From contig NZ_QEKY01000012.1 in assembly GCF_003096695.1 (NCBI RefSeq), positions 1-64,000 of the forward strand: a DNA stretch of 64,000 nucleotides, in the 5' to 3' direction. Every line of letters begins with the position of its first letter. Positions within the stretch are counted from its first letter, which is position 1. The position numbers and the translations under genes are program-made. Positions 1 to 64,000 of this stretch are shown here, one piece after another. The DNA is from Porphyromonas loveana (GTDB lineage: Bacteria > Bacteroidota > Bacteroidia > Bacteroidales > Porphyromonadaceae). The notes beneath the pieces were generated by a model. The model was given only the letters and a program-made list of their open reading frames with translations, searched no databases and was not told where the DNA came from.

Positions 1-11
1 TTTTAATCATA

Positions 12-57
12 AAATCTGCAAGTTTTCTGCTATGAAGATAAGAAAACTTGCAGATTT
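12..57. repeat. Perfect 17-bp inverted repeat, hairpin
   Basis: Arms 12-28 and 41-57 are perfectly complementary (core TCTGCAAGTTTTC / GAAAACTTGCAGA) around a 12-base loop. A second imperfect hairpin (64-75 with 80-92, one bulged base) follows at once. No T-tract typical of a strong terminator follows either. They may close the transcript of a gene left of the window. Confidence 0.7.
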
Positions 58-170
58 AGCAAAGATATTCGCAAACTAATTTGCTGAATATCAGAAATTA
101 AAACGAATTTTAAGGGACGACTATATAATATAGGTGTGGTAGTAGCGGAAGAAAATTTTTTCGCTTAAAG

Positions 171-202
171 TTTGCGAATTTCAAAATTAGCTCATACTTT
201 TG
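171..202 (+). promoter_or_regulatory. Bacteroidota promoter of the efflux operon
   Basis: A -33 TTTG (171-174) lies 20 bases before a -7 TACTTTTG (195-202), which is the textbook Bacteroidota arrangement. Transcription should begin near 207-212. This leaves a leader of about 175 bases before the first start codon at 386. I see no recognised riboswitch in that leader, only a weak 7-bp pairing (296-302 with 348-354). Confidence 0.75.
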
Positions 203-385
203 CGGTGTACTACAGAACTAATACGCAGGTCTGACAGGGTAGGATCAATAAAGAGTAATAACGAAATAGCAGGATAAGTATCACGTAGACGAAGTTTGAG
301 TTGCGAGAGTGTAACCTTTTGGGCAGTAGCTCGTCAAAGAGGCAAACAAACTCAAGCAAGAACTTAACAAAAAAAGAAAACGATT

Positions 386-790
386 ATGGATTTAGATTCA
401 GTTTTGGTACCGGCGGTAGTCTTCTACTTCATCTTCAAGATCTTCGAACTCTACGTGCGCCGTGGCGAGCGACTCCGCCTGATCGAGAAGCTCGATAGTC
501 TGTCCTCCGTCGAAGGAAAGGTGGACCTCCGTATGCTCACACCTACCCCCTCTCTCGGTATCGGCCGCAACGTCGGCATCAAGATAGCCAGCCTTCTCAT
601 CGGTATGGGTTTGGGCGCACTACTCGGTATGGTGATGACGTTTTTCTTCGTGCGCGCCATGGACGGTTATGTCGATTGGAGCTTTTATCACACCTATGAG
701 ATGTTTTCGGGCATGGGAATGCTGATTTTCGGCGGACTCGGGCTGCTTATCCCCTCTATCATCCTACGCGATGAGAAGAAAGAACAATAA
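386..790 (+). CDS. Small membrane protein, DUF6249-like
   Basis: A 134-residue protein with a hydrophobic N-terminal segment (about residues 5-20) and two further hydrophobic stretches (about 65-90 and 108-125), so probably a two- or three-span inner-membrane protein. The cytosolic-looking segment between them is charged. It resembles the short DUF6249 membrane proteins of Bacteroidota, but I do not know a function. The start at 386 follows an A-rich stretch and is preferred over upstream starts in other frames. It is the first gene after the promoter at 195-202 and lies 87 bases before the ABC ATPase, so it probably heads the efflux operon. Confidence 0.7.
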   Translation: MDLDSVLVPAVVFYFIFKIFELYVRRGERLRLIEKLDSLSSVEGKVDLRMLTPTPSLGIGRNVGIKIASLLIGMGLGALLGMVMTFFFVRAMDGYVDWSFYHTYEMFSGMGMLIFGGLGLLIPSIILRDEKKEQ

Positions 791-804
791 AGAGGAAACT
801 GACA

Positions 805-814
805 CCCCCCCCCC
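805..814 (+). repeat. C10 homopolymer tract
   Basis: Ten consecutive C residues lie in the gap between the membrane-protein gene and the ABC ATPase gene, 64 bases before the ATPase start. Tracts of this length are prone to slippage. The effect here could only be on spacing or mRNA structure, because the tract lies outside coding sequence. Confidence 0.8.
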
Positions 815-877
815 ACATGACAGGTTTCTGTTTGCTCTTCGTCATGGAAATAAAGAGGCAAATAAAAAAATAAACAA

Positions 878-1537
878 ATGATTGACATCAAAGGCATTCA
901 CAAGACCTATCCGGGTGCGCAGCCACTGCACGTACTCAAGGGCATAGACCTGCACATCGCAGCGGGCGAGATGGTTTCCATCATGGGCGCATCAGGATCG
1001 GGCAAGAGTACACTGCTGAATATCCTCGGCGTGCTCGACAACTACGATGAGGGCGAGTATCGTCTGCATGGCGAACTCATACGCGATCTGACCGAGAACC
1101 GAGCGGCCGAGATACGCGGTCGGATGCTCGGATTTGTATTCCAGAGTTTCAATCTCATCTCCTTCAAGAATGCTGTCGAGAATGTGGCATTGCCTCTCTA
1201 TTACCAAGGGGTAAGCCGTCGCAAGCGCAACGATATAGCGATGGAGTACCTCCGTCGTGTGGGGCTGGAGGACTGGGCGGATCATCTGCCCAACGAGCTA
1301 TCCGGCGGACAAAAGCAGCGCGTGGCCATCGCTCGTGCACTCGTTTCCAAGCCACAAGTGATACTGGCGGATGAGCCTACGGGTGCCCTCGACAGCGTAA
1401 CGACTGTGGAGGTGATGGATCTGCTCCGCAGTGTCAATCGGGATGGTATCACCATGGTCATCGTCACGCACGAGCAATCCGTGGCCGAAAGTACAGACCG
1501 CATTATTCACATCAAGGACGGCATCATCGGTGCCTGA
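878..1537 (+). CDS. ABC transporter ATP-binding protein, MacB/LolD type
   Basis: A 219-residue nucleotide-binding subunit that should power the two FtsX-type permeases encoded directly downstream. It has a Walker A motif GASGSGKST (about residues 37-45), the signature LSGGQ (about 141-145) and a Walker B DEPTGALD (about 162-169), followed by the switch His in TMVIVTHE. Length and the DEPTGALD sequence are typical of the MacB/LolD/FtsE subfamily, where the ATPase drives mechanotransmission rather than transport through the membrane domain. It lies 11 bases from the next gene. The substrate (antimicrobial, peptide or lipoprotein) cannot be told from sequence. Confidence 0.93.
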
Positions 1538-1548
1538 CGGAGAGCCTT

Positions 1549-2826
1549 ATGTTCGATACTGACAATCTGCAAGAATTAGGAGCTACGCTGCGCAAAAATA
1601 AGTTGCGTACGGCTCTGACCGGATTTGCCGTGGCGTGGGGTGTCCTGCTGCTGGTGCTGCTGCTGAGTGCAGGGCGCGGATTCCAGCACGGTATCCGACA
1701 CAATGTGGAAGAGTTCCGCATGGGTACCACGGCCATCACCTTCTCTACATGGCGTACGAGCAAAGAGTATGGCGGCTATCCGAAGAATAGATATATATAT
1801 CTGACACCGGACGATTGTGAATACCTCGTCAAGCTCAATCCCAAACTGATAGAAGGCTATTCTTACTACATGTATCAGTGGCAATATGATGTGCAGTACG
1901 AGGAGCGTACGTACACGGGGCCGACAAAGGCTGTGTCGGGAGAATATGCTAACATGGTCTCCACTCCGATTCTGGAGGGACGCTTTCTCTCTCCGGCCGA
2001 TGATGCTATGAGTAAAAAGGTGATAGTCTTGTGTGAGCAGGCGGCGGACAATCTCTTCGGTGAGGGTGTTTCTCCCGTAGGTAAGTATGTCAATCTCTCC
2101 AAAATAGCCTTCCTCGTCGTGGGAGTTTGCAAGGGCGAAGGAGGAGGACAGTTCAGCCCCAACTATATCCCATTTTCAACTTATAACGGTGTCTTTGCCA
2201 AGGGCTTTCGTATAGACTGTACGTTGGCAATGAACTGCCCTATGGTCAGGACCGAAGCGGAAGTGGAGAGGCTGAAGACGACGCTCAACCGCCAATTGGC
2301 ATTCCGCAAGGGTTACGACCCTACCGATACGGAGGTGTCCTATGTAGATGCTCCGGTAACGGATATGAAGACAATGGATCGTATCTTCAGCGGGATCGAC
2401 ATATTCCTTTGGATTATTGGCCTGAGTACGCTTGTCATTGGTATCATCGGTGTGGCCAATATCATGCAGGTGACCGTGAACGAACGGCAGCGCGAAATCG
2501 GTATCCGCAAGGCTTTGGGAGCTAAACCGAAAGCGATCATCAATATGATACTCACAGAGTCTGTCATTGTTACCCTCGTTTCCGGCCTCATCGGGCTGGT
2601 TGTCGGAGTAGGTCTCATGGAGTTTATCTCGCAATGGGTGCAGAAAACAGGAGTAGGTTCGCAGGTAATGGAAGGCAGGACGCTCACCCTCTTTCTCGAT
2701 CCGAGCATTGACCTCGGCATTGCCGTGCTGGCATTGATCGTCATGGTCGTCAGTGGTGCCGTTGCAGGTTATCTGCCTGCCCGTAAGGCCATACGTATAC
2801 CGGCTGTGGAAGCCATGAGAAACTAA
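1549..2826 (+). CDS. ABC transporter permease, MacB/FtsX family (first)
   Basis: A 425-residue permease with the MacB layout: one N-terminal membrane span (about residues 20-45), a large periplasmic MacB-PCD domain (about 45-280), then three spans in the C-terminal FtsX domain. The loop ERQREIGIRKALGAKP between spans is the conserved coupling helix of the family. It is paralogous to the next gene, so the two probably make a heterodimer with the preceding ATPase. The start follows the ATPase stop by 11 bases, and the C terminus (PARKAIRIPAVEAMRN) is the usual FtsX ending. It should sit in the inner membrane and engage the HlyD-type adaptor encoded downstream. Confidence 0.92.
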   Translation: MFDTDNLQELGATLRKNKLRTALTGFAVAWGVLLLVLLLSAGRGFQHGIRHNVEEFRMGTTAITFSTWRTSKEYGGYPKNRYIYLTPDDCEYLVKLNPKLIEGYSYYMYQWQYDVQYEERTYTGPTKAVSGEYANMVSTPILEGRFLSPADDAMSKKVIVLCEQAADNLFGEGVSPVGKYVNLSKIAFLVVGVCKGEGGGQFSPNYIPFSTYNGVFAKGFRIDCTLAMNCPMVRTEAEVERLKTTLNRQLAFRKGYDPTDTEVSYVDAPVTDMKTMDRIFSGIDIFLWIIGLSTLVIGIIGVANIMQVTVNERQREIGIRKALGAKPKAIINMILTESVIVTLVSGLIGLVVGVGLMEFISQWVQKTGVGSQVMEGRTLTLFLDPSIDLGIAVLALIVMVVSGAVAGYLPARKAIRIPAVEAMRN

Positions 2827-2841
2827 ACAGAGAGACTGACT

Positions 2842-4104
2842 ATGAGATTTTTTGACAGAGACCGCTGGGTCGAGATTTGGCACACCATTCGGAGCAATCG
2901 CCGACGTAGTCTGGCTACGGCCTTCGGAGTATTCTGGGGTATTTTCATGTTGGTGATCCTCACCAGCGTGGGGGCGGGCTTCAGTAATGGTATCCTGCGT
3001 GAGGTGTCGGGCATAGCTGCCAACTCGGTTTTCTATTGGACCAATACGACCTCCAAGCCCTATCAGGGGTTCCGAAGCGGACGCTATTGGGGTGCTACAA
3101 CGAGCGATCTGCAAGCTGTGCGTAGCCAAGTGCGCGAGGTGGAATACATCAGTCCCGTCATGTGGGCGAGACGTACTGATAATAATGTTGTCTTCGGAGA
3201 AAAGGCAGAGACGTTCAATGTAGTGGGGGCAGAGCCAGATTATTTTGAAATCAATCGCCTCAACGTGCTTCAAGGACGGAGCCTCAACGCTGTGGACAAT
3301 CAGCAGCAACGTAAAGTGTGTATGATCGGGAAAGAAGTGCGAGACAAGCTGTTTGCAGGCACCGATCCCGTCGGACAGGTCTTACGCGTCAACGGCCTTT
3401 ATTATCGGGTGATCGGTGTGGTTGAAGCCAAGAGCAACAATGTCAACATAGGATCGTCTCCGAAGAGTACCGTTTACATCTCTTATAGCGTATTGCAGCA
3501 ACTGGAGAATAGGGGCAATAAGGTGTACAATTTCGCTGTCAGTGCACATCCTACGGCTGATATGAAGCAGATGTTTGCGAAGATCGAGACCATCATTCGC
3601 TCACGCAACAACATAGCTCCGGACGATGACAAGGCTCTTTCCAAATTTGATATCTCGGCGCAGTTCCAACTGATGAATATGATCTTTACAGGCATCAACC
3701 TACTGGTATGGATAGTCGGCATCGGTACGCTACTCACAGGTATAGTGGGAGTGTCCAATATCATGCTCGTTACCGTCCGAGAGCGGACGCGAGAGATCGG
3801 TGTGCGTCGCGCACTGGGAGCCAAACCTCGCACGATCATCGGCCAGATTTTGAGCGAATCGCTCCTGCTGACGGCTCTGGCCGGACTTTCAGGGCTGATA
3901 CTCGGTGTGGGTGTGATGAGTGTAGTGGATACGATAACTGCACAGGCTTCTTCCGACGGTTTTTCCTTTATCAGTCCGCTGATACCCTTCGGTACGGCCA
4001 TGCTTTCCCTTTTTATCATCATAGCAGGAGGAATACTCGGCGGTATGCTGCCGGCCTATCGCGCTATCCAGATCAAGGCTATTGATGCCATCAGAGACGA
4101 ATAA
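2842..4104 (+). CDS. ABC transporter permease, MacB/FtsX family (second)
   Basis: A 420-residue paralogue of the preceding permease. It has the same order of parts: N-terminal span (about residues 20-45), periplasmic domain, then three C-terminal spans with the coupling loop RERTREIGVRRALGAKP. It begins 15 bases after the preceding stop. Two non-identical permeases behind one ATPase are common in Bacteroidota MacB-like operons and suggest a heterodimer. A start at 2842 gives the expected short cytosolic N-terminal helix (RFFDRDRWVEIW). The substrate is unknown. Confidence 0.92.
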   Translation: MRFFDRDRWVEIWHTIRSNRRRSLATAFGVFWGIFMLVILTSVGAGFSNGILREVSGIAANSVFYWTNTTSKPYQGFRSGRYWGATTSDLQAVRSQVREVEYISPVMWARRTDNNVVFGEKAETFNVVGAEPDYFEINRLNVLQGRSLNAVDNQQQRKVCMIGKEVRDKLFAGTDPVGQVLRVNGLYYRVIGVVEAKSNNVNIGSSPKSTVYISYSVLQQLENRGNKVYNFAVSAHPTADMKQMFAKIETIIRSRNNIAPDDDKALSKFDISAQFQLMNMIFTGINLLVWIVGIGTLLTGIVGVSNIMLVTVRERTREIGVRRALGAKPRTIIGQILSESLLLTALAGLSGLILGVGVMSVVDTITAQASSDGFSFISPLIPFGTAMLSLFIIIAGGILGGMLPAYRAIQIKAIDAIRDE

Positions 4105-4133
4105 ACGAATAACAAGAAATATAAAGAACCAAG

Positions 4134-5237
4134 ATGAAAAAGTATTTCAAAATCCTCCTCTGGGTGCTGTTTGGCATCGCAGTAATCGGAACCTTCACGT
4201 TCCTGTGGCAGAAATCCAAAGCCAAACCTAAGGATTATCAGATCGAAACGGTGACCAAGCTGGACACCCTCGAGAGTAAGACGGTTATCACGGGCACGGT
4301 GGAGCCGCGCGACGAGGTCCTTATCAAGCCGCAGATGAACGGTATCGTGGCAGAACTCTTGCATGAGGCCGGCGACATCGTGCAGAGTGGCGATGTGATC
4401 GCCCGTCTGACAGTCGTTCCCGAGATGATTCAACTCAGTCAGGCCGAGAGCCGTGTGCGCATTGCCGAGATCGGTTATGAGCAGGGCAAGGAGTCTTATG
4501 CCCGCAGCAAGGACCTCTTCGAGAAGTCGGTCATTGCTCGTGAGGAGTTTGAAGCGGCTGAGGCCAACTATGCCAAGATCAAAGAAGAGCTGGCTAATGC
4601 TCGCGAAGCCATGGAGATCGTGCAGAAAGGTGCGAGCAGTCGCTCCGCCAAGCAGAGCAATACGCTCGTGCGCAGTACGGTGACGGGTAAGATTCTGAAT
4701 ATACCTGTGAAGGTGGGTAATTCTGTCATTCAAGCTAATACGTTCAACGAAGGAACTACCATCGCATCAGTAGCCGACATGAACGATCTCATATTCGTCG
4801 GAAGGATAGACGAGACAGAGGTGGGTCGCATCCGAATGGGGTCGCCCATGCGTATCTCAGTGGGCGCACTCGGTAAGGAGACTTTCCCTGCCACGGTGGA
4901 GTACCTCGCTCCCAAAGGAACGGTGGAGAACGGTGCCGTACTCTTCGAAGTGAAGGCTTCGGTTCGCATCCCGGGGGAGCGTGTGATTCGTGCCGGCTAC
5001 AGTGCCAATGCGGAGATCGTGCTCGAAGGGGCTTATGGTGTGCCGGCAGTGCCTGAAGCTTGTATAGAATTTAGTGGTGATAGCACCTTCGTTCAGGTGG
5101 TGAAGAGTGAGAAGCCGTTGCAAACGGAGCGTCGCCAAGTGAAGACGGGTGTCTCCAACGGATCCAGTATCGAGATCAAAAGCGGACTGAAGGTGGGCGA
5201 AAAGGTACGTGGTATCGAAAAGGCAGAACAGAAATGA
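4134..5237 (+). CDS. Periplasmic adaptor (HlyD/MacA-type membrane fusion protein)
   Basis: A 367-residue adaptor linking the inner-membrane permeases to the TolC-like channel. It has an N-terminal membrane anchor (about residues 5-25), a biotinyl-lipoyl half (VEPRDEVLIKPQMNGIV), an alpha-helical hairpin (about 100-165) rich in Ala, Glu and Arg, the second lipoyl half, then beta-barrel and membrane-proximal domains. The product is anchored in the inner membrane with its bulk in the periplasm. Its stop codon overlaps the start of the next gene by four bases (ATGA at 5234-5237), so synthesis of adaptor and channel is probably coupled. Confidence 0.92.
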   Translation: MKKYFKILLWVLFGIAVIGTFTFLWQKSKAKPKDYQIETVTKLDTLESKTVITGTVEPRDEVLIKPQMNGIVAELLHEAGDIVQSGDVIARLTVVPEMIQLSQAESRVRIAEIGYEQGKESYARSKDLFEKSVIAREEFEAAEANYAKIKEELANAREAMEIVQKGASSRSAKQSNTLVRSTVTGKILNIPVKVGNSVIQANTFNEGTTIASVADMNDLIFVGRIDETEVGRIRMGSPMRISVGALGKETFPATVEYLAPKGTVENGAVLFEVKASVRIPGERVIRAGYSANAEIVLEGAYGVPAVPEACIEFSGDSTFVQVVKSEKPLQTERRQVKTGVSNGSSIEIKSGLKVGEKVRGIEKAEQK

Positions 5238-6601
5238 AACGGACAATCCTCCTGACGGCCGTGGCCGTCTTCACAGCACTGCCTACGCTTCGGGCGCAGA
5301 CCGAACCTGCAACAACGAGCATCCCGACATCTCCTCTCACGCTGGAGGACTGCATCCGGATAGCTAAGGAGCGAAACCTGAACCTGCGCATGCAGGAGAT
5401 CGAGCAGGCGGGGCGCACCATCAATCTCGATGCTGCACGCCACAGCTTCCTGCCTACGGTCAGCGCCGGAGTGGGACACAATTACAGCTTCGGTCGCTCC
5501 AAGGATAAGACGGGGGTGACGGTGGATCGCTCTTCGATGAATACGAACTTCAATGTGAGTGCATCTGTCGAGCTTTTTAGCGGCACACGCCGTCTGCACG
5601 ACCTCAAGCAGCAGCAGTTAAATGTTGCCGACGGAGAGGCTTTGCTGGAGAAAGCTCGAGAAGACCTCAGCTTGCGCGTAGCATCGTTGTACATCAATCT
5701 CCTCTTCAGACAAGAAATGACCCGCACGGCCGAGGCTCAGTTGGCACTTACAGTCGAACAACGCAATCGCACAGCCGAATTGGTACGTGTGGGCAAATGG
5801 GCAGAAGGGCGTCTCCTCGATATTGACGCTCAATTGGCCAAAGACGAACAGTTGCTCGTGCAGTACCGTTCCGAGGAAGAGTTGGCACGTCTCGATTTGG
5901 GTCAGGCACTCGAGTTTGACCAACCCGAAGGTATCACGGTCAAAGCTCCGGATACCGATGCGCTCGTGGCGGAGAGAATGGCTTCGCTTGTTTCTCCCGA
6001 TGAGATCTATCGAACAGCCGTTGCCATCAAGCCGGCCTTGCGTTCGGGCGAGTTGCAAATTGCCGCGGCTCGTGAAGGTTTGGCCTCGGCTCGTGCCGCC
6101 TACTTCCCAACGCTCAGCTTTGGAGCCGGATACAGCAACGGATACTTCCGCAATCTTGGCAAAGAGTACGCCGCACTCAATACCTCCTTTGCCGACCAAT
6201 GGAAGACCAACGGCAGCTACAGCGTCGGTCTCTCGCTCAATATCCCCATCTTCAATGCAATGCAGACGCAGGACCGTGTGCGCAACAGCCGTCTACAAGT
6301 GCGTGCAAGCGAACTTCGCCTGACCGAAGAGAAGAAGACGCTCTACAAGGAAATACGTCAGGCCTATAGCAATGCCGTCGCAGCGGACAAAGCCATTTCG
6401 GCTGCGCGTAATAGTACTGCTGCTACCCTCCGAGCATACGAATATGCCCGTGACAGCTTCGAGGCGGGACGTCTGTCGGCTTATGAATATGCCGAAGCCA
6501 AGACCAAATACGCTCTGAGTCAGGTGGAAGAAATCCGAGCCAAGTACGACTTCATCTACAAAGCCAAAGTCCTCGACTTCTATCGCGGCATCGACTTCTG
6601 A
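5234..6601 (+). CDS. TolC-family outer membrane efflux protein
   Basis: A 455-residue outer-membrane factor with a signal peptide (about residues 1-21, ending LRAQ). Two repeated halves each start with the OEP pattern LTLEDCIRIAKERNLNLR or a variant, and long helices alternate with short strand regions (for example SVGLSLNIPIFNAMQT in the second half). It completes a tripartite MacAB-TolC-type pump with the preceding ABC and HlyD genes. A small stem (6629-6644, CAAGTC/GACTTG) follows the stop but lacks a T-tract, so I do not call it a terminator. Confidence 0.92.
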   Translation: MKRTILLTAVAVFTALPTLRAQTEPATTSIPTSPLTLEDCIRIAKERNLNLRMQEIEQAGRTINLDAARHSFLPTVSAGVGHNYSFGRSKDKTGVTVDRSSMNTNFNVSASVELFSGTRRLHDLKQQQLNVADGEALLEKAREDLSLRVASLYINLLFRQEMTRTAEAQLALTVEQRNRTAELVRVGKWAEGRLLDIDAQLAKDEQLLVQYRSEEELARLDLGQALEFDQPEGITVKAPDTDALVAERMASLVSPDEIYRTAVAIKPALRSGELQIAAAREGLASARAAYFPTLSFGAGYSNGYFRNLGKEYAALNTSFADQWKTNGSYSVGLSLNIPIFNAMQTQDRVRNSRLQVRASELRLTEEKKTLYKEIRQAYSNAVAADKAISAARNSTAATLRAYEYARDSFEAGRLSAYEYAEAKTKYALSQVEEIRAKYDFIYKAKVLDFYRGIDF

Positions 6602-6736
6602 GTGTGTCGGCTGGATAGGTTCTAATACCAAGTCTCCGGACTTGTAAGTAGGAAGTCGTAAAAGCCCTCTTCGTAATGAAAAAATGATATTGGTTCTCTT
6701 CTCTCGAAAGATATGAATTTGAATCCTCCTTTTCCT

Positions 6737-6744
6737 TATATTTG
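6737..6744 (+). promoter_or_regulatory. -7 box of element copy 1
   Basis: TATATTTG matches TAnnTTTG and is followed by CACCG, as is the corresponding TACATTTG of copy 3. No well-spaced -33 box is present (a TTTG lies only 15 bases upstream). It points at the short ORF and hairpin that follow. Confidence 0.45.
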
Positions 6745-6773
6745 CACCGTAAATAAATGACTAAATGATCGTA

Positions 6774-6860
6774 ATGACGAATAACAGACTTGTGAATGTA
6801 ATCTGCCGCAATTGCCCTGCTCTCTTTCCTTTTTCTCTTGCTGTACAGCAAAGAGATTGA
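6774..6860 (+). CDS. Candidate short ORF of element copy 1 (28 aa)
   Basis: ATG to TGA encodes a 28-residue basic peptide starting MTNNRLVN with a core CPALFPFSL. The third copy encodes a similar core, YPTLFPFPL, after MRNNRSN, and the second a weaker VSPLFLSI. The ORF sits between a -7 box 30 bases upstream and a terminator-like hairpin 88 bases downstream. No clear Shine-Dalgarno is visible, which is usual here. It may be a peptide gene or simply a non-coding RNA. Similarity in DNA alone could also explain the shared core. Confidence 0.3.
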   Translation: MTNNRLVNVICRNCPALFPFSLAVQQRD

Positions 6861-6948
6861 GGTGTGTTGCGAGTAAAGTTGATAAGTGTTTATCTTCTAA
6901 TGGCAGATAGGATGGAATAAAGGCAGTTTGATATTGCTCAAAGCATAG

Positions 6949-6999
6949 AATCCCCGTTGTGTTCTTCCCTGAACGCAATGGGGATTTTCTTTTTTTTAT
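6949..6999 (+). terminator. Hairpin and T-tract ending element copy 1 transcript
   Basis: Arms 6949-6963 and 6972-6986 form 15 pairs (two G-U) with an 8-base loop, followed by a T-rich run to 6999. It looks like an intrinsic terminator for a transcript starting after the -7 box at 6737. Equivalent hairpins occur in copies 2 and 3 with paired substitutions. Confidence 0.65.
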
Positions 7000-7515
7000 T
7001 CACTTTAAATATCCTCTTGAAGAGCATTATCTTTATAAAGTTTACCTTCTAATCTTTATAAGTTTGAAGATGAGCTTTATGATTATTAGAAATGATTATT
7101 ATAAAAATTGTATGTAGAAATTATAAAGATTACTTTCCATAGCCGTAATTATTGCGTTTCATGTGTTCAAATCGCGTTTTTTGCCCTTTGTCTGCTCTCC
7201 GGCCAACCCTCAACAGGTCGCTTATTTAGAGAGAATCTAAATAGCTGGTCGATGTTGATAAGTTTTTTGGTGCATAAATTATCGCCGGAAGAGTTACATA
7301 GATTAACAGAGATTGGATTTTATTTGATTTCTTTCCTAATTTGGCTGAAGGGGGGCCAAGTCAAAAGTGTAAGTCCTTTGTGGAGAGAGGAAAAGTCTGC
7401 TGACAGACCGTTTTTTCGGAGTTTTCATCCTCGATTTACCCGTCGTGCAATATGAGTTTGCTTCTACGGATGGGCAAAAAAGAGGAGACATATAGCGCTA
7501 TAACGTTAGATGTCT

Positions 7516-7523
7516 TATCTTTG
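7516..7523 (+). promoter_or_regulatory. -7 box for the lipoprotein/uppS/bamA cluster
   Basis: TATCTTTG lies 21 bases before the ATG at 7545. It shows that the longer reading frame opening at 7452 is not the translated form, because its start would lie upstream of the transcript. No good -33 TTTG is visible. Confidence 0.6.
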
Positions 7524-7544
7524 TGCACTAAAATATCGCTAAGA

Positions 7545-8924
7545 ATGTGCTATAAACGATTCATCCCATGCCTCATCTTGGCATTACTAAGTCTTTGGGC
7601 AGGAATGTCTTTGACCTCTTGTTCTAGAGAGAAGGTCGATCTTGAGGACGTTAATGTCGTGGATTTGCAAATCCACCGTTTTGTGCTTTCGAGCAAAAAG
7701 GAGCCAGCTTTGTCTAGCGTTTTTTTCTCTATCGATCATAAGAATGGAACTATCATCAACAAGAAAGCTTTGCCATATGGCACTGTCCTGGACTCTGTGA
7801 TGATGCATATCTCTACTGCTACTTCCGCCAAGAAACTTCAGGTGGCCATTAACGATGGAGAGTATCACGATTGGCAGACAACGGATTCGCTTTGGCTGCG
7901 TGACTGCCATACGTTGCATCTGACTGTGACGGACGAGAGCGGAGAAATGACCAAGAATTATACAGTGACGCTCAATCACTATGATTACGAGCCCACCACT
8001 TTTGTTTGGAATCTGATGAGTGGGGTTGCATTGCCTGACCTTAATGCTACGTATGCTGATGTGGTGACCCATGGTGACAAGGCCTATTTGGTCGCTGTAG
8101 TGGGGGGCTCTACTGTGTTATATGCGACTGACAAGAATAACCCCATGCTTTGGTCGTTGCTGCCAACTTCGGGACTGACCGGAGCATGCAGGCAAATAGC
8201 CGTGGCAGAAGATGGGCGTGCATGGATACTGACGGAGGCCGGTAAACTGTATCAGAGTGATAACTTCGCACAATGGACGGAAGTGGCTCCCGGAGGCAAT
8301 GTGTCTGCTCTCTTGGGTGGCATGGTGTGGCCTCAGGGTAGTCACACGTTGGCTCTGCTGGGTGAGAAAGACGGCAAACTTTGCTTCGCTACCAACATAG
8401 ATGGGGTCTTCGCATGGCGTGAAGAAGCTCCCAAGTCTTTCCCTGTGCGCAACTTTAGTGCACAGCTCTATCGCTCCAATAACCATCCCATGCTGCGTGT
8501 TGTGGGGGGCGTTTCTCGTGCAGGAGAGGCGGTAGACTCTGTATGGATATCCAGCAATGGAAACGATTGGATCGCTCTCAAACTCGACTCTGCTGCCATC
8601 CCTGCCTCTGTGGAGAAGGGTGCTTTGGTGGCGACATCTTCGGACGGTAATCTCTACTACTATGCCACAGAATATCGCGAAGGTGTGAAACGGCTTGCCG
8701 TATCTTATTCGACCGACAAGGGCATAACATGGCGTAGGGGGGGGGCCGATGTGATGTTGCCCGCCAATCCTTTGTATGCCGGTGGTTATCCCCATTCTTT
8801 TGTCTGTGCTTTCGGTAGTAGTACCTACAATATATATCAGTTTGGTGGCGTTAGCTCCTCGGGAACATTCTTTTCTGAGTTATGGAAAGGGGTCCTGAAA
8901 CTGAATGAAAACAACAGCAATTAG
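7545..8924 (+). CDS. DUF6242-like lipoprotein
   Basis: A 459-residue exported protein. The N terminus has a basic start, a hydrophobic core and the lipobox LTSC (Cys about residue 25), so it should be lipidated. An Ig-like region (about 30-140) precedes repeated Trp- and Gly-rich strands (LYQSDNFAQW, VWISSNGNDW, VSYSTDKGITW) of a beta-propeller/sialidase-like kind. This matches my memory of DUF6242 proteins. I chose the start at 7545 over 7452 because of the -7 box at 7516 and the signal peptide. A run of nine G (8737-8745) lies in its 3' part. Its end overlaps the next gene by 20 bases. Function unknown; the context suggests the envelope. Confidence 0.75.
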   Translation: MCYKRFIPCLILALLSLWAGMSLTSCSREKVDLEDVNVVDLQIHRFVLSSKKEPALSSVFFSIDHKNGTIINKKALPYGTVLDSVMMHISTATSAKKLQVAINDGEYHDWQTTDSLWLRDCHTLHLTVTDESGEMTKNYTVTLNHYDYEPTTFVWNLMSGVALPDLNATYADVVTHGDKAYLVAVVGGSTVLYATDKNNPMLWSLLPTSGLTGACRQIAVAEDGRAWILTEAGKLYQSDNFAQWTEVAPGGNVSALLGGMVWPQGSHTLALLGEKDGKLCFATNIDGVFAWREEAPKSFPVRNFSAQLYRSNNHPMLRVVGGVSRAGEAVDSVWISSNGNDWIALKLDSAAIPASVEKGALVATSSDGNLYYYATEYREGVKRLAVSYSTDKGITWRRGGADVMLPANPLYAGGYPHSFVCAFGSSTYNIYQFGGVSSSGTFFSELWKGVLKLNENNSN

Positions 8925-9621
8925 GAAGACGAATCATGTGGCACGCCTCTGTGTCCTTATGGTGTTGTGTGCCTTCTGCGGTGGGCGAGCTGTTGCTCAA
9001 GACTACCTCTACGAAATAGGTGGGGGTCTTGGCGTAGCGCAATACTACGGAGATGCCAATAGAGGGCTGCTCGGCTCAACGGGCTTCGGCTTGGAGGCTT
9101 TCGGGCGGTACAATCATAACTTCCGTTGGGCGTTTAGTGCCATCCTTGACTGGCGCTCTCTCAGCGGAAACTCGACTCATGTGGGGAATGTATTCCCCGG
9201 TGCTGCTCAGGCAGATTTTAGGGCGAGTCTGACTCAGCTGCATGTGCGAGCAGAGTTCAACTTCGTCCCATATAGTGATGGCTATAAATATTTGGGTACT
9301 GCTCGTTTGTCCCCTTATCTGACGGCGGGTATCTCTATGGGGATGGCCTCCGGAACCAAAGGTTCGGCCTTTGCACCCGGTATCACAGGTGGAGTGGGGG
9401 TGAAGTACAAGCTCAAGCGCCGCCTCAACATCGGTGTGGAGTATGCTTTCACCGGATTGCTGACGGATGCACTCGATGCTCTTACAGAACAGAGTGCATG
9501 GTTGAACAATCCTTATCAGGTCAATGACTCATGGCTCAAAAATAGAGATGCTACAGGAGCATTGATGGTAAGGCTGACGTATGACTTTGGTCTGCGTAAG
9601 AGCAATTGCAATAAACGATGA
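8905..9621 (+). CDS. DUF6089-like outer membrane beta-barrel protein
   Basis: A 238-residue protein with a signal peptide (about residues 1-32, ending GRAVAQ) and alternating aromatic-rich strands (YEIGGGLGVAQYYGD, GVGVKYKLKRRLNIGVEYAF) ending in a strand before the C terminus. The pattern and length fit the DUF6089 small barrels that sit upstream of uppS and bamA in Bacteroidota. It starts inside the end of the preceding lipoprotein gene (20-base overlap in another frame), which suggests coupled expression. It should lie in the outer membrane. The specific role is unknown. Confidence 0.75.
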   Translation: MKTTAIRKTNHVARLCVLMVLCAFCGGRAVAQDYLYEIGGGLGVAQYYGDANRGLLGSTGFGLEAFGRYNHNFRWAFSAILDWRSLSGNSTHVGNVFPGAAQADFRASLTQLHVRAEFNFVPYSDGYKYLGTARLSPYLTAGISMGMASGTKGSAFAPGITGGVGVKYKLKRRLNIGVEYAFTGLLTDALDALTEQSAWLNNPYQVNDSWLKNRDATGALMVRLTYDFGLRKSNCNKR

Positions 9622-9702
9622 CGGCACGAAAGCCTCCAATGAAGGAGAGCTCTCATGCTGCATCTTTAGATAGATTAAAGAAGATATAGACTGAAAGTCG
9701 GA

Positions 9703-10479
9703 ATGGCAAGTGATAACGAAAAGCTCCCGTCGATTGCGAGCGTCCCGAGGCACATAGCCCTCGTGATGGATGGCAATGGGCGTTGGGCCAAGATGCGTGG
9801 CAAAGAACGATACGAAGGCCATGCTGCCGGAGTGGATGCACTGCGTGTTGTGTTGCGTGCAGCTGCTGACTACGGTGTAGAATACTTGACTGCCTATACT
9901 TTCAGTACAGAGAATTGGAATCGTCCGGAAGAGGAGGTGCGTGCGCTCATGGGCTTGTTTGTCACAGCGATCATGAACGAGCTACTGGATCTCATGGAAA
10001 ATAATGTACGTCTTCTTGCCATCGGCGACTTTGACCGACTGCCGGAAGACGTTCGCACTTCATTAGAGCAAGGTATCCGCAAGACCGCCGGCAATACAGG
10101 GCTGTCTTTGGTTTTGGCCCTGAGCTATAGCTCGCGATGGGAACTGACTGATACTGCTCGCAGGCTGGCTGTGCAAGTACGTGACGGAGCCATCGCTCCG
10201 GAGGATATAGACGAGGCCTTGATCTCGGGGCAATTGTCCACGAGCGGCATCCCCGATCCCGATCTCTTTATCCGTACGGGAGGAGAGAAGCGTATTAGTA
10301 ATTTCCTGATGTGGCAGATGGCTTATACCGAATTGGTCTTTACCGATACGCTATGGCCGGATTTTAATGCCGACTGCTTGCGACAGGCCATCGAGGAGTA
10401 TTCTTCCAGAGAGCGTCGCTTCGGTAAGACAAGTGAGCAGATCGCTCTCTCCGGAACAAACAACAAATTGAATCTCTGA
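9703..10479 (+). CDS. uppS: Isoprenyl transferase (undecaprenyl diphosphate synthase)
   Basis: A 258-residue cis-prenyltransferase that condenses isopentenyl diphosphate with farnesyl diphosphate to give the C55 lipid carrier for peptidoglycan and glycan assembly. The catalytic Asp motif is VMDGNGRWA (about residues 21-29), followed by the HAAG region, the YTFSTENWNRP block and the C-terminal DLFIRTGGEKRISNF block, all standard. Length is usual. It is cytosolic and lies 6 bases before bamA, so both are probably on one transcript, a pairing common in Bacteroidota. Confidence 0.96.
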   Translation: MASDNEKLPSIASVPRHIALVMDGNGRWAKMRGKERYEGHAAGVDALRVVLRAAADYGVEYLTAYTFSTENWNRPEEEVRALMGLFVTAIMNELLDLMENNVRLLAIGDFDRLPEDVRTSLEQGIRKTAGNTGLSLVLALSYSSRWELTDTARRLAVQVRDGAIAPEDIDEALISGQLSTSGIPDPDLFIRTGGEKRISNFLMWQMAYTELVFTDTLWPDFNADCLRQAIEEYSSRERRFGKTSEQIALSGTNNKLNL

Positions 10480-10485
10480 CAGAGA

Positions 10486-13170
10486 ATGACTATGTGTAAA
10501 AAAATGATAGCCCTTGTGGCTCTCTTCTGTTCTTGTGTGGTGTCCCCTCTAGCGGCACAGTCTCAAGAAATGACGCTACCGGATACTATATACAATCCGG
10601 AAGTATCGTATGCCAAGCCTATTCATAAGACTATTGCTGCTATTGAGATCGAAGGGGTGAGAACCTTCGATGATTTTGTCTTGCGCAATCTTTCCGGTTT
10701 GGCAGTAGGAGACGAAGTGCTGATCCCCGGTGATGCCATGTCGGCTGCCGTCAATAGGATTATGCGCCAAGGCTACTTCTCCAATGCTCGCATTGTGGTG
10801 GATAAGTATGTGGGCTCTCAAGTTTATCTCCGGATCATCGTTACCGAACGTCCCCGTATCAGTCAGGTTACTTTCTCTGGCGTGAAGAAGTCCGAGCGCG
10901 AAGATTTAGAGTTGAGATCCGGTCTGAGACAGGGTACGCAGATGACTCGCAATAACGAGGACAAGGTGAAGCAGATCATCCAGAAGTACTTCAATGATAA
11001 AGGCTTCCGTGATGCCAAGGTGACGATTACACAAGAGCCGGATCTCTCGAAAGAAGGCTATGTGAACGTTGCTATCGCTATAGAGAAGAAGCATAAGACC
11101 AAGGTCAATGATATTTACTTCAGTGGCAACAACTCGCTCAGCGACCATACACTTCGTATGGCGATGAAGAATACCAATGCCAAGTTTAGTCTCAAGAAGC
11201 ATATCCGCTCTTCTTTCTTGAAGCTCTTCAGCTCGAAAAAGTTTGTAGAAGAAAGCTACCGTGAAGACTTGACACGCCTCGTAGAGAAATATCAAGAGTA
11301 TGGCTTCCGTGATGCCGAGGTGATAGCTGATAGCGTGGTGAGGACTCCTGACGGTAAGCGTGTGAACATCTATCTCAATATAGATGAGGGACAGAAGTAC
11401 TATATCAAAGACATTAACTTTGTCGGTAATTCACAATACCCTGCCGAGTATTTGGACAGAGTGCTTGGCATCAAGTCGGGGGATGTGTACAATCAGAGAC
11501 GTTTGGCCAAACGGTTGAATGAGGATGAGGACGCCGTCGGCAATCTGTACTATAATAATGGATACATCTTTGCTTGGGTGGATCCTGTGGAGACCAATGT
11601 GGTGGGTGATTCAGTTTCGCTTGACATCCGTATCGCAGAGGGTAAGCCTGCCAACATCAATAAAGTGATTATCAAAGGCAATACAGTTGTTTATGATGAA
11701 GTCGTACGCCGCGAACTATATACCAAGCCGGGCCAGCTCTTTAGTCGTGAAGATATTATCAACTCAATTCGTCTGATCAATCAGCTCGGACACTTCGATG
11801 CCGAGAAATCAGTCCCGCGCCCGATTCCTAACCAAGAGTCAGGTACGGTGGATATAGAGTATGACTTGGTGCCTCGTAGTAGTGATCAGTTGGAGCTTTC
11901 GATGGGTTGGAGCCAATCCGGACTCTTATTTAGGGGGGCTATCAAATTTACCAACTTCTCTGTTGGTAATCTGTTACATCCTTCCATGTATAAGAAAGGG
12001 ATTATCCCGCAAGGAGATGGACAGACCCTTTCGCTGAGCGCTCAGACCAATGGTAAGTACTACCAGCAGTACAGTATCTCGTTCATGGATCCTTGGTTTG
12101 GTGGTAAACGTCCGGATATGTTCAGTGTTAGTGCATTCTATTCGAAGACTACGGCTATTGATTCCAAGTTCTACAATAGCAATGCCAGCAACTATTACAA
12201 CGCTTACTACAATAGCTACTATAATAACTATAACAGCTATTATAATGGTATGGGTAACTATGCCAGTGATCTCTATACCCAAGCCAGTGACCCTGACAAG
12301 TCGTTGCAGATGCTTGGAGCCTCTATTGGCTACGGTAAACGACTTACATGGCCTGACAACTGGTTCCAGATCTATGCTTCTCTGAACTATACGTACTACA
12401 AGTTGCGTAACTGGAGCTACAATACTTTCCAAAACTTTCACCACGGATCGGCCAACGATCTGAATCTCGAATTGCGTTTGTCTCGTACCTCCATTGACAA
12501 TCCCATCTATACGCGTAGCGGATCAGACTTCATGGTATCGGTAGCAGCGACACTTCCGTACTCTCTTTGGGATAATCTGGATTATGCCAGTTCAACGTTG
12601 AACGTGAGCGATCGTTATCGTTTTATTGAGTACCACAAGTGGAAGTTCAGAGGCCGTGTCTTCACGCCGTTGATTAACCCTGCAACGCATAAATACGCTC
12701 CTGTGCTCATGGGACGTGTGGAAGGAGCTATTCTGGGTTCTTACAACTTGAATAAGAAATCGCCTTTTGGTACTTTCTATATGGGTGGTGACGGTATGTC
12801 CAGTTATTACGGTGGCTATATGAATGAGACCATCGGTCTACGTGGGTACAAAAATGGTACCATTGCCGGTAACAACTATGACTATGCGTATGCCTATATG
12901 CGCCTTTCTATGGAGTTACGCTTCCCCATCCTCTTTGAAAACTCCTTCAATGCTTGGGTGTTGGCCTTTGCTGAAGCTGGTAATGCATGGCGCAATATCG
13001 ATAACTACAATCCCTTCAACCTTAAGCGTTCTGCTGGCGTGGGTTTGCGTGTGACGCTGCCGATGGTAGGAATGCTAGGTATTGATTGGGGATATGGTTT
13101 TGACCGTCCAGATAATTCTACCGTGCGTGGTGGTAGCAACATCCATTTTGTCCTCGGACAAGAAATTTGA
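10486..13170 (+). CDS. bamA: Outer membrane assembly factor BamA (Omp85)
   Basis: An 894-residue Omp85 protein that inserts beta-barrels into the outer membrane. A signal peptide (about residues 1-24) precedes five POTRA repeats (about 45-450), then a 16-strand barrel. Barrel segment FGGKRPDMFSVSAFYS and the late GLRGYKNGTIAGNNY (the position of the family's VRGF/Y motif) are visible. The last residues form a closing strand ending with a hydrophobic residue (HFVLGQEI). A Tyr/Asn-rich insertion (about 565-600, encoded near 12170-12270) probably forms a surface loop. An alternative start at 10492 would remove two residues. Two Skp-type chaperone genes follow. Confidence 0.96.
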   Translation: MTMCKKMIALVALFCSCVVSPLAAQSQEMTLPDTIYNPEVSYAKPIHKTIAAIEIEGVRTFDDFVLRNLSGLAVGDEVLIPGDAMSAAVNRIMRQGYFSNARIVVDKYVGSQVYLRIIVTERPRISQVTFSGVKKSEREDLELRSGLRQGTQMTRNNEDKVKQIIQKYFNDKGFRDAKVTITQEPDLSKEGYVNVAIAIEKKHKTKVNDIYFSGNNSLSDHTLRMAMKNTNAKFSLKKHIRSSFLKLFSSKKFVEESYREDLTRLVEKYQEYGFRDAEVIADSVVRTPDGKRVNIYLNIDEGQKYYIKDINFVGNSQYPAEYLDRVLGIKSGDVYNQRRLAKRLNEDEDAVGNLYYNNGYIFAWVDPVETNVVGDSVSLDIRIAEGKPANINKVIIKGNTVVYDEVVRRELYTKPGQLFSREDIINSIRLINQLGHFDAEKSVPRPIPNQESGTVDIEYDLVPRSSDQLELSMGWSQSGLLFRGAIKFTNFSVGNLLHPSMYKKGIIPQGDGQTLSLSAQTNGKYYQQYSISFMDPWFGGKRPDMFSVSAFYSKTTAIDSKFYNSNASNYYNAYYNSYYNNYNSYYNGMGNYASDLYTQASDPDKSLQMLGASIGYGKRLTWPDNWFQIYASLNYTYYKLRNWSYNTFQNFHHGSANDLNLELRLSRTSIDNPIYTRSGSDFMVSVAATLPYSLWDNLDYASSTLNVSDRYRFIEYHKWKFRGRVFTPLINPATHKYAPVLMGRVEGAILGSYNLNKKSPFGTFYMGGDGMSSYYGGYMNETIGLRGYKNGTIAGNNYDYAYAYMRLSMELRFPILFENSFNAWVLAFAEAGNAWRNIDNYNPFNLKRSAGVGLRVTLPMVGMLGIDWGYGFDRPDNSTVRGGSNIHFVLGQEI

Positions 13171-13242
13171 TCTGGCTTAAACTCAGCTATGCTCATGCAT
13201 ATCTAAAGAGATAGTTACTAACGAATAATACAACATTGTGAT

Positions 13243-13755
13243 ATGAAACGATTTTTGGTATTCATCGGTTTGATGCTGGCGATGGCCTCAACGGCCTTTT
13301 CCCAGAAGTTTGCTTTGGTAGATATGGAGTATATTCTCAAGAATATTCCTGACTACGAAATGATGAATGAGCAGTTGGATCAAGTATCTAAGAAGTGGCA
13401 GAACGAAATAGAAGCACTTGAAAACGAAGCACAATCTATGTACAAGAAATATCAGAGCGATCTCGTATTCTTGTCTGCGGCACAGAAGAAAGCTCGCGAA
13501 GAAGCTATCGTGAAGAAAGAACAAGATGCATCGGATCTGAAACGCAAGTATTTCGGTCCCGAAGGCGAACTATTCAAGAAGCGTTCTGATCTCATGAAGC
13601 CCATTCAGGATGAAATATGGAATGCAATCAAAGAGATTGCTAAGCGCAATAACTATCAGATGGTACTCGACAGAGGTACATCCGGTATCATCTTTGCGAG
13701 TCCTACCATCGACATAAGTGATATGGTGCTCAGTAAGATGGGATTCAGTAAGTAA
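13243..13755 (+). CDS. OmpH/Skp-family periplasmic chaperone (first)
   Basis: A 170-residue OmpH/Skp protein. It has a signal peptide (about residues 1-20, ending TAFSQ), a short N-terminal strand (KFALVDMEYIL) and a long charged coiled coil (about 40-120), ending with a second strand region typical of the Skp body. Trimeric Skp holds unfolded outer-membrane proteins on the way to BamA, encoded 72 bases upstream. Length is close to E. coli Skp plus signal. The gene for a second paralogue follows 34 bases later. Confidence 0.92.
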   Translation: MKRFLVFIGLMLAMASTAFSQKFALVDMEYILKNIPDYEMMNEQLDQVSKKWQNEIEALENEAQSMYKKYQSDLVFLSAAQKKAREEAIVKKEQDASDLKRKYFGPEGELFKKRSDLMKPIQDEIWNAIKEIAKRNNYQMVLDRGTSGIIFASPTIDISDMVLSKMGFSK

Positions 13756-13789
13756 AGAAACTATTAACGAACAAATAAGAACAAACGAA

Positions 13790-14281
13790 ATGAAGAAATT
13801 TTTTCTCATGCTTTTGATGGCTCTCCCATTGAGCCTCATGGCACAGAAGGTAGCGGTGGTAAACACCGAAGAGATTATTACCAAAATGCCTGAACAGGTG
13901 GCTGCCACGAAACAGCTCAATGAATTGGCTGAAAAATACCGTGTAGACCTCAAGAGCATGGAAGACGAGCTTACCAAGAAAACAGAAGAGTTCGTGAAAG
14001 AGCGTGATGGCTTGGTGGAGAACATTCGCAATCGTCGTCAGCAAGAACTGCAAGACATTCAGACTCGCTATCAACAGTCTTACCAAACGATGCAGGAAGA
14101 TCTGCAAAAGCGTCAGCAACAGCTCTTCGCTCCGATTCAGCAGAAGGTGGCCGATGCCATCAAGAAAGTGGGAGACGAAGAGAACTGTGCCTACATCATG
14201 GAAGCAGGTATGATGCTCTACACCGGTGCAACGGCTGTGGATCTGACCAGTAAGGTGAAAGCAAAGCTCGGAATACAATAA
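13790..14281 (+). CDS. OmpH/Skp-family periplasmic chaperone (second)
   Basis: A 163-residue paralogue of the preceding protein, with signal peptide MKKFFLMLLMALPLSLMAQ, the strand KVAVVNTEEIITKMP and a long Gln/Glu/Arg-rich coiled coil (about 40-120). I use the ATG at 13790, because the longer frame from 13718 would put 24 unrelated residues before a clean signal peptide and overlap the previous gene. Tandem Skp paralogues are usual in Bacteroidota and may form mixed trimers. A terminator hairpin follows at 14326, so this ends the bamA transcript. Confidence 0.92.
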   Translation: MKKFFLMLLMALPLSLMAQKVAVVNTEEIITKMPEQVAATKQLNELAEKYRVDLKSMEDELTKKTEEFVKERDGLVENIRNRRQQELQDIQTRYQQSYQTMQEDLQKRQQQLFAPIQQKVADAIKKVGDEENCAYIMEAGMMLYTGATAVDLTSKVKAKLGIQ

Positions 14282-14325
14282 AGCTGCCAGACTCTTTTAA
14301 AAGGGGTAACTGTACAAAACAAATG

Positions 14326-14362
14326 GGGGCTGTCTCTACATCGAGGCAGCCCCTTCTTTTTT
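14326..14362 (+). terminator. Intrinsic terminator after the bamA-skp operon
   Basis: Arms 14326-14336 and 14343-14353 pair over 11 positions (one G-U) with a 6-base loop, followed by a T-rich run to 14362. Confidence 0.8.
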
Positions 14363-14448
14363 CAAGTTAACACCGCGGGTATGAGAACTTTCAATGCATG
14401 CCTCACAAGATTGCGTACCAATATTTAGGTATGTTTGGTGCCTTTTTT

Positions 14449-14480
14449 CTTGCATTGTTCATTCTTAATACCTACTTTTG
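14449..14480 (+). promoter_or_regulatory. Promoter of the rubrerythrin gene
   Basis: A -7 TACTTTTG (14473-14480) is preceded at 20 bases by CTTG (14449-14452), a one-base variant of the -33 TTTG seen also at other promoters here. The leader to the ATG at 14536 would be about 45-50 bases. I see no clear palindromic OxyR-like operator. Confidence 0.65.
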
Positions 14481-14535
14481 TGAGGTAAGAAGAAGTCATA
14501 TTATCATTGTCTCACCTCGAACAAACAGAACTGAT

Positions 14536-15114
14536 ATGGATAAAAGCATTAAAGGGACAAAGACAGAAAAGCATCTGTTGATGTCATTTGCCGGTGAATC
14601 ACAAGCTCGTTCACGTTACACATTCTTCGCCAGTGTGGCCAAGAAAGAGGGTTTCGAACAGATAGCCGGTGTTTTCATGGAGACTGCCGAGCAGGAGAAA
14701 GAGCATGCTAAGAGGTTCTTTTCTTTCTTGGAAGGAGGTATGCTTGAGATTACAGCTTCTTACCCCGCAGGTATCGTAGGTACTACTGCCGAGAACTTGC
14801 GTGCAGCTGCAGAAGGAGAAAACGAAGAGTGGACGGATCTCTATCCTAAATTTGCCGATGTGGCAGAGGAGGAAGGATTCAAGGAAATCGCTGCAGCATT
14901 CCGTCAGATAGCTAAGGTAGAAGCCGAACACGAAAGACGCTATCGGGCACTATTGGCTCATGTAGAGGACGGAACAGTCTTTGAGCGTGCCGAGGAGATC
15001 GCATGGCAATGCCGCAACTGCGGTTATGTGATCACCGCCAAGAAGGCACCCAAGACTTGTCCTGCTTGCGTTCACCCGCAGGCATTCTTCGAGCCGATGA
15101 AAACGAATTACTGA
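14536..15114 (+). CDS. rbr: Rubrerythrin
   Basis: A 192-residue non-haem di-iron peroxidase that reduces hydrogen peroxide in anaerobes. The ferritin-like domain (about residues 1-140) carries the Glu ligands and EHxxR-type motifs ([10 protein letters not shown] and [10 protein letters not shown]). The C-terminal rubredoxin-like knuckle has CRNCGY and CPACVHPQ, the four Cys iron site. I use the ATG at 14536, since a longer frame from 14398 contains the promoter. It is monocistronic, between two terminators. In P. gingivalis rubrerythrin is known to protect against oxidative stress and to matter for virulence. Confidence 0.96.
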
Positions 15115-15164
15115 GGATCATCCATATAGAGACGAAGTAATTATCTGATCTCATGTTTTTGAAG

Positions 15165-15194
15165 GAGGCACCACTCGGGAGAGCGGTGCCTCTT
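15165..15194 (+). terminator. Terminator after rubrerythrin
   Basis: Arms 15165-15176 and 15181-15192 form a 12-position stem with one A-C mismatch and a GGGA loop, followed by a short pyrimidine run. Confidence 0.7.
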
Positions 15195-15705
15195 CGTTTA
15201 TCACTACTTCATTGCACTCTTGAAAATCCGGCTTGGAAGAACCCGCGAAATAGGTTTGTTTGCATTAAACTGCAATGCTGTGTCAGATAAATCCTCTATT
15301 TTGGCTTATCGAAAGCCTCTATTGGTGGTATTTTGATAATGCGAAACAATTGTTCAATAATCATTTTCTAAAAACAAACGATATGAAGAAATTATTCTCT
15401 GTTTTTTTTGGAGCTAAAAAAGTTTTCAACATCGAAGGAATATACAGAGTTGTTTGGATTCATTCTAAATAAGCAGGCTTTTGAATGCTAATCTGTGAAC
15501 AAACAGAGGTTGAAAAAGACGATTTGCTCAGTCGGAAGATTACTTTTCTGAGCTTGGTGGATGATCTTTATAATTCCTACATTCTATTTTTATAAAGATT
15601 GTTTCTGATAATTATAAAGTTCAGGAATGAACTTTATAAAGTTAAGAAGTCATTTTTATAAAGTTTGCATCCTCCAAAAGGCTATTCAAGACCGCTAAAA
15701 ACGGA

Positions 15706-15745
15706 AAGTCCCCGTTGCATTCTGCCACGAATGCAACGGGGACTT
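15706..15745 (-). terminator. Hairpin of element copy 2
   Basis: Arms 15706-15722 and 15729-15745 pair perfectly (17 bp, core AAGTCCCCGTTGCATT) with a 6-base loop. In the minus-strand sense it is followed by TTCCGTTTTT. It corresponds to the hairpins at 6949 and 43083. Confidence 0.7.
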
Positions 15746-15774
15746 GATGCCTTTGGGATTATGACTTGGAGGGC

Positions 15775-15918
15775 TTACCGGATCCTATTCATGGTCAGGG
15801 AGCATGTCTTATAGACAGATCGGGCTGCTATCGCTCTGATGCTGCCGGATATCGAAAGAAATAGGGGGGAGACGGGGCGGTTTCCGTCGCTTTTGCTCAT
15901 GAGTCTCATATTCATCAT
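15775..15918 (-). CDS. Candidate short ORF of element copy 2 (47 aa)
   Basis: ATG at 15918 to TAA at 15777-15775 encodes 47 residues, starting MMNMRLMSKS with a core VSPLFLSISG and ending NRIR. It holds the same place as the short ORFs in copies 1 and 3: after a -7 box and before the hairpin. Only the ATGATG start, the Pro-x-Leu-Phe-like core and a basic composition agree with the others, so coding status is doubtful. It does not have a membrane segment. Confidence 0.25.
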   Translation of the reverse strand: MMNMRLMSKSDGNRPVSPLFLSISGSIRAIAARSVYKTCSLTMNRIR

Positions 15919-16192
15919 TACTTTTATTTATTGCATGTTACTATTGGCTTTGTCGGTCGGTATGCTCTGAAATTTAGCTATTTATGTGTTGTGGCACTGC
16001 CCGATCGGCATACAAAGGTAACAAATAGAATGCATCCTCTCCCCTCATGCATCGTTTTGTACGTTTGGCCGTGATCGGCTTTTCGGGCTCTGAAATGACA
16101 TGCGCGGTCATAAGCCCTCTGTTCCTTCTAATTTGATTGGCTGATTTTGAATGCAATTGTCCTGTTTTGCAGGCGCTGTCGGCGCAATGTTG

Positions 16193-16200
16193 TACTTTTG
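16193..16200 (+). promoter_or_regulatory. -7 box of the DUF4199-GT2-nitroreductase-apbE operon
   Basis: TACTTTTG lies 36 bases before the ATG at 16237. The nearest TTTG (16166-16169) is 23 bases upstream, slightly long for a -33 box. Confidence 0.55.
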
Positions 16201-16236
16201 AGGCTTAGAACAATACTAATCTTGTGACTGAAATAT

Positions 16237-16776
16237 ATGGAAGATAGAAGTAATCTCTTTCGGATGAGTGCGTTGATGGGCTTGATATTCGGAGCCTTTT
16301 GGTGTCTCAAGTACATCTGTGTGATGCTGGCGTTCAATATGCCGCTCTTGATACTGCTGTACCTGCCGCTTACCTGCTTTGTGCCTTTCATGGCTCATAT
16401 CCTCACCAGGCGCTATCGCAATTCGCTGCCGGAGCAGGATCGCTTCAGCTTCATGCACGGCTGGCAATTCTCTACGCTTCTCTACCTCTTTGCTGCCATT
16501 TTGGTGTCCATACCGCATTATTTCTTCTATGCCGATATCCTGCCGACGCATTTGCCTAACCTGAAGGCTCAACTGCAAGAGTCGTCGGCCATGATGACGC
16601 AGATATTCGGCACGGAAAACTGGCAAGAAGCTCTGGAACAAGGACTCAGTGTGCGCCCTGCTGCCCGCGTGCTGAATGACATCTCCACCAACTTCTTCTG
16701 GGGTGCGCTATTCTCTATTCCCGTGGGGCTGATACTTAGGAGACGGGCTTCATCGGACAATACTCAAGAGCAATGA
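16237..16776 (+). CDS. DUF4199 membrane protein
   Basis: A 179-residue membrane protein with about four hydrophobic spans (roughly residues 8-28, 30-52, 75-97 and 145-165). Its pattern and its place directly before a family 2 glycosyltransferase match DUF4199 proteins of Bacteroidota. Its last four bases overlap the glycosyltransferase start (ATGA at 16773-16776). It may be a partner or helper of that enzyme, but no function is established that I know of. Confidence 0.8.
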   Translation: MEDRSNLFRMSALMGLIFGAFWCLKYICVMLAFNMPLLILLYLPLTCFVPFMAHILTRRYRNSLPEQDRFSFMHGWQFSTLLYLFAAILVSIPHYFFYADILPTHLPNLKAQLQESSAMMTQIFGTENWQEALEQGLSVRPAARVLNDISTNFFWGALFSIPVGLILRRRASSDNTQEQ

Positions 16777-17726
16777 TCGATATATCCGTAGTGGTGCCTC
16801 TGCTGAATGAGGCCGAATCGCTTCCTGAGCTTCATGCTTGGATCAAGCGTGTGATGAATGAGCGAGGCTACTCGTACGAGGTGATATTCGTCGATGACGG
16901 TAGCACGGACGATTCGTGGGCTGTGATCGAGCGACTGCGTGCCGAGAATCCAGAGGTCAAAGGGATCAAGTTCCGTCGCAACTATGGTAAGTCGCCCGGC
17001 TTGCATTGCGGTTTTGCTCGCACACAGGGCAAGGTGGTCATTACGATGGATGCCGACTTGCAGGATAGTCCGGACGAAATCCCCGAGCTGTATCGCATGG
17101 TGACGGAAGAGGGATACGACTTGGTGAGCGGATGGAAGCGCAAACGTTACGATCCCATCTTGAGCAAGAACCTGCCTTCCAAGCTCTTCAACGCTACGGC
17201 TCGCAGGCTGTCGGGTATCAAACTGCACGACTTCAATTGCGGCCTCAAGGCTTATCGCCGCGAAGTGGTGGAGAATATTGAGCTGTACAACGATATGCAC
17301 CGCTACATTCCTTATCTGGCCAAGACGGCCGGTTTCGGACGCATCGGAGAGAAAGTGGTACAGCATCAGGCACGTAAGTACGGAACGAGCAAGTTCGGCA
17401 TCAGCCGATTTTTCCATGGCTATCTCGATCTACTCACGCTTTGGTTCATCAGCCGCTTCGGGCGTAAACCGATGCACTTCTTCGGATTGCTCGGTTCGGG
17501 TATGTTCCTGATCGGCTTTTTGGCTTTGGCCGTGGTCTTGGTCAATAAGCTGACGGCTATCATCAGCCATACACAGGCGCCCTTGGTGACGGATCGTCCC
17601 TACTTCTTCATTGCCCTCGTCGCCATGGTGATAGGCACGCAGCTATTCCTTACGGGCTTCATCGGAGAGATGATGAGCCGTCAGGCATCGGATCGTAATA
17701 ACTATACAATAGAAAAAGAGATATGA
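16773..17726 (+). CDS. Family 2 glycosyltransferase, DPM1/GtrB-like
   Basis: A 317-residue polyprenyl-phosphate glycosyltransferase. The N-terminal GT-A domain has VDDGSTDDSW (about residues 39-48) and the metal-binding DADLQDSPDEIPE (about 92-104). Two C-terminal membrane spans (about 235-260 and 270-295) fit the DPM1/ArnC/GtrB group, which moves a sugar from a nucleotide onto undecaprenyl phosphate at the cytosolic membrane face. Both ends overlap neighbours by four bases. The sugar cannot be predicted. It could feed glycan or LPS modification. Confidence 0.9.
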   Translation: MIDISVVVPLLNEAESLPELHAWIKRVMNERGYSYEVIFVDDGSTDDSWAVIERLRAENPEVKGIKFRRNYGKSPGLHCGFARTQGKVVITMDADLQDSPDEIPELYRMVTEEGYDLVSGWKRKRYDPILSKNLPSKLFNATARRLSGIKLHDFNCGLKAYRREVVENIELYNDMHRYIPYLAKTAGFGRIGEKVVQHQARKYGTSKFGISRFFHGYLDLLTLWFISRFGRKPMHFFGLLGSGMFLIGFLALAVVLVNKLTAIISHTQAPLVTDRPYFFIALVAMVIGTQLFLTGFIGEMMSRQASDRNNYTIEKEI

Positions 17727-18262
17727 CACACCTCCCTCAAGACTTCCGTTTGATAGAAGACTTTTATCGCACGCGCAGGTCGGTACGCAAGTTCATCGAC
17801 CGCCCCGTAGAAGAGGAGAAACTCATGGCCATCCTCGAAGCGGGACGCATAGCGCCATCGGCGCATAACTATCAGCCCTGGCACTTCCTCGTCGTACGCG
17901 ATGAAGAGGCACGCAAGCGACTCGCCCCATGCTCGCAGCAACCGTGGTTCCCGGGTGCCCCTACCTATATCATCGTCTTGGGCGATCATGATCGGGCATG
18001 GAAGCGTGGTGCGGGCGATTCGGTGGACATCGACACCTCCATCGCCATGACCTATATGATGCTGGAGGCGCACAGCCTCGGACTGGGTGCTACGTGGGTA
18101 TGCGCCTTCGATCAGGCATTGTGCTCGGAGATATTCGAGATACCTGCACACATGACACCCATCTCAATCTTGGCTTTCGGATATGGCGATCCGACGGTGC
18201 CCCCGCGCGAAACATTCAACCGCAAAGCTTTGGAAGAAATCGTGAGTTTCGAGAAGCTATGA
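17723..18262 (+). CDS. Nitroreductase-family FMN oxidoreductase
   Basis: A 179-residue nitroreductase-fold protein. It opens with the FMN phosphate motif RTRRSVRKFIDRPV (about residues 13-26), followed by GRIAPSAHNYQPWHF and a GLGATWVCAF loop, all common in the family. It is probably cytosolic and uses NAD(P)H. Its substrate (quinone, flavin or nitroaromatic) is not defined by the sequence. Its stop overlaps the apbE start, so a link with flavin metabolism is possible. Confidence 0.9.
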   Translation: MTHLPQDFRLIEDFYRTRRSVRKFIDRPVEEEKLMAILEAGRIAPSAHNYQPWHFLVVRDEEARKRLAPCSQQPWFPGAPTYIIVLGDHDRAWKRGAGDSVDIDTSIAMTYMMLEAHSLGLGATWVCAFDQALCSEIFEIPAHMTPISILAFGYGDPTVPPRETFNRKALEEIVSFEKL

Positions 18263-19269
18263 ATCTGACGAAGCGTCTCATGGCCGCTCTGGGGATGATA
18301 GTCCTCGGTGCGGCTTTCTTTTCTTGTCGGAAGTCCCCCGCCTATACCAAGATCGAGGGCGAAGCATTCCACACTTACTATCACATCAAGTATAAAGGAG
18401 AGACGGACTATACCTCCGTGGTGGACAGCGTGCTGAAGCGGTTTAGTCATTCGCTCAATCCGTTCGACAGTACCAGTGTTATTGCTGCCATCAATCGCAA
18501 TGTTTCGACCGATACGGACAGCCTTTTCCGTCGCGTCTTCCGCCGAGCGCAGGCGATCGCAGAGGTGTCCGGAGGCTCGTACGATATTACTTGTGCCCCG
18601 CTTATCAATGCGTGGGGCTTCGGGTTCGAACATGAAAAGACCATTACGCCCGAGCTGATAGACAGCCTTCGAGCTTTTGTGGGCTACCGGAAAGTGCGTC
18701 TGGACGGCAATGCCATTGTCAAAGACGACCCGCGCCTTATGCTCAATACGTCCTCTATAGCCAAGGGATATGCTTCTGACTTGGTGGCAGAGGCGTTGGC
18801 CTCTCGTGCGATCACAGATTATATGGTGGAGATCGGAGGCGAAGTGGCTTATTCGGGACTCAATCCCCAGGGTAAGCCCTGGCGCATAGGGGTGAATAAG
18901 CCTGTGGACGATAGTACGGGGATCGTGCAGGAGTTGGAGCTGATCGTCGAGCTGGAAGGCAAAGGCGGCTTGGCCACATCCGGCAACTATCGCAACTATT
19001 ATCTCCGCGATGGCAAGAAGTATGCCCATACGATCGACCCGCTCAGTGGCTATCCCGTGCAGACCGATGTCCTCAGTGCTACGGTCATCGCTTCAGATTG
19101 CATGACTGCCGATGCGCTGGCCACAACGTTCATGGTTGTCGGTTCGGAGCGAGTGGCCGCCATTGCCGAGAAGCTCTCTGTGGACTACTTGCTCATACTC
19201 TCCGACGGGGAGGGTTCTTCCTATCGGGTCGTGATGAGCGACGGCTTCCGTCGTCGCGTCGTTAATTGA
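18259..19269 (+). CDS. apbE: FAD:protein FMN transferase (ApbE)
   Basis: A 336-residue ApbE protein that attaches FMN covalently to Thr residues of exported domains such as RnfG and RnfD. It has a lipoprotein-type N terminus (hydrophobic stretch, then FFSC), the SGGSYDITCAPLINAWGFG block, SSIAKGYASDLVAEAL, VEIGGEVAYSG and the metal-site HTIDPLSGYPV and DCMTADALAT. It should be lipid-anchored facing the periplasm. I take the ATG at 18259 (ATGA overlap with the nitroreductase), since a longer frame from 17998 lies inside that gene. The rnf genes face it across one terminator, fitting a role in Rnf maturation. Confidence 0.95.
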   Translation: MNLTKRLMAALGMIVLGAAFFSCRKSPAYTKIEGEAFHTYYHIKYKGETDYTSVVDSVLKRFSHSLNPFDSTSVIAAINRNVSTDTDSLFRRVFRRAQAIAEVSGGSYDITCAPLINAWGFGFEHEKTITPELIDSLRAFVGYRKVRLDGNAIVKDDPRLMLNTSSIAKGYASDLVAEALASRAITDYMVEIGGEVAYSGLNPQGKPWRIGVNKPVDDSTGIVQELELIVELEGKGGLATSGNYRNYYLRDGKKYAHTIDPLSGYPVQTDVLSATVIASDCMTADALATTFMVVGSERVAAIAEKLSVDYLLILSDGEGSSYRVVMSDGFRRRVVN

Positions 19270-19286
19270 CAGAAAGACCCTAAAAA

Positions 19287-19322
19287 ACAAGCCCCGCAAG
19301 TCTCATGACCTGCGGGGCTTGT
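19287..19322. terminator. Bidirectional terminator between apbE and rnfA
   Basis: Perfect 12-bp arms 19287-19298 and 19311-19322 (core AAGCCCCGCA) around a 12-base loop. An A-run precedes the left arm (19282-19287), giving a T-run on the minus strand. It can serve both convergent transcripts. Confidence 0.85.
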
Positions 19323-19342
19323 TGCTTTATAACTCTCTACGA

Positions 19343-19915
19343 TTAGGCGATGCCGCTGAAGCCCATGAATGCCATAGCCAAGATACCGGCAGCCAAGAGT
19401 GCGGAAGGAATGCCCTTCATGGCTTTGGGGAGGTTGGTCACTTCGAGCTGCTCACGGATACCGGCGAACATAACCATCGCCAGCGTGAAGCCGATAGCAG
19501 TAGAAATGGCATAGATAACGCTCTGGAGCAAGCTGTAATCCTTCTGGATCACCAAGATGGCCACACCGAGCACACAACAGTTGGTCGTGATCAGCGGGAG
19601 GAATACGCCGAGTGCTTGATAGAGGGGAGGAGAGACCTTCTTGAGGATGATCTCCACCATCTGCACCAAAGCGGCGATGACCAAGATGAACGCGATGGTC
19701 TGCATGAATCCGAGGCCGAAGCGATCCAAAACAAACTTCTGAATCAGGAACGTAACCAACGTGGCCAAAGCCAATACGAAAGTTACGGCTGCCCCCATAC
19801 CTACAGAGGTGTCTACCTTCTTCGATACGCCTAAGAACGGACATATACCGAGGAACTGCGACAGTACGACGTTATTAACGAAAACTGCCCCGATGAATAA
19901 TATGAAAAATTCCAT
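19343..19915 (-). CDS. rnfA: RNF electron transport complex subunit A
   Basis: A 190-residue inner-membrane subunit with six predicted spans. It is the paralogue of RnfE and of NqrE, and with RnfE it forms the core that holds a membrane [2Fe-2S] centre: the Cys in LGICPFLGV (about residue 26) and TNCCVLGVA (about 110) fit the ligands. The complex couples ferredoxin:NAD+ electron transfer to ion pumping. It is the last gene of the operon, 25 bases after rnfE. Confidence 0.95.
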   Translation of the reverse strand: MEFFILFIGAVFVNNVVLSQFLGICPFLGVSKKVDTSVGMGAAVTFVLALATLVTFLIQKFVLDRFGLGFMQTIAFILVIAALVQMVEIILKKVSPPLYQALGVFLPLITTNCCVLGVAILVIQKDYSLLQSVIYAISTAIGFTLAMVMFAGIREQLEVTNLPKAMKGIPSALLAAGILAMAFMGFSGIA

Positions 19916-19940
19916 AATGATGTCTTTTGCTTAAGGGGGG

Positions 19941-20531
19941 TTAGGCACTCTTCTTCATTTTGTTCACAAGCGCGATCAGATAGCCCAAGGCGATGAAAGC
20001 ACCGGGAGCCAGAACGAAGATCAAAGCTCCGTAGGACTCGTTGAAGACGGCGAAGTCAAACAGCTTGCCGCTACCGAGAAGCTCGCGTACGATACCCAAG
20101 ACCGTCAAACTGAGCGTGAAGCCCAATCCGATACCGATACCATCCAGTGCCGAATGGAGAAGGCCTTTCTTGGAAGCAACCGATTCGGCACGTCCGAGTA
20201 CGATACAGTTTACTACGATCAAGGGGATGAAGATACCGAGACTCTTGTCCAAGTCGGGCAGATAAGCCTTGATAAGCATCTGCAATACGGTAACGAAGCC
20301 TGCAATAATCACGATGAATGCAGGGATACGTACCATATCGGGGATGAGATTCTTGACCAAGGACACCACCGCGTTGGAGCAGATGAGCACGAACATGGTA
20401 GCCAGTCCCATGCTCATTCCATTGATGGCCGACGTCGTTGTGGCCAGCGTGGGACACATACCAAGGAGGAGGACAAAGGTCGGATTCTCCTTGATGATAC
20501 CGTTGGTAATAACGCTTAAACTCTTACTCAT
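19941..20531 (-). CDS. rnfE: RNF electron transport complex subunit E
   Basis: A 196-residue six-span membrane subunit, paralogous to RnfA. LLGMCPTLATTT (about residues 21-32) and VVNCIVLGRAE (about 106-116) carry the conserved Cys of the membrane iron-sulfur centre. Its start overlaps the rnfG stop by four bases. It works with RnfA in moving electrons across the membrane between RnfB/C and the flavins of RnfD and RnfG. Confidence 0.95.
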   Translation of the reverse strand: MSKSLSVITNGIIKENPTFVLLLGMCPTLATTTSAINGMSMGLATMFVLICSNAVVSLVKNLIPDMVRIPAFIVIIAGFVTVLQMLIKAYLPDLDKSLGIFIPLIVVNCIVLGRAESVASKKGLLHSALDGIGIGLGFTLSLTVLGIVRELLGSGKLFDFAVFNESYGALIFVLAPGAFIALGYLIALVNKMKKSA

Positions 20532-21205
20532 TGCACTTCGGTATTATCTGTGTTAGTATTCATTGTTGAGTCAGCCGTAGCAGCAGGTGCCGCTTCAGGC
20601 TGAGCACTGCCTTGTGACTGTGCAGCTTTGAAACCGTTGTAGGCGCGTTGCAATGCATCCAAAAACGCACGGCTACTGATCGTGGCGGCTGTAATAGCGT
20701 CCACTTGACCTCCATCTTTGGTGACGGCAAGAGGTGTATCGCTCATTTGTACGCCACGCATATCTTGGATCAAGCCGTCCTTTTTGGGAGACAGGTGGAA
20801 CCACTCTTGCATCTTGGCACCGAGACCCGGTGTTTCGCTGTGGTTGAGTACCGAAAAGTCATGGACTTTACCATCCATATCGAATCCGTACATAACGGTG
20901 AACTTACCACTAAAGCCTTTGTCTGTGAAGCTCTCAACAGCATAGCCTACCACGTCTTGACCTTTCTTGGCAGGGAAAACTGTGAGTTTGGAACCCTCAA
21001 CGTCTACTTCAAATCTCTCTTCGTAGGGGTTGTTGTCAAACTCGGCTACCACCTCTTTGATGGCCGCTACCTTGGCATCTACCTCAGCTTTGGCGATAGG
21101 CTCTTTCGTGACTTCGTTCATAAAGCCGAGTGCAGCCGAAATGACTACGCAGAAGCCCGTCAGCGAGAGCAACATATTGGGGAGTGAAGATTTTAGCTTT
21201 TCCAT
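20528..21205 (-). CDS. rnfG: RNF electron transport complex subunit G
   Basis: A 225-residue flavoprotein subunit with one N-terminal span (about residues 10-30) and a periplasmic FMN-binding domain. The flavinylation motif DAITAATISS (about 163-172) has the Thr that ApbE modifies. GETPGLGAK-like text (SETPGLGAKMQEW) is the other conserved block. The C terminus carries an unusual Ala/Gln/Asn/Thr-rich tail of about 30 residues. It overlaps rnfE by four bases and rnfD by one. Confidence 0.95.
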   Translation of the reverse strand: MEKLKSSLPNMLLSLTGFCVVISAALGFMNEVTKEPIAKAEVDAKVAAIKEVVAEFDNNPYEERFEVDVEGSKLTVFPAKKGQDVVGYAVESFTDKGFSGKFTVMYGFDMDGKVHDFSVLNHSETPGLGAKMQEWFHLSPKKDGLIQDMRGVQMSDTPLAVTKDGGQVDAITAATISSRAFLDALQRAYNGFKAAQSQGSAQPEAAPAATADSTMNTNTDNTEVQ

Positions 21206-22185
21206 TAGTTCTTTCCTCCAAAATGTTTAGGTTTCATATACGTGTTGATAAGGGGAGTCACGCCGTTCATGATCAAGATGGCGAATGACATTCCTTCGGG
21301 ATAAGCTCCGAATGTACGGATAACCACCGTCAGAAGACCGATGAGACAGCCGTAAAGAATCTGTCCCGACTTGGTCATCGGCGAGGTCACGTAGTCCGTA
21401 GCCATGAAGATGGCACCGAGCATCATACCGCCGGAGAACAAATGGAACCACGGTGTGGCCGGGAATGCCTCGGGGCTTGCCAAGTGAAGAATGCCGGCCA
21501 ATACGAAAGCCGATGCAAATATGGACACGGGGATGTGCCAAGTGATAATCTTCTTGAAGAGCATGTACACCATACCGATCAAGAGTGCTATCGCGCTGAC
21601 CTCACCGAGTGATCCCGCTTCACCGATAAACATGTGCAAGTCGGTAGGGATATTAGCCAATGCAGAGGTGTCACCACTCATGGCAGCCTTCATCAGGCCG
21701 AGGGGCGTAGCACCGGTTTCGGCATCCATATAGGAGCTCATCTGTCCTTCTGTAGGCCAGAGAGTCATCTGTGCAGGGAAAGAGATGAGGAGGAACACAC
21801 GACCCACGAGTGCGGGGTTGAAAATGTTGTTCCCCAGGCCACCGAATGACATCTTGCCCAAGGCTATAGCCACAACGGCACCGATGATTACAATCCAGAT
21901 GGGCAGATTACTCGGCAGGTTGAACGCCAAAAGAACACCCGTCAGAATAGCAGATCCATCCATGATGGTGGGTTCCTTGCCCAACATGTACTTGCTGATC
22001 AAGAACTCTACAATGCAGCAAGTCAGTACAGCAACAGCTGTTACTATCACCGCACCAAGTCCAAACTGATACACCGACATAGCCAGAGCCGGTATGAGGG
22101 CGATCAGTACGCCATACATATTCTTGCTGATGCTGTCTCCGCTATGTATGTGCGGTGAAGGGGAAATGATAATCTTATTTTCCAT
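21205..22185 (-). CDS. rnfD: RNF electron transport complex subunit D
   Basis: A 326-residue membrane subunit with eight to ten spans, homologous to NqrB. The covalent FMN site is the Thr in the GATPLGLMK motif (about residues 178-186). The N-terminal SPSPHIHSGDS is the usual start of the family. The ion path is thought to run through this subunit. It begins 14 bases after rnfC and shares one base with rnfG. Confidence 0.95.
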   Translation of the reverse strand: MENKIIISPSPHIHSGDSISKNMYGVLIALIPALAMSVYQFGLGAVIVTAVAVLTCCIVEFLISKYMLGKEPTIMDGSAILTGVLLAFNLPSNLPIWIVIIGAVVAIALGKMSFGGLGNNIFNPALVGRVFLLISFPAQMTLWPTEGQMSSYMDAETGATPLGLMKAAMSGDTSALANIPTDLHMFIGEAGSLGEVSAIALLIGMVYMLFKKIITWHIPVSIFASAFVLAGILHLASPEAFPATPWFHLFSGGMMLGAIFMATDYVTSPMTKSGQILYGCLIGLLTVVIRTFGAYPEGMSFAILIMNGVTPLINTYMKPKHFGGKN

Positions 22186-22199
22186 CGTTATTTCCTTTC

Positions 22200-23531
22200 T
22201 TACTGCTTACGTGTTCTTTGGATACCCATCACGGTCTTCTTTGCTTGACGGATATAGTCCAGCAAGGGGCGATTGGCCGGGCAGGTAAAGCTGCACGAGC
22301 CACACTCGATACAGTCCACTACGTTACCTTTCTCTGCGGTATCCCAACTCTTATATAAGGTGTCGCGCATCAGGAATGCGGGGTTCAGACCCATCGGACA
22401 CACGCCTACGCACTTGGCACAGCGGATGCAGTCGCGCATGGGCTTGCGTACTGACTCTTCTTTGTCGAGGATGAGTACGCCGGAGCTACCCTTAGTCACA
22501 GGAACATCGGGAGACAAGAGCGCGCGTCCCATCATGGGGCCACCGCCGATGATCTTACCGGTATTTTCCGGCAGGCCTCCTGCAGCTTCAATCAGTGCTG
22601 CGATGGGCGTACCAATGCGCACGAGGAAGTTGGAGGGACGAGAGAGCTTCTTACCCGTTATCGTAACGATACGCTCAATGAGGGGCTTGTTCTTCTGTAC
22701 AGCTTCATACACGGCGAATACCGTACCCACGTTCTGTACCACCGCTCCGGTGCTGATAGGCAGCGCGCCACTCTTCACCTGCTTGCGGATAACAGCGTCG
22801 ATGAGCTGCTTCTCACCACCCTGCGGATATTGTACCTTGAGCGGCATAACTTCGATGCCCGGGTATGCAGCCGCGAGCTTGGTCAAGTGAGCGATGGCGT
22901 CTTTCTTGTTGTTTTCGACGCCGATTACGGCCTTTTGTACCTGGATAGCTTTCATTAGGATGCTCACACCCACCATGATCTCTTCGCCTTTCTCAAGCAT
23001 GAGAGCGTGGTCGCTCGTCAGGTAAGGCTCACATTCAACGGCATTGATGATCAGTATCTCGGCCTTGGTGCCCGGAGGAGGCGACAACTTCACGTGTGAG
23101 GGGAAGGTAGCACCACCAAGTCCCACGATACCGGCAGCAGAGATTTTGTCCACGATCTCTTTTGCACTTAGTTTGCACTCTTTGACAAGGGCGGGAGAGC
23201 GGTCGATGCCCTCTTCCCATTCATCTCCCTGAACGTCAATGAAGATAGCCGGTCTGGTATAACCGCTGGAATCGAAAACCGAGTCGATCTTCAGCACCTT
23301 ACCCGATACCGATGAGTGGATGTTGGCCGAAACGAATCCGCCGGCCTGAGCGATGATGGTCCCGACCTTTACTTCGTCCCCTTTCTTGACTGCGGCAACT
23401 GCCGGTGCACCGATGTGCTGACCAAGGGGGATGACTACTTGTGAGGGGATAGGCAGTACCTCTACGGGCTTGCCTGCCGACAACTTATTTTCGGGGGGAT
23501 GTATACCTCCGATTCGGAAAGTCCTCAACAT
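22200..23531 (-). CDS. rnfC: RNF electron transport complex subunit C
   Basis: A 443-residue peripheral subunit that carries the NADH/FMN site and two [4Fe-4S] clusters. The N-terminal GGIHPPENK and the GLGGATFPSHVK nucleotide-binding block (about residues 136-147) are visible. The clusters are bound by CIRCAKCVGVCP (about 370-381) and CIECGSCSFTCP (about 409-420). It resembles NuoF in its central domain. It probably exchanges electrons with NAD+ at the cytosolic face. It follows rnfB by 36 bases. Confidence 0.95.
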   Translation of the reverse strand: MLRTFRIGGIHPPENKLSAGKPVEVLPIPSQVVIPLGQHIGAPAVAAVKKGDEVKVGTIIAQAGGFVSANIHSSVSGKVLKIDSVFDSSGYTRPAIFIDVQGDEWEEGIDRSPALVKECKLSAKEIVDKISAAGIVGLGGATFPSHVKLSPPPGTKAEILIINAVECEPYLTSDHALMLEKGEEIMVGVSILMKAIQVQKAVIGVENNKKDAIAHLTKLAAAYPGIEVMPLKVQYPQGGEKQLIDAVIRKQVKSGALPISTGAVVQNVGTVFAVYEAVQKNKPLIERIVTITGKKLSRPSNFLVRIGTPIAALIEAAGGLPENTGKIIGGGPMMGRALLSPDVPVTKGSSGVLILDKEESVRKPMRDCIRCAKCVGVCPMGLNPAFLMRDTLYKSWDTAEKGNVVDCIECGSCSFTCPANRPLLDYIRQAKKTVMGIQRTRKQ

Positions 23532-23567
23532 AATTCTATGTGGTCTTTGTTGTTATTTATTCCGTTA

Positions 23568-24428
23568 TTAAACAGTCTCCGGTGCCGTTTCGGCAGGTGC
23601 CGCTTCCACTTTCTTCTTCGGAGGGAAGTTCAGCTCATGGATGGCATTGGTGGGGCACACATCCACACACTTGCGGCACATACGGCACTTCGTGTGGTCG
23701 ATGTAAGAGAGGTTGTTCTCAATGGTGATGGCCTCGAACTGGCACTGCTTCAGACAGAGTGAACAGCCGATACATGCATTGCTGCAAGCCTTCTTGGCAG
23801 CGGCACCCTTATCCTTGTTCACGCAGCTGACGAAGATGCGACGGCTCTTGGGACCTTTCTTGCGCAGCTCAATGATGGACTTGGGACAAGCCTTGACGCA
23901 AGCGCCACAGGCTGTACAAGCATCTTCCACCACTTCGGGCAGGAGCGTGACGGGATTGATGCGGATAGCTTCGAAGTTACAAGCATCGACGCAGTCGCCC
24001 AATCCCAGACAGCCAAAGCTACAGCCCGTCTCTCCGCTATATAGCGAAGCGGCCACAGCACAGCTACTGGCACCGTCATACTGATTCGTGCGTGGGCGAG
24101 CATCGCAGTCGCCGTTACAACGAACCACGGCGATCATCGGATCCTGAGCTGCAGCGGCCATCCCGAGGATGTCGGCTACCTTACTCATCACTGCTGCTCC
24201 ACCTACGGGGCAGAACAGACCGTCGAGGCTGTCGGCTTTGACACAAGCGCTGGCGAAACCGCCACAGCCGGGGAAGCCACAGCCCCCGCAGTTAGCTTGG
24301 GGCAGTACTTCGGCTACCTGTCCGATGCGCGGGTCTTCCTTGACCTCGAACTTCTTTGCGGCCAAAAACAAAACCAACGCACCGATGGCGCCGATTGCGG
24401 CCAAAACAATCACAGTAGTAAGTATCAT
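23568..24428 (-). CDS. rnfB: RNF electron transport complex subunit B
   Basis: A 286-residue ferredoxin-accepting subunit. An N-terminal anchor (about residues 3-24) precedes the 4Fe-4S motif CGGCGFPGCGG (about 48-58) with a distal Cys in LFCPVGG. Several ferredoxin-type CxxCxxCxxxCP clusters follow (CTACGACVKACP, CIGCSLCLKQCQ, CRMCRKCVDVCP). The C-terminal tail is Ala/Pro/Glu-rich. It lies 9 bases from rseC and starts the structural rnf genes. Confidence 0.95.
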   Translation of the reverse strand: MILTTVIVLAAIGAIGALVLFLAAKKFEVKEDPRIGQVAEVLPQANCGGCGFPGCGGFASACVKADSLDGLFCPVGGAAVMSKVADILGMAAAAQDPMIAVVRCNGDCDARPRTNQYDGASSCAVAASLYSGETGCSFGCLGLGDCVDACNFEAIRINPVTLLPEVVEDACTACGACVKACPKSIIELRKKGPKSRRIFVSCVNKDKGAAAKKACSNACIGCSLCLKQCQFEAITIENNLSYIDHTKCRMCRKCVDVCPTNAIHELNFPPKKKVEAAPAETAPETV

Positions 24429-24437
24429 ATTAAATTG

Positions 24438-24860
24438 TTACTGATTATTTTTTCGAATAGTAAATACCAGACGTCGGCTCAGTTTGCCGTTGAATAGTCG
24501 TAGGATCAGATAATACACCCCCATGCCGCCCAGCGAAATGAGCGTACCCATGCCCTCGCTCAGCCCCAGCATGCTCAGGGTGAGGACGAGCAGAAGTATC
24601 AGTAAAATCAGGGGAAGGACAAAAGAAAGAAAGACGGCCAAACGCCCCATGGCGCTGTGCCCCTCCAGTATCACCTCGTCGCCTACATGGATGTCAGGTG
24701 AGGCTCCCGTCACAGTGATGTATCGATCCTTGCAGTCCGCAGACGAACAGTAGCCGACTGCATGACAACCGGCGCACGCACTCTTCTGCTGCACGCACAC
24801 CGTTACCGTGTTGGCTTCCACTCGGCTGACAACTCCGTTATGACTAATAATCTCGCCCAT
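24438..24860 (-). CDS. rseC: SoxR-reducing/RseC-family membrane protein
   Basis: A 140-residue protein with an N-terminal Cys-rich domain (CVQQKSACAGCHAVGYC, about residues 22-38, plus SADCKD) and two membrane spans (about 78-98 and 103-123). This is the RseC/MucC pattern. In E. coli RseC is tied to the rsx (rnf) genes, which keep SoxR reduced. In Bacteroidota the gene commonly leads the rnf operon, as here. The Cys set may bind an iron-sulfur centre. Whether it acts in Rnf assembly or redox sensing is not known to me. Confidence 0.88.
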   Translation of the reverse strand: MGEIISHNGVVSRVEANTVTVCVQQKSACAGCHAVGYCSSADCKDRYITVTGASPDIHVGDEVILEGHSAMGRLAVFLSFVLPLILLILLLVLTLSMLGLSEGMGTLISLGGMGVYYLILRLFNGKLSRRLVFTIRKNNQ

Positions 24861-24864
24861 TTCA

Positions 24865-25172
24865 ATTAGTTAGGCATTTGTGGCTGTCTCTTAGTTTGAT
24901 AATGTAAGGAAAACATTACACCTGACGGCGGCAAAAGTACACAAATCTTGCTAATGCGCGCAAGAAAACGCGCCAAAATTGCGCCATGTCTCCCTATAAA
25001 TGGGGATTGTGCTCCTCCTCCGTGACTCGTCCGCGATCGGATTTTCTCCACGGCATATATAAATTTTTATAAGAGTAACAGGAGGCTTGCTGTCAAAGTC
25101 AAACAGAATGGCACAAGAGAGGCTGATTCGTATGTTTGAAACACTACCCGATAACCACTCTTACAGAGGGCG
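24865..25172. other. Intergenic region between rseC and the TPR gene
   Basis: About 310 bases. It holds the rnf promoter and two GCGCCA(AAA) motifs (24969-24986). Nothing else is evident. I see no terminator for the TPR gene that ends at 25173. Confidence 0.6.
24932..24964 (-). promoter_or_regulatory. Promoter of the rseC-rnf operon
   Basis: Read on the minus strand, -7 TACTTTTG (24939-24932) is preceded by CTTG (24964-24961) at 21 bases. Transcription would start about 65 bases before rseC. GCGCCA motifs lie just upstream (24971-24986). Confidence 0.65.
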
Positions 25173-26462
25173 TTATAGGTTTTCTTCCTCCTCTTCCTCG
25201 GGGCCTATGAGGGATAGTCGGGTGCGAGCTTCTGCCAATCGACGGAAAGCCTCAGCATCTGTTTGGGCTGAACTATATCTCTCTTTGTCGACAACAAGAC
25301 GATACATGTGGATGGCTCCCGACCGATTGCCCATTCTCTCGAAGCATTGTCCCAATAGGAGACAAGCCTCACTATTGCCTCTGTCGTACTCCACGGCGTA
25401 GCGCAGATGCGAAATGGCGTTCTCCGTCCGCCCTTGTTCGGCGATGCAGCGTCCGAGAATGGTGTGTACTTCGGTGAGTCTGTCCGTCTTGGGCTGAATC
25501 AGTTCGAGCGCATTTGCCATCCGTTTTTCTGCTTCGGCCCACTGCTCCTGACGAAAGGCACACATCGCATAGTAGTATTTGGCCATGTAGTTTTGTTCGT
25601 AAGCTGCGGCATCGGCGCGGCTGAAAAACGCTTCGGCCTGTCCCCATCTTTCCGCCTTATAGAAGGCCAATCCGCAATAAAATAGATCTTTGAATGCTGT
25701 GGGCATATTACCTTGTCGGATGACACATTCGTAGTCTTGCAGCGCACTGTCGGCTTCTTGCAGCAGCATCATCGCTTCGGCATGGAGCAGGAGTAAGGAT
25801 GTGTTCAGAGAATCGATCTTCAAGTAGCGTGCTGTGGCCTTTTCCATCAGGCGTATCTCTCCCAATTGTGCATATAGAGATGCCAAGTCTATCAGGGAGA
25901 GAAAGTCGGTCGAGTCGCGGCGCAATTGGTTTTCCAATAGTTCAATTGCTTTTTGTGGGCGATGTAATGTCTTGAGCGATTTCGCTCTGAGGCGAATGAC
26001 GGGAGCGACCGAATCTTGGCGTAAGATTTGATCGGTTACGGCCATCGCCGCGGAATCCTGTCCCAGATGTACAAGCAGTTTGGCCAGACTGTATCCTGTG
26101 GAAATGTCAGATGTGCGTTCATAGCCCGACCTTAGTGCCTCAGTCGCCGCCTTATAATCCTGCATGCTGATGTGAAGTTCTGCCTCGAGGCGATAGACCG
26201 TCGGATTGAGAGGGGCTACGTTTATGATCGTTCGGTAAGTCGCAATGGCCTCGGACAGTCGTCCCAGCTCGCTCTGAGCTTTCGCTTTCAGGCATAGAGC
26301 CTCTTCGCCCAGTAGCCGACAGCTGTCGGCCCAATCAAGAGCTTCTTGGTATGCCATGCGCTCGATGAGCGTCTGCATCCGACCCAAATCATCCCGTTCT
26401 TGTGCCATCAGGGGTAGGGAAACGAATGTAATAACGATAATACGGAGTATGCGTTTGGTCAT
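25173..26462 (-). CDS. Exported TPR-repeat protein
   Basis: A 429-residue protein with a signal peptide (about residues 1-23, ending LPLMAQ) and TPR-like helix pairs along its length, for example GRLSEAIATYRTIINVAPLNPTV-type units with Ala/Leu/Tyr at TPR positions. The C terminus is a short acidic stretch. It is probably periplasmic or outer-membrane-associated and works as an adaptor. I take the ATG at 26462, since the longer frame from 26627 runs through the TTTTGGCGC repeats and lacks a signal sequence at its start. Partner and function are unknown. Confidence 0.8.
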   Translation of the reverse strand: MTKRILRIIVITFVSLPLMAQERDDLGRMQTLIERMAYQEALDWADSCRLLGEEALCLKAKAQSELGRLSEAIATYRTIINVAPLNPTVYRLEAELHISMQDYKAATEALRSGYERTSDISTGYSLAKLLVHLGQDSAAMAVTDQILRQDSVAPVIRLRAKSLKTLHRPQKAIELLENQLRRDSTDFLSLIDLASLYAQLGEIRLMEKATARYLKIDSLNTSLLLLHAEAMMLLQEADSALQDYECVIRQGNMPTAFKDLFYCGLAFYKAERWGQAEAFFSRADAAAYEQNYMAKYYYAMCAFRQEQWAEAEKRMANALELIQPKTDRLTEVHTILGRCIAEQGRTENAISHLRYAVEYDRGNSEACLLLGQCFERMGNRSGAIHMYRLVVDKERYSSAQTDAEAFRRLAEARTRLSLIGPEEEEEENL

Positions 26463-26576
26463 ATTGTTGAATCCTTTTGTGCGAAAATACCATATTTCGG
26501 TTGATGCCGAGTGTACTGTGAAAGAATGTGCAGAAGTGTTATGATCTCCGACGTGCCCCATTCCTCGAAAAAACGC

Positions 26577-26670
26577 ACGCCAAAAAGAAATGATTTTGGC
26601 GCCATTTCGGAAAAATTTATGCGCCAAATCGAAAAAGTTTTGGCGCGTATTTCTCTCCGCTTTTGGCGTG
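26577..26670. repeat. Cluster of five TTTTGGCG(C) motifs
   Basis: Motifs lie at 26578-26585 (reverse), 26594-26603, 26621-26628 (reverse), 26638-26646 and 26661-26668. Adjacent pairs form two hairpins, 26578-26601 and 26621-26646. The cluster lies 115-210 bases upstream of the TPR gene. The rest of 26463-26910 holds only the peptide promoter. Confidence 0.65.
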
Positions 26671-26883
26671 AGTTCCCGTTGATTTTCAGCTCGTAATTTT
26701 GAAAGGCTTGTCCCGTTCCTCTAAATGCGTCTGGACGGGTTAAAAAAGATGAAGTCTTGTTGGCCTCGTATAAGGAGTTGGGTAGTTGTCGTTTAATGTG
26801 TTTCTTGGCATTGTATGACCAGACTAAAAAATGGCCTTGTCGCAAAAAAATCTCACAGTTTACATTGTCGATCAAAAAATATG

Positions 26884-26891
26884 TAAGTTTG
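26884..26891 (+). promoter_or_regulatory. -7 box of the peptide/GLPGLI/TonB-like operon
   Basis: TAAGTTTG lies 19 bases before the ATG at 26911. A possible -33 is weak (TTG at 26865-26867). A small palindrome AACAATTTTGTT (26899-26910) abuts the start codon. Confidence 0.55.
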
Positions 26892-26910
26892 CGTATGTAA
26901 CAATTTTGTT

Positions 26911-27096
26911 ATGAAACTGAGAAAAATTATTCTTATGGCGGCCATTGCTTTTGCTTCCGTATTTGCTCTAGCCTCTAGCCCTTATGCTTATTACAGGACC
27001 TCTTGCGGGAAAACAGTGATTGGACATGAACAGAGTCCAGATGATATGAGTACATATACAATAAAGACGGTTGGATCAATTACTCTACCATGGTAA
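26911..27096 (+). CDS. Small exported peptide, 61 aa
   Basis: A 61-residue precursor with a signal peptide (MKLRKIILMAAIAFASVFA core, probable cleavage near residues 22-27) and a mature part of about 35 residues containing one Cys in YYRTSCGKTV and ending in TLPW. I do not recognise a family with confidence; it recalls the short exported peptides found near GLPGLI genes in Bacteroidota. It is supported as a gene by its own -7 box and by a 7-base overlap with the GLPGLI start (27090-27096), which suggests coupling. It could be a substrate, a signal or a structural peptide. Confidence 0.6.
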   Translation: MKLRKIILMAAIAFASVFALASSPYAYYRTSCGKTVIGHEQSPDDMSTYTIKTVGSITLPW

Positions 27097-27947
27097 AATT
27101 TGTATCGATTGCTAAGGAGCACTATGCTGTAGTGCTCCTTTCCTTTTTGTTGGTGAGTATCACCACCCCACTAGAAGCGCAGACGCATTCAACGGCTCCT
27201 TCGGGTGGAATGAAGTTGACCTATGACCAGAAGCCTATGGGGCAAGCATCTGTGGAGTGCATCTATCGCTATACACGGACCAATACAAAAAGAGAAAAAC
27301 AGTCCCAACGCCTTATCCTGCAGGCCAATAATAAACAGAGCAAATGCTATTCGCTCGCGAAATACAAGCTTGATTCAGTGGCTAACCTGAGAGGTCGGAA
27401 CAATATGAAACTAGCGGACTTCCAGATGTTGCTGACTTCTTATTCCGAAGCCTCCATAGGTGACCAGTCCTGCTACAACAGCCGCGAGTACCGCGACGCG
27501 AAGAAAGCCGAGCTTACGTCCTTCATTTATGAATTTGGCCCGCGCAACATCGAATACACTACTCCGTTGCCCACTGTGCGATGGAATACGGCTCACAAGG
27601 AGCGTGTCACCATCTGCGGCTACTCTTGTCGGAAAGCTACGGGCGAGTTTGGAGGTCGCAAGTGGACCGTATGGTACACGACCGACATCCCCGTGAGCAG
27701 CGGCCCTTGGAAGTTGGGCGACCTGCCCGGGCTCATCCTCCGTGCCTCAGATGCCACGGGGGAGCACAGCTTCGAGGCTGTGAGCATTCGCAATGCCAAG
27801 AGTACCATCTTCTGGGATGTATTCACGACGCAGAAGACTACGGCAGAGAAGGCGCGGCAGATGTCCCGAGACAAGCACAAGAATTATGAGCAGCATGAAA
27901 GAGGGTTCGGTGTCATCCAACCGAATTACACGCTGCTGGAGCCATAA
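27090..27947 (+). CDS. GLPGLI-family exported protein
   Basis: A 285-residue protein with an N-terminal signal segment (about residues 10-30, ending LEAQ). The family signature appears as LGDLPGLILRASD (about 212-224), preceded by the usual CGYSCRKATGEFGGRKWTVWYTTDIP region (about 170-196). GLPGLI proteins are common next to TonB-type barrels in Bacteroidota but lack an assigned activity that I know of. The first codon lies within the stop region of the peptide gene, in another frame. It is probably periplasmic or outer-membrane-associated. Confidence 0.85.
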   Translation: MVKFVSIAKEHYAVVLLSFLLVSITTPLEAQTHSTAPSGGMKLTYDQKPMGQASVECIYRYTRTNTKREKQSQRLILQANNKQSKCYSLAKYKLDSVANLRGRNNMKLADFQMLLTSYSEASIGDQSCYNSREYRDAKKAELTSFIYEFGPRNIEYTTPLPTVRWNTAHKERVTICGYSCRKATGEFGGRKWTVWYTTDIPVSSGPWKLGDLPGLILRASDATGEHSFEAVSIRNAKSTIFWDVFTTQKTTAEKARQMSRDKHKNYEQHERGFGVIQPNYTLLEP

Positions 27948-28004
27948 TACGCTAAGGTCGTCTCACTCAACATTGTCCGCCAAGATCGTATGACATCAGT
28001 CCTC

Positions 28005-30650
28005 ATGAAGCGGAAACTGACGATGCGCTATCTGCTCGTATCCCTGCTCATGCTGCTTACCGGCACAGCCCTTGCCCAGATGCGTATCGAGGGCAAGGTG
28101 CTGGATGCCGAGGACAGATTGCCGTTGGCCGGAGCATCCGTTCGCCTCATGAAAGAGGTGGAGGATGATCCCGATGGCGAACTTATCGCCTATGCCATAG
28201 CCGACGATAAGGGATACTACCGTCTGTCGGTGGAGTCGCGACCGCAAGTGGAGGGCAAGTATCGGCTTGAGTATCGTTGCTTGGGCTACGTGCCTTATAA
28301 AAGTGCTGTCCGATGGGAATCGGGCCAAAGCCGGATGTTGCGCCCCGATGTGCTCCTGTCGCCATCGGACACCAAGCTAAGAGAGGTGACAGTGCAGAGC
28401 ACTCCTGTCTATACTCGCGGCGATACCATTAAATATATGGCACACGCCTATAGCGATGCGGGCACACGCACATTGGCCGACTTGATAGCCCGCATACCGG
28501 GTTTGGAGGTGGAGACCGACGGCATTGTCCACTATCAGGGCAAGCCCATAAGTGAGCTATATATAGAAGGATTGTCCTCAGTGGGGGACAACTACGGGCT
28601 TGTGGTCAAAAATCTGGATGTACAAGCCGTCTCCGGTGTGGAAGTCCTACAGCGCCACCAGCGTGTGCGCGCCCTCAAAGACGTTGAGGTGCCGGATGCA
28701 GCTGCACTCAACATCCTGCTGAAAGACAAGAACAAGCTCCGCCCCACCGGGCAATGGGACATAGGTGGCGGATACGAGAGCGGTCTCTCCTACGACACCA
28801 ATCTCTATGCCATGCTCATAGGACGCAGGAGCCAGACGCTCCTGTCCGTCATGGCGGACAACTGTGGTCACCTGAGAGAAGAGGGCGGATTTATCCTCGC
28901 GCAGGGAGCGCAGATGCCCGAAGCAGGCAATCTCATCGGTGTCACAGAGGGGCGTTACGGACCGCCTTTGTCACAGAAGTACTATATGCAAGGCAATGAT
29001 CTCTCTACGGGTCTGATGCATGGGCGCAGAATAGGTCCTTATGGTATGTTGCGTCTCGGAGGGGGTTATACCTACCAGACTACTTCTCAAGAAGGATGGA
29101 TGGAGAATGTGTATATGGGCGGGGACGGAGCCGTGACCATATCGGAGCATGCGCTCTCCTCTCAAGAGCGACACAATGTAAAAGCCGAACTCCATTATCA
29201 GCACAATGCGGATTCGCTCTTTGTGGAGAATAACTTCTCTTTTCTGGGTTCGCACCACGACACACGAAACAATTTGTTCGCCGATGCACATTCGCTATAT
29301 GCTGTGAAGCGGCAGTTTGGCAGCTTTGACAACTTCTTTCACTATATCAAGAAGACAAAGAGCGGTAAGGTGCGCCGATTCATGACCAATCTCTTCGGCC
29401 GATCGCTCCCCACGGCGCACATCTCTGTACTGAAAGACGAAGGCGGTATAGCTCAGTTGATCGACGGATATGACTTCGGCGGCCAAGTCTCAGGAGGCTA
29501 TTCCGCTCGGATAAGCAAGCAGCTTTCCGTATCGGCAGCCACCGGGCTTGCAGCCGTGTACCGCGGGTACGGCCTGTCAGACATCGAAGAGGCTCCTCAG
29601 ACCATGCGGCACTACTCGGGTTATGACCTGAACGTATCCTTGGCTCCGGGTTTTACTTTCGAGGAAGGGGCGCTACGCATAGAGGGGCAGCTGCCACTGA
29701 CCTACTACGGCAGAGGATTTCGTGACAAGGTCGCAGTGGATTATCTCGTGAATAAGGTGCTGCCGGAGTGGAATCTGCTTCTGCGTTATGAGATGAACGG
29801 CTACTTCAGGTTCGACTGGACACTGGCATATACGGACAAAATGGACGTACCGGCTACGCTCATCACCCAACCGATAATAACGGACTACAACCAGATCGTG
29901 ACCCATACGGCAGGTGCCGTGGCGCGCAATAGGTCTTACGTGTCGAGGTTCGGCCTCCAATACTCAGATGTGATGAGTGGGGTGATGGCTTCTGCTACGA
30001 CAGCTGTTGTAAAGGACAAGGGCAACTTGATCCGAGACTTCGATGTTTCGCAGGGGCAGATAACCTACACGACGCAGTCCTATAGGTCGTCGGGGCTCTC
30101 GTGGAATAGTTCGAGCTTTCTCTCGTGGCGCATAAGACCGCTGAAAACCAAGCTCGACCTCTCGGGCAGGTACGCCTATTCGCAGACCGAAGCCATGCGT
30201 GCAGGTGTGATTTATCCCGTGGTATCGCACCGTTTTTCACTTAGGCCGTCTTTGCTTTTCACCCCGATCCGCTCTCTCTCGTGGGAGGCATCGGTCAGTT
30301 GGGGCTACACCAGGCTTTTCCATCAGTACGAGGAGGTGTCATATCGCTCGCAGCGACATGAAATGCGAGCGTCGAGCCGTCTCACGTGGCAGCTCCTGCC
30401 GCAGTGGGATTTCTTTACCTCTGCCGACTACATCCGTCTGGAGTTGCAGCCATCCGGCAGTCGTCACATATACTTTGCCGATGCAGGAACGCGCTATCGA
30501 TTGGGGCGTTACGAATTGTCGGCGACGGTGGACAATCTGTTTAATACGAAGAGTTACGAGACGGGTTATCAGATAGGAATGGATTCTTTCCATGCGTTCT
30601 ATCACCTACGCCCCCGTCGCTATTTGCTGACGTTCCGAATCTCCTTCTAA
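28005..30650 (+). CDS. TonB-receptor-like outer membrane protein with carboxypeptidase-regulatory domain
   Basis: An 881-residue outer-membrane protein. A signal peptide (ending GTALAQ) is followed by a carboxypeptidase-regulatory-like beta-sandwich (about residues 25-115), a plug-like region (about 120-245, LADLIARIPGLEV and ISELYIEGLSS) and a long barrel ending RYLLTFRISF. A start at 28005 or 28023 gives a better signal peptide than the upstream ATG at 27990. It follows GLPGLI by 57 bases. It may import or export a ligand linked to the small peptide; that is inference. No canonical TonB box is obvious. Confidence 0.8.
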   Translation: MKRKLTMRYLLVSLLMLLTGTALAQMRIEGKVLDAEDRLPLAGASVRLMKEVEDDPDGELIAYAIADDKGYYRLSVESRPQVEGKYRLEYRCLGYVPYKSAVRWESGQSRMLRPDVLLSPSDTKLREVTVQSTPVYTRGDTIKYMAHAYSDAGTRTLADLIARIPGLEVETDGIVHYQGKPISELYIEGLSSVGDNYGLVVKNLDVQAVSGVEVLQRHQRVRALKDVEVPDAAALNILLKDKNKLRPTGQWDIGGGYESGLSYDTNLYAMLIGRRSQTLLSVMADNCGHLREEGGFILAQGAQMPEAGNLIGVTEGRYGPPLSQKYYMQGNDLSTGLMHGRRIGPYGMLRLGGGYTYQTTSQEGWMENVYMGGDGAVTISEHALSSQERHNVKAELHYQHNADSLFVENNFSFLGSHHDTRNNLFADAHSLYAVKRQFGSFDNFFHYIKKTKSGKVRRFMTNLFGRSLPTAHISVLKDEGGIAQLIDGYDFGGQVSGGYSARISKQLSVSAATGLAAVYRGYGLSDIEEAPQTMRHYSGYDLNVSLAPGFTFEEGALRIEGQLPLTYYGRGFRDKVAVDYLVNKVLPEWNLLLRYEMNGYFRFDWTLAYTDKMDVPATLITQPIITDYNQIVTHTAGAVARNRSYVSRFGLQYSDVMSGVMASATTAVVKDKGNLIRDFDVSQGQITYTTQSYRSSGLSWNSSSFLSWRIRPLKTKLDLSGRYAYSQTEAMRAGVIYPVVSHRFSLRPSLLFTPIRSLSWEASVSWGYTRLFHQYEEVSYRSQRHEMRASSRLTWQLLPQWDFFTSADYIRLELQPSGSRHIYFADAGTRYRLGRYELSATVDNLFNTKSYETGYQIGMDSFHAFYHLRPRRYLLTFRISF

Positions 30651-30668
30651 CAATTTGCATAGAAACGA

Positions 30669-30708
30669 ACACAGTGTGGCCAAAAAGAGCTTTTTGGCCA
30701 CACTGTGT
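30669..30708. terminator. Near-perfect 40-nt palindrome, bidirectional terminator
   Basis: Arms 30669-30687 and 30690-30708 are perfectly complementary over 19 bases with only two central bases. It lies between two convergent genes. It lacks a long flanking T-tract, but the stem itself contains CTTTTTGG. Confidence 0.75.
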
Positions 30709-30735
30709 CTGTGTTAGTACCGTGGACGATCCGTG

Positions 30736-32448
30736 CTATTTCTTGGGCGTGGACTTGGGCGCGGATAGGATGCGTGCGATGCGATCGGGCTCGTCTCGGA
30801 GCAGTCGGACGGCTTCTTTGACCACCTTGTCGTCGGGCAAACTCTGGCGGATGCTGCCACGTTCGTAGTAGTAGCGGGTCACGATCTCATTGTTCAGATG
30901 GTTCATGATCTCCTTCTTGAAGCGACGCAGGTCGCGTGCAAGGTTGGGTTTGAGCTTTTCACGCAGTGCCTTGAGCTCGGCATTGGCATCGGGCAGATAA
31001 CCTTCTATTTTGGCAAGTTCCTCGAGCTTCTCCAGCATCTTGCCACTCTGGCGGTCGTAGTCGAATTTCTTTTCCTCCATCATGCGGCAGAAGGCGGCAT
31101 AATCCTGATCCGTAATGGAGAAGGTTTCAGGCTGGCCGATGCTCTTGTGGCGGAGGAAATAGTCGGTGACGTAGTCGAAGACGTCGTTATTGACCGCTAT
31201 ATAATAAAGGAGTGTGGCAGCGGTGTCTTGCTTCACTTCGATGTCGGGCAGTATGCCACCTGCATCTTCGACGGGACGACCTGCGGCCGTGTAGAAGACT
31301 TTGTGCAGACTGTCGGGGATGGTTGTGGCCATACCGGTCTGATTGGCCTGGCTGTAATCCATCCGTTGGATGCATCGGCCGCTGGGAATGTAATACTTGG
31401 CAGTGGTGAGTTTGATGATTCCGTTGTAAGGCAGTTGGCGAGTGGTTTGCACGAGCCCTTTGCCATAGCTCTTCTGTCCCATGAGAACAGCACGATCCAT
31501 ATCTTGCAAGGCACCGGCCACGATCTCTGAAGAGGAGGCGGACTGTCCGTCGATGAGGACAACAATGGGGATCTTGGTGTCCACCGGCTCCGTAAGCGTG
31601 CGGAAGACTGCCGCCGATTCGGCCGAGCGTCCGCGGGTGGTGACTACTTCCTTGCCTTTGGGTACGAAGAGATTGACGATTTCGATGGCAGCCTGCATGA
31701 GACCACCGCCATTGCCACGAAGGTCAAGGACAAGACTCTTGGCTCCCTTCTTGTCTCGCAGGTCGAAGAAGGCGGTGCGTACTTCCTCGGCACTCTTGTC
31801 CGTGAAGCCGTTCAGTCGGATGTATCCTACCGAACCGTCGAGCATACCGCTATAGGGGACGGTGTTCATGATCACCTTGCGACGCTTGACTGCGAACGTG
31901 CGGGGCTTCGTCTCTCCGTAGCGCATGACCGTTACCTTGGCAATGGTGCCCGCCACACCTTTGAGGGCTTGGCTGACCAATGGGGTGGTGGACTTGCGGA
32001 AGTCCTTGCCGTCGATGGTGAGAATGCGGTCGCCAGCGATTAGTCCGGCTTCGTCAGCCGGCATACCCTGCATGGGGCTTTGGATGTATACGGAGCTGTC
32101 AGGGCGTTGCGCGATGATGGCTCCCACGCCGGCATATTCGCCTGTGGTCATGAGTTTGAGCTCGTCCATATCCTCGTATGGGATATATTCGGTATAAGGA
32201 TCGAGACCGCCCAACATGGCATCGATGCCACGGCGCGCCATCTTGTTGATGTTCACAGTATCGACAAAATACATCCTGACGTTACCGATCACATTGCTGA
32301 GGATGTCCATCGACTGGATGTACTGATCCCTACTGCGATCTTCCTCGATCTGCTGTTCTGTCTTGGCTTTCTGTTGTGCACACGCGGTCATGAAGCTGCC
32401 CGTGAAAAGCATCACGAACATGGACAAAAATAAATGAGTCTTTTTCAT
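30736..32448 (-). CDS. S41-family C-terminal processing peptidase
   Basis: A 570-residue tail-specific protease. The N terminus is lipoprotein-like (lipobox MTAC, Cys about residue 23). A PDZ domain (about 85-175) includes GVGAIIAQRPDSSVYI, and the catalytic core has the Ser in DGQSASSSEIVAGAL (about 305-318) and the Lys in GQKSYGKGLVQT (about 327-338). It should be anchored to the membrane and cleave proteins at their C termini in the periplasm. Length with the extra C-terminal segment (about 430-570) is normal for Bacteroidota members. Substrate unknown. Confidence 0.94.
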   Translation of the reverse strand: MKKTHLFLSMFVMLFTGSFMTACAQQKAKTEQQIEEDRSRDQYIQSMDILSNVIGNVRMYFVDTVNINKMARRGIDAMLGGLDPYTEYIPYEDMDELKLMTTGEYAGVGAIIAQRPDSSVYIQSPMQGMPADEAGLIAGDRILTIDGKDFRKSTTPLVSQALKGVAGTIAKVTVMRYGETKPRTFAVKRRKVIMNTVPYSGMLDGSVGYIRLNGFTDKSAEEVRTAFFDLRDKKGAKSLVLDLRGNGGGLMQAAIEIVNLFVPKGKEVVTTRGRSAESAAVFRTLTEPVDTKIPIVVLIDGQSASSSEIVAGALQDMDRAVLMGQKSYGKGLVQTTRQLPYNGIIKLTTAKYYIPSGRCIQRMDYSQANQTGMATTIPDSLHKVFYTAAGRPVEDAGGILPDIEVKQDTAATLLYYIAVNNDVFDYVTDYFLRHKSIGQPETFSITDQDYAAFCRMMEEKKFDYDRQSGKMLEKLEELAKIEGYLPDANAELKALREKLKPNLARDLRRFKKEIMNHLNNEIVTRYYYERGSIRQSLPDDKVVKEAVRLLRDEPDRIARILSAPKSTPKK

Positions 32449-32524
32449 GCGCGCTAAGGTACAAATTTTCGGTTCGTAGAATAAAGTATATTCGTGCTGG
32501 GGCGAATTTTTCGCGTGATAATCT

Positions 32525-32532
32525 TATCTTTG
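32525..32532 (+). promoter_or_regulatory. -7 box of corA
   Basis: TATCTTTG, giving a leader of about 200 bases to the corA ATG at 32738. No good -33 box is visible. Confidence 0.55.
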
Positions 32533-32550
32533 TGACTCGGTAATTGAGCT

Positions 32551-32737
32551 ATCGGAAGTCGTGAGACATTATTCCCGACGATCCGATTGTCCGAATCTCA
32601 CAATAAGAATCACAAAAAATGGAAGATCCATTCCCTCCGTCGAGCCGAACTAAGAACTAATAGGCATTGCTGTGCATCCCTGAACGACGGAGGAGGTGTG
32701 GTGCAATGCCACAACGAAAAGAGAAGGAAGTACAGCA
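32551..32737 (+). promoter_or_regulatory. Structured leader of corA with interleaved hairpins
   Basis: Four pairings are visible: 32551-32556 with 32582-32587, 32561-32566 with 32596-32601, 32634-32642 with 32685-32693 (CCTCCGTCG/CGACGGAGG) and 32663-32670 with 32703-32710 (GGCATTGC/GCAATGCC). The last two are interleaved, so they exclude one another or form a pseudoknot. The third covers part of a perfect Shine-Dalgarno AGGAGGTG (32691-32698), the fourth the start of an 11-codon ORF. This is the layout of a leader that senses ions or translation. Confidence 0.5.
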
Positions 32738-32741
32738 ATGA
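32706..32741 (+). CDS. Candidate corA leader peptide (11 aa)
   Basis: ATG at 32706 encodes MPQRKEKEVQQ and stops at TGA 32739-32741, overlapping the corA ATG (ATGA at 32738-32741). AGGAGGTG ends seven bases upstream of the start. Such a strong Shine-Dalgarno is unusual in Bacteroidota. By analogy with the short corL ORF ahead of corA in Salmonella it may control corA, but the peptides are not alike. It may also be chance. Confidence 0.4.
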   Translation: MPQRKEKEVQQ

Positions 32742-33658
32742 GAAAATACCTTTTTGCCGAACAGGGTTTTGTGGAAAAACCCGAATTCGATACCGACTGT
32801 TGGGTGTGCGTAGAGGCCCCCGACACGGAGGACATGAAGTTTCTGATCGATAAGATCGAAGTTCCCGAAGATTTCCTATCCGACATAGCCGATGCTGACG
32901 AACGCCCGCGTATCGAACACGACGGGGAATGGATGTTGGCCATTATTCGCATCCCGATAGAGAGTCATCTAAGCGGCGTGCCTTACGTTACGGTGCCGAT
33001 GGGAATAGCGACCAAAGCGGGTGTGACGGTGAGTATCTGCTATCATCGGGCTCCGATGTTGGCAGACTTCCTGATGCATACGCGACGCAAGCGTATCTCA
33101 GTCCTGAACCGGATGGAGTTGATCCTACGCCTGATCTATTCCTCGGCGGTCTGGTTCCTGAAATATCTGAAGCAAATCAACAATGAGGTGACGATATCTG
33201 AGCGGGAGCTGGAGCGTAGTATCAGGAACGAGGACCTCATCCGCCTGATGATGCTGCAGAAGACATTGGTGTACTTCAGTACCTCGATTCGTGGAAACGA
33301 GGCAGTGCTGGGTAAGGTGCGAGCCTCATCGGGGAGTCCGTTGGACAAGGAGTTGGTAGAAGATGTGCAGATCGAGTTGCGGCAGGCATATAATACGGTG
33401 AATATCTACAGCGACATCCTTTCGGGAACAACGGAAGCTCTGAGCGGTGTGATCTCAAACAACCTGAATACAGTCATGAAGCGCATGACTACTATCTCCA
33501 TTGTGCTCATGCTCCCGACATTGATTGCAAGTTTCTACGGGATGAATGTGCCGATAATGGGTAGCAGCTTTCCGTTCTCTTTCTTCATTATCATCGGGGC
33601 TTGTGTGCTCTTGTCGGCTGTGGCTTTCCTCTTTTTCAAAAAAATCAAATGGTTCTGA
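32738..33658 (+). CDS. corA: CorA-family magnesium transporter
   Basis: A 306-residue CorA channel for Mg2+ (or Co2+/Ni2+). The N-terminal cytosolic domain (about residues 1-240) is alpha/beta with long helices; two C-terminal spans (about 245-265 and 275-300) flank the selectivity motif YGMNVP (about 263-268, GMN). I use the ATG at 32738, preceded by GAGAAGGAAG; an upstream GTG at 32696 in frame would overlap the AGGAGG element without spacing. The long leader suggests post-transcriptional control. cutC follows 9 bases later. Confidence 0.94.
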   Translation: MRKYLFAEQGFVEKPEFDTDCWVCVEAPDTEDMKFLIDKIEVPEDFLSDIADADERPRIEHDGEWMLAIIRIPIESHLSGVPYVTVPMGIATKAGVTVSICYHRAPMLADFLMHTRRKRISVLNRMELILRLIYSSAVWFLKYLKQINNEVTISERELERSIRNEDLIRLMMLQKTLVYFSTSIRGNEAVLGKVRASSGSPLDKELVEDVQIELRQAYNTVNIYSDILSGTTEALSGVISNNLNTVMKRMTTISIVLMLPTLIASFYGMNVPIMGSSFPFSFFIIIGACVLLSAVAFLFFKKIKWF

Positions 33659-33667
33659 TATAATCTC

Positions 33668-34420
33668 ATGGCAATGCAATTAGAAGTTTGTGCCAATTCG
33701 GCAACGAGTTGTCTGCAGGCAGAGGAGGGTGGAGCTACCCGAGTGGAGCTTTGTGCCGGTATTCCTGAGGGGGGGACGACCCCCTCGTCGGGAGAGATAG
33801 CCGTTGCTTGCAAATTGGTCAATATCCCCATTCACGTCATTATCCGCCCCAGAGGAGGAGACTTTGTCTATTCACATCATGAGATTGAGGCCATGCGCCA
33901 CGATATTTGCGTGGCTCGTGATTTGGGGGCGCAAGGAATCGTGATCGGTTGTTTAACGCCCGACGGATACTATGACGAAAAGGCTAATGCTCTTCTCTTG
34001 TCAGAAGCGCAGGGGATGAAGCTGACTTTCCATCGCGCATTCGATGTGTGTGCAGCTCCTACAGAGATGCTCGAAACGCTGATTGAAGCAGGCTTTCATC
34101 GTGTTTTGACTTCGGGATGTGCACCTACGGCGGTTGAGGGTAAATTGATGCTGCGCCAACTACATCAACAGGCAGCCGGCAGGATCGGCATCATGGCCGG
34201 TTGTGGCATACGCGTGGACAATTTGGATGCTCTGGCAGAATACACGGGCATTACTGAATTTCACAGCTCTCTGCGACATCAGGTGTCCAGTCCTATGCGC
34301 TTCCGCAAGCCGGAAGTAAGTATGGGAGGCACGGTACATATAGACGAATACAGTCGTCCCGAGACGTCAGCCGATTTGGTGCGTCAGGCTGTAGAGATAC
34401 TTCGCCGTCGTGAGAAATAG
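33668..34420 (+). CDS. cutC: CutC-family protein
   Basis: A 250-residue TIM-barrel protein, annotated as copper homeostasis CutC. It has the family opening LEVCANSATSCLQAEEGGA and VELCAGIPEGGTTPS, then IRPRGGDFVYS and LTFHRAFDV. The biochemical role of the family is unsettled and its link with copper is disputed. It shares a transcript with corA, 9 bases away, which may point to metal physiology. A run of seven G (33769-33775) near the 5' end faces CCCCC in a short inverted repeat. Confidence 0.92.
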   Translation: MAMQLEVCANSATSCLQAEEGGATRVELCAGIPEGGTTPSSGEIAVACKLVNIPIHVIIRPRGGDFVYSHHEIEAMRHDICVARDLGAQGIVIGCLTPDGYYDEKANALLLSEAQGMKLTFHRAFDVCAAPTEMLETLIEAGFHRVLTSGCAPTAVEGKLMLRQLHQQAAGRIGIMAGCGIRVDNLDALAEYTGITEFHSSLRHQVSSPMRFRKPEVSMGGTVHIDEYSRPETSADLVRQAVEILRRREK

Positions 34421-34454
34421 GTTCTTTCGGAAAAGAGACTCGAAGACCGATGTA

Positions 34455-35666
34455 TTACTGATCGGGATAGAGCAGATACTTCTGTCGCATCTTGCGGTAC
34501 TTCTTCAGTCCTGGCTGCCAGGTGGCGCGGATCTCTTCCTCGCTCATTCCCTTTTCTATCTGTAGGGCCAATTCTTTTGTTCCCGCAAGGATGTTGAAGG
34601 TCTGTCTGCGATTGATAAACCTCAGTCCCTCCTCACGGGCGATGCGATAGAAGTGTATCAGCAAGTTGAGCGAGAATCCTTTGGGAGCTTCTACCCCGCG
34701 GAGGTCTATTCCATGGCAAACCCTTCCTTTATAGAGTGGGTTGCTGTCCATGCCTCGGATGGGGCGTGGGGTAAAGGTGAAGTCGCCGAAGTTTTCATTG
34801 TGATAGCCTAAGACCTCGAAAGGAAAGGTCGTACCTCGTCCGATGCTCATGATTGTGCCTTCGAACAGGCAGAGTGAGGGATACCATGCAATGGCCTGAG
34901 GCGTAGGCAGATTGGGACTGGGCTTTACGGGAAGGATATAGGGCTGTCCGTGTTTCCAACCTGTCATCGGTATGACGGTCAGATCGCATTTGTCGCTCTT
35001 CTTCACCAGCCATCTTTCTCCATTGATCATCTGCGCCAACTCTCCTATCGTGAGGCCGTGTAAGACAGGCAGCGGATCCAAACCGACGAAGGAACGACAA
35101 TCTGGCTGTAGTATAGGTCCGTCTATATTGTCGTTGGGATTAGGACGGTCGGTAACGATGAGCTTCTTGCCCTGCTCTGCACAAGCTTCCATAACGTAGT
35201 GGAGTGTGCTGATATAAGTGAAGAACCGCGTGCCTACGTCCTGCATGTCGAATAAAACTACATCTACGTCGCGCAACATCCCTTTCGTGGGTTTTTTATT
35301 ATTGCCATATAGCGAGACGATGGGGATACCCGTTTTCATGTCTCGGTCATCTCTGACCGTTGCTCCCGCATCGGCATCGCCGCGGAAACCATGCTCAGGG
35401 CCCAATACCTTCATGATCTGGACACCATGTCGGAGAAGGTTGTCAAGTAAATGCTCTCGTTCGGGACCAACTATACTTGTCGCATTCGCCACGAGAGCTA
35501 CAGCTTTTCCCCTCAGCAGAGGCAACAGCTCCTCTGTTCGTTCTGCTCCGACGACTACGGACTGCCTTTCCTCTTGCCCGGTGGCATAGGCTTGGATACA
35601 AAACGACATTAGCCCGCAGATGCAGGCTAATGTGATAATGTGACGTGTAAGAGATCGGACGATCAT
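34455..35666 (-). CDS. namZ: DUF1343 exo-beta-N-acetylmuramidase (NamZ-like)
   Basis: A 403-residue exported protein with a signal peptide (about residues 1-28, ending AYA). DUF1343 proteins include NamZ (GH171), which removes terminal MurNAc from peptidoglycan fragments and is known from Bacillus subtilis and Tannerella forsythia. Family blocks include LVANATSIVG, GPEHGFRGDADAGA, LFDMQDVGTRFFTY and DRPNPN. The likely site of action is the periplasm. It is overlapped by the transaldolase gene (ATGA at 35663-35666), so cell-wall sugar recovery and sugar phosphate metabolism may be coexpressed. Confidence 0.88.
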   Translation of the reverse strand: MIVRSLTRHIITLACICGLMSFCIQAYATGQEERQSVVVGAERTEELLPLLRGKAVALVANATSIVGPEREHLLDNLLRHGVQIMKVLGPEHGFRGDADAGATVRDDRDMKTGIPIVSLYGNNKKPTKGMLRDVDVVLFDMQDVGTRFFTYISTLHYVMEACAEQGKKLIVTDRPNPNDNIDGPILQPDCRSFVGLDPLPVLHGLTIGELAQMINGERWLVKKSDKCDLTVIPMTGWKHGQPYILPVKPSPNLPTPQAIAWYPSLCLFEGTIMSIGRGTTFPFEVLGYHNENFGDFTFTPRPIRGMDSNPLYKGRVCHGIDLRGVEAPKGFSLNLLIHFYRIAREEGLRFINRRQTFNILAGTKELALQIEKGMSEEEIRATWQPGLKKYRKMRQKYLLYPDQ

Positions 35667-36325
35667 TTCCCTTCGTTTACTCGACGATGATCTTCCAAGA
35701 AAGCTTTCAGCCCGCTATCCGTCAGAGGGTGTTTCAGAAGTCCCTTGATCGCGCTGAGGGGGCAGGTAGCTACATCGGCTCCTACTTCCAGACATTGGAT
35801 GATGTGCTGAGTGTGGCGAATGCTGGCTGCGAGTACTTCCGTGTCGTAGCAATAGTAGCGGAACATCTTCACGATATTCTCCACCAACAGTATACCATCG
35901 CTGGCAATGTCATCGAGTCGTCCAACGAAAGGAGATACGTACGAAGCACCAGCCTTGGCTGCGAGCAGAGCTTGTCCTACGGTGAAGATCAGCGTACAGT
36001 TCGTACGAATGCCTTGCTCGCTAAAGTATCTGATCGCTTTGATCCCTTCGGCTGTACATGGCACTTTCACTACGATTTGCGGATGCAGAGCTGCCAACTC
36101 CATACCCTCTTTGATCATGCCTTCGTAGTCTGTGGCAATCACTTCGGCACTCACATCTCCATCGACAATCTCGCAGATAGTCAGATAGTGCTTGGCACAA
36201 TTTTCTTTTCCACTAATACCTTCTTTGGCCATCAGAGACGGGTTGGTCGTCACGCCGTCCAATACACCCATGTCATTCGCCTCGCGAATCTGATCCAAGT
36301 TAGCTGTGTCGATAAAGAATTTCAT
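35663..36325 (-). CDS. tal: Transaldolase, small TalC/FSA-like type
   Basis: A 220-residue TIM-barrel aldolase of the short transaldolase/fructose-6-phosphate aldolase group. It opens MKFFIDTANLDQI, then GVTTNPSLMAKEG, and the Schiff-base Lys lies in VVKVPCTAEG (about residues 85-94). CTLIFTVGQALLAAKAGASYVSPFVGRLDD is the C-terminal phosphate region. It acts in the pentose phosphate pathway in the cytosol. It has a -7 box 49 bases upstream and is followed by namZ. Confidence 0.93.
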   Translation of the reverse strand: MKFFIDTANLDQIREANDMGVLDGVTTNPSLMAKEGISGKENCAKHYLTICEIVDGDVSAEVIATDYEGMIKEGMELAALHPQIVVKVPCTAEGIKAIRYFSEQGIRTNCTLIFTVGQALLAAKAGASYVSPFVGRLDDIASDGILLVENIVKMFRYYCYDTEVLAASIRHTQHIIQCLEVGADVATCPLSAIKGLLKHPLTDSGLKAFLEDHRRVNEGK

Positions 36326-36373
36326 TGTCGTATCCTCTTTATTTGTTTTTGATGTTTTAATACTTCAGTAGCC

Positions 36374-36381
36374 CAAAGGTA
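36374..36381 (-). promoter_or_regulatory. -7 box of the transaldolase-namZ operon
   Basis: TACCTTTG on the minus strand, leader about 45 bases. No clear -33 box. Confidence 0.6.
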
Positions 36382-36471
36382 GGTATTTTTGACCGACTCA
36401 CCCACGAATCCGAATCATGCAACCTGTATATACCCTCCCTCGGTAATCTGAGGCTGCCTCCGATGGAAAAG

Positions 36472-36520
36472 AAAAAGGGTCACGCCCTCGGTATCAACCG
36501 CCTGACGTAACCCCTTTTTT
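36472..36520 (-). terminator. Terminator of tRNA-Gln
   Basis: AAAAAGGG-TCACG pairs with CGT-AACCCCTTTTT (one bulge, one mismatch). In the minus-strand sense it is followed by CTTTTC. It lies directly after the tRNA-Gln gene. Confidence 0.6.
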
Positions 36521-36524
36521 GTAG

Positions 36525-36595
36525 TTGTCTCACAAGGATTCGAACCTTGACAAACAGAACCAAAACCTGTTGTGCTACCATTACACCATGAGACA
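36525..36595 (-). tRNA. tRNA-Gln (UUG)
   Basis: A full cloverleaf can be folded on the minus strand: acceptor TGTCTCA/TGAGACA, D-arm with AATGGTAGCAC, anticodon loop TTTTGGT (anticodon TTG), T-arm GGTTCGAATCC, discriminator A. The 3' CCA is not encoded. Confidence 0.93.
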
Positions 36596-36889
36596 ATCCT
36601 CGTAGCAACTGAGGGGATTCACCTCATTTGCGCTGCAAAGATATGTATTTCTGGTAAATCTACAACCCCTCAGGCAAAAAACATATTTGATCGTTTGTTT
36701 TGAGGAGCAGAGATCAGTCCATATTGTTTAACGTGTTCTGTATAGTCGTTGCTTTGCTTTGAGATGTGTTGATATGATGATAGAGTTGGAGCGCTTTCTC
36801 AAGGTAAAAAAGAGTAGGCCTATAAATAGAACGAAGGAAGCATCACTAAGGACACCCCCTCCGTTCACCTGAAGTACGTACGTCTGTAA
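36596..36889. promoter_or_regulatory. Spacer with tRNA-Gln promoter
   Basis: A -7 TATCTTTG for the minus-strand tRNA-Gln lies at 36643-36636. The rest of this nearly 300-base stretch shows no gene and no clear terminator for rpsP. Confidence 0.55.
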
Positions 36890-37477
36890 TTATTCTGCGC
36901 TTTCTGCTGCAGGAGCTTCTTCAGCGGGAGCTTCCACAGCGGGAGCTTCTTCTACGGCTGCTTCTTCTGCTTCCGTTGCGGCGGCGGCAGCTTCTGCTTC
37001 AGCCTTGGCTTTTGCTTCTGCGGCTTTCTTCTCTGCTACAGCTTCAGCCTTAGCCTTGTTCACGGCTTTCTCGGCTTCGAGCTTGGCTTTGTTTTCTGCA
37101 GCAGAAGCTTCTTTAGCCTTAGCCTTTATGCTATTAATAGCATCCTTCTTCCCTTTCAGCCATTCGTCGAACTTGCGTTCGGCTGCAGCCTGATCGAAAG
37201 CGCCCTTCTTGACACCACCGAGGAGGTGCTTCATCATGAGTACACCCTCGCGTGACAGGATATTACGTGCTGTGTCGGTAGGCTGTGCACCTACGCCGAT
37301 CCAATACAAAGCGCGCTCGAAATTCAAATCTATTGTAGCAGGATTCGTGTTCGGATTGTAAGAACCGATCCTTTCAATAAACTTGCCATCACGTGGCGCC
37401 CTGCTGTCTGCGACAACGATCTTGTAGAAGGCATAGCCCTTGCGACCGTGTCGTTGCAATCTGATTTTTGTTGCCAT
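36890..37477 (-). CDS. rpsP: 30S ribosomal protein S16 with long acidic tail
   Basis: A 195-residue S16. The first 80 or so residues are the conserved protein ([49 protein letters not shown]). The remaining 110 are Ala/Lys/Glu-rich and end in a repeat of EAPAxEAP type, so the protein is about twice the E. coli length. C-terminal tails on S16 are usual in Bacteroidota. A -7 box TATCTTTG lies at 37527-37520. It binds 16S rRNA early in 30S assembly; the role of the tail is unknown. Confidence 0.96.
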
Positions 37478-37519
37478 TTTTGAATTGATTATTTGCTTTC
37501 GCTATTGTATTAGCGGGTG

Positions 37520-37527
37520 CAAAGATA
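37520..37527 (-). promoter_or_regulatory. -7 box of rpsP
   Basis: TATCTTTG on the minus strand, 43 bases before the rpsP start. Confidence 0.6.
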
Positions 37528-37588
37528 AGTGATTATCTTACAATCACAATGGATGTGCCCGATAATCCGGTCGGAAGAGGCTTGACTT

Positions 37589-37831
37589 TCAGTGTCTCTT
37601 GCTTAGAAAATCGGCCAAAACGAGTAGCAGGATGGCTCCCAACGTAGAAGTAGCGAGTCTCGGGAGCAATGATGTGCTACCCGGAATACCCAGCAATTGC
37701 AGCAGGTAGCCACCCAGAACACCGCCAATGAGACCGATAAGAATATTGAGTAATAGTCCCAATGATTTGCCTCGACGTATCTTGCTTGCGATATAGCCTG
37801 CCAAGGCTCCGATAATGATTGATCCTAACAT
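37589..37831 (-). CDS. GlsB/YeaQ/YmgE-family small membrane protein
   Basis: An 80-residue protein with three hydrophobic stretches and Gly-rich motifs (IIGALAGYIASKIRRG, LLNILIGLIGGVLGGYLL), typical of the transglycosylase-associated/GlsB stress family. It is an inner-membrane protein of unknown action. It follows uvrA by 60 bases on the same strand and may be read from the uvrA transcript, as no clear -7 box is seen. Confidence 0.85.
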   Translation of the reverse strand: MLGSIIIGALAGYIASKIRRGKSLGLLLNILIGLIGGVLGGYLLQLLGIPGSTSLLPRLATSTLGAILLLVLADFLSKRH

Positions 37832-37891
37832 ATTATTGTTGATTAGTGATTGATAATTCAGTTACTTTTCTTTCATAGCTATATATGGTGT

Positions 37892-40744
37892 CTAATGGAT
37901 ATCCGTCAGCACCTCCTGTAACCATTGTCCCGTATAGGAGCCTTGGCAGAGCATTACCTCTTCGGGCGTGCCTGTCGCTACCAGACTGCCACCGGCTGCA
38001 CCTCCGTCGGGCCCCAAGTCAATGATGTAGTCCGCACTCTTGATCATTTCCATGTTGTGCTCCACGACCACGACTGAGTGTCCTTTGTCTATGAGGGCAT
38101 TCAGAGCGCGCAACAAGGTACGAATGTCGTGGATATGCAGACCCGTCGTCGGTTCGTCGAAGATAAAGAGCGTAGGCTCCGGCTTGGCCTGTCCCAGATA
38201 AGCAGCCAGCTTCACGCGCTGATTCTCGCCGCCGGAGAGCGTGCTGCTGCTTTGTCCCAGCTTGATGTATCCCAGTCCCACCTCGCGTAGGCATTCGAGT
38301 TTGTCGATGATCTTGTCCGTATAGCCGGCCTTGGGATGCTCCGAGAAGAACTCCACTGCCTGATTGACTGTCATCTCCAGCAGGTCGTATATGTTGGCTC
38401 CGCAGTATTCCACATCGAGAATTTCCTTGCGGAACCGTTTGCCATGGCATTCCTCACATTCCAATGTTATGTCGGCCATGAACTGCATTTCCACGACTAT
38501 GCTGCCGTCTCCTTTGCACGCTTCGCATCGCCCGCCCTCTTTGTTGAAGCTGAAGTAGTACGGTTGGTACCCCATCTGTTTGGAGAGAGGGAGCGTACTG
38601 TACAGCTTACGGATCTCGTCATAGGCTCCTATGTAAGTGACGGGGTTGGATCGTGTGCTGCGGCCGAAGTTGTTCTGATCCACATACTGTATATCCTTGA
38701 CCGCCTTGATGTCGCCTCCTATCCTGTCAAAGGCCAGTCCCGTTGTGCCGGCGCCCTCTATAGCTCTCTTTACGCCTTCGTAGAAGAGATCGCGCACGAG
38801 CGTACTCTTGCCCGATCCGCTCACACCGGTCACCACCGTGAGAACATGGAGCGGGAAACGCACATTTACGCCTCTCAGATTGTGCTTGGCGGCACCTGCT
38901 ATCTCGATGTACGAATGCCAGGGACGGCGTAGCGTCGGCACTTCTATCCGTTCTCTACCCGTGAGGTAGGCCGCAGTGTAGCCGGGCGTGTCCTTGTCTA
39001 TGCGGCTGTATTCGCCGGCATAGACCACTTCCCCCCCTTGTCTGCCCGCTTTGGGACCTATGTCTATTAGGTAGTCGGCTGCGCGTATCGTCTCCTCGTC
39101 ATGCTCTACGACCACGACCGTATTGCCGATGTCCCGAAGTCGCTTGAGTACGCCAATGAGCCGATTAGTGTCGCGTTGATGGAGACCGATGCTCGGTTCG
39201 TCCAAGACGTATAAAGAACCTACCAAGCTGCTGCCCAACTGTGTGGCCAGGCTGATGCGCTGGCTTTCGCCTCCGGATAGCGTGTTGGAGAGACGGTCGA
39301 GCGTCAGATAGCCCAACCCCACTTCGAGGAGGAACTGTAGTCGCTTGCCTATCTCCTCCAGCAAACGTTTGCCCACAAGCCTGTCATCCTCCGATAGCTG
39401 TAGTGCGCCGAAGAAGTCCGTTGCTTCCTCCACGGTCATCGCCGTCAGCTCCGAAATGTTCTTGCCGCCTATCCTCACGCATAAGGCATCCGGCTTCAGC
39501 CGCTGTCCCCGACAATCGGGGCAGACCGCTTTGCCGCGGAAGTGTGCCAGCCGGACGCGGTTCTGTATCTTGTGCATCTCCCGCTGCAGCATCCCGAAGT
39601 AGTCGTCTATGCCCACGGTCGGGTAGTCGGGTTCGCCTGTGGGTACGCCCCGCCACAGCATTTCGCGCTCTTGGTCGGATAGTTCTTTATAGGCTTTGTG
39701 TATGGGGAAGCCCAGCGGCACACTCTTCTCGATGAAGTAGTCTTTCCACATCTGAGACTTGGGCCCTATCCAGCAGGCTACGCATTCTTCATAGACGGAT
39801 AGTGATTTGTTGGGTACGACCAAATCCTCGTCTATACCCATCACTCGTCCGAAGCCTTCGCAGGTGGGGCAGGCTCCGATGGGATTGTTGAAGCTGAACA
39901 TCTCCGGACTCGGCTCTTGGAAAGTGCGACCGTCTGCTTCGAATACGTTGCTGAACATGCGCTCCTCAATGGAGCCGTCAGGACGTTCTATGTGCAGACG
40001 ACAAGCACCATGTCCCTCGAAGAATGCCGTCTCTGCCGAGTCGGCCAGACGCGATTCGTAGTCGGCGCGTGTCTCTGTAATCACGAGGCGGTCGATCAGC
40101 AAGTCACAAGAGCCGTTCTCCGACTGCTCTTCTCCCGCTGTCAAAAAATCCTCTATACGCTTCATTTCGCCCGATACGAACAGACGGGTATAGCCTTGTT
40201 GCTGCTGGATCTGCAAATGTTCGTGCATACTGCGGCCGGCAGGGGCGTGCAGTTCTACAAGCAGGTATAGCTTCGTCCCTACGGGTTGGCCTATGGCATA
40301 GTTCACGAGGTCGGCCACGGTGTGTTTCTTCACCTCCTCTCCGCTTGTGGGAGAGATGGTGTGCCCCACGCGAGCAAAGAGCAGGCGCATATACTCGTAT
40401 ATCTCTGTGGACGTGGCCACGGTACTCCTCGGATTGCGACTGACGATGCGCTGTTCGATGGCGATGGCTGGCGGAACACCCGCGATCAGGTCGCACTCGG
40501 GCTTGCGCATACGCCCCAGGAACTGGCGTGCATAAGCCGACAGGCTCTCCACATATCGTCTCTGCCCCTCGGCATAGAGCGTGTCGAAGGCGAGCGAACT
40601 CTTCCCCGATCCGGAAAGTCCGGTGATGACGACCAGCTTGCCGCGGGGGATGGACAGTGAAATGTTTTTTAGATTATTGACGCGCGCCCCCTTTACGATG
40701 ATGGCTTCGCCACCGGTAGGCTGCGTACTCTCCTGTTGATTCAT
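37892..40744 (-). CDS. uvrA: Excinuclease ABC subunit A
   Basis: A 950-residue UvrA, which binds damaged DNA with UvrB in nucleotide excision repair. Two ABC ATPase modules are present: Walker [10 protein letters not shown] (about residues 41-49) and GVSGSGKST (about 650-658), each with LSGGE signatures ([10 protein letters not shown] and [10 protein letters not shown]). Zinc modules [10 protein letters not shown] and CEACKGDG...CEECHGKRF are present. Length is normal. A near -7 box (TATCTTTA) lies about 25-30 bases upstream. The region holds several long frames on other strands, which I discount. Confidence 0.97.
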
Positions 40745-40853
40745 GCTGCACTTATTGATTTCGAAGAATAAAGATACCTCATTTTCTTCTCCCTTTGTAT
40801 GCTTCGGCCGACTTCGCGCCGAGCGGATGGCTTCTTATTGCCAAACAAAAAAA

Positions 40854-40880
40854 GAGGATGCTCATTCGATGAACATCCTC
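40854..40880 (-). terminator. Terminator of the tRNA-Gly/Leu/Leu operon
   Basis: Arms 40854-40864 and 40870-40880 (one C-A mismatch) with a 5-base loop. The left A-run (40846-40853) reads as a T-tract on the minus strand. It lies 7 bases after the last tRNA. Confidence 0.75.
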
Positions 40881-40886
40881 CTCAAG

Positions 40887-40970
40887 TACGCGAGATGAGA
40901 TTTGAACTCACACACCGAAACCGGCACTACCCCCTCAAAGTAGCGTGTCTACCAATTCCACCACCCGCGC
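40887..40970 (-). tRNA. tRNA-Leu (GAG)
   Basis: Class II tRNA with a long variable arm (about 84 bases). Acceptor GCGCGGG pairs with CTCGCGT (two G-U). Anticodon loop TTGAGGG gives GAG. T-arm GAGTTCAAATCTC. CCA is not encoded. Confidence 0.92.
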
Positions 40971-41010
40971 ATTTGTTTTGTTTTTTGTTGTCTTGCTTGC
41001 CTGTCATCGG

Positions 41011-41093
41011 TGCCCGGGACAGGAATCGAACCTGCACGTCTTTTGAACACTCGCACCTGAAACGAGCGCGTCTACCAATTCCGCCACCCGGGC
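41011..41093 (-). tRNA. tRNA-Leu (CAG)
   Basis: Class II tRNA, 83 bases, acceptor GCCCGGG/CCCGGGC, anticodon loop TTCAGGT (CAG), long variable arm, T-arm with GGTTCGATTCC. CCA is not encoded. Confidence 0.93.
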
Positions 41094-41183
41094 GACTGTT
41101 GACTACCGATTTTACTCAGCAAGATCACCTTCTCAATAAAGATGTGGAGACTTCCCATAGACCGCTGTCTATTGCTCCTTTAG

Positions 41184-41256
41184 AGCGGAAGACGGGACTC
41201 GAACCCGCGACCCTAACCTTGGCAAGGTTATGCTCTACCAACTGAGCTACTTCCGC
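41184..41256 (-). tRNA. tRNA-Gly (GCC)
   Basis: Acceptor GCGGAAG/CTTCCGC, D-arm with AGTTGGTAGAGC, anticodon loop TTGCCAA (GCC), T-arm GGGTTCGAGTCCC, discriminator T. First gene of the minus-strand tRNA operon. Confidence 0.94.
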
Positions 41257-41266
41257 GATTGCGATG

Positions 41267-41297
41267 CAAAGGTAGTATCTTTTTTTACTCTCGCAAG
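41267..41297 (-). promoter_or_regulatory. Promoter of the tRNA-Gly/Leu/Leu operon
   Basis: Minus-strand -7 TACCTTTG (41274-41267) with CTTG (41297-41294) 19 bases upstream. Sequence between them is nearly the same as at the tRNA-His promoter. Confidence 0.75.
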
Positions 41298-41434
41298 TAT
41301 TTCGAGCAGTATTTTTCTCATTGCATCCACTTTTGGCATTCAGCAAACCTCGCTGTATATATTGGTATGGGATGCTTGGTGTGGCATATCCCATCCATGC
41401 ATGTAAGGTCCATGAATTGTAGTAGAACCGTCTA

Positions 41435-41803
41435 TTATTTAAACACGAAATAGACCGCAAGGACGAGGCAGACAAAAGCGACAAAGTGGTTCCATTGCAG
41501 TGCTTCGCCCTTGAACAAGATGACGGAGAAGATCGTAAATACAGTAATGGAGATTACCTCCTGAACCACCTTGAGCTGCATCATAGAGAAGGTGCCACCG
41601 TTGCCGATGAAGCCGTAGCGATTGGCCGGTATCTGGAACATATACTCAAATAGCGCCAACCCCCAACTCATCAGTATAATCAGGTAGAGTGGGGTGGCAT
41701 CAGTGAATATCTTCATCTGCTCCAGCTTGATATGCCCATACCACGCAAAGGTCATGAAGATATTAGAGATCACCAGTAGGGTAATCGTAATCCAAGGATT
41801 CAT
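41435..41803 (-). CDS. DUF486 (DMT-like) membrane protein
   Basis: A 122-residue protein with four hydrophobic spans and the DUF486 pattern: NIFMTFAWYGHIK near the N terminus, LFEYMFQIPANRYG in the middle and a span-rich C terminus ending YFVFK. It resembles half of a small drug/metabolite transporter, but no substrate is known. I take the ATG at 41803, since the longer frame from 41980 runs into the metal transporter gene. It lies 80 bases after that gene on the same strand. Confidence 0.88.
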   Translation of the reverse strand: MNPWITITLLVISNIFMTFAWYGHIKLEQMKIFTDATPLYLIILMSWGLALFEYMFQIPANRYGFIGNGGTFSMMQLKVVQEVISITVFTIFSVILFKGEALQWNHFVAFVCLVLAVYFVFK

Positions 41804-41883
41804 AAGCGATATGATATTATTCTGTTTGACATATCCGGCGACAAAACCAAACGCCCCAGTTTTGTATTTCAGATTTGGCCTTG

Positions 41884-42678
41884 CTATCTCGCTAACTTTA
41901 AGATCCGTATGGCTCCGCGTATTACTATCAGGAAGACCACGATGCCTATTATCAGATCCGGAAGGTTGCTGTCTAACCACCAGACGAGCAGTCCGGCGAT
42001 GATTACACCTGCATTGATAATTACATCGTTAGCAGAGAAGATGATACTTGCCCGCATATGAGCGTCACGGCTTTGTGTGCGATGCAAAAGCCATAGGCAG
42101 GTTGAATTGGCTATCAAGGCAAGTGCGGAAATGCCGATCATCGATTGAAAGTCCGGCATGATTTCCAGCCCCATGAAACGACGTATGACCTCGGACAAAC
42201 CGATAACGGCAAGTGCTGTCTGAAAATATCCGCTAAAAAGAGCGACTCTCTTCTTGCGCGCAACGGCTGCTCCTACCGCCCAAAGGCTCATCCCGTAAAC
42301 GAGGGCATCGGCAAGCATATCCAGGCTATCGGCGACCAGTCCCATCGATTGGGAGATGATGCCTGTAGTTATCTCCAATAGAAAGAACACAAAGTTGATA
42401 GCCAAAACGATCCATAGCATTTTGCCCTGTTGTGTGTCGTTCTCTATGGGGGGAAGATGCTCGATGTCTTCAGTGCTTATCAGAGATGAGTCCAGGTTAA
42501 GTGTTTCGATTTCTTTGGCTATTGACCTTGGATCGTCTTCATGTACTACGCAAAGTGTACGATCGGCAAGGTTGAACTCTAACTTGAAAATGGCATCGTT
42601 TTCCTGCAGCTTCATCCGAATGAGGTTTTCCTCGCACGGACAGTCCATTTTGTCTATTTTGAAATTCGTTCTTTTCAT
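41884..42678 (-). CDS. CDF-family cation transporter with N-terminal HMA-like domain
   Basis: A 264-residue inner-membrane exporter. Residues 1-70 look like a heavy-metal-associated fold (MDCPCEENLIRMKL with two Cys). Six spans follow, with the CDF metal-site pattern LVADSLDMLADAL (about residues 113-125) and a second Asp motif FSANDVIINAGVI (about 196-208). The usual C-terminal cytosolic domain is absent, so the HMA-like part may replace it. Zn2+, Fe2+, Mn2+ or Cd2+ are possible substrates. A -7 TAATTTTG ends seven bases before the ATG, so the mRNA may be leaderless. Confidence 0.85.
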   Translation of the reverse strand: MKRTNFKIDKMDCPCEENLIRMKLQENDAIFKLEFNLADRTLCVVHEDDPRSIAKEIETLNLDSSLISTEDIEHLPPIENDTQQGKMLWIVLAINFVFFLLEITTGIISQSMGLVADSLDMLADALVYGMSLWAVGAAVARKKRVALFSGYFQTALAVIGLSEVIRRFMGLEIMPDFQSMIGISALALIANSTCLWLLHRTQSRDAHMRASIIFSANDVIINAGVIIAGLLVWWLDSNLPDLIIGIVVFLIVIRGAIRILKLAR

Positions 42679-42685
42679 ACGGACG

Positions 42686-42693
42686 CAAAATTA
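42686..42693 (-). promoter_or_regulatory. -7 box of the cation transporter gene
   Basis: TAATTTTG on the minus strand. Only seven bases separate it from the ATG, so transcription probably starts at or next to the start codon. Confidence 0.5.
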
Positions 42694-43082
42694 TAGATAA
42701 TCTGTCCGAATTCTCTTGTCCTTGATGCCATGTTTCTTTTCTTCTGTGAAGGCCGATTTGTGTTAATAGATGTTGTCTGTTCCTGCTTTGTTTATGTGCC
42801 AAAAAACTTATCAACACCGAAGAAAAGCTTAGAATCATTCTAAATAAGCGATCTTTTGAAGGGTAGCCAAAGAGAAAAAATGAGAAGAAAAATGCCCCTT
42901 TTGCTTTCGCAAATTCGTTTTTACCGAGGAGAGCGATCAAGTTTATAAAAGTAAGATTTGATTTTTATAAAGATCACTTTCAATAATTATAATCATTGCA
43001 TCTGGAGTTTATAAAGTTTAGAAGTCATATTTATAAAGTTTGCCTCCTCCAAAGAGCTGTTTGAGACTGCAAAAAAACGGAA

Positions 43083-43120
43083 AGTCCCCGCTGCGTTAGA
43101 TTGCGAATGCAGCGGGGACT
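43083..43120 (-). terminator. Hairpin of element copy 3
   Basis: Arms 43083-43097 and 43106-43120 pair over 15 positions (one is G-U on the plus strand, A-C on the minus strand). Minus-strand sequence after it reads TTCCGTTTTTTTG. Confidence 0.65.
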
Positions 43121-43158
43121 CTCTATCTTTGATTAGGCCGATCAGCTCTTATTCCATC

Positions 43159-43305
43159 CTATCTGCCATCGGATGATAAACGATTGTTTATAAATCTCTC
43201 CGTTGCATGGACACGCCAATGCGCGCACGTTAGGGGAAAAGGGAAGAGAGTGGGGTAGATCCTACGGGCTATATTACTACGGTTATTTCTCATCATTGTA
43301 GTCAT
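43159..43305 (-). CDS. Candidate short ORF of element copy 3 (48 aa)
   Basis: ATG at 43305 (or ATG ATG from 43296) to TAG 43161-43159 encodes 48 residues: MTTMMRNNRSN, core YPTLFPFPL, then CAHWRVHATERF and a basic end. It resembles the copy 1 peptide in NNR and PxLFPFxL. The position between -7 box and terminator is the same in all three copies. No Shine-Dalgarno or signal peptide is seen. It could be a real peptide or a feature of conserved non-coding DNA. Confidence 0.35.
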   Translation of the reverse strand: MTTMMRNNRSNIARRIYPTLFPFPLTCAHWRVHATERFINNRLSSDGR

Positions 43306-43474
43306 TTATAACGAGCATTTACTGTTTGCGGGCAGAATGTTCTGATATTCATCTGTTTATTTTTCAGCTAACTTCCTGCTGCGGTGCAAATGTAGCAAAA
43401 AGAAGGCTCCTCCCATGCTCCTTGCCTTCTGCTCCACGAAACAATTTAAGAGAGGCTGATCGGATACAAATTGT

Positions 43475-44092
43475 TTAGTTTGTTTGTGCGATGCATGCTG
43501 TGCCTGAGAGGGAAAGGACGTCGTCGGGGGAGAAGACTGTGCGCCCGGCGATATGGAAGGAGGGACGCAGCGGAAGTAATGTGTCGGCTTTCAGCAAGCT
43601 GACGGCCACATACTCGGTGCAGTATAATTCGGCATCCGAATCGGAGTCGAAGGCATAATCAAAAGGTACAGCTCGCTCTCGATAGGCCAATGCCGCAGCG
43701 ATGAAACGTGCTCGAACCGAGTCCGACAGCGCGAGGCGGTATACGCCTGCTCGACGCGAGTGCTTCAGAAAAGAAGTAAGTGGTTCCGCGGCAATACCTG
43801 CTTGACCAGCCGCACCAGTATCTCCTTCTGTATGTAAGACGACACAACTATCTGTGCCTGCATGCAGGATGATTCCCACATGGCTATATCCCGATATGCT
43901 CGAAGCTCGACGACTGATGAGCTGCGAATACCATGCCGTACCCAGACGGCAGATGAGATCGCCATCTCGTAATTTGGTGTCTTCGGGAAAAACCGGCACA
44001 TTGGCATTGTCCCCCCTTCGCTGTGAGCATGCGCCCATACAGAGAAGGAGGGACATGAAACCGATGATGCAAAAGAATAATTTGCGCTGCAT
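43475..44092 (-). CDS. YiiX/YebB-like NlpC/P60-type lipoprotein
   Basis: A 205-residue lipoprotein (lipobox CMGAC, Cys about residue 22). It has the YiiX/permuted papain-like pattern: LRDGDLICR, SGYSHVGIIL (catalytic His region), FDYAFD and ELYCTEYV (catalytic Cys). Members act on amide or peptide bonds in cell-wall or lipid material, but the substrate here is unknown. It begins 27 bases after the next lipoprotein gene's stop and is probably cotranscribed with it. Confidence 0.85.
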   Translation of the reverse strand: MQRKLFFCIIGFMSLLLCMGACSQRRGDNANVPVFPEDTKLRDGDLICRLGTAWYSQLISRRASSISGYSHVGIILHAGTDSCVVLHTEGDTGAAGQAGIAAEPLTSFLKHSRRAGVYRLALSDSVRARFIAAALAYRERAVPFDYAFDSDSDAELYCTEYVAVSLLKADTLLPLRPSFHIAGRTVFSPDDVLSLSGTACIAQTN

Positions 44093-44119
44093 CCTACACC
44101 GGTTTTTAGGAGGGCGATG

Positions 44120-44464
44120 CTATTTGCCCATTGGCTGATCCACGAGCCACTTGCCATCTACACGGACTACGCGTGTAGTCGTGGTGTCATTGTCTAAGTC
44201 GACGAAAGTAACCCAAGCCTCTTGATCCACGATGCTGTCCTTGATGAAGACGAACTTATAGTTCGGCTTGATCTCGCCATCGAGCGTTGTGGCGAGGTCA
44301 ATGAGCTTGTGCGTGCGCTCTGTGGCGTACTTCTTGGCTTCGTCCACCTTCTGAACGGCCATGTTTTCCATAAAGTTCTTCACTGCATCCTTCGGGCCTG
44401 AATTGCTACATCCTACCAGCCATGCACCCATAAATAGGGTGGTGGCTATTTTCCATGTTTTCAT
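44120..44464 (-). CDS. Small DUF4878-like lipoprotein
   Basis: A 114-residue lipoprotein with signal sequence and lipobox LVGC (Cys about residue 19), then SNSGPKDAVKNFMENM and a C-terminal strand VRVDGKWLVDQPMG. This is the DUF4878/NTF2-like pattern in which a helix-rich half is followed by an antiparallel sheet. The longer frame from 44503 adds 13 residues before the signal peptide and is rejected. Function unknown. Confidence 0.82.
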   Translation of the reverse strand: MKTWKIATTLFMGAWLVGCSNSGPKDAVKNFMENMAVQKVDEAKKYATERTHKLIDLATTLDGEIKPNYKFVFIKDSIVDQEAWVTFVDLDNDTTTTRVVRVDGKWLVDQPMGK

Positions 44465-44572
44465 ACGTCTTTCCTGTTTATGTATTGACTTGATAGGTGA
44501 CAAATGTAATGATTATCCCATTTGCTACATCTTAGGCGGCATCTCCCAAGGGTGAAAGGCAGATAAAAAAAA

Positions 44573-44604
44573 GAAGCTGCTTCAACCGAAATTGAAACAG
44601 CTTC
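44573..44604 (-). terminator. Terminator of tRNA-His
   Basis: Arms 44573-44585 and 44592-44604 (one C-A mismatch) enclose a 6-base loop. The A-run to the left reads as TTTTTTTT on the minus strand. Confidence 0.8.
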
Positions 44605-44623
44605 TCAAAAAAAATGATTGAGG

Positions 44624-44696
44624 GGTGGACGATGGGACTCGAACCCACGACAGACGGAACCACAATCCGTTGCTCTACCACTGAACTACGCCCACC
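44624..44696 (-). tRNA. tRNA-His (GUG)
   Basis: Acceptor GTGGGCG/CGTCCAC, anticodon loop TTGTGGT (GTG), T-arm GGGTTCGAGTCCC, discriminator C. The G(-1) typical of tRNA-His is encoded at 44696. Confidence 0.94.
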
Positions 44697-44726
44697 ATCA
44701 TGATGACACTCTTGCGAGCAGCGGTG

Positions 44727-44757
44727 CAAAGGTAGTATCTTTTTTTACTCCTGCAAG
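44727..44757 (-). promoter_or_regulatory. Promoter of tRNA-His
   Basis: Minus-strand -7 TACCTTTG (44734-44727) with CTTG (44757-44754) 19 bases upstream, nearly the same as the tRNA-Gly promoter. Confidence 0.75.
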
Positions 44758-44842
44758 CTTTTTGCCACGATAAATCAGAAGAACTCAAACTTTTGTTTGT
44801 GTGCGTCTGCTTGTGATTCGTGGAATATGGACTCGTTCCTTA

Positions 44843-45487
44843 TTATTTCGGTTGGCGGGAGGAGGCCAAGGCGAGGATCAGCCCGAGGGCGATGGAAAGG
44901 AGTGCAGCGACAAATACACGGTATTCGGGCGGCAGGAGGAACGTGATCGTGTGTGCCGGTATCCAGAAGAACGGGATCGTTTTGCCCACGACAAAGGTCA
45001 TGAAGCGATTCCAGTCCACACGCTCCACGGCGAGCCGTATGCTTCCTCCGGCACCTCCGGCCATATTGTCCAAATAGGCATCGCTGATGCGGTGAGCAGC
45101 CATGAAGGCCGGGCCAAAGGTTAGATTCATTACGGACGAAATGAGGAAGGCTGTATAGAGAGGAGCAGCGATATCCGGTAGCAATCCTCGAGCAATAATG
45201 CCCCGCACACCGGCTTCGTATAATGCGAAGTTGAAGACAATGAGTATGCCGACGATGCCCCATATCACAATGCGTGCCCAGAGGTAACGGGGGCATACGT
45301 AGCGTCCGGCTTTGATGCGTCCTGCCAGTACTTCGCCTATGGTAGCCAAGACGGCAAACTTGAAGAAGCCGATCGTATAAGGATAGTTGCGGCTAAGCGA
45401 GTTGAAGGTCTCAGAAGTCCAGGGCGAGAGCATCAAACCGAGCATCAGGCCGATGATCAAGAGAATGAGTAAGTCACCTTTTTTCAT
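44843..45487 (-). CDS. Polytopic membrane protein, unknown
   Basis: A 214-residue protein with about five hydrophobic spans. Motifs include TIGEVLAGRIKAGRY near the second span, NLTFGPAFMAAHRISDAY in the middle and RFMTFVVGKTIPFFWIPAHT near the end. The pattern recalls Mpv17/PMP22-like proteins (Trp-rich late motif with NF/TF and PxxW), but I am not sure. It is preceded by the M3 peptidase gene and its terminator, so it has its own promoter, which I cannot identify. Confidence 0.6.
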   Translation of the reverse strand: MKKGDLLILLIIGLMLGLMLSPWTSETFNSLSRNYPYTIGFFKFAVLATIGEVLAGRIKAGRYVCPRYLWARIVIWGIVGILIVFNFALYEAGVRGIIARGLLPDIAAPLYTAFLISSVMNLTFGPAFMAAHRISDAYLDNMAGGAGGSIRLAVERVDWNRFMTFVVGKTIPFFWIPAHTITFLLPPEYRVFVAALLSIALGLILALASSRQPK

Positions 45488-45508
45488 GTGTGTATAGTAT
45501 AAAAAAGA

Positions 45509-45553
45509 AAGAGGCTGTGCCTCGGTCTTGTACTACCGGCGACACAGCCTCTT
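45509..45553 (-). terminator. Terminator of the M3 peptidase gene
   Basis: Perfect 11-bp arms 45509-45519 and 45543-45553 with a 23-base loop. The A-run 45501-45506 gives a T-tract on the minus strand. Confidence 0.75.
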
Positions 45554-45565
45554 GCTTCGTTGGGA

Positions 45566-47692
45566 TTACTGGAGACCGCGGGCGCGGAGCAAATCCTTGA
45601 TGTCTGGCTTTTGCAGGCCCGTGAAAGCAGTGAAGATCGTATTGAAGTCCTGCGTATTACCGCGAGAGAGGATCATGTCGCGGAGACGCTGACCGTTTTC
45701 GAGTTTCATACCACCGTTGGCCACCATCCACTGATAAGCGTTGTTGTCCAGTACTTCACTCCAGAGATAAGCATAGTAGCCGGAGGCATAGCCATTGCTC
45801 CAAATGTGCCGGAAGTAAGAAGAGCGGTAGCGGGGAGGAATCTGCGGGTTGTAGAGACCTACCTTGCGCAGAGCTTCTTCTTCGAACTTAGCTACATCCG
45901 TGATCGCTTCGGCTTCTTCTACCGTGAGAGAGTGCCATGCAAGGTCGAGGCTGACGGCCGCGAGGTTTTCGCCCAAAGCGTAAGCCTGATTGAAGCCGGC
46001 TGCATCCTTGATCTTCTGTACCAGATCGGCAGGCATAGGCTCCTGCGTCTTCCAGTGCTTGGCGTAGTTGGCAAATACTTCGGGCTCCATGGCGAAGTGC
46101 TCATGGATCTGAGAAGGCATCTCTACGAAGTCACGAGCAACGTTAGTGCCTGAGAGTGAAGGATACTGCTGGTTGGCAAACATACCGTGCAGCGCGTGAC
46201 CGAATTCGTGGAAGAGTGTCGTCACTTCGTCGAAGTTGATCAACGAAGGTTGGCCGTTCGTACCCTTGGTGTAGTTACATACGTTGTAGATAACAGGCTT
46301 CTGTCCCAAGAGGTGGCTCTGCTCTACCCAGTTGCTCATCCATGCACCGCCACTCTTCGTCGGGCGACGATAGAGGTCTGTGTAGAAGAGACCAATTTGC
46401 TTGCCATCGTGGTCGATAACGTCGAATACGCGTACGTCTTCGGCATATACGGGCAGGTCGTTACGCTCCTTGAACGTGAGGCCGTACAGCTTTTGAGCCA
46501 TGAAGAATACACCATTCTTCAGCACGCTGTCCGTCACGAAGTATTGCTTCACTTCGTTCTCGTCCAAACCGTATTTTTCCTTACGCATTTTGTTGGCGTA
46601 GTAGCTCCAGTCGGCAGCTGTCAGGTCGCCTTCGAGTCCTTGTGCCTTGGCATAAGCTTGCAGTGCGGCTGCATCCTTCTGTGCGCTGGGTGCATAGGGT
46701 GTAGCTATAGATTTGATAAATGCAAATACCGTCTCAGGTGTTTTGGCCATCTGGTTCTGGAGCTTCCATGCTGCATAGTTGGGGAAACCGAGCAGACGAG
46801 CCTTCTGTGCACGCAGCTTGGCCAAGCGGAGTACGATAGCTTGCGTATCGTTCGAGTCGCCCTTCTCTGTGCGATAGAGAGATGCGTCGAGTACGCGCTG
46901 ACGTATGGTGCGGTTGTTCAACGAAGCCAGGATGTCCTGCTGCGTCGTATTGGTGATGTTGATCAGATACTTGCCTTCCTTGCCCGCAGCTTTGGCATCA
47001 TCGGCAGCTTTGGCTATTTCTGCCTCGGTGAGGCCGTCGAGAGAGTCCTTCGAGCTCACGATCACGGCAGCGGCATTACCGGCTGTGATCAGCTTGTTGC
47101 CGAAGTCGGTGCTCAGCGTAGCCTCCTCTTTGTTCAGCTCCATGAGCTTTGCCTTGTCTTCGGCATTGAGGTTGGCGCCGGAGCGTACGAAGCGGTCGTA
47201 ATACTCTTGGATGAGCTTCAGGCCTTCGGCATCGATACCGGTCTTATCTCCTTCGTAAACAGCCTTGACACGTGCAAAGAGTTTATCGTTCAGGTAGATG
47301 GCATCGCTATGAGCTGCCAAGAGGGGGGATACTTCCTCTTCGATCTTCTGCAGGTCGTCATTTGTATTGGCGCTGGTCAGATTGAAGAAGATATTGGATA
47401 CACGCGTAAGCGTCTGTCCCGAACGCTCCATAGCTACGAGCGTATTCTCGAAAGTGGGAGCTTCCGTATTGTTTACGATCGAGTCGATCTCAGCGAGATG
47501 CTGCTTCATACCGGCTTTGAAAGCGGGCATGAAGTGCTCGGTTTTGATCTTGTCGAAGTCCGGTGCCTCCAGGAAGAGTGTACTCTTCGTCAAAAGAGGG
47601 TTGTCCGAGAGGGCTGTGTCTCCCGACTTACTGCCATTACATGCTGTGAGCAAAGCCATAACACTAATTGCAAAAACAAATTTTTTACTCAT
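45566..47692 (-). CDS. dcp: M3-family peptidyl-dipeptidase (Dcp/oligopeptidase type)
   Basis: A 708-residue zinc metallopeptidase. It has a lipoprotein signal (lipobox LTAC, Cys about residue 18), a long helical N-terminal half and the active site LFHEFGHALHGMF (about 490-502, HEXXH). The following block GTNVARDFVEMPSQIHEHF supplies the third ligand. It should be periplasmic, releasing dipeptides from oligopeptides, which fits an asaccharolytic peptide-using organism. The ATG at 47692 gives the signal peptide; a start at 47719 would put ten residues before it. A 502-codon antisense frame in this gene is discounted. Confidence 0.95.
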   Translation of the reverse strand: MSKKFVFAISVMALLTACNGSKSGDTALSDNPLLTKSTLFLEAPDFDKIKTEHFMPAFKAGMKQHLAEIDSIVNNTEAPTFENTLVAMERSGQTLTRVSNIFFNLTSANTNDDLQKIEEEVSPLLAAHSDAIYLNDKLFARVKAVYEGDKTGIDAEGLKLIQEYYDRFVRSGANLNAEDKAKLMELNKEEATLSTDFGNKLITAGNAAAVIVSSKDSLDGLTEAEIAKAADDAKAAGKEGKYLINITNTTQQDILASLNNRTIRQRVLDASLYRTEKGDSNDTQAIVLRLAKLRAQKARLLGFPNYAAWKLQNQMAKTPETVFAFIKSIATPYAPSAQKDAAALQAYAKAQGLEGDLTAADWSYYANKMRKEKYGLDENEVKQYFVTDSVLKNGVFFMAQKLYGLTFKERNDLPVYAEDVRVFDVIDHDGKQIGLFYTDLYRRPTKSGGAWMSNWVEQSHLLGQKPVIYNVCNYTKGTNGQPSLINFDEVTTLFHEFGHALHGMFANQQYPSLSGTNVARDFVEMPSQIHEHFAMEPEVFANYAKHWKTQEPMPADLVQKIKDAAGFNQAYALGENLAAVSLDLAWHSLTVEEAEAITDVAKFEEEALRKVGLYNPQIPPRYRSSYFRHIWSNGYASGYYAYLWSEVLDNNAYQWMVANGGMKLENGQRLRDMILSRGNTQDFNTIFTAFTGLQKPDIKDLLRARGLQ

Positions 47693-47731
47693 TGATTGAG
47701 ATTTTGTGAGATGAAACATTAGTTTTTTTTC

Positions 47732-49852
47732 TTAGAGAGGATGCAGCCGCAATACTTCCGGAATCAGTCGGATGGTCGTCTCGTCCACATGGGCGGCGAG
47801 CAGAGCCGGCATATCCGCCGTATAGGCTGCGAGGAACTCAGTCTTCCCTCCCGGTGTCAGCTTCTGCCCGATCTGGTAGTGATCGATGGCCTCCGCTATC
47901 CGTCCCATGGCCAGAGCTGTGTGTCCGGCGTTGAGGCGGTCCGTGAATGTGAGATTACTGTCAGAGTCGAGTATCATGCCATAGTAGTCGCAGGCGCGTT
48001 CGTACTGCCCTGTGAGGAATAGGCACCAAGCGATGGGACGACGAGCCTTGGCTGCATCCTCCACACTGAACTCATACTGGAAGAAACTCTTCAGGGCTTC
48101 ATTATATTGTCCGTCCTCGACCAGCGCATTGCCTTTCTGTAGGAGCAATGCCGCCTCGTCGGGATGGCACTCGAATAATTGGGTAAATATGTCGGCCGCT
48201 TCTGCCGGACGATGCAGGAGGCGATAGCAGTGTGCCATCCGTCTCAGGAGCCATTCATTCTCTGTGTCGATCAGCTCGGCACGTGTATAAGCTGCCAAAG
48301 CCTCCTCGTAGCGTCCCTGCTGCTGGAGCGAAAAGCCCCATTTCTGTAGCAGGGTCGTGTCGGTGGAGCCTTTGCCATCGGTCAGCTCGGCATAGAGATT
48401 AGCCGCCTCTTCGTAATGCTTGCGACGGAAGAGGAACTCGGCTATGTGCAGGAGCGTCTCCCGCTTCTGCATATAGCGGCCGATGAGTGGCAGATCGGGA
48501 GAGATGGTTGTACAGAAAATGTCGTCGAACTCATTCTTCCGCTCATATACCTTATAGAATCGGTATAGGTCTTGCAGGTAGCCCTTGATGGCTGCGTCGA
48601 GTTTGTCTGCATCACCAGTGGGCACATCGGCGCGCATCTGCTCTTTCATCGCTTCCAGTTCTCCGCCCATGGCTCCCATGGCAGAGCCACGCAGAGCCGA
48701 GGGGATGCTCTCCACGGACAGGATAAAGGAGTAACGATCCGAATTACAGAGCTGCGGCCCTATCGTCTCTAAGAGCTGCTTCATCAGCGCATTGCCTTCC
48801 AAGAGTGGTGCTATTCGGCTGTGCTCAGCGTCGAAGGGCAGGAACCAATTGTGCATGTCGCGGAAGAAGCTGCTCCCCTTCAAATTCATGAACGAGGAGT
48901 GCATCACGTCCGCTCCTTCGAGTTGTAGCTCGGAGAACTCGCGGATCTTGCTGCCGAGACCGCTCTTCTCCAGTTCGTCCATCCACTCCGGATTGGCCGT
49001 CTCTTGGATGGAGTCGATGTCGCCCATGCCGAACTTGCGCAGATCGGGGGCCATCTTCTGCATATCGACAAAGAGTTCGTCTTGCAGATGTCTGGTGATC
49101 GACTCCGTCTCACGAGCAAAGAGGAAGCGTATCGTCAGCGTCTCCAGAGCCGAGTCCAGCGGCATCTGCTCGTGGATGGCTTCCAGTCGGGAGCCGATCT
49201 CCTCTGAGTAGAGACGTGCGTGATGAGGGTAGGTGCGTATCGCGAGCACGGCTCCGATGAGCAGACGGGCGCGATAGTCCGCCGAGGCATTTGTCCGCGC
49301 CAATTCTTCCAGCAGGAAGCAGAGCTTGCGGATGTCCCAACGCTGTAGCAAGCCCATCGTAACAGCCGAAGCCGCTGCCAGACGGATGTATTCGTCTGCC
49401 TGCGATAAGGCTGCGGCCTCTTCCTCGGTGAGGGTATCGGCAGTCCACAGGCTGTCGAAGATGAGACGCACCAACTCGTCATATTGCTTGCGACCTGTGC
49501 TCTCTGCTGCTTGTGCGAGGAGATTGGTTAGGTTTTCGAAGCCGATGCTGCGACGATAGCGCAGGCGGTCGAGGAATAGTCCGGCTCCTTGCCCAATCAT
49601 CGATCCGAGCTGTACTTCAGCGGCGATGTCCATGAGCTGACGACGGAGGTAGATAAGCATTTCGGCCTGCTTCTCGTCCTTTACTCCACGCGCAAAATAA
49701 GAAAGGAGTTGTCGATACACGCCCTCCAACTCGTCGATACGCGTAAGCAGATAGGACTGCTGTGGCGTAGCAGAAGCGCGCACGTGGTCGAAGGCTTCAC
49801 TCAGAAGCCCGTCTCCGACGGCTTGATAGATCTGTTGTAATTGATGGTTCAC
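47732..49852 (-). CDS. Large TPR-repeat protein
   Basis: A protein of about 706 residues, helical throughout, with no signal peptide. The C-terminal third has clear TPR units (WGFSLQQQGRYEEALAAYTRAEL and following). The first 400 residues are Leu-rich and unassigned. I propose GTG at 49852 as the start, because the -7 box at 49898-49891 rules out the in-frame ATG at 49945. It is probably cytosolic and acts as an adaptor. It ends 39 bases before dcp and may be cotranscribed with it. I do not recognise a family name. Confidence 0.75.
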   Translation of the reverse strand: MNHQLQQIYQAVGDGLLSEAFDHVRASATPQQSYLLTRIDELEGVYRQLLSYFARGVKDEKQAEMLIYLRRQLMDIAAEVQLGSMIGQGAGLFLDRLRYRRSIGFENLTNLLAQAAESTGRKQYDELVRLIFDSLWTADTLTEEEAAALSQADEYIRLAAASAVTMGLLQRWDIRKLCFLLEELARTNASADYRARLLIGAVLAIRTYPHHARLYSEEIGSRLEAIHEQMPLDSALETLTIRFLFARETESITRHLQDELFVDMQKMAPDLRKFGMGDIDSIQETANPEWMDELEKSGLGSKIREFSELQLEGADVMHSSFMNLKGSSFFRDMHNWFLPFDAEHSRIAPLLEGNALMKQLLETIGPQLCNSDRYSFILSVESIPSALRGSAMGAMGGELEAMKEQMRADVPTGDADKLDAAIKGYLQDLYRFYKVYERKNEFDDIFCTTISPDLPLIGRYMQKRETLLHIAEFLFRRKHYEEAANLYAELTDGKGSTDTTLLQKWGFSLQQQGRYEEALAAYTRAELIDTENEWLLRRMAHCYRLLHRPAEAADIFTQLFECHPDEAALLLQKGNALVEDGQYNEALKSFFQYEFSVEDAAKARRPIAWCLFLTGQYERACDYYGMILDSDSNLTFTDRLNAGHTALAMGRIAEAIDHYQIGQKLTPGGKTEFLAAYTADMPALLAAHVDETTIRLIPEVLRLHPL

Positions 49853-49890
49853 TATGCTGACACCCTGCTTTTTCTCTTTTCGATCGCTTG

Positions 49891-49898
49891 CAAAAATA
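49891..49898 (-). promoter_or_regulatory. -7 box of the large TPR gene
   Basis: TATTTTTG on the minus strand, about 38 bases before the proposed GTG start. It decides the start choice for this gene. Confidence 0.55.
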
Positions 49899-50191
49899 CT
49901 AATATCGGCCTGCACACCAACCCTCCGTGCGCAGCTCCATAACAAAATAACAATCCCGCAAGCCTATTTGTTGGACATAACCATTTGTTTCCCTCAAACG
50001 GAGCGGATGACTATTTGTTATCTCTACAAGCAATGTATGACCATTGATCTGATGATAAAAAAGCTGCAAACCAAGCTTGTACCGCCTACACATCTGTAGA
50101 ATTTCTGTTTTTTGGATCATCATCAATGTCCGAATAGTCCCGAAAACAGTTTTTTTAGTTGTCGTTCACGTACGATGACTCTAATCACACT

Positions 50192-50449
50192 GCTTTTAGG
50201 TGCGTTATATACTGTAACGACTGGTATATCATTTGCTTTTGGGTGCATTATATACTGTAACGACTATTGTGTCGTTTGCTTTTGAGTGCATGATAGGCTA
50301 TAATGACGTTAAAAGCATTTGTTTTTGATGCCATTACAGCCTGTAATGGCTGCTATATCATTTGCTTTTGTAGGCATTATACTATGAAATAGTCTTCGAG
50401 TACAATGCTTTTGTGCATGCTACAGGCTGCAATGAATTGAAAACCAGTC
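50192..50449. repeat. Six 43-bp tandem repeats
   Basis: Units start at 50192, 50235, 50278, 50321, 50364 and 50407. Each starts GCTTTTG-like and carries a central inverted motif; unit 4 has the perfect palindrome CCATTACAG-C-CTGTAATGG. Units 1 and 2 differ at few positions, units 5 and 6 are diverged. The period is not a multiple of three and no frame is open across, so it is non-coding. The rest of 49900-50590 shows nothing. Confidence 0.8.
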
Positions 50450-50594
50450 GATTTTAATCATTCGACTGATAAAGGCCGGCAGATTGACCGTTGAGGGGAT
50501 GAAATTTCCTAAGCATCGATCGAACTCATGTTTTATAGATGGGATGCACGGCTGAATTTGGCGAAAAGCAATCTTTCTGCTTCTGCAATTGTTC

Positions 50595-50602
50595 TATCTT
50601 TG
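50595..50602 (+). promoter_or_regulatory. -7 box of the PgpH-like gene
   Basis: TATCTTTG with TTTC (50572-50575) 19 bases upstream as a near-match to -33. The leader to 50728 would be about 120 bases. Confidence 0.6.
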
Positions 50603-50727
50603 TAGAGTTGTCTATTCGTGTGATAAACAGTCGTTAAAGGGTGGGCGGATTGTTCGACAGCGCGCCTCCACTCCTCCACTCCTCTGATTTTATCGAGATA
50701 GACAAGCAATTCAATCCTCTATTGCAG

Positions 50728-52815
50728 ATGAAAAAGGTAAAGACCCAATATAAGGCATTGTTTTTCTTCTTCCTGACGGCACTGATTCTCACATTCTTTG
50801 CTCCGCAGGAATTGAAATTCAAGTATCAGTTCCATCGTGGCAAGCCCTGGCAGTACGAACTGCTGACAGCGCCCTACGACTTCCACATCTACAAGCCGCA
50901 GGCGATACTTGATGCCGAGCGTGACAGCGTGCGCAGCACCATCAAGCCCTATTTCACGATGGACGAAACAGTGGGAGCGCAGATGCAGTTGGCTTGGCGC
51001 AACGACTATGAGAAGAATCACAAGGGTCAACTATCGTCCGTGTATGACCTCTACATCGTGGACTTCCTCCGCCAGATTTATCGGAAAGGGCTCATCAGCA
51101 ATGAGGACAGCAAGGCGCTGCATACCAATGATGAGATGGAGGTGAATCTGCTCCAGTCCGACCGTCAGTCCACGCGCGAACCGATCACTCGTTTCTATAC
51201 GCTCAAGGAAGCCTATGAGATGTTGATCGACGAGGCACCGATTCAGTTGGACAGGGAAGTGCTGCGGAAACTGAATCTGACCAATTATCTGCGGGTGAAT
51301 CTGACGGAAAGCCCCGATATGTACCGACAGGTGTTGCAAGAGGAATTGCAAAATCTGTCCGTATCCACCGGTGTGGTACAAGCTGGTGAACGTATTGTTG
51401 GCACGGGCGAGATCGTGGATGGCCACACGTACAATGTGCTACAGTCGCTCAAGAAGTCCTACGAGGAGCGTTCGGGAGGCTCTGCTTATCAGTTTACACG
51501 CAATCTGGGTGTGTTCCTCGTCATCATCTTCCTGCTGCTGGGATTGTGGGCCTATATGCTTTACTTCCGGCATCACCTCTTCAACCGCCTGCACAATTCG
51601 CTCTTCATCCTTTCACTGGTGCTCATCCTTAACCTCATCACCGAGCTGACCATCCATTTCAGTTGGTTCAATATCTATATCATCCCCTTCATCATCCTGC
51701 CCATTCTGGTGCGTACGTTCCATGACTCTCGTACCGCTTTCTTTGTGCATGTGATCAATGTGCTGATCGCTGCCATGTTTGTACGGGATACTTACGAATT
51801 TATCATGCTGCAGATGATAGCCGGTATCGTGTCGGTGACGAGTATGCGCCGCCTGACCTCCCGTCTCCAACTCGTGCGCACGACCTTCCTCGTCTTCCTC
51901 TCCTATTCGGTAGTGCAGCTCTCATTCTCGCTCATGCAGGATGGCAGACTGGAGACAACCGACGGGCTCAATGTGCTCTACTTCGGGGTGAATCTGATAT
52001 TCCTCATGTTCAGTTATCTGCTGGTGTATCTGGTGGAACGCGCTTTCGGCTATGTGTCCAATATCAGTCTGGTAGAGCTGAGCGACGTGAACACGCCTTT
52101 GCTCAGCCAGCTCTCGGAGGTGGCACCCGGTACCTTCCAGCACTCGATACAGGTATCCATTTTGGCGACGGAAGCGGCGACGAAGATCGGGGCGGACGTG
52201 CAACTCGTGCGCACGGGAGCCCTCTATCACGACATCGGCAAGATGAAGAATCCTTCCTACTTCACAGAAAATCAGGGAGCGGAGAATCCGCATTCCAAGC
52301 TCCCCTTCGATGAGAGCGCGCGCATTATCATCCGCCATGTGACTGACGGTATCGCATTGGCACAGAAACACGGATTGCCCAACTCGGTCATCGACTTTAT
52401 CCGAACGCACCATGGCCGAGGCAAAGCCAAATACTTCTACAATTCGTACTGCAATCAGTATCCAGACACGGAGGTGGATCCCGAAATTTTCACCTATCCG
52501 GGTCCTAATCCCTTCAGCAAGGAGACCGCTATCTTGATGATGGCCGATGCCATAGAGGCGTCGAGCCGAAGCCTCAATCGTCATACGGAGGAAGGGATCC
52601 GCGAGCTTATCGACAGGATCGTAGATAGCATCCTGCAAGACGGGCTGCTGGAAGATACGCCGCTTACATTCCGTGACATACGCGTTTGCAAGGAAGTCTT
52701 CTTCGAGAAGATCAAGATCATGTACCACTCACGCATCACCTATCCCGAGCTGAAGAAGAAAGAGCAGGAGAAAGATCCTGAGACTGTCTCTCCCGCATCG
52801 GGAGGAGCTGTGTAG
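50728..52815 (+). CDS. pgpH: 7TM-HD cyclic-di-AMP phosphodiesterase (PgpH-like)
   Basis: A 695-residue protein with an N-terminal span (about residues 10-27), an extracytoplasmic 7TMR-HDED domain (about 30-255), seven spans (about 265-460) and a cytosolic HD domain with the HD pair in ALYHDIGKMKNP (about 505-515) and following His in ARIIIRHV and IRTHHGRG. PgpH enzymes hydrolyse c-di-AMP, which regulates K+ and turgor. I take the ATG at 50728 for the basic start MKKVKTQ, since the frame from 50641 has a 29-residue extension without signal character. Shikimate kinase follows 29 bases later. Confidence 0.92.
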   Translation: MKKVKTQYKALFFFFLTALILTFFAPQELKFKYQFHRGKPWQYELLTAPYDFHIYKPQAILDAERDSVRSTIKPYFTMDETVGAQMQLAWRNDYEKNHKGQLSSVYDLYIVDFLRQIYRKGLISNEDSKALHTNDEMEVNLLQSDRQSTREPITRFYTLKEAYEMLIDEAPIQLDREVLRKLNLTNYLRVNLTESPDMYRQVLQEELQNLSVSTGVVQAGERIVGTGEIVDGHTYNVLQSLKKSYEERSGGSAYQFTRNLGVFLVIIFLLLGLWAYMLYFRHHLFNRLHNSLFILSLVLILNLITELTIHFSWFNIYIIPFIILPILVRTFHDSRTAFFVHVINVLIAAMFVRDTYEFIMLQMIAGIVSVTSMRRLTSRLQLVRTTFLVFLSYSVVQLSFSLMQDGRLETTDGLNVLYFGVNLIFLMFSYLLVYLVERAFGYVSNISLVELSDVNTPLLSQLSEVAPGTFQHSIQVSILATEAATKIGADVQLVRTGALYHDIGKMKNPSYFTENQGAENPHSKLPFDESARIIIRHVTDGIALAQKHGLPNSVIDFIRTHHGRGKAKYFYNSYCNQYPDTEVDPEIFTYPGPNPFSKETAILMMADAIEASSRSLNRHTEEGIRELIDRIVDSILQDGLLEDTPLTFRDIRVCKEVFFEKIKIMYHSRITYPELKKKEQEKDPETVSPASGGAV

Positions 52816-52844
52816 GGTAGGGGAATCTCGGAACGAGAAGCACG

Positions 52845-53390
52845 ATGCAGACTACTATTTTTATCGTAGGCTATATGGGCTCCGGCAAGAGCACCGTGGG
52901 GCGCAAGATGGCCGATATGCTCGGGTGGAAGTTTATCGACACGGACTTCTTTATTGAGAATCGTTTCCGCAAGCGAGTAGCGGATATGTTTGCCGACGAG
53001 GGCGAAGCCGTATTCCGCCGACGAGAGCGCGTTGTCATTGAGGAATTGTCGGGCATGGAGAAGACGGTGATCGCCACGGGTGGGGGACTGCCCTGCCATT
53101 CGGACAATATGGCACTCATGAATGAGGCCGGCCTGACGCTATATCTGGAGGTTTCGGACGAGGTGCTCGCCCTACGCTTGGAGCTGTGCAAACGTACACG
53201 CCCGAAGGTGAAAGATAAGACCGGTGCAGAACTGCTGGCTCATGTCCGTGAGGAGATGGCTGTGCGGGGCGAGCTGTATCGGGCTGCCCGAGTCGTAGTC
53301 AATGCCGATGAGCTGGTGACCGAGGAGGATGAGACCAAGCTGGTCATTCATATCGTCGAAGACTTGCGCGCCAAAGGATTCCTGCCATAA
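52845..53390 (+). CDS. aroK: Shikimate kinase
   Basis: A 181-residue kinase for shikimate 3-phosphorylation in aromatic amino acid synthesis. Walker A GYMGSGKST (about residues 9-17), the DTDFFIE shikimate site (about 33-39), RRRERVVIEEL and the GGGLPCH (about 79-85) block are visible. Length is normal. The last 47 bases overlap the 3' end of comEC on the other strand. It is in the same operon as pgpH, without an evident functional link. Confidence 0.95.
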   Translation: MQTTIFIVGYMGSGKSTVGRKMADMLGWKFIDTDFFIENRFRKRVADMFADEGEAVFRRRERVVIEELSGMEKTVIATGGGLPCHSDNMALMNEAGLTLYLEVSDEVLALRLELCKRTRPKVKDKTGAELLAHVREEMAVRGELYRAARVVVNADELVTEEDETKLVIHIVEDLRAKGFLP

Positions 53391-54882
53391 CCATTCCCAC
53401 GATAATCGCCGCTGTTACAGGTAGAGACGGTTGCCACGTGCGTTCGAAACTCGGAGCCACGTAGGCCGCAGCCGTCACCAACTCTTCCGTCCATTGCGCA
53501 CAGAGGGTGACCAGACTTCCCAGTATCCCAACAGACCATCCCAACGCCGCCACGATCATATAGAGAAGGGTGGCAGGAATGAGTATCGAGACGATGAGGG
53601 TGAGCGGGAGATTGACCCAGAGAAATACCAGACCGATGCGTCCGAAAAAGTGGGCGACGAGCGGTAAGGTAAATGCCTGAGCGGACAGACAGACACCGAT
53701 GCTGTCGCGGCAGAGGCGGAGCACGGGCTGGCGCACGTTGGGTACAAGGCCGATAATCGGGTGGAAGAAAATCAGGATGGAAGCCACGGCGGCATAGCTC
53801 AGCAGAAAGCCCAGATCATAGTAGGCAAAAGGATTGGTCACGAGTGTCATGAAAGCCGCGGCAGCCCATATATTCAGCCCGTCTGCAGGCCGTCCCAGCA
53901 GTTTGCCGATGATATAGAGCGTAACCATGACCATCGAGCGGATGCCGGGGGCACCCAGTCCGCAGACGAAGGCGTAGCTCCATCCTCCGATCAACAATAG
54001 GAGCCACTCGGCTCTCTTCCATCGTTGCGGGATCGGCAAGGCACGAAATAAAAGTCCGATGGCACTCAAGATGATGACCACGTGGAAGCCGCTCACGGCC
54101 AAAATATGTGCTACGCCTGCGGCGGTGAAGGCCTTGCGCAGAGCAGGATCATCTCCGTATCGTCCCAGACACATAGTCTCCAGCATACTGCGCTGTGAGT
54201 CGGATAGCGCGGGCGAGAGCGTCTGTAGCGTTGCAGCCAACCAGTCCGATACATCCATCGCAGTCTTGCGCAGAGAGAAAGGGCGTTCTCCTGTTATCGG
54301 CTGCAGTGTGATCGCTTGCCGACTTGTGTGGAGCGTGCCGCTTATGCCTCTGCCGGCGAGGTATCGTCCCATCGCGGGTGCCTGCTTCTCCCATTGGGCG
54401 ATCGAGCGGGTGTACATACGGTTAATGCCGAGCACTTGGCCCCGACGGATAGCCTCCTTTCTCTCATGTCCTCGTATATATAATAGATAGGAAGGCGACG
54501 TGTCTCCCGTGACCGGACGCACGAGCATCCGCAGTTTGTCCCCCCGCCATTCGGGATTGCTCTCAACATAGAAGGATGTGCCCATCGGCAGGTTCTCGGG
54601 AGCCGATGCTGTCATCCTTTCTAAGGAGAGTTGTGTGGACAAGGCTCCCGTGCCAATCAAGAGCGAGGCTATCCATCCCCGACGCAGAAGATAGATGCCA
54701 CGAGGACCAATGATGCGCCCGAAGAGGAAAGATGCAGGCAAAAGCAAGACCCCTGCCGTCAGTGCGACAAGCACGACGGTAGGGGTCCGAAGGTATGTGG
54801 CCAGAGCTATGCCTACGACGAGGAAGAGCAGCGGCGATAGAAAGGGGCGCCTGCGGATGTGGAGTCTCCGAAGGAACGTCAT
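53344..54882 (-). CDS. comEC: ComEC/Rec2-family DNA uptake channel
   Basis: A 512-residue polytopic membrane protein. The N-terminal spans and DUF4131-like soluble region (about residues 60-200) precede the competence core with HILAVSGFHVVIILSA (about 258-273) and a series of spans. The C-terminal metallo-beta-lactamase domain found in many ComEC proteins is absent. It should move single-stranded DNA across the inner membrane; P. gingivalis is naturally competent. It lies 8 bases after rpe and its 3' end overlaps aroK by 47 bases. Confidence 0.9.
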   Translation of the reverse strand: MTFLRRLHIRRRPFLSPLLFLVVGIALATYLRTPTVVLVALTAGVLLLPASFLFGRIIGPRGIYLLRRGWIASLLIGTGALSTQLSLERMTASAPENLPMGTSFYVESNPEWRGDKLRMLVRPVTGDTSPSYLLYIRGHERKEAIRRGQVLGINRMYTRSIAQWEKQAPAMGRYLAGRGISGTLHTSRQAITLQPITGERPFSLRKTAMDVSDWLAATLQTLSPALSDSQRSMLETMCLGRYGDDPALRKAFTAAGVAHILAVSGFHVVIILSAIGLLFRALPIPQRWKRAEWLLLLIGGWSYAFVCGLGAPGIRSMVMVTLYIIGKLLGRPADGLNIWAAAAFMTLVTNPFAYYDLGFLLSYAAVASILIFFHPIIGLVPNVRQPVLRLCRDSIGVCLSAQAFTLPLVAHFFGRIGLVFLWVNLPLTLIVSILIPATLLYMIVAALGWSVGILGSLVTLCAQWTEELVTAAAYVAPSFERTWQPSLPVTAAIIVGMVMAGILWRASLRRYE

Positions 54883-54890
54883 ATCACCCC

Positions 54891-55547
54891 TTAGCGGCGA
54901 TAACTTTTGAGCAGACTGATGGCTTCCTCCGGTTTTTCGGCTCCGAAGACATAGCTTCCTGCCACGAGCGAATCGGCACCGGCTTCGATCAGTTGCTTGC
55001 CGGTGGTGGCATTGACACCTCCGTCTATCTGGATGAGCGTATTCAGCCCTCGGCGGTCTATCATCTCGCGGAGGCGACGTGTCTTATCAGTCGCTCTTTC
55101 GATGAACTTCTGTCCTCCGAACCCCGGATTCACACTCATCAACAGCACCATGTCGGCCTCTTCCAGTACGTCGGTCAAGGTTTCTACGGGGGTGTGGGGA
55201 TTGAGCGTGACGCCCGACTTCATGCCGGCCTTGCGGATGGCGGCCAATGAGCGATGCAGGTGCGGGCTGGCTTCGTAGTGCACGTTCATCATGTGCACGC
55301 CCAGTTCGGCCAGTCGGTCCACGAACTTCATCGGCTCCACGATCATCAAGTGGACGTCAAGCGGTTTCTTACAGATCGGGCGGATAGCCTCCAGGATGGG
55401 GAAGCCGAACGAGAGGTTGGGGACGAAGACGCCGTCCATGATGTCGATATGCAGCCAGTCGGCATCGCTGCGATTGATCATCTCTATGTCATCGGCCAAG
55501 TGCAAGAAGTCGGCCGAGAGTAGCGAGGGAGATATGATGGGTTTCAT
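54891..55547 (-). CDS. rpe: Ribulose-phosphate 3-epimerase
   Basis: A 218-residue TIM-barrel enzyme of the pentose phosphate pathway. It opens MKPIISPSLLSADF, with the metal-site blocks HIDIMDGVFVPN (about residues 34-45), DVHLMI (about 65-70) and VNPGFGGQKF (about 140-149), then IDGGVN and ADSLVAGSYVF. I use the ATG at 55547; the frame from 55682 adds 45 residues with no role. comEC follows. Confidence 0.95.
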   Translation of the reverse strand: MKPIISPSLLSADFLHLADDIEMINRSDADWLHIDIMDGVFVPNLSFGFPILEAIRPICKKPLDVHLMIVEPMKFVDRLAELGVHMMNVHYEASPHLHRSLAAIRKAGMKSGVTLNPHTPVETLTDVLEEADMVLLMSVNPGFGGQKFIERATDKTRRLREMIDRRGLNTLIQIDGGVNATTGKQLIEAGADSLVAGSYVFGAEKPEEAISLLKSYRR

Positions 55548-55697
55548 ATCGCGTTTGTGGTTAGTTAGTTGCCACAAAGTTATGCCTTTCTTCCGACCCG
55601 TAATCCTTTTCCCGTCTTCGATTCGCTTATTAGAAGCGCATAGATAGTCCGATTTGTTTCCGGAGTGAGCTCTCAATCTCAACCTAATGTAATTCTT

Positions 55698-55705
55698 TAT
55701 ATTTG
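55698..55705 (+). promoter_or_regulatory. -7 box of umuDC
   Basis: TATATTTG ends seven bases before the umuD ATG, so the transcript may be leaderless. I see no convincing LexA-type palindrome next to it. Confidence 0.5.
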
Positions 55706-55712
55706 TCGAGAG

Positions 55713-56138
55713 ATGATAGAATTATTCCAGACCGATACAGGCTCTTCCGTCCTGCTTCCTTTTGCAGACGAGGGCATACGCGCCGGATTCCCCACGCCGG
55801 CGCAGGACTATTTGGATGTGGCGATCGACTTGAATCACGAGCTTATCGCCCATCCGCAGAGTACTTTCTACGGACGAGTGAGGGGCAATTCGATGGAGGA
55901 TGCCCATGTGTTTGACGGGGATTTATTGGTGATCGACAAATCCCTCAATCCGCGTGACGGGGATATGGCAGTCTGCTTCCTTGATGGAGAGTTCACTCTC
56001 AAGACGATCCGCATCACGGCGGAAGAGATCCTGCTCGTTCCCGCCAATCCGGACTATCCCACGATTCACGTAACCGAGTCGGACGACTTCACCATCTGGG
56101 GTATCGTCACTTATTGTATTCACAAGACAAGGAGATAG
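55713..56138 (+). CDS. umuD: UmuD-like S24 self-cleaving protein
   Basis: A 141-residue UmuD/LexA-family peptidase subunit for the translesion polymerase. The self-cleavage bond Ala-Gly appears in GIRAGFPTPAQDYLD (about residues 21-35). The catalytic Ser is in VRGNSMEDA (about 58-66) and the Lys in GEFTLKTIR (about 94-102). It lacks a DNA-binding domain, as UmuD should. I use the ATG at 55713 because the -7 box precedes it. umuC starts 6 bases after its stop. Confidence 0.93.
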   Translation: MIELFQTDTGSSVLLPFADEGIRAGFPTPAQDYLDVAIDLNHELIAHPQSTFYGRVRGNSMEDAHVFDGDLLVIDKSLNPRDGDMAVCFLDGEFTLKTIRITAEEILLVPANPDYPTIHVTESDDFTIWGIVTYCIHKTRR

Positions 56139-56144
56139 TCGCCT

Positions 56145-57413
56145 GTGTATGCTCTCTTAGACTGTAACAACTTTTTTGTCAGTTGCGAGCGCGTTTTCAA
56201 TCCGGCGCTTTGCCATCGACCAGTCGTTGTCCTGTCGGGGAATGATGGCTGCATCATAGCGCGAAGCAACGAGGCCAAAGCTATCGGCATAGGGATGGGG
56301 CAGCCTTTCTTCAAGGTGCAGGAGCTTATCCGTCGTCACGATGTGGCTTATCTGAGTTCTAACTTTGTCCTCTATGGCGATATGTCGCGACGGGTGATGT
56401 CTCTTGTGACAGAGATGGTGCCGCATATGTCGGTCTATTCGGTGGACGAATGCTTCATGGACTTGACCGACGTGGCGGATTATATGACGCTGTGTCGAAA
56501 ACTGGCTCGTCGTGTGCAGCAATGCACAGGCATACCCGTGAGCATCGGGATAGCCGAGACGATGACGCTCGCCAAAGTGGCAGGCAAGTATGCCAAACAA
56601 TATGCCGGTTATAAAGGGGTATGTGCCATCGACACAGAAGAGAAGCGCGAGAAGGCGCTTCGCTCGTTCGAGGTAGGCGATGTGTGGGGGATAGGGCGCC
56701 GACTCTCCAAAAAACTCTACTACTATGGCGTCAATACGGCTACCGACTTTTGCCAGATGTCGGAAGGGCGCGTCCGTCGGCTGGCGGGCATAACGGGCGT
56801 GAGGACTTGGCAGGAGCTGAAGGGAGTGGCTTGCATCGAGTTTGCATCGTCTCATCCCCGTCAGAGCATTTGTACCACACGTTCTTTTGCCCGTCCGTGC
56901 TATGAGTTTGACGCCCTGCTCAAATACTTGGCCGTCTTTGCCGATAGTACTTGTGGCAAGTTGCGCAGAGAGAAGGAGAGAGCCTGCAGGCTGAGTATAT
57001 TCGTGAGTAGTAGTCGTTTCGACCAAGAGAATCGTTATGCTGCCTCCAATGAAATGAGCTTACCCGTGGCCACGGCCGATCCTTCCGAACTATTGCCACA
57101 TATCCGCTCGCTGCTGCAAGAGATTTACCGCCCTCATGTGCCCTATAAGCAGGCGGGAGTTATCTTGTCCGACATCGTCACTGAGGCCTATCAGCTCAGT
57201 CTGTTCGACCCCATAGACCGTGCTCGCCAAGAGCGTTTCCTGCATGCGGTGGACAATATCCGAGGCCGTTATGGAAGGGATAGTCTGGCGATGGCGATAC
57301 AGGGTGTGCATGAAGAGAAAGCCGTTATCTCGTCATCCAAATATCGTTCACGAGACTACACAACGAGTCTGAACGAAGTCATCGACATCGTCCTGCCACC
57401 AACGAAAAAATAA
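56145..57413 (+). CDS. umuC: UmuC Y-family DNA polymerase
   Basis: A 422-residue Y-family polymerase V catalytic subunit. YALLDCNNFFVSCER (about residues 2-16) and SVDECFMDLTD (about 102-112) supply the acidic catalytic residues, and GIGMGQPFFKVQ and SIGIAETMTLAKVA (about 138-151) are standard. The C terminus contains the LSLFDP beta-clamp-type motif (QLSLFD, about 350-355). It works with processed UmuD in error-prone bypass. It converges with truA. Confidence 0.95.
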   Translation: MYALLDCNNFFVSCERVFNPALCHRPVVVLSGNDGCIIARSNEAKAIGIGMGQPFFKVQELIRRHDVAYLSSNFVLYGDMSRRVMSLVTEMVPHMSVYSVDECFMDLTDVADYMTLCRKLARRVQQCTGIPVSIGIAETMTLAKVAGKYAKQYAGYKGVCAIDTEEKREKALRSFEVGDVWGIGRRLSKKLYYYGVNTATDFCQMSEGRVRRLAGITGVRTWQELKGVACIEFASSHPRQSICTTRSFARPCYEFDALLKYLAVFADSTCGKLRREKERACRLSIFVSSSRFDQENRYAASNEMSLPVATADPSELLPHIRSLLQEIYRPHVPYKQAGVILSDIVTEAYQLSLFDPIDRARQERFLHAVDNIRGRYGRDSLAMAIQGVHEEKAVISSSKYRSRDYTTSLNEVIDIVLPPTKK

Positions 57414-57450
57414 GGGAGCGTCTCTTCGGAAGATAGCTATACGCGACAGC

Positions 57451-58209
57451 TTAAAGAAATAGCTCGGAGGGGTAAACTACTCGCTCCAGATAGAGGGCGT
57501 GTGCGGGAGCCGATGAGCCGGCCTGTCCGCGATCTTGGGATTGGATGATGCGTCGGAAGTCCTCGACGGACAGTTTGCCCGTACCCACGTGGAAGAGCGT
57601 GCCGACGATGGCGCGGACCATATTGCGTAAGAAGCGATCTGCAGTGATGACGAAGACCCATTGTCCGGCTTTCTCAAGTGGTATCCAGCGGGCTTCTGTC
57701 ACACGACAATTGTTGGTCTTTACATCCGTATGCAGCTTGCAGAAGCTGGTGAAGTCTACGTACTCGAAGAGGAGGGCGGCGGCTTCATTCATGCGAGCAT
57801 AGTCGAGACGGCGATACGTTTTGAGCATCAGGCCGTCCGAGAACGGATCTTTATCCTCTGTCAGATAGTAGTGATAGGTTCTGGAGACGGCATCGAATCG
57901 AGCGTGCGCATCCTGTCGGACGGGTACGATGCGGTAGATTACGATGTCGCGAGGGAGGAGTTTATTGAGCCTGTCAACGAGAAGGGCAGCTTCTTCACCC
58001 GCTTGGCAGGGGAGATCGCTATGCGCGATCATCTCATGCGCATGCACCCCTGCATCCGTCCTGCCCGCACCCACTAAACTGATGGGCGTGCGGAGGATGG
58101 TCGTCAACGCTTCTTCGATCGTCTGTTGCACACTCGGCGCGTTAGGCTGAGTCTGCCAACCGCTATAGCGAGTGCCGTTATAGGCTAAGTAGATAAAGAA
58201 GCGACCCAT
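57451..58209 (-). CDS. truA: tRNA pseudouridine synthase A
   Basis: A 252-residue enzyme that modifies positions 38-40 of tRNA anticodon stems. It has the catalytic Asp in VGAGRTDAGVHAHE (about residues 46-59), YLAYNGTRYSGWQ at the start and FLRNMVRAIVGTL (about 204-216) near the end. It starts one base after the topA stop, which indicates one transcript with topA. Confidence 0.95.
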   Translation of the reverse strand: MGRFFIYLAYNGTRYSGWQTQPNAPSVQQTIEEALTTILRTPISLVGAGRTDAGVHAHEMIAHSDLPCQAGEEAALLVDRLNKLLPRDIVIYRIVPVRQDAHARFDAVSRTYHYYLTEDKDPFSDGLMLKTYRRLDYARMNEAAALLFEYVDFTSFCKLHTDVKTNNCRVTEARWIPLEKAGQWVFVITADRFLRNMVRAIVGTLFHVGTGKLSVEDFRRIIQSQDRGQAGSSAPAHALYLERVVYPSELFL

Positions 58210-60585
58210 TTAGTCTTTCTTGGCAGCCTTCTTTGCCGTTGTCTTTTTGGCCGGCTCTTTTTTCTTGCTCTTGGTCGTCTTGGCAGGGCTTTCCTCTACA
58301 AACTTCAGGCAGTCTTCGTACGTCAACTCTTCGGGACGCTCGACGGTCTTGGGGATTTTGTAGTTATTGGTTTGGTACTTGATGTATGCTCCGAAGCGTC
58401 CGGTACGGATTTCCATATCAGGATGCTCAGCAAAGCTTTTGAGCAGATTCTTCTCTTCAGCCATGCGTTTGTCTTGGATCAGCTCAATGGCATCGTCTAA
58501 GGTCAGGCTAAGCGGATCGACTCCTTTGGGAAGACCGACGAACTTACCCGCGTGCTTGACGTAAGGGCCGAAGCGTCCGATGGCCACTGTGATCTCTGCG
58601 CTCTCGTACTCTCCTAATTTCTTAGGGAGGAGGAATAGCTCCAATGCTTCCTCTAACGTGATGGAGTCGATCGATTGATTGGGTTGGAGGGAGGCAAATT
58701 GAGGCTTGATGCCGTTCTCTTTGTCGGTGTGTCCCTTCTGTACCATGGGGCCATAGCGTCCTACTCGTACGATGATAGGTTCACCACTGGAGGGATCGGT
58801 CCCCAACATCCTGTCGCCGACGCGCTGCTCCGGATCAAAAGCTGAAGCCTCCACTACGCGCGGATGAAATTTGTCATAGAAAATACCGATCTGCTTTTGC
58901 CACTGTAGCTTGCCTTCGGCTATTTGGTCGAACTCCTTTTCCACTTTTGCGGTGAAGTTATAATCCACTACCTGAGGGAACGAAGCTACGAGGAAGTCGT
59001 TCACAATCAATCCCATATCGGTGGGTAGAAGTTTGTTGCGATCTTGTCCTGTCTGTTCGGTGCGGACGGTTTCGGTTATATCCTTGCCTGCTGCGTATTC
59101 GAGCACGACGTAATCACGATTCTTCCCCGGCTTGTCGCCACGCACGACATAGTTGCGGTTTTGTATTGTCTGGATCGTAGGTGCATAGGTGGATGGTCGG
59201 CCGATACCCAGTTCTTCCATCTTGTGCACGAGACTGGCTTCCGTGTAGCGCGGAGGACGCTGGGTGAAGCTCTCGGTCGCTTTGGCTTGCTGCAAGCGAA
59301 GCGTGTCGCCGGCATGTGCCAAGGGTAACAGACGTTCCTCCATTCCTGCTGATGTCTGCTCTTCGTCGGTGTCCTCTCGATAGACTCCTAAGAAGCCATC
59401 GAATGTGATGACTTCGCCTTGAACGGAGAGTGTGTCTTCGAATTTGTTCGATCCGATGGTGATAGTTGTCCTTTCGAGAACGGCATCTGCCATCTGCGAA
59501 GCGATTGTCCTGCGACGAATCAGTTGGTAAAGTTTCTGCTCCTGTGGTGTACCTTCTATTTCGGCCTTATTTATATAGGTAGGACGGATGGCTTCGTGTG
59601 CTTCCTGAGCACCCTTGGTCTTGGTCTTATAGCGACGGAATTGATAGTACTTCTCACCCCACTGTTCCGTTATTTCTTTCTTGAGTGCGCCTAATGCCAG
59701 ATCCGACAGATTGACCGAGTCGGTACGCATATAGGTGATAAGTCCTTCCTCGTACAACTTCTGTGCGATGCGCATCGTCTGGACTACGGTGTATCCGAGC
59801 TTGCGAGCAGCTTCCTGTTGGAGGGTGGAGGTGGTGAAGGGCATGGCCGGAGAGCGCTTGCCCGGGCGCTTGGTGACGTCCGTGATGCGGAAGTCAGCTC
59901 CGATGCTCTGCTCCAGAAAACGGCGAGCCTCTTCTTTTGTTTTGAACCGAGTCTGTAATTCGGCTGTCAATGCCTTGCCATCCGGCAAGATAAACTCGAT
60001 AACAGTCCGATACGAAACTTCGGGAACGAAGGTATTGATCTCACGTTCTCTTTCCACAATGAGGCGCAAGGATACGGACTGGACGCGTCCTGCCGATAGG
60101 GAAGGACGGATGCGCCTCCAGAGTACGGGCGATAGCTCGAAGCCCACGATGCGGTCGAGTACGCGTCGCGCTTGCTGAGCATCTACCAGATGGATGTCGA
60201 TGTCACGCGGGTTCTCAATGGCTGCCTTGATGGCCGACTCGGTGATTTCATGGAAGACAATTCGCTTCGTAGGTCTGTTCTGCAATCCCAATACCTCATA
60301 CAAATGCCATGCGATGGCTTCTCCTTCGCGGTCCTCATCGGAAGCCAACCAGATGTAATCGGCTTTGTCAGCTTGAGTCTTCAGCTCTTTGACAACAGAG
60401 CGCTTATCAGTCGGAATCTCATATTCAGGCTCATAATTATTCTTGATGTCAACACTGAATTTATTGGGCTTGAGGTCGCGGATGTGGCCGTAGCTCGATA
60501 GTACTTGAAAATCCGGACCCAAGAATCGTGCTATCGTTTTAGCTTTTGCCGGAGACTCTACGATGACTAAATTTTTCATCCTCAT
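58210..60585 (-). CDS. topA: DNA topoisomerase I
   Basis: A 791-residue type IA topoisomerase that relaxes negative supercoils. The Toprim domain opens NLVIVESPAKAKTIARFLG (about residues 5-22), followed by DEDREGEAIAWHL (about 72-84). SLSAGRVQSVSLRLI (about 163-177) is standard, and the catalytic Tyr is in LITYMRTDSVNLS (about 298-310). C-terminal repeats with GRFGPYVK-type units replace Cys4 zinc fingers, and a Lys/Ala-rich tail ends the protein. The promoter is 29-59 bases upstream. A second ATG at 60579 is possible. Confidence 0.96.
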   Translation of the reverse strand: MRMKNLVIVESPAKAKTIARFLGPDFQVLSSYGHIRDLKPNKFSVDIKNNYEPEYEIPTDKRSVVKELKTQADKADYIWLASDEDREGEAIAWHLYEVLGLQNRPTKRIVFHEITESAIKAAIENPRDIDIHLVDAQQARRVLDRIVGFELSPVLWRRIRPSLSAGRVQSVSLRLIVEREREINTFVPEVSYRTVIEFILPDGKALTAELQTRFKTKEEARRFLEQSIGADFRITDVTKRPGKRSPAMPFTTSTLQQEAARKLGYTVVQTMRIAQKLYEEGLITYMRTDSVNLSDLALGALKKEITEQWGEKYYQFRRYKTKTKGAQEAHEAIRPTYINKAEIEGTPQEQKLYQLIRRRTIASQMADAVLERTTITIGSNKFEDTLSVQGEVITFDGFLGVYREDTDEEQTSAGMEERLLPLAHAGDTLRLQQAKATESFTQRPPRYTEASLVHKMEELGIGRPSTYAPTIQTIQNRNYVVRGDKPGKNRDYVVLEYAAGKDITETVRTEQTGQDRNKLLPTDMGLIVNDFLVASFPQVVDYNFTAKVEKEFDQIAEGKLQWQKQIGIFYDKFHPRVVEASAFDPEQRVGDRMLGTDPSSGEPIIVRVGRYGPMVQKGHTDKENGIKPQFASLQPNQSIDSITLEEALELFLLPKKLGEYESAEITVAIGRFGPYVKHAGKFVGLPKGVDPLSLTLDDAIELIQDKRMAEEKNLLKSFAEHPDMEIRTGRFGAYIKYQTNNYKIPKTVERPEELTYEDCLKFVEESPAKTTKSKKKEPAKKTTAKKAAKKD

Positions 60586-60613
60586 GTTGTTGGCGTGGAG
60601 TGTATTTTGCGCG

Positions 60614-60644
60614 CAAAGGTAATGTATTCGTATTGCAATGCAAA
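60614..60644 (-). promoter_or_regulatory. Promoter of topA-truA
   Basis: Minus-strand -7 TACCTTTG (60621-60614) with TTTG (60644-60641) exactly 19 bases upstream. A GGCGCCAAA motif (60648-60656) sits just upstream. Confidence 0.8.
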
Positions 60645-60734
60645 TGTGGCGCCAAATACACGCAGCCGTTCGAACCTTTTTATATGTTTGGCCGAACTCT
60701 GAGCAAACGTGGTTGAATGGAAGATAAGGACGAG

Positions 60735-62213
60735 TTATAAGGCGCCGAAGTTGCGTCGGAAGATGGCTTCGAGCTGCTGCTTGACGAGGATGAAGTCTTG
60801 CTCTCGGCCCAGCTCTTGAGCGATCGAAGTAACGCCTCTGTCAGAGAAACCACAGGGATTGATGAGCTTGAAATAATCCAAATCCGTATTCACGTTCAAG
60901 GCAAAACCATGCATCGTCACGTGTCTGCTGCTCTTCACGCCGATGGCGCATATCTTGCGTGCGCGTCCAGGGATGTCCGGATCGAGCCATACGCCCGAGG
61001 CTCCGGCACTGCGTTCTCCTTTGAGTCCGAAGATGGCTATCAGGTCAATGATGCACTGCTCCAATATCTCAATATAGGTGCGCAAGCCGATGCCATACTG
61101 TTCGAGGTCGAAGATCGGATAGCCTGTGATCTGTCCCGGTCCGTGAAAAGTGATGTCGCCACCTCTTTCTATATGGTATAGACGGATGCCACGATTCTTG
61201 AGTAATTGCTCAGGGAGCAGCAGATTTTCTTCGTGTCCGTGCTTACCCAACGTGAGCACCGGCTCATGTTCGCAGAAGAGAAGCGTATTCTCCGGTGTAT
61301 GCCCTTCGAGCTTGGTATCTACCGCTTGCGTGAAGAGATCGCGTTGCAGGTTCAGTGCCGATTCGTAATCAATACGTCCACAGTCTTGATAGGTGTATTC
61401 GGCGCGCGATAGATGAGGCACAAAGTCTCGAATGCTTATCTCTGCATTCTCTATGACAGCTTCCAATCCGTCATAGCCTGGATGTATATGTGAGGGTAGG
61501 AGCGTCAGTAGTTCTTCGTGTAGCGGGGCATGGTGGGAGAGATGGATGAGCACTGTCTCCGGATTGTCCAACCGTGCGGACATCTCAATAGCCTGCTCTA
61601 TGGTCTGATGGGAGGGGTGTTCCTTGCGGAAACGCAGCCCGTTGATGAAGAGCAGGCGCACGCCTTCCAGTTTCTTGAGGTCTTCTTCGCCGATAGTCTT
61701 CACGTCAGTGAGGAAAGCCATATCACCGATTCGGTAACCGAGGATGGGCAATGTGCCATGCATCACGCGGATAGGCTCGACAGTAAGTCCGTCGATTTGG
61801 AAAGGTACACCGGGCTCCACGCTATGGAGTGTGAGCCGAGGTGTTCCGGGATAAGGATTCTTCCGGAAGACGTAGTGCAGCCTTTCGCGTATGGAGGCCA
61901 GCACCTTCTCCTCTCCATACACAGGCAGGTCGCGCAGCCAACTGATGGTGCGCACATCATCCAGCCCGCCCACGTGATCGTAATGCTCGTGCGTGATGAG
62001 TATGGCGTTAAGTGAGTCGATGTCTGCTGAGAGAGCTTGACGACGGAAGTCGGGACTACAGTCGATAAGAACGCGTTTGCCCGAGTCTGTGATGACAAGC
62101 AGCGAGATGCGCGTGCGCTTGTCGTGTCGGTCTTGACTGCGGCAAATCCTGCAATGGCAACCTACTTCGGGGACGCCGGTGCTGGTGCCTGAACCTAATA
62201 AGATACAACGCAT
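60735..62213 (-). CDS. lipB: Fusion of metallo-beta-lactamase-fold hydrolase and LipB octanoyltransferase
   Basis: A 492-residue two-domain protein. Residues 1 to about 255 are a PhnP/RNase Z-like MBL hydrolase: GTSTGVPEVGCHCRICRS with a structural zinc site and HEHYDHVGGLDD. Residues about 265-492 are LipB: DYESALNLQRDLF, IERGGDITFHGPGQ, ICAIGVKSSRHVTMHGFALN (catalytic Lys) and LINPCGFSD (catalytic Cys). LipB moves octanoate from acyl carrier protein to lipoyl domains. No internal stop or start explains it as two genes. It follows murB by 34 bases. The role of the hydrolase part is unknown. Confidence 0.9.
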   Translation of the reverse strand: MRCILLGSGTSTGVPEVGCHCRICRSQDRHDKRTRISLLVITDSGKRVLIDCSPDFRRQALSADIDSLNAILITHEHYDHVGGLDDVRTISWLRDLPVYGEEKVLASIRERLHYVFRKNPYPGTPRLTLHSVEPGVPFQIDGLTVEPIRVMHGTLPILGYRIGDMAFLTDVKTIGEEDLKKLEGVRLLFINGLRFRKEHPSHQTIEQAIEMSARLDNPETVLIHLSHHAPLHEELLTLLPSHIHPGYDGLEAVIENAEISIRDFVPHLSRAEYTYQDCGRIDYESALNLQRDLFTQAVDTKLEGHTPENTLLFCEHEPVLTLGKHGHEENLLLPEQLLKNRGIRLYHIERGGDITFHGPGQITGYPIFDLEQYGIGLRTYIEILEQCIIDLIAIFGLKGERSAGASGVWLDPDIPGRARKICAIGVKSSRHVTMHGFALNVNTDLDYFKLINPCGFSDRGVTSIAQELGREQDFILVKQQLEAIFRRNFGAL

Positions 62214-62247
62214 GGAAGGAAACAGAAAGGAGAGAATGGGGAATGTG

Positions 62248-63264
62248 TCAGAGAATGTACTTGACTTCGGGGTGGAGTTCTATTCCGAATCGCTCTCGGA
62301 CGCGGCCGATAATCTCCTCGGCCAATGCAGCCACTTGCGTGCCTGTGGCCCCGCCGTGGTTCACCAGTACCAAGGCCTGATGTTCGTACACGCCCACGGC
62401 TCCGTCGCGATGTCCCTTGTAACCACATTGCTCTATTAACCATCCTGCCGGCACTTTGGCGCTGCCATCCGGCTGTGGGTAGCTGGGAATGGAGGGGTAG
62501 TCCGCTTGCAGGGTGGCATATTTGTCAGCCGATACCACCGGATTGACAAAGAAGCTACCGGCGTTGCCCACCGTGGCGGGGTCGGGGAGCTTGGAACGTC
62601 GTATGCGGATGATTGTGTCGCGCACCGTTCGGAGAGAGGGAGTTGTTTGTTCCTCTGCGAGAACTTTGGATAGCGCTGTGTACTCAAGCGAAAAGGAGGG
62701 CGTGAGTTGCAGACGAAGGTCCACATACATGATGACCCACTCGGCATAGTCCGGCTCCTTGAAGATACTATAGCGATAAGCATAACGACAATCCCTCTCT
62801 GAGAAGACGCGCGTCTCTCCCGTGCGGTAGTTGCGAGCGTGAACAGCTACAATGAGCTGAGACACCTCCACACCGTAAGCGCCGATATTCTGTACAGCGG
62901 CAGCGCCTACCTGCCCTGGGATGAGCGATAGGTTCTCTGCTCCGTAGTACCCCTGCTCTACGGTATAGGCGACGAAGTCGTCCCACACCATACCGGAGCC
63001 CACACGCAGTGTGATGCTGTCCGCATCTCTGTTGAGTTCGGTGATGCCTTGTACTTCCGAATGGAGGAGAATACCATGAAAATTAGCGAGGAAGAGCAAA
63101 TTGCTCCCCTCGCCAATAGTCTGTACGCGACATTCTTGGAAAAACTCGTCTTTCACCAACCGATCGATGTCGGCGTCGCAAGTGTAGTCAATCCACCAAT
63201 CCGTCTGTGCGGCAATTCCAAATGTGTTGCGCTCGGATAGGGGATAGTTTTGTTTGATTTCCAT
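62248..63264 (-). CDS. murB: UDP-N-acetylenolpyruvoylglucosamine reductase
   Basis: A 338-residue FAD enzyme that makes UDP-MurNAc for peptidoglycan. The FAD site includes GSNLLFL and YGAENLSLIPGQVGAAAVQNIGAYG (about residues 110-134), and the catalytic Ser lies in GNAGSFFVNP (about 228-237). Size and the Tyr-containing loop suggest the E. coli-like type I. It starts one base after the SPOR gene's stop, so the two are translated from one mRNA. Confidence 0.95.
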   Translation of the reverse strand: MEIKQNYPLSERNTFGIAAQTDWWIDYTCDADIDRLVKDEFFQECRVQTIGEGSNLLFLANFHGILLHSEVQGITELNRDADSITLRVGSGMVWDDFVAYTVEQGYYGAENLSLIPGQVGAAAVQNIGAYGVEVSQLIVAVHARNYRTGETRVFSERDCRYAYRYSIFKEPDYAEWVIMYVDLRLQLTPSFSLEYTALSKVLAEEQTTPSLRTVRDTIIRIRRSKLPDPATVGNAGSFFVNPVVSADKYATLQADYPSIPSYPQPDGSAKVPAGWLIEQCGYKGHRDGAVGVYEHQALVLVNHGGATGTQVAALAEEIIGRVRERFGIELHPEVKYIL

Positions 63265-63741
63265 TTAGTTGGCACGCTCAAGCAGCCATGCATCCTGGAA
63301 ATTAGGAGCATAACGTTCCTTGACGGCCTCGCGAGCTGCGATAGCTTCGTCGCGAGTGGGGAAGCTGGCTACGATCACACGAAGCATTCCCTGCTCGTTC
63401 TCGGCCAAGATAGGAGTATAGCCTTCAGATTCTAGACGTTCCTTGAGCGAACGTGCATTGGTAGCATTACGGAAGCTACCTACTACTACGCTGTAGCGAT
63501 CCAGACGAGAAGCATCTTCGCCGCTGTAAGCAGAAAGTTTCTCCTGACGGATTTGCACATTGGTAGCCGGCTTAGATACGATCGGGCGTGCTACAGTTTC
63601 CGAGTCATCTGCTAAGGCAACCTCACGCTCTTTGGCCTGTTCATAGGCCTGGCGGTATGCGCTCTGCTTGGATTTGCAAGAGCCGAAAGCAACCGTCATA
63701 GCTACGGCGGCTGCCAAAACAACCATCTTATTCATCTTCAT
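63265..63741 (-). CDS. SPOR-domain lipoprotein
   Basis: A 158-residue protein with a lipoprotein signal (lipobox FGSC, Cys about residue 22), a charged linker (about 25-75) and a C-terminal SPOR domain (about 78-155) with YSVVVGSFRNATNARSL and RVIVASFPTRDEA. SPOR domains bind denuded glycan strands at septa. Its place directly ahead of murB supports a cell-wall role. An ATG two codons in (63735) is also possible. Confidence 0.92.
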   Translation of the reverse strand: MKMNKMVVLAAAVAMTVAFGSCKSKQSAYRQAYEQAKEREVALADDSETVARPIVSKPATNVQIRQEKLSAYSGEDASRLDRYSVVVGSFRNATNARSLKERLESEGYTPILAENEQGMLRVIVASFPTRDEAIAAREAVKERYAPNFQDAWLLERAN

Positions 63742-63773
63742 TCTTTTTGAATTATTAGAGAGTACTCCGTTTG

Positions 63774-63781
63774 CAAAGATA
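63774..63781 (-). promoter_or_regulatory. -7 box of the SPOR-murB-lipB operon
   Basis: TATCTTTG on the minus strand, 32 bases before the SPOR gene start. No -33 TTTG at the expected distance. The remaining bases to 64000 show nothing. Confidence 0.6.
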
Positions 63782-64000
63782 TAGTATTATCGTAAAAACG
63801 GGCACATTTAGTATTTGCTTCTTCGCACGGAGGTGTCATCGATGGCATATTGACAGACTTTTCCACTGCTCAGTATCAGTTATGTGTTCATGCGTATATA
63901 TGAGATTTGAAACAGGAAGATACTTAAACTCATTTGTGACGACAGACCTTTCCTGTCAAGAATTGGAGTGTAAATCGGTAATTTCCCATTTCGGAAAATT

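Follow-up and report, generated by a model that had tools for sequence, protein, structure and literature searches.

The GLPGLI proteins (TIGR01200; Porph_ging, PF09697) are spread across Bacteroidota and are often multicopy, with six genes in the Porphyromonas loveana genome and up to 10 in another, and the available portions of the literature searched gave them no function. Two precedents bear on the locus described here: LolA2/LolB2 of flexirubin loci are a proposed case of LolA-fold proteins dedicated to one locus (PMC11885536), and in Myxococcus PopC secretion requires Oar, which sets a precedent for export via a SusC-type barrel (PMC6434023). We found no link between GLPGLI and small exported peptides in the available portions of the searched literature mentioning GLPGLI, and no description of a peptide-GLPGLI-barrel set in the literature searched.

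In the 64-kb stretch of P. loveana DNA analysed here (the window), three genes follow one another on the forward strand: a 61-codon exported peptide ORF (26911–27096), a GLPGLI gene (27090–27947) and an 886-aa barrel ORF (27990–30650) that lies 3′ of the GLPGLI gene, as originally predicted. The peptide ORF, with a signal-peptide-like start and one Cys, shares seven bases with the GLPGLI gene, also as predicted, the forward-strand sequence ATGGTAA (27090–27096) holding both the GLPGLI start and the peptide stop, an arrangement that may couple their translation. The operon lies between the genes of a TPR protein and of an S41 protease, and at its convergent end with the latter stands the expected 40-base palindrome (30669–30708; two perfect 19-nt arms with 2 nt between them), which folds at −34.9 kcal/mol (z −7.2). 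The single −7 box said to precede the operon stood in part. A Bacteroidota-type promoter element, TAAGTTTG, is present on the forward strand at 26884–26891, 20 nt 5′ of the peptide ATG, but the search pattern (TANNTTTG) occurs 51 times in the window against 24.7 expected, so that the box is weak evidence taken alone, and no −33 TTG was found at 19-nt spacing, the closest TTG (26865–26867) being 16 nt away. Synteny with genomes G006 and G008 is uninformative because the S41 gene alone is in common at the operon site.

The second gene encodes a 285-aa protein with a signal peptide followed by Q31. It matched PF09697 and, with 149.7 bits over residues 17–261, TIGR01200 (curated cut-off 50), carries the eponymous motif as DLPGLI (27720–27737, forward strand), and matched the PNGase F-II N-terminal domain family PF22252 at E 1.7e-8. 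The PNGase F-II N-terminal domain was also the closest solved fold to its predicted model (pLDDT 88.7; Z 16.5), and the model aligned with the LolA half-barrel at Z 9.6 (1iwl) and 10.4 (2w7q). On this model the protein is predicted to be a LolA-like half-barrel; Pfam and NCBIfam profiles gave no sequence match to the LolA family.

The third gene (27990–30650, forward strand) encodes an outer-membrane barrel protein with an N-terminal CarboxypepD_reg-like domain (PF13715, E 6.2e-6), whose 26.6 bits fall under the 32.2 gathering score, while relatives reach 39.3. Such barrels are regular neighbours of GLPGLI genes, as 87 of 93 large neighbouring ORFs, the window barrel included, matched the window barrel at E ≤ 1e-5. 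The three genes recur together as a set. The plug family PF07715 appeared in one of six barrel relatives, below cut-off (E 0.0028), and gave no match to the window protein at E ≤ 1. A search for barrel relatives by peptide patterns in genome contigs matched 14 stretches, none of them a relative. The original prediction saw no obvious TonB box and held that this would fit export or a structural role; the absence was not confirmed, and as an argument for export it is unsupported. The segment LREVTVQS (residues 130–137; 28377–28400, forward strand), before the putative plug, corresponds to LKEVVVKA in relatives and EVVV in SusC; across 15 aligned relatives E132 never varies and V133 reaches at least 90% conservation, and the barrel family profile aligns through it to the EVVV of the SusC homolog 5t3r (E 2.9e-9). 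By this alignment and profile we regard LREVTVQS as a TonB-box-like segment, and because the barrel has one, import fits as well as export.

A further feature of the operon was absent from the original prediction. On the forward strand at 27114–27140, a hairpin with a perfect 12-bp stem, followed by T-rich TCCTTTTTG, folds at −20.4 kcal/mol (z −3.6; 0 of 200 shuffles) and, placed between peptide and GLPGLI, may serve as an attenuator or 3′ stabiliser. It starts 18 nt past the peptide stop and, because the junction is shortened, falls within the GLPGLI signal-peptide codons. Stems of at least 12 bp were found after 16 of 32 peptide stops; the controls gave 11 of 142 for GLPGLI stops, 15 of 207 for other stops and 25 of 640 for shuffles, with the second, near-identical L078 junction excluded. 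Across loci, strong hairpins are thus much commoner behind the peptide than in controls.

The survey of GLPGLI loci for small adjacent ORFs that the original prediction proposed returned an enrichment of small exported Cys peptides. Exported small ORFs lay −150 to +250 nt before 26 of 159 GLPGLI genes versus 12 of 463 other large ORFs, the former count including the near-duplicate loci L066/L121, L151/L152 and L082/L085/L087, and in a second sample upstream of 10 of 36 GLPGLI genes versus one of 52 others, three of the ten being false by eye. The pairs at L139, L123, L137 (751), L142, L187 (4156), L197 and L203 and the 53-aa ORF of L111 were judged false by eye. Sorting by eye, with those near-duplicates again included, divided the 113 GLPGLI genes that have free space upstream into 31 with a Sec-type Cys peptide, four with a double-glycine Cys peptide, two facing a lanthipeptide cluster and 76 without a recognisable peptide. 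Since roughly two in three GLPGLI genes that have room upstream show no recognisable peptide, the peptide is an accessory client and not an obligate part. Peptide-profile scans of whole genomes (295 + 395) gave eight hits at six distinct places, four of them real, each directly 5′ of GLPGLI and only G159 new to the profile model; the matches in G143 and G685 were judged to be chance.

In the peptide family, Cys is invariant in the alignment, and the canonical peptide is modelled as a beta-beta-alpha mini-domain with two Cys (pLDDT 91–95 over the mature part). Foldseek against the PDB gave it no match at E ≤ 0.001, an absence of a match that is no proof of a new fold. No Pfam or NCBIfam family passed its cut-off for seven Sec-type peptides, and no NCBIfam family did for three further ones, in a set that also had one double-glycine peptide and one 123-aa upstream protein. 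Peptide and GLPGLI distances are correlated (r 0.75, n = 21), as they are net of barrel distance (0.41, n = 13, p 0.002), and the P. loveana genome and G006 carry orthologous peptides of 123 and 111 aa, 42% identical over ~100 aa, before orthologous GLPGLI genes (51%). A missing peptide beside an intact GLPGLI gene, which the original prediction, asking for it in most strains, named as evidence against itself, occurs between sister species at one array and weakens the claim: in one array a 93-aa peptide of G008 was not found in G006, with GLPGLI genes 65–89% identical, a comparison of sister species and not of strains. The position before GLPGLI is also occupied by double-glycine Cys peptides at L127, L145, L192 and L196 (three of four over the TIGR04149 cut-off), with C39-VKOR-thioredoxin proteins in L145 and L192, and a class I lanthipeptide cluster lies next to GLPGLI in two Chryseobacterium loci. 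A survey of the class found 28 of 30 TIGR04149 loci examined to be without GLPGLI nearby.

Judged by its sequence, the window peptide is a weak example of this family. It has a signal peptide at about residues 1–21 (by eye), a mature part beginning SSPYAYYRTSCGKTV, and its sole Cys at residue 32, in a TSCG motif (residues 30–33; 26998–27009, forward strand) that recurs as IHTSCGVSI in the paralogous operon of this genome. With cleavage placed by eye, it follows the pattern of signal peptide, then Cys-Gly, directly 5′ of GLPGLI; since the second Cys at the helix end, a family feature, is absent, we class it not as a two-Cys beta-beta-alpha member but merely as occupying the same position. A frameshift as the cause of the lost Cys was rejected by eye, as the other frames hold no helix-Cys continuation. 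Against a family profile built without the window, the peptide showed weak similarity, with E 0.0024 at full length and a non-significant 0.44 over the mature part. No close homolog was found in 25 other genus genomes, the self-match standing alone among 26, and the 15 other listed genus matches were taken as chance (E 0.11–0.95). The double-glycine leader family TIGR04149 gave no match at E ≤ 1, and neither LanB nor LanC is adjacent, the neighbours being the TPR protein and the S41 protease. The window copy is possibly degenerate and may be active.

Sequence comparison with relatives suggests that the set looks after small secreted peptides, and our best explanation, held tentatively and a little short of an even balance, is that the operon is a peptide-cargo unit, with a Cys peptide as cargo in excess, GLPGLI as periplasmic carrier and the barrel as outer-membrane gate. 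The first gene would yield a small Cys-bearing peptide exported by Sec into the periplasm, and the hairpin past its stop would curb read-through or stabilise the peptide message, leaving peptide in excess of its partners. GLPGLI, as a LolA-like periplasmic half-barrel, would bind the peptide and carry or protect it, and the SusC-related barrel, with a putative plug and a TonB-box segment, may be the gate by which it exits. Relatives would handle different cargo, either a two-Cys beta-beta-alpha peptide of Sec type or a double-glycine peptide, and possibly also a lanthipeptide, with GLPGLI and barrel as the constant companion module. The original proposal that the peptide is exported or matured by this set thus survives as the best-supported module reading, given the recurrent set, the Cys-peptide enrichment and the double-glycine peptides and lanthipeptide cluster in the same position, even though its TonB-box argument is unsupported and a recognisable peptide is often absent. 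A broader version, which we regard as doubtful, makes GLPGLI and barrel an undescribed module by which Bacteroidota export ribosomal peptides across the outer membrane; in it, the LolA-fold carrier would take a Cys peptide arriving by the Sec or C39/double-glycine route and hand it to the TonB-plugged barrel for release.

The conserved TonB-box segment serves two other readings as well. In one, self-protection or re-uptake, an antibacterial or signalling peptide is released otherwise; GLPGLI then confers immunity or binds the peptide in the periplasm, with the barrel as a TonB-dependent receptor taking the peptide in. Peptide-GLPGLI pairs duplicated jointly in tandem (L086), like effector-immunity pairs, and the lanthipeptide clusters adjoining GLPGLI in Chryseobacterium agree with this, and GLPGLI genes without a peptide would be orphan immunity; yet a barrel is superfluous for an immunity pair and is usually present, and no toxin-like family matched among the peptides scanned, and we consider this reading unlikely. 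Rather less probable still is capture of a nutrient or metal by a secreted hemophore- or metallophore-like peptide whose loaded form returns via the barrel to GLPGLI. The putative SusC-type N-terminal domain with TonB-box segment and the invariant Cys would suit it, but the alignment has two Cys only and no common His/Met pattern was seen.

The peptide ORF might instead be a leader that merely controls GLPGLI read-through via the hairpin, its product without a role. The terminator-like hairpin and T-run past the stop and the overlap with GLPGLI would be expected of such an ORF; relatives nevertheless retain the signal peptide together with a Cys framework and a confidently predicted fold, one ortholog pair is 42% identical over ~100 aa, and double-glycine peptides occur in the same place. 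We hold attenuation to be as improbable as capture. Decay of the window copy, its peptide shorn of the C-terminal half and the operon drifting, would account for the missing second Cys, the shortened junction and the lack of a close homolog in the genus, but the reading frame, signal peptide and TSCG motif are intact, as are hairpin, GLPGLI and barrel, and we think such decay very unlikely. Counting against the peptide-cargo unit itself are the peptide-less majority of GLPGLI genes (76 of 113), a window peptide with one Cys, a mature part at E 0.44 and only a self-match in the genus, the sister-species array in which the peptide was not found, the TIGR04149 loci without GLPGLI (28 of 30) and a TonB-box segment that suits import too.

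A recurrent client, in the form of small exported Cys peptides, makes the orphan GLPGLI family a testable system, and if the barrel exports the peptide, the peptide-cargo unit would be a Gram-negative peptide release route without a TolC-type channel. Compared with known systems, the window protein is like the GLPGLI family, with three times its cut-off score, and resembles the PNGase F-II N-terminal domain (PF22252; 4r4x, 4r4z, 7zgn) in both top fold match and Pfam match, but unlike PNGase F-II it has no glycosidase domain after the N-terminal-type domain. Its model is like the half-barrels of LolA, LolB and RseB in fold (Z 8–10), whereas their cargo is an acylated lipoprotein or pigment and that proposed for GLPGLI is a peptide. 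TIGR04149 double-glycine peptides and class I lanthipeptide clusters lie beside GLPGLI operons in four and two loci, respectively, from which the window peptide differs in having a Sec signal and lacking both a GG leader and adjacent LanB/LanC. The barrel family profile, finally, aligns with a homolog of the SusC-type TonB-dependent transporters over the CarboxypepD_reg-like region and the EVVV segment, and the barrel is set apart from these transporters and from Oar by its partner genes, GLPGLI and the peptide.

In the operon at 26911-30650, the original prediction was borne out for the gene content: the peptide ORF has 61 codons, a signal-peptide-like start and a single Cys, the gene overlapping it by seven bases is a GLPGLI gene (its product scores 149.7 bits with TIGR01200, cut-off 50), the barrel gene encodes 886 aa, and a 40-base palindrome ends the set. 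A hairpin with a perfect 12-bp stem and a T-run lies 18 nt past the peptide stop, within the GLPGLI signal-peptide codons. The same genome has six GLPGLI genes, and a paralogous operon encodes a 61-aa peptide bearing IHTSCGVSI, then GLPGLI and barrel proteins.

Across 101 sources (the window, 20 genus stretches, four of them from this genome, and 80 loci of named genomes), an exported small ORF lay upstream of 26 of 159 GLPGLI genes, compared with 12 of 463 other large ORFs. Another 21 loci, taken as a second sample, gave 10/36 against 1/52, with three of the ten false by eye. We classified by eye 113 GLPGLI genes, from 122 sources, that have 170 nt or more of open space in front of them: a Cys peptide with a signal peptide (Sec-type) precedes 31, a double-glycine (GG) Cys peptide precedes four, a lanthipeptide cluster faces two, and 76 have no recognisable peptide upstream. 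In one array, genome G008 has a 93-aa peptide that was not found in G006, even though the matching GLPGLI genes are 65-89% identical. Because most GLPGLI genes lack a peptide and this one was not found in G006, the peptide is accessory to GLPGLI. The pair is retained elsewhere, with 123- and 111-aa peptides (42% identical) preceding GLPGLI genes (51% identical) in the window's genome and G006. At the G006 locus L211, a 70-aa signal-peptide ORF without Cys and with an Ile/Val-rich tail at its end lies ~100 nt before the GLPGLI gene at 3572-4288 (minus strand).

The canonical Sec-type peptide consists of a signal peptide, Y-x-x-T-x-C-G, T-V-D and a helix terminated by Cys-Gly. None of the Sec-type peptides scanned matched a Pfam or NCBIfam model above its cut-off; for three further ones this holds for NCBIfam only. 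A structure model from a 13-row alignment headed by the L073 locus peptide (pLDDT 91-95 across the mature part) has two strands and one helix; Cys29 sits between the strands, and Cys59 lies where the helix ends. The window peptide has no second Cys and fits the family poorly; a profile made without it scores it at E 0.0024 for the whole peptide and at E 0.44 for its mature part. We therefore treat it as occupying the same place as family members, possibly in degenerate form. At loci L109 and L111, a second exported protein of ~124 aa lies upstream of the Cys peptide, with gaps of 277 and 375 before GLPGLI, and Fodinibius halophilus (L132, 4204-4530) has an exported Cys peptide and a 13-bp hairpin upstream of GLPGLI.

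Of 32 peptide stops, 16 are followed by a stem of 12 bp or more, against 11/142 GLPGLI stops, 15/207 other co-directional stops and 25/640 dinucleotide shuffles (Mann-Whitney p 1.3e-6 or less against each control set); T-runs come after some of these stems and not others. This enrichment is consistent with the peptide being made in excess over its partners.

Distances between peptides correlate with those between GLPGLI proteins (r 0.75, n=21), and the correlation persists with barrel distance removed (r 0.41, n=13, p 0.002), with shared ancestry remaining a confounder. A mature-peptide profile run over 295 genomes from the order and 395 from the class listed two loci of the window's genome (in both runs), G255, G159, G143 and G685. 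The G143 and G685 matches were judged chance; the others all lie directly upstream of GLPGLI and a barrel, and these genomes gave no real match away from GLPGLI. G255 carries the L073 peptide, and since only G159 was new to the model, the scan is a weak independent test of the link.

GG Cys peptides lie upstream of GLPGLI at L127, L145, L192 and L196, three of the four exceeding the TIGR04149 cut-off. The Alistipes muris operon (L145, 4778-10691) begins with a GG-leader Cys peptide and a 17-bp hairpin, continues with GLPGLI, the barrel and a C39-VKOR-thioredoxin fusion, ends with a second GG peptide, and is a good model system; L192 combines C39-VKOR-thioredoxin with several GG peptides, a barrel and two GLPGLI genes, and a tandem array in G084 has GG peptides before two of its GLPGLI genes. 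TIGR04149 scans found 15 places in 119 order genomes, three within ~200 nt of a GLPGLI match start (two in G084, one in G073, which is L196), and 37 in 395 class genomes; in the 30 of these examined as loci, GLPGLI lies nearby in two, once more both from G084, and in none of the other 28. By these counts, a subset of GG peptides is tied to GLPGLI, but the class as a whole is not. At L187, a GG-leader Cys peptide continues in frame into a GLPGLI protein of 326 aa (8181-9161, minus strand), and a separate GG peptide immediately precedes the array's next GLPGLI gene. In two Chryseobacterium species (L122, 474-4914; L149), GLPGLI is divergent from a split-LanB/LanC lanthipeptide cluster, facing LanC, LanB N-terminal and LanB C-terminal genes (domains checked in L122, assigned in L149 only from gene order and the similarity of protein starts); the L122 precursor scores as a lanthipeptide leader.

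Among large ORFs beside GLPGLI genes, 87 of 93, the window barrel included, match that barrel at E <= 1e-5. The original prediction's lack of an obvious TonB box was not confirmed: the family profile aligns to SusC homologs from the N-terminal domain through to EVVV, and E132 in the aligned segment is invariant across 15 rows, so the barrel likely has a TonB box, and import and export are therefore both compatible with it. The closest structural match of the GLPGLI model (66-row alignment, pLDDT 88.7, pTM 0.85) is the PNGase F-II N-terminal domain (Z 16.5), followed by VioE, LolA (Z 9.6-10.4) and RseB/MucB (Z 8-9). The set most likely serves small secreted peptides as a companion module made up of a carrier and a gate, with export only modestly preferred over immunity or uptake. 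There are two precedents: Oar of Myxococcus for export via such a barrel (PMC6434023), and, as a proposed one, flexirubin loci for locus-dedicated LolA-fold proteins (PMC11885536).

Follow-up and report, generated by a model that had tools for sequence, protein, structure and literature searches.

A dispersed intergenic element family in the Porphyromonas gingivalis group, with a promoter, a hairpin, a phased 22-bp array and an arm resembling a dnaA-upstream module

At iteron-type plasmid origins, such as those of R6K and pPS10, 22-bp direct units in phase, an AT-rich stretch and a DnaA box lie side by side. On chromosomes, datA and DARS1/2 of Escherichia coli and the DnaA-box clusters of Bacillus subtilis are noncoding, intergenic and constrained loci outside oriC (PMC4585315, PMC5010248; for titration, PMC12371093), which occur at one or a few loci and combine several DnaA boxes with IHF and Fis sites. 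Among interspersed repeats, the BrickBuilt MITE of P. gingivalis is dispersed, intergenic and present in ~20 copies, with a 23-nt unit (AGAYCATARTATCCTCTCRTRTG) repeated in tandem 1-22.8 times between IS5-type inverted ends (PMC4596501). PINSR of Prevotella intermedia (188 bp, 177-184 copies) is likewise multi-copy and intergenic, lacks inverted ends and conserved coding, and occurs at rearrangement points and in positions mostly common to strains (PMC4755523). Finally, 22-bp tandem repeats were noted in P. gingivalis W83 by Nelson et al. (2003), and according to PMC4596501 neither their locations nor a larger unit were described there.

Here we analyzed a family of elements first seen in a 64-kb stretch of the Porphyromonas loveana genome (64,000 nucleotides, hereafter the window), in which three copies (c1, c2, c3) were present. 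Like datA, DARS and the B. subtilis clusters, the element is noncoding, intergenic, constrained and carries a DnaA-box-like sequence outside oriC; unlike them, it exists in 30-40 copies with one consensus box each, plus a promoter, a terminator and a phased five-unit array. It shares with iteron origins the in-phase 22-bp units, the AT-rich stretch and an adjoining DnaA-box-like site, but its units are near-palindromic, it is chromosomal and present in dozens of copies, and no Rep gene was recognised beside the window copies. By analogy, PINSR, which belongs to another genus and was compared by description only, is the nearest repeat in behaviour, while datA, DARS and the titration regions are the nearest in proposed function. 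The W83 repeats are probably the same arrays.

Reading and aligning the three copies confirmed the preliminary description, in which three sites had been reported to carry the same parts in the same order (Table 1). The -7 box had been placed 205-270 bases before the hairpin; we measured 212 bp in c1, within that range, and slightly longer distances in c2 (275) and c3 (~273 bp). The short ORF has its stop codon within the shared sequence GGCAGATAGGATGGAATAA. Neighbouring genes were unrelated, encoding cation efflux and a C92 peptidase at c3, outer-membrane efflux and a DUF6242 protein at c1, and a DUF4199 protein and rubrerythrin at c2, and no strict rule was found for their orientation around the copies. 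Searches of the window with Rfam covariance models brought only tRNAs to gathering score, so that the element corresponds to no known Rfam family. A separate tandem array at window positions 50191-50381 (43-bp unit, 4.4 copies) was apparently unrelated to the element.

Table 1. Parts of the three element copies in the window (E-values from searches of the whole P. loveana genome)
Copy	Feature	Position	Strand	Basis or remark
c3	-7 box TACATTTG, sigma-ABfr-type Bacteroidetes promoter, T-tract immediately upstream	43387..43394	-	read directly
c3	ORF, 48 codons (MTTMMRNNR...SSDGR*)	43159..43305	-	translation; not considered a maintained protein
c3	GC-rich, intrinsic-terminator-like hairpin with a T-run after it	43081..43121	-	read directly; family-wide covariation
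c3	Array of five 22-bp units, TTTATAAA-type palindromic cores	42934..43044	-	
c3	Distal arm GCTTATTTAGAATGATTCTAAG...TTCGGTGTTGATAAGTTTTTTGG, DnaA-box-like TGTTGATAA	42799..42849	-	dnaA-upstream-like module; E 3.8e-15
c1	-7 box TATATTTG	6737..6744	+	read directly
c1	Hairpin AATCCCCGTTGTGTTC..GAACGCAATGGGGATT and T-run	6949..6986	+	
c1	Five-unit 22-bp array	7025..7135	+	
c1	Distal arm	7221..7270	+	E 2.8e-11
c2	-7 box TACCTTTG	16013..16020	-	read directly
c2	Hairpin AAGTCCCCGTTGCATTC..GAATGCAACGGGGACTT	15706..15745	-	
c2	Five-unit 22-bp array	15559..15669	-	
c2	Distal arm, 10-bp insertion (one helical turn) between its two halves	15414..15473	-	59-bp match, E 5.9e-12

Three copies proved to be an undercount. 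Whole-genome searches with a sequence model recovered ~32 copies in P. loveana (G000), ~30 in G006, which we took as P. gingivalis and which carries BrickBuilt repeats, and 41 in P. gulae DSM 15663 (G008); c3 used alone as a query gave 39 matches in its own genome. A 49-bp arm pattern matched 27, 29 and 41 times in G000, G006 and G008, respectively, was absent from 23 other Porphyromonas genomes and 12 more from the same taxonomic family, and gave 0 matches when reversed. Hence chance, which had been considered as a source of likeness among the three sites, falls far short of the similarity found (arm E-values from 2.8e-11 to 3.8e-15). A relaxed arm pattern searched against 84,980 species genomes returned only P. 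gulae, from a collection that may omit P. loveana or very near records; the DnaA proteins of P. loveana and G006 are 89% identical. The best weak matches in four further genomes (G003, G009, G011, G019) lacked hairpin and array and were read as chance partial matches, and a phage origin was rejected, as the two arm-bearing IMG/VR contigs are a 96-97% match to a P. gingivalis chromosomal locus (L130). The family is one of ~30-40 copies per chromosome in P. gingivalis and its closest relatives, built on one rigid plan.

That plan, computed from 96 copies with flanks, comprises a Bacteroidetes-type -7 box, ~180-300 bp, a hairpin, five 22-bp units, a spacer and a 50-bp arm. At the 5′ end, the T-tract and TA..TTTG are near-invariant (87/96 copies). 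The hairpin has 17 bp and a 6-nt loop, and 97.2% of its positions pair, versus 75.2% in a control with partners taken from other copies; compensatory types occur at nearly every pair, and the covariation was independently supported by a second analysis. The end of the hairpin and the arm are 232 bp apart in most copies; most of the remainder measure 210 or 254 bp, one unit fewer or more. What had been called a minisatellite is instead a fixed phased array, in which each of five positions has its own consensus, cores are near-palindromic and length changes by one whole unit. The core is CGATTTATATATAAATCG-like in P. gingivalis and P. gulae and TTTATAAA-like in P. loveana, a concerted change between lineages that suggests a co-evolving dimeric binder. 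A 10-bp insertion interrupts the arm in four P. loveana copies, c2 included; it equals one helical turn, as would be expected if helical spacing matters. A perfect palindrome was also considered for the arm's left half, and was only partly kept.

An ORF of ~30-50 codons lies between the box and the hairpin in most copies, and the preliminary description had left a small RNA or a peptide as alternatives. Substitutions in the ORF were flat by codon position (60/58/57), dN/dS was ~0.75, and frames broke in many orthologous pairs, leaving no in-frame counterpart, in counts that include a few within-genome pairs; this makes it more likely that the transcribed part is noncoding, which speaks against the peptide half of the earlier proposal and favours RNA, and a family of short variable peptide genes, for which the ORF itself speaks, is highly improbable. 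The earlier view of an independent unit, and not a neighbour's leader, held up, given the differing neighbours, the unit's own promoter and terminator, and constraint on the whole unit.

We compared constraint across 22 P. gingivalis/P. gulae orthologous pairs. Identity was highest in the arm (96.4%), followed by the array (93.9), promoter (93.4) and hairpin (92.8), then the transcribed part (88.4%) and spacer (86.4), as compared with 83.5-83.8% in the outside flanks, and gaps made up 13-19% outside the element versus 0.2% in the arm. Every part of the element is thus more conserved than the flanks in this species pair, and the copies look host-maintained; dead transposon copies are unlikely, because such constraint at so many loci would not be expected of them.

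These values bear on whether the copies form a multicopy family of trans-acting regulatory small RNAs, in which the array and arm would be a shared regulator's operator or a read-through region. A predicted promoter and intrinsic terminator of its own in nearly all copies, a hairpin maintained by compensatory change, and a transcribed part above the flanks in conservation agree with this reading, yet the transcribed part ranks below promoter, hairpin, array and arm, the terminator is the sole conserved RNA structure predicted, and the operator-like parts lie downstream of it. Nor would such RNAs explain why hairpin, array and arm are rigidly spaced on the DNA, and we regard a small RNA family as rather unlikely.

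With regard to mobility, conservation starts at the promoter T-tract/-7 box and stops at TTTTTTGGCACG, and neither of these two consensus ends is an inverted copy of the other; no terminal inverted repeats were found, and end words were shared no more than with shuffled partners in the three genomes, giving no signal of target-site duplication. A MITE-like nature, as had been supposed, is thus not supported, and the array is not the BrickBuilt family, as had also been suggested: the BrickBuilt 23-mer had 0 matches in the window with up to 3 mismatches allowed, is located separately in P. gingivalis, and the IS5-type inverted-repeat ends (GAGACCTTTGCA) were not those of the element. Between P. 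gingivalis and P. gulae, at least one flank was common at 27 of 29 loci, and both flanks at 14, while P. loveana and P. gingivalis had both flanks in common at 1 of 28, implying that copies are stable in one species pair but were dispersed or replaced over longer time. P. gulae copies without a same-place P. gingivalis partner lie at rearranged sites or correspond to remnants cut by MITE-like sequence. At one such locus (L270, G006:841655-841956), P. gingivalis retains a scrap of the array, with the rest replaced by MITE-like sequence, and the P. gulae unit is intact, which is local decay of the element.

The sole locus with both flanks common to the three species (L097, G000:C6:11869; L128 in G006; L156 in G008) has a P. 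gingivalis-type arm and hairpin in P. loveana; either this copy is ancestral or the segment was acquired by transfer. Copy c1 lies at a synteny break, and empty-site comparison gave no clean insertion boundary; the neighbours of c3 were not found at the DNA level in the synteny comparison. The flanks of one P. gulae copy (L155) and of c1 (6737-7270) are widely separated in the P. gingivalis genome (131 and 198 kb; 485 and 325 kb), so that copies sit at rearrangement breakpoints and may undergo recombination with one another. Such positions, along with lineage-specific subfamilies, the strictly intergenic setting of all window copies, and the near absence of positions common to P. loveana and P. 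gingivalis, would suit the spread of a non-autonomous mobile element, MITE-like or of another kind, in each lineage independently, with arm and array as ends for a putative transposase or recombinase and host function absent or incidental. Set against this are the ends described above, a 5′ boundary that is a promoter, the shared placement of loci in P. gingivalis and P. gulae with all parts constrained there, and a transposase partner that was not found; we consider mobility alone an unlikely account.

Copies are dispersed around the chromosome, with a mean spacing of 81 kb. In G006 they show a weak bias toward regions distant from dnaA (median relative distance 0.71, KS p=0.045), 15 being within 0.35 Mb of the antipode versus 8.6 expected. 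Dispersal, this weak enrichment and the concerted change of the array core could indicate chromosome-organising or segregation sites akin to parS or matS, with the phased array as the main recognition site and an arm that only positions it. However, matS and parS each consist of one short site, with neither promoter nor terminator, the G006 copies have no orientation bias with replication (12/29), and conservation peaks in the arm and not in the array, making sites of this kind improbable.

The arm itself resembles sequence upstream of dnaA, a likeness that the preliminary description had not noted. When a two-part arm matrix was scanned over 804 kb of strand, the top non-element matches lay upstream of dnaA in all three species (27.8, 15.8 and 13.0 bits), each having its spacing altered by -2; overlapping and element-derived matches aside, the next-best site scored -17.5 and was itself upstream of dnaA, in G009. 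In whole-genome model searches, the dnaA site was recovered at full length in G000 (E=1.2e-4) and more weakly in G006 (0.024) and G008 (0.078). In two element-free species the module, CTTATTT..A.TCA.T.TAAATAA.....CTGTTGAAAA.TTTTT, likewise lies upstream of dnaA, at a distance of ~320 bp and with 28/34 and 24/34 positions matching (at most 22 and 21 in shuffles), suggesting that the elements arose after the dnaA module.

Within the arm, TGTTGA[AT]AA occurs at a fixed offset in 91 of 96 copies. Upstream of dnaA in 22 species, TTATCAACA occurred 9 times as an exact match, versus 0.23 expected, alongside canonical TTATCCACA, which occurred 5 times versus 0.10 expected; in some species, the canonical DnaA box (TGTGGATAACTC) occupies a setting like that of TGTTGATAACTC. 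The DnaA-box sequence of datA and DARS would hence have its counterpart here in the variant TGTTGAWAA, which is enriched upstream of dnaA across the genus, while in place of several clustered boxes each arm has a single consensus box (consensus boxes alone being assessed). A segment of DnaA domain IV (L241, L242 and other dnaA loci) reads GRNHATVLHG in the three element-bearing species and GRDHTTVLHA in E. coli, with the difference at residues that probably contact the DnaA box; this change might accompany the TTWTCAACA box variant. In G006, the sampled GC skew switches sign close to dnaA and around 1.1-1.46 Mb, consistent with (though no proof of) an origin next to dnaA, and the dnaA-upstream module is probably part of oriC or of a dnaA control region. 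Among other Bacteroidetes, a large distance frequently separates oriC from dnaA (PMC4755523).

From the computed architecture, copy number, constraint and resemblance of arm to dnaA-upstream region, we infer transcription, DnaA binding, the nature of an array-binding protein and a role in replication, and tentatively prefer to see the elements as dispersed, transcribed DnaA-binding loci that may act in replication control or chromosome organisation. A housekeeping-type promoter would produce an untranslated RNA of ~250-300 nt ending at the strong hairpin terminator, downstream of which a rigid DNA platform would present five helically phased, near-palindromic 22-bp sites and the 50-bp arm. A putative dimeric protein would fill the array and DnaA would bind the arm via its variant box, such that ~30-40 nucleoprotein loci could titrate or reset DnaA in a datA/DARS-like manner, or mark chromosome regions during replication; transcription through the element's 5′ portion may serve to load the platform or to clear it.

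Several observations temper a role for DnaA. Each unit has only one consensus box, against several in datA, DARS and the B. subtilis clusters, and the resemblance of arm to dnaA region is modest in P. gingivalis and P. gulae taken alone (E 0.02-0.08). Copy positions differ between P. loveana and P. gingivalis, so dispersal also occurred, and the enrichment toward the terminus is weak. More speculatively, and somewhat doubtfully, RNA unit, phased array and origin-type module could form a distributed replication-control system, with dozens of loci jointly titrating or remodelling DnaA or serving as auxiliary initiation sites, unlike the single-locus datA and DARS.

The elements constitute a large constrained noncoding family of the P. 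gingivalis group, to which the literature searched gives at most a mention, in the form of 22-bp repeats without locations. Even without a DnaA role, the family explains intergenic sequences of a recurring kind and, probably, some spurious small-ORF annotations. If the arms bind DnaA, it would represent a new design that distributes replication control over the chromosome, in a phylum in which such control is little known and in a host group that includes a major oral pathogen.
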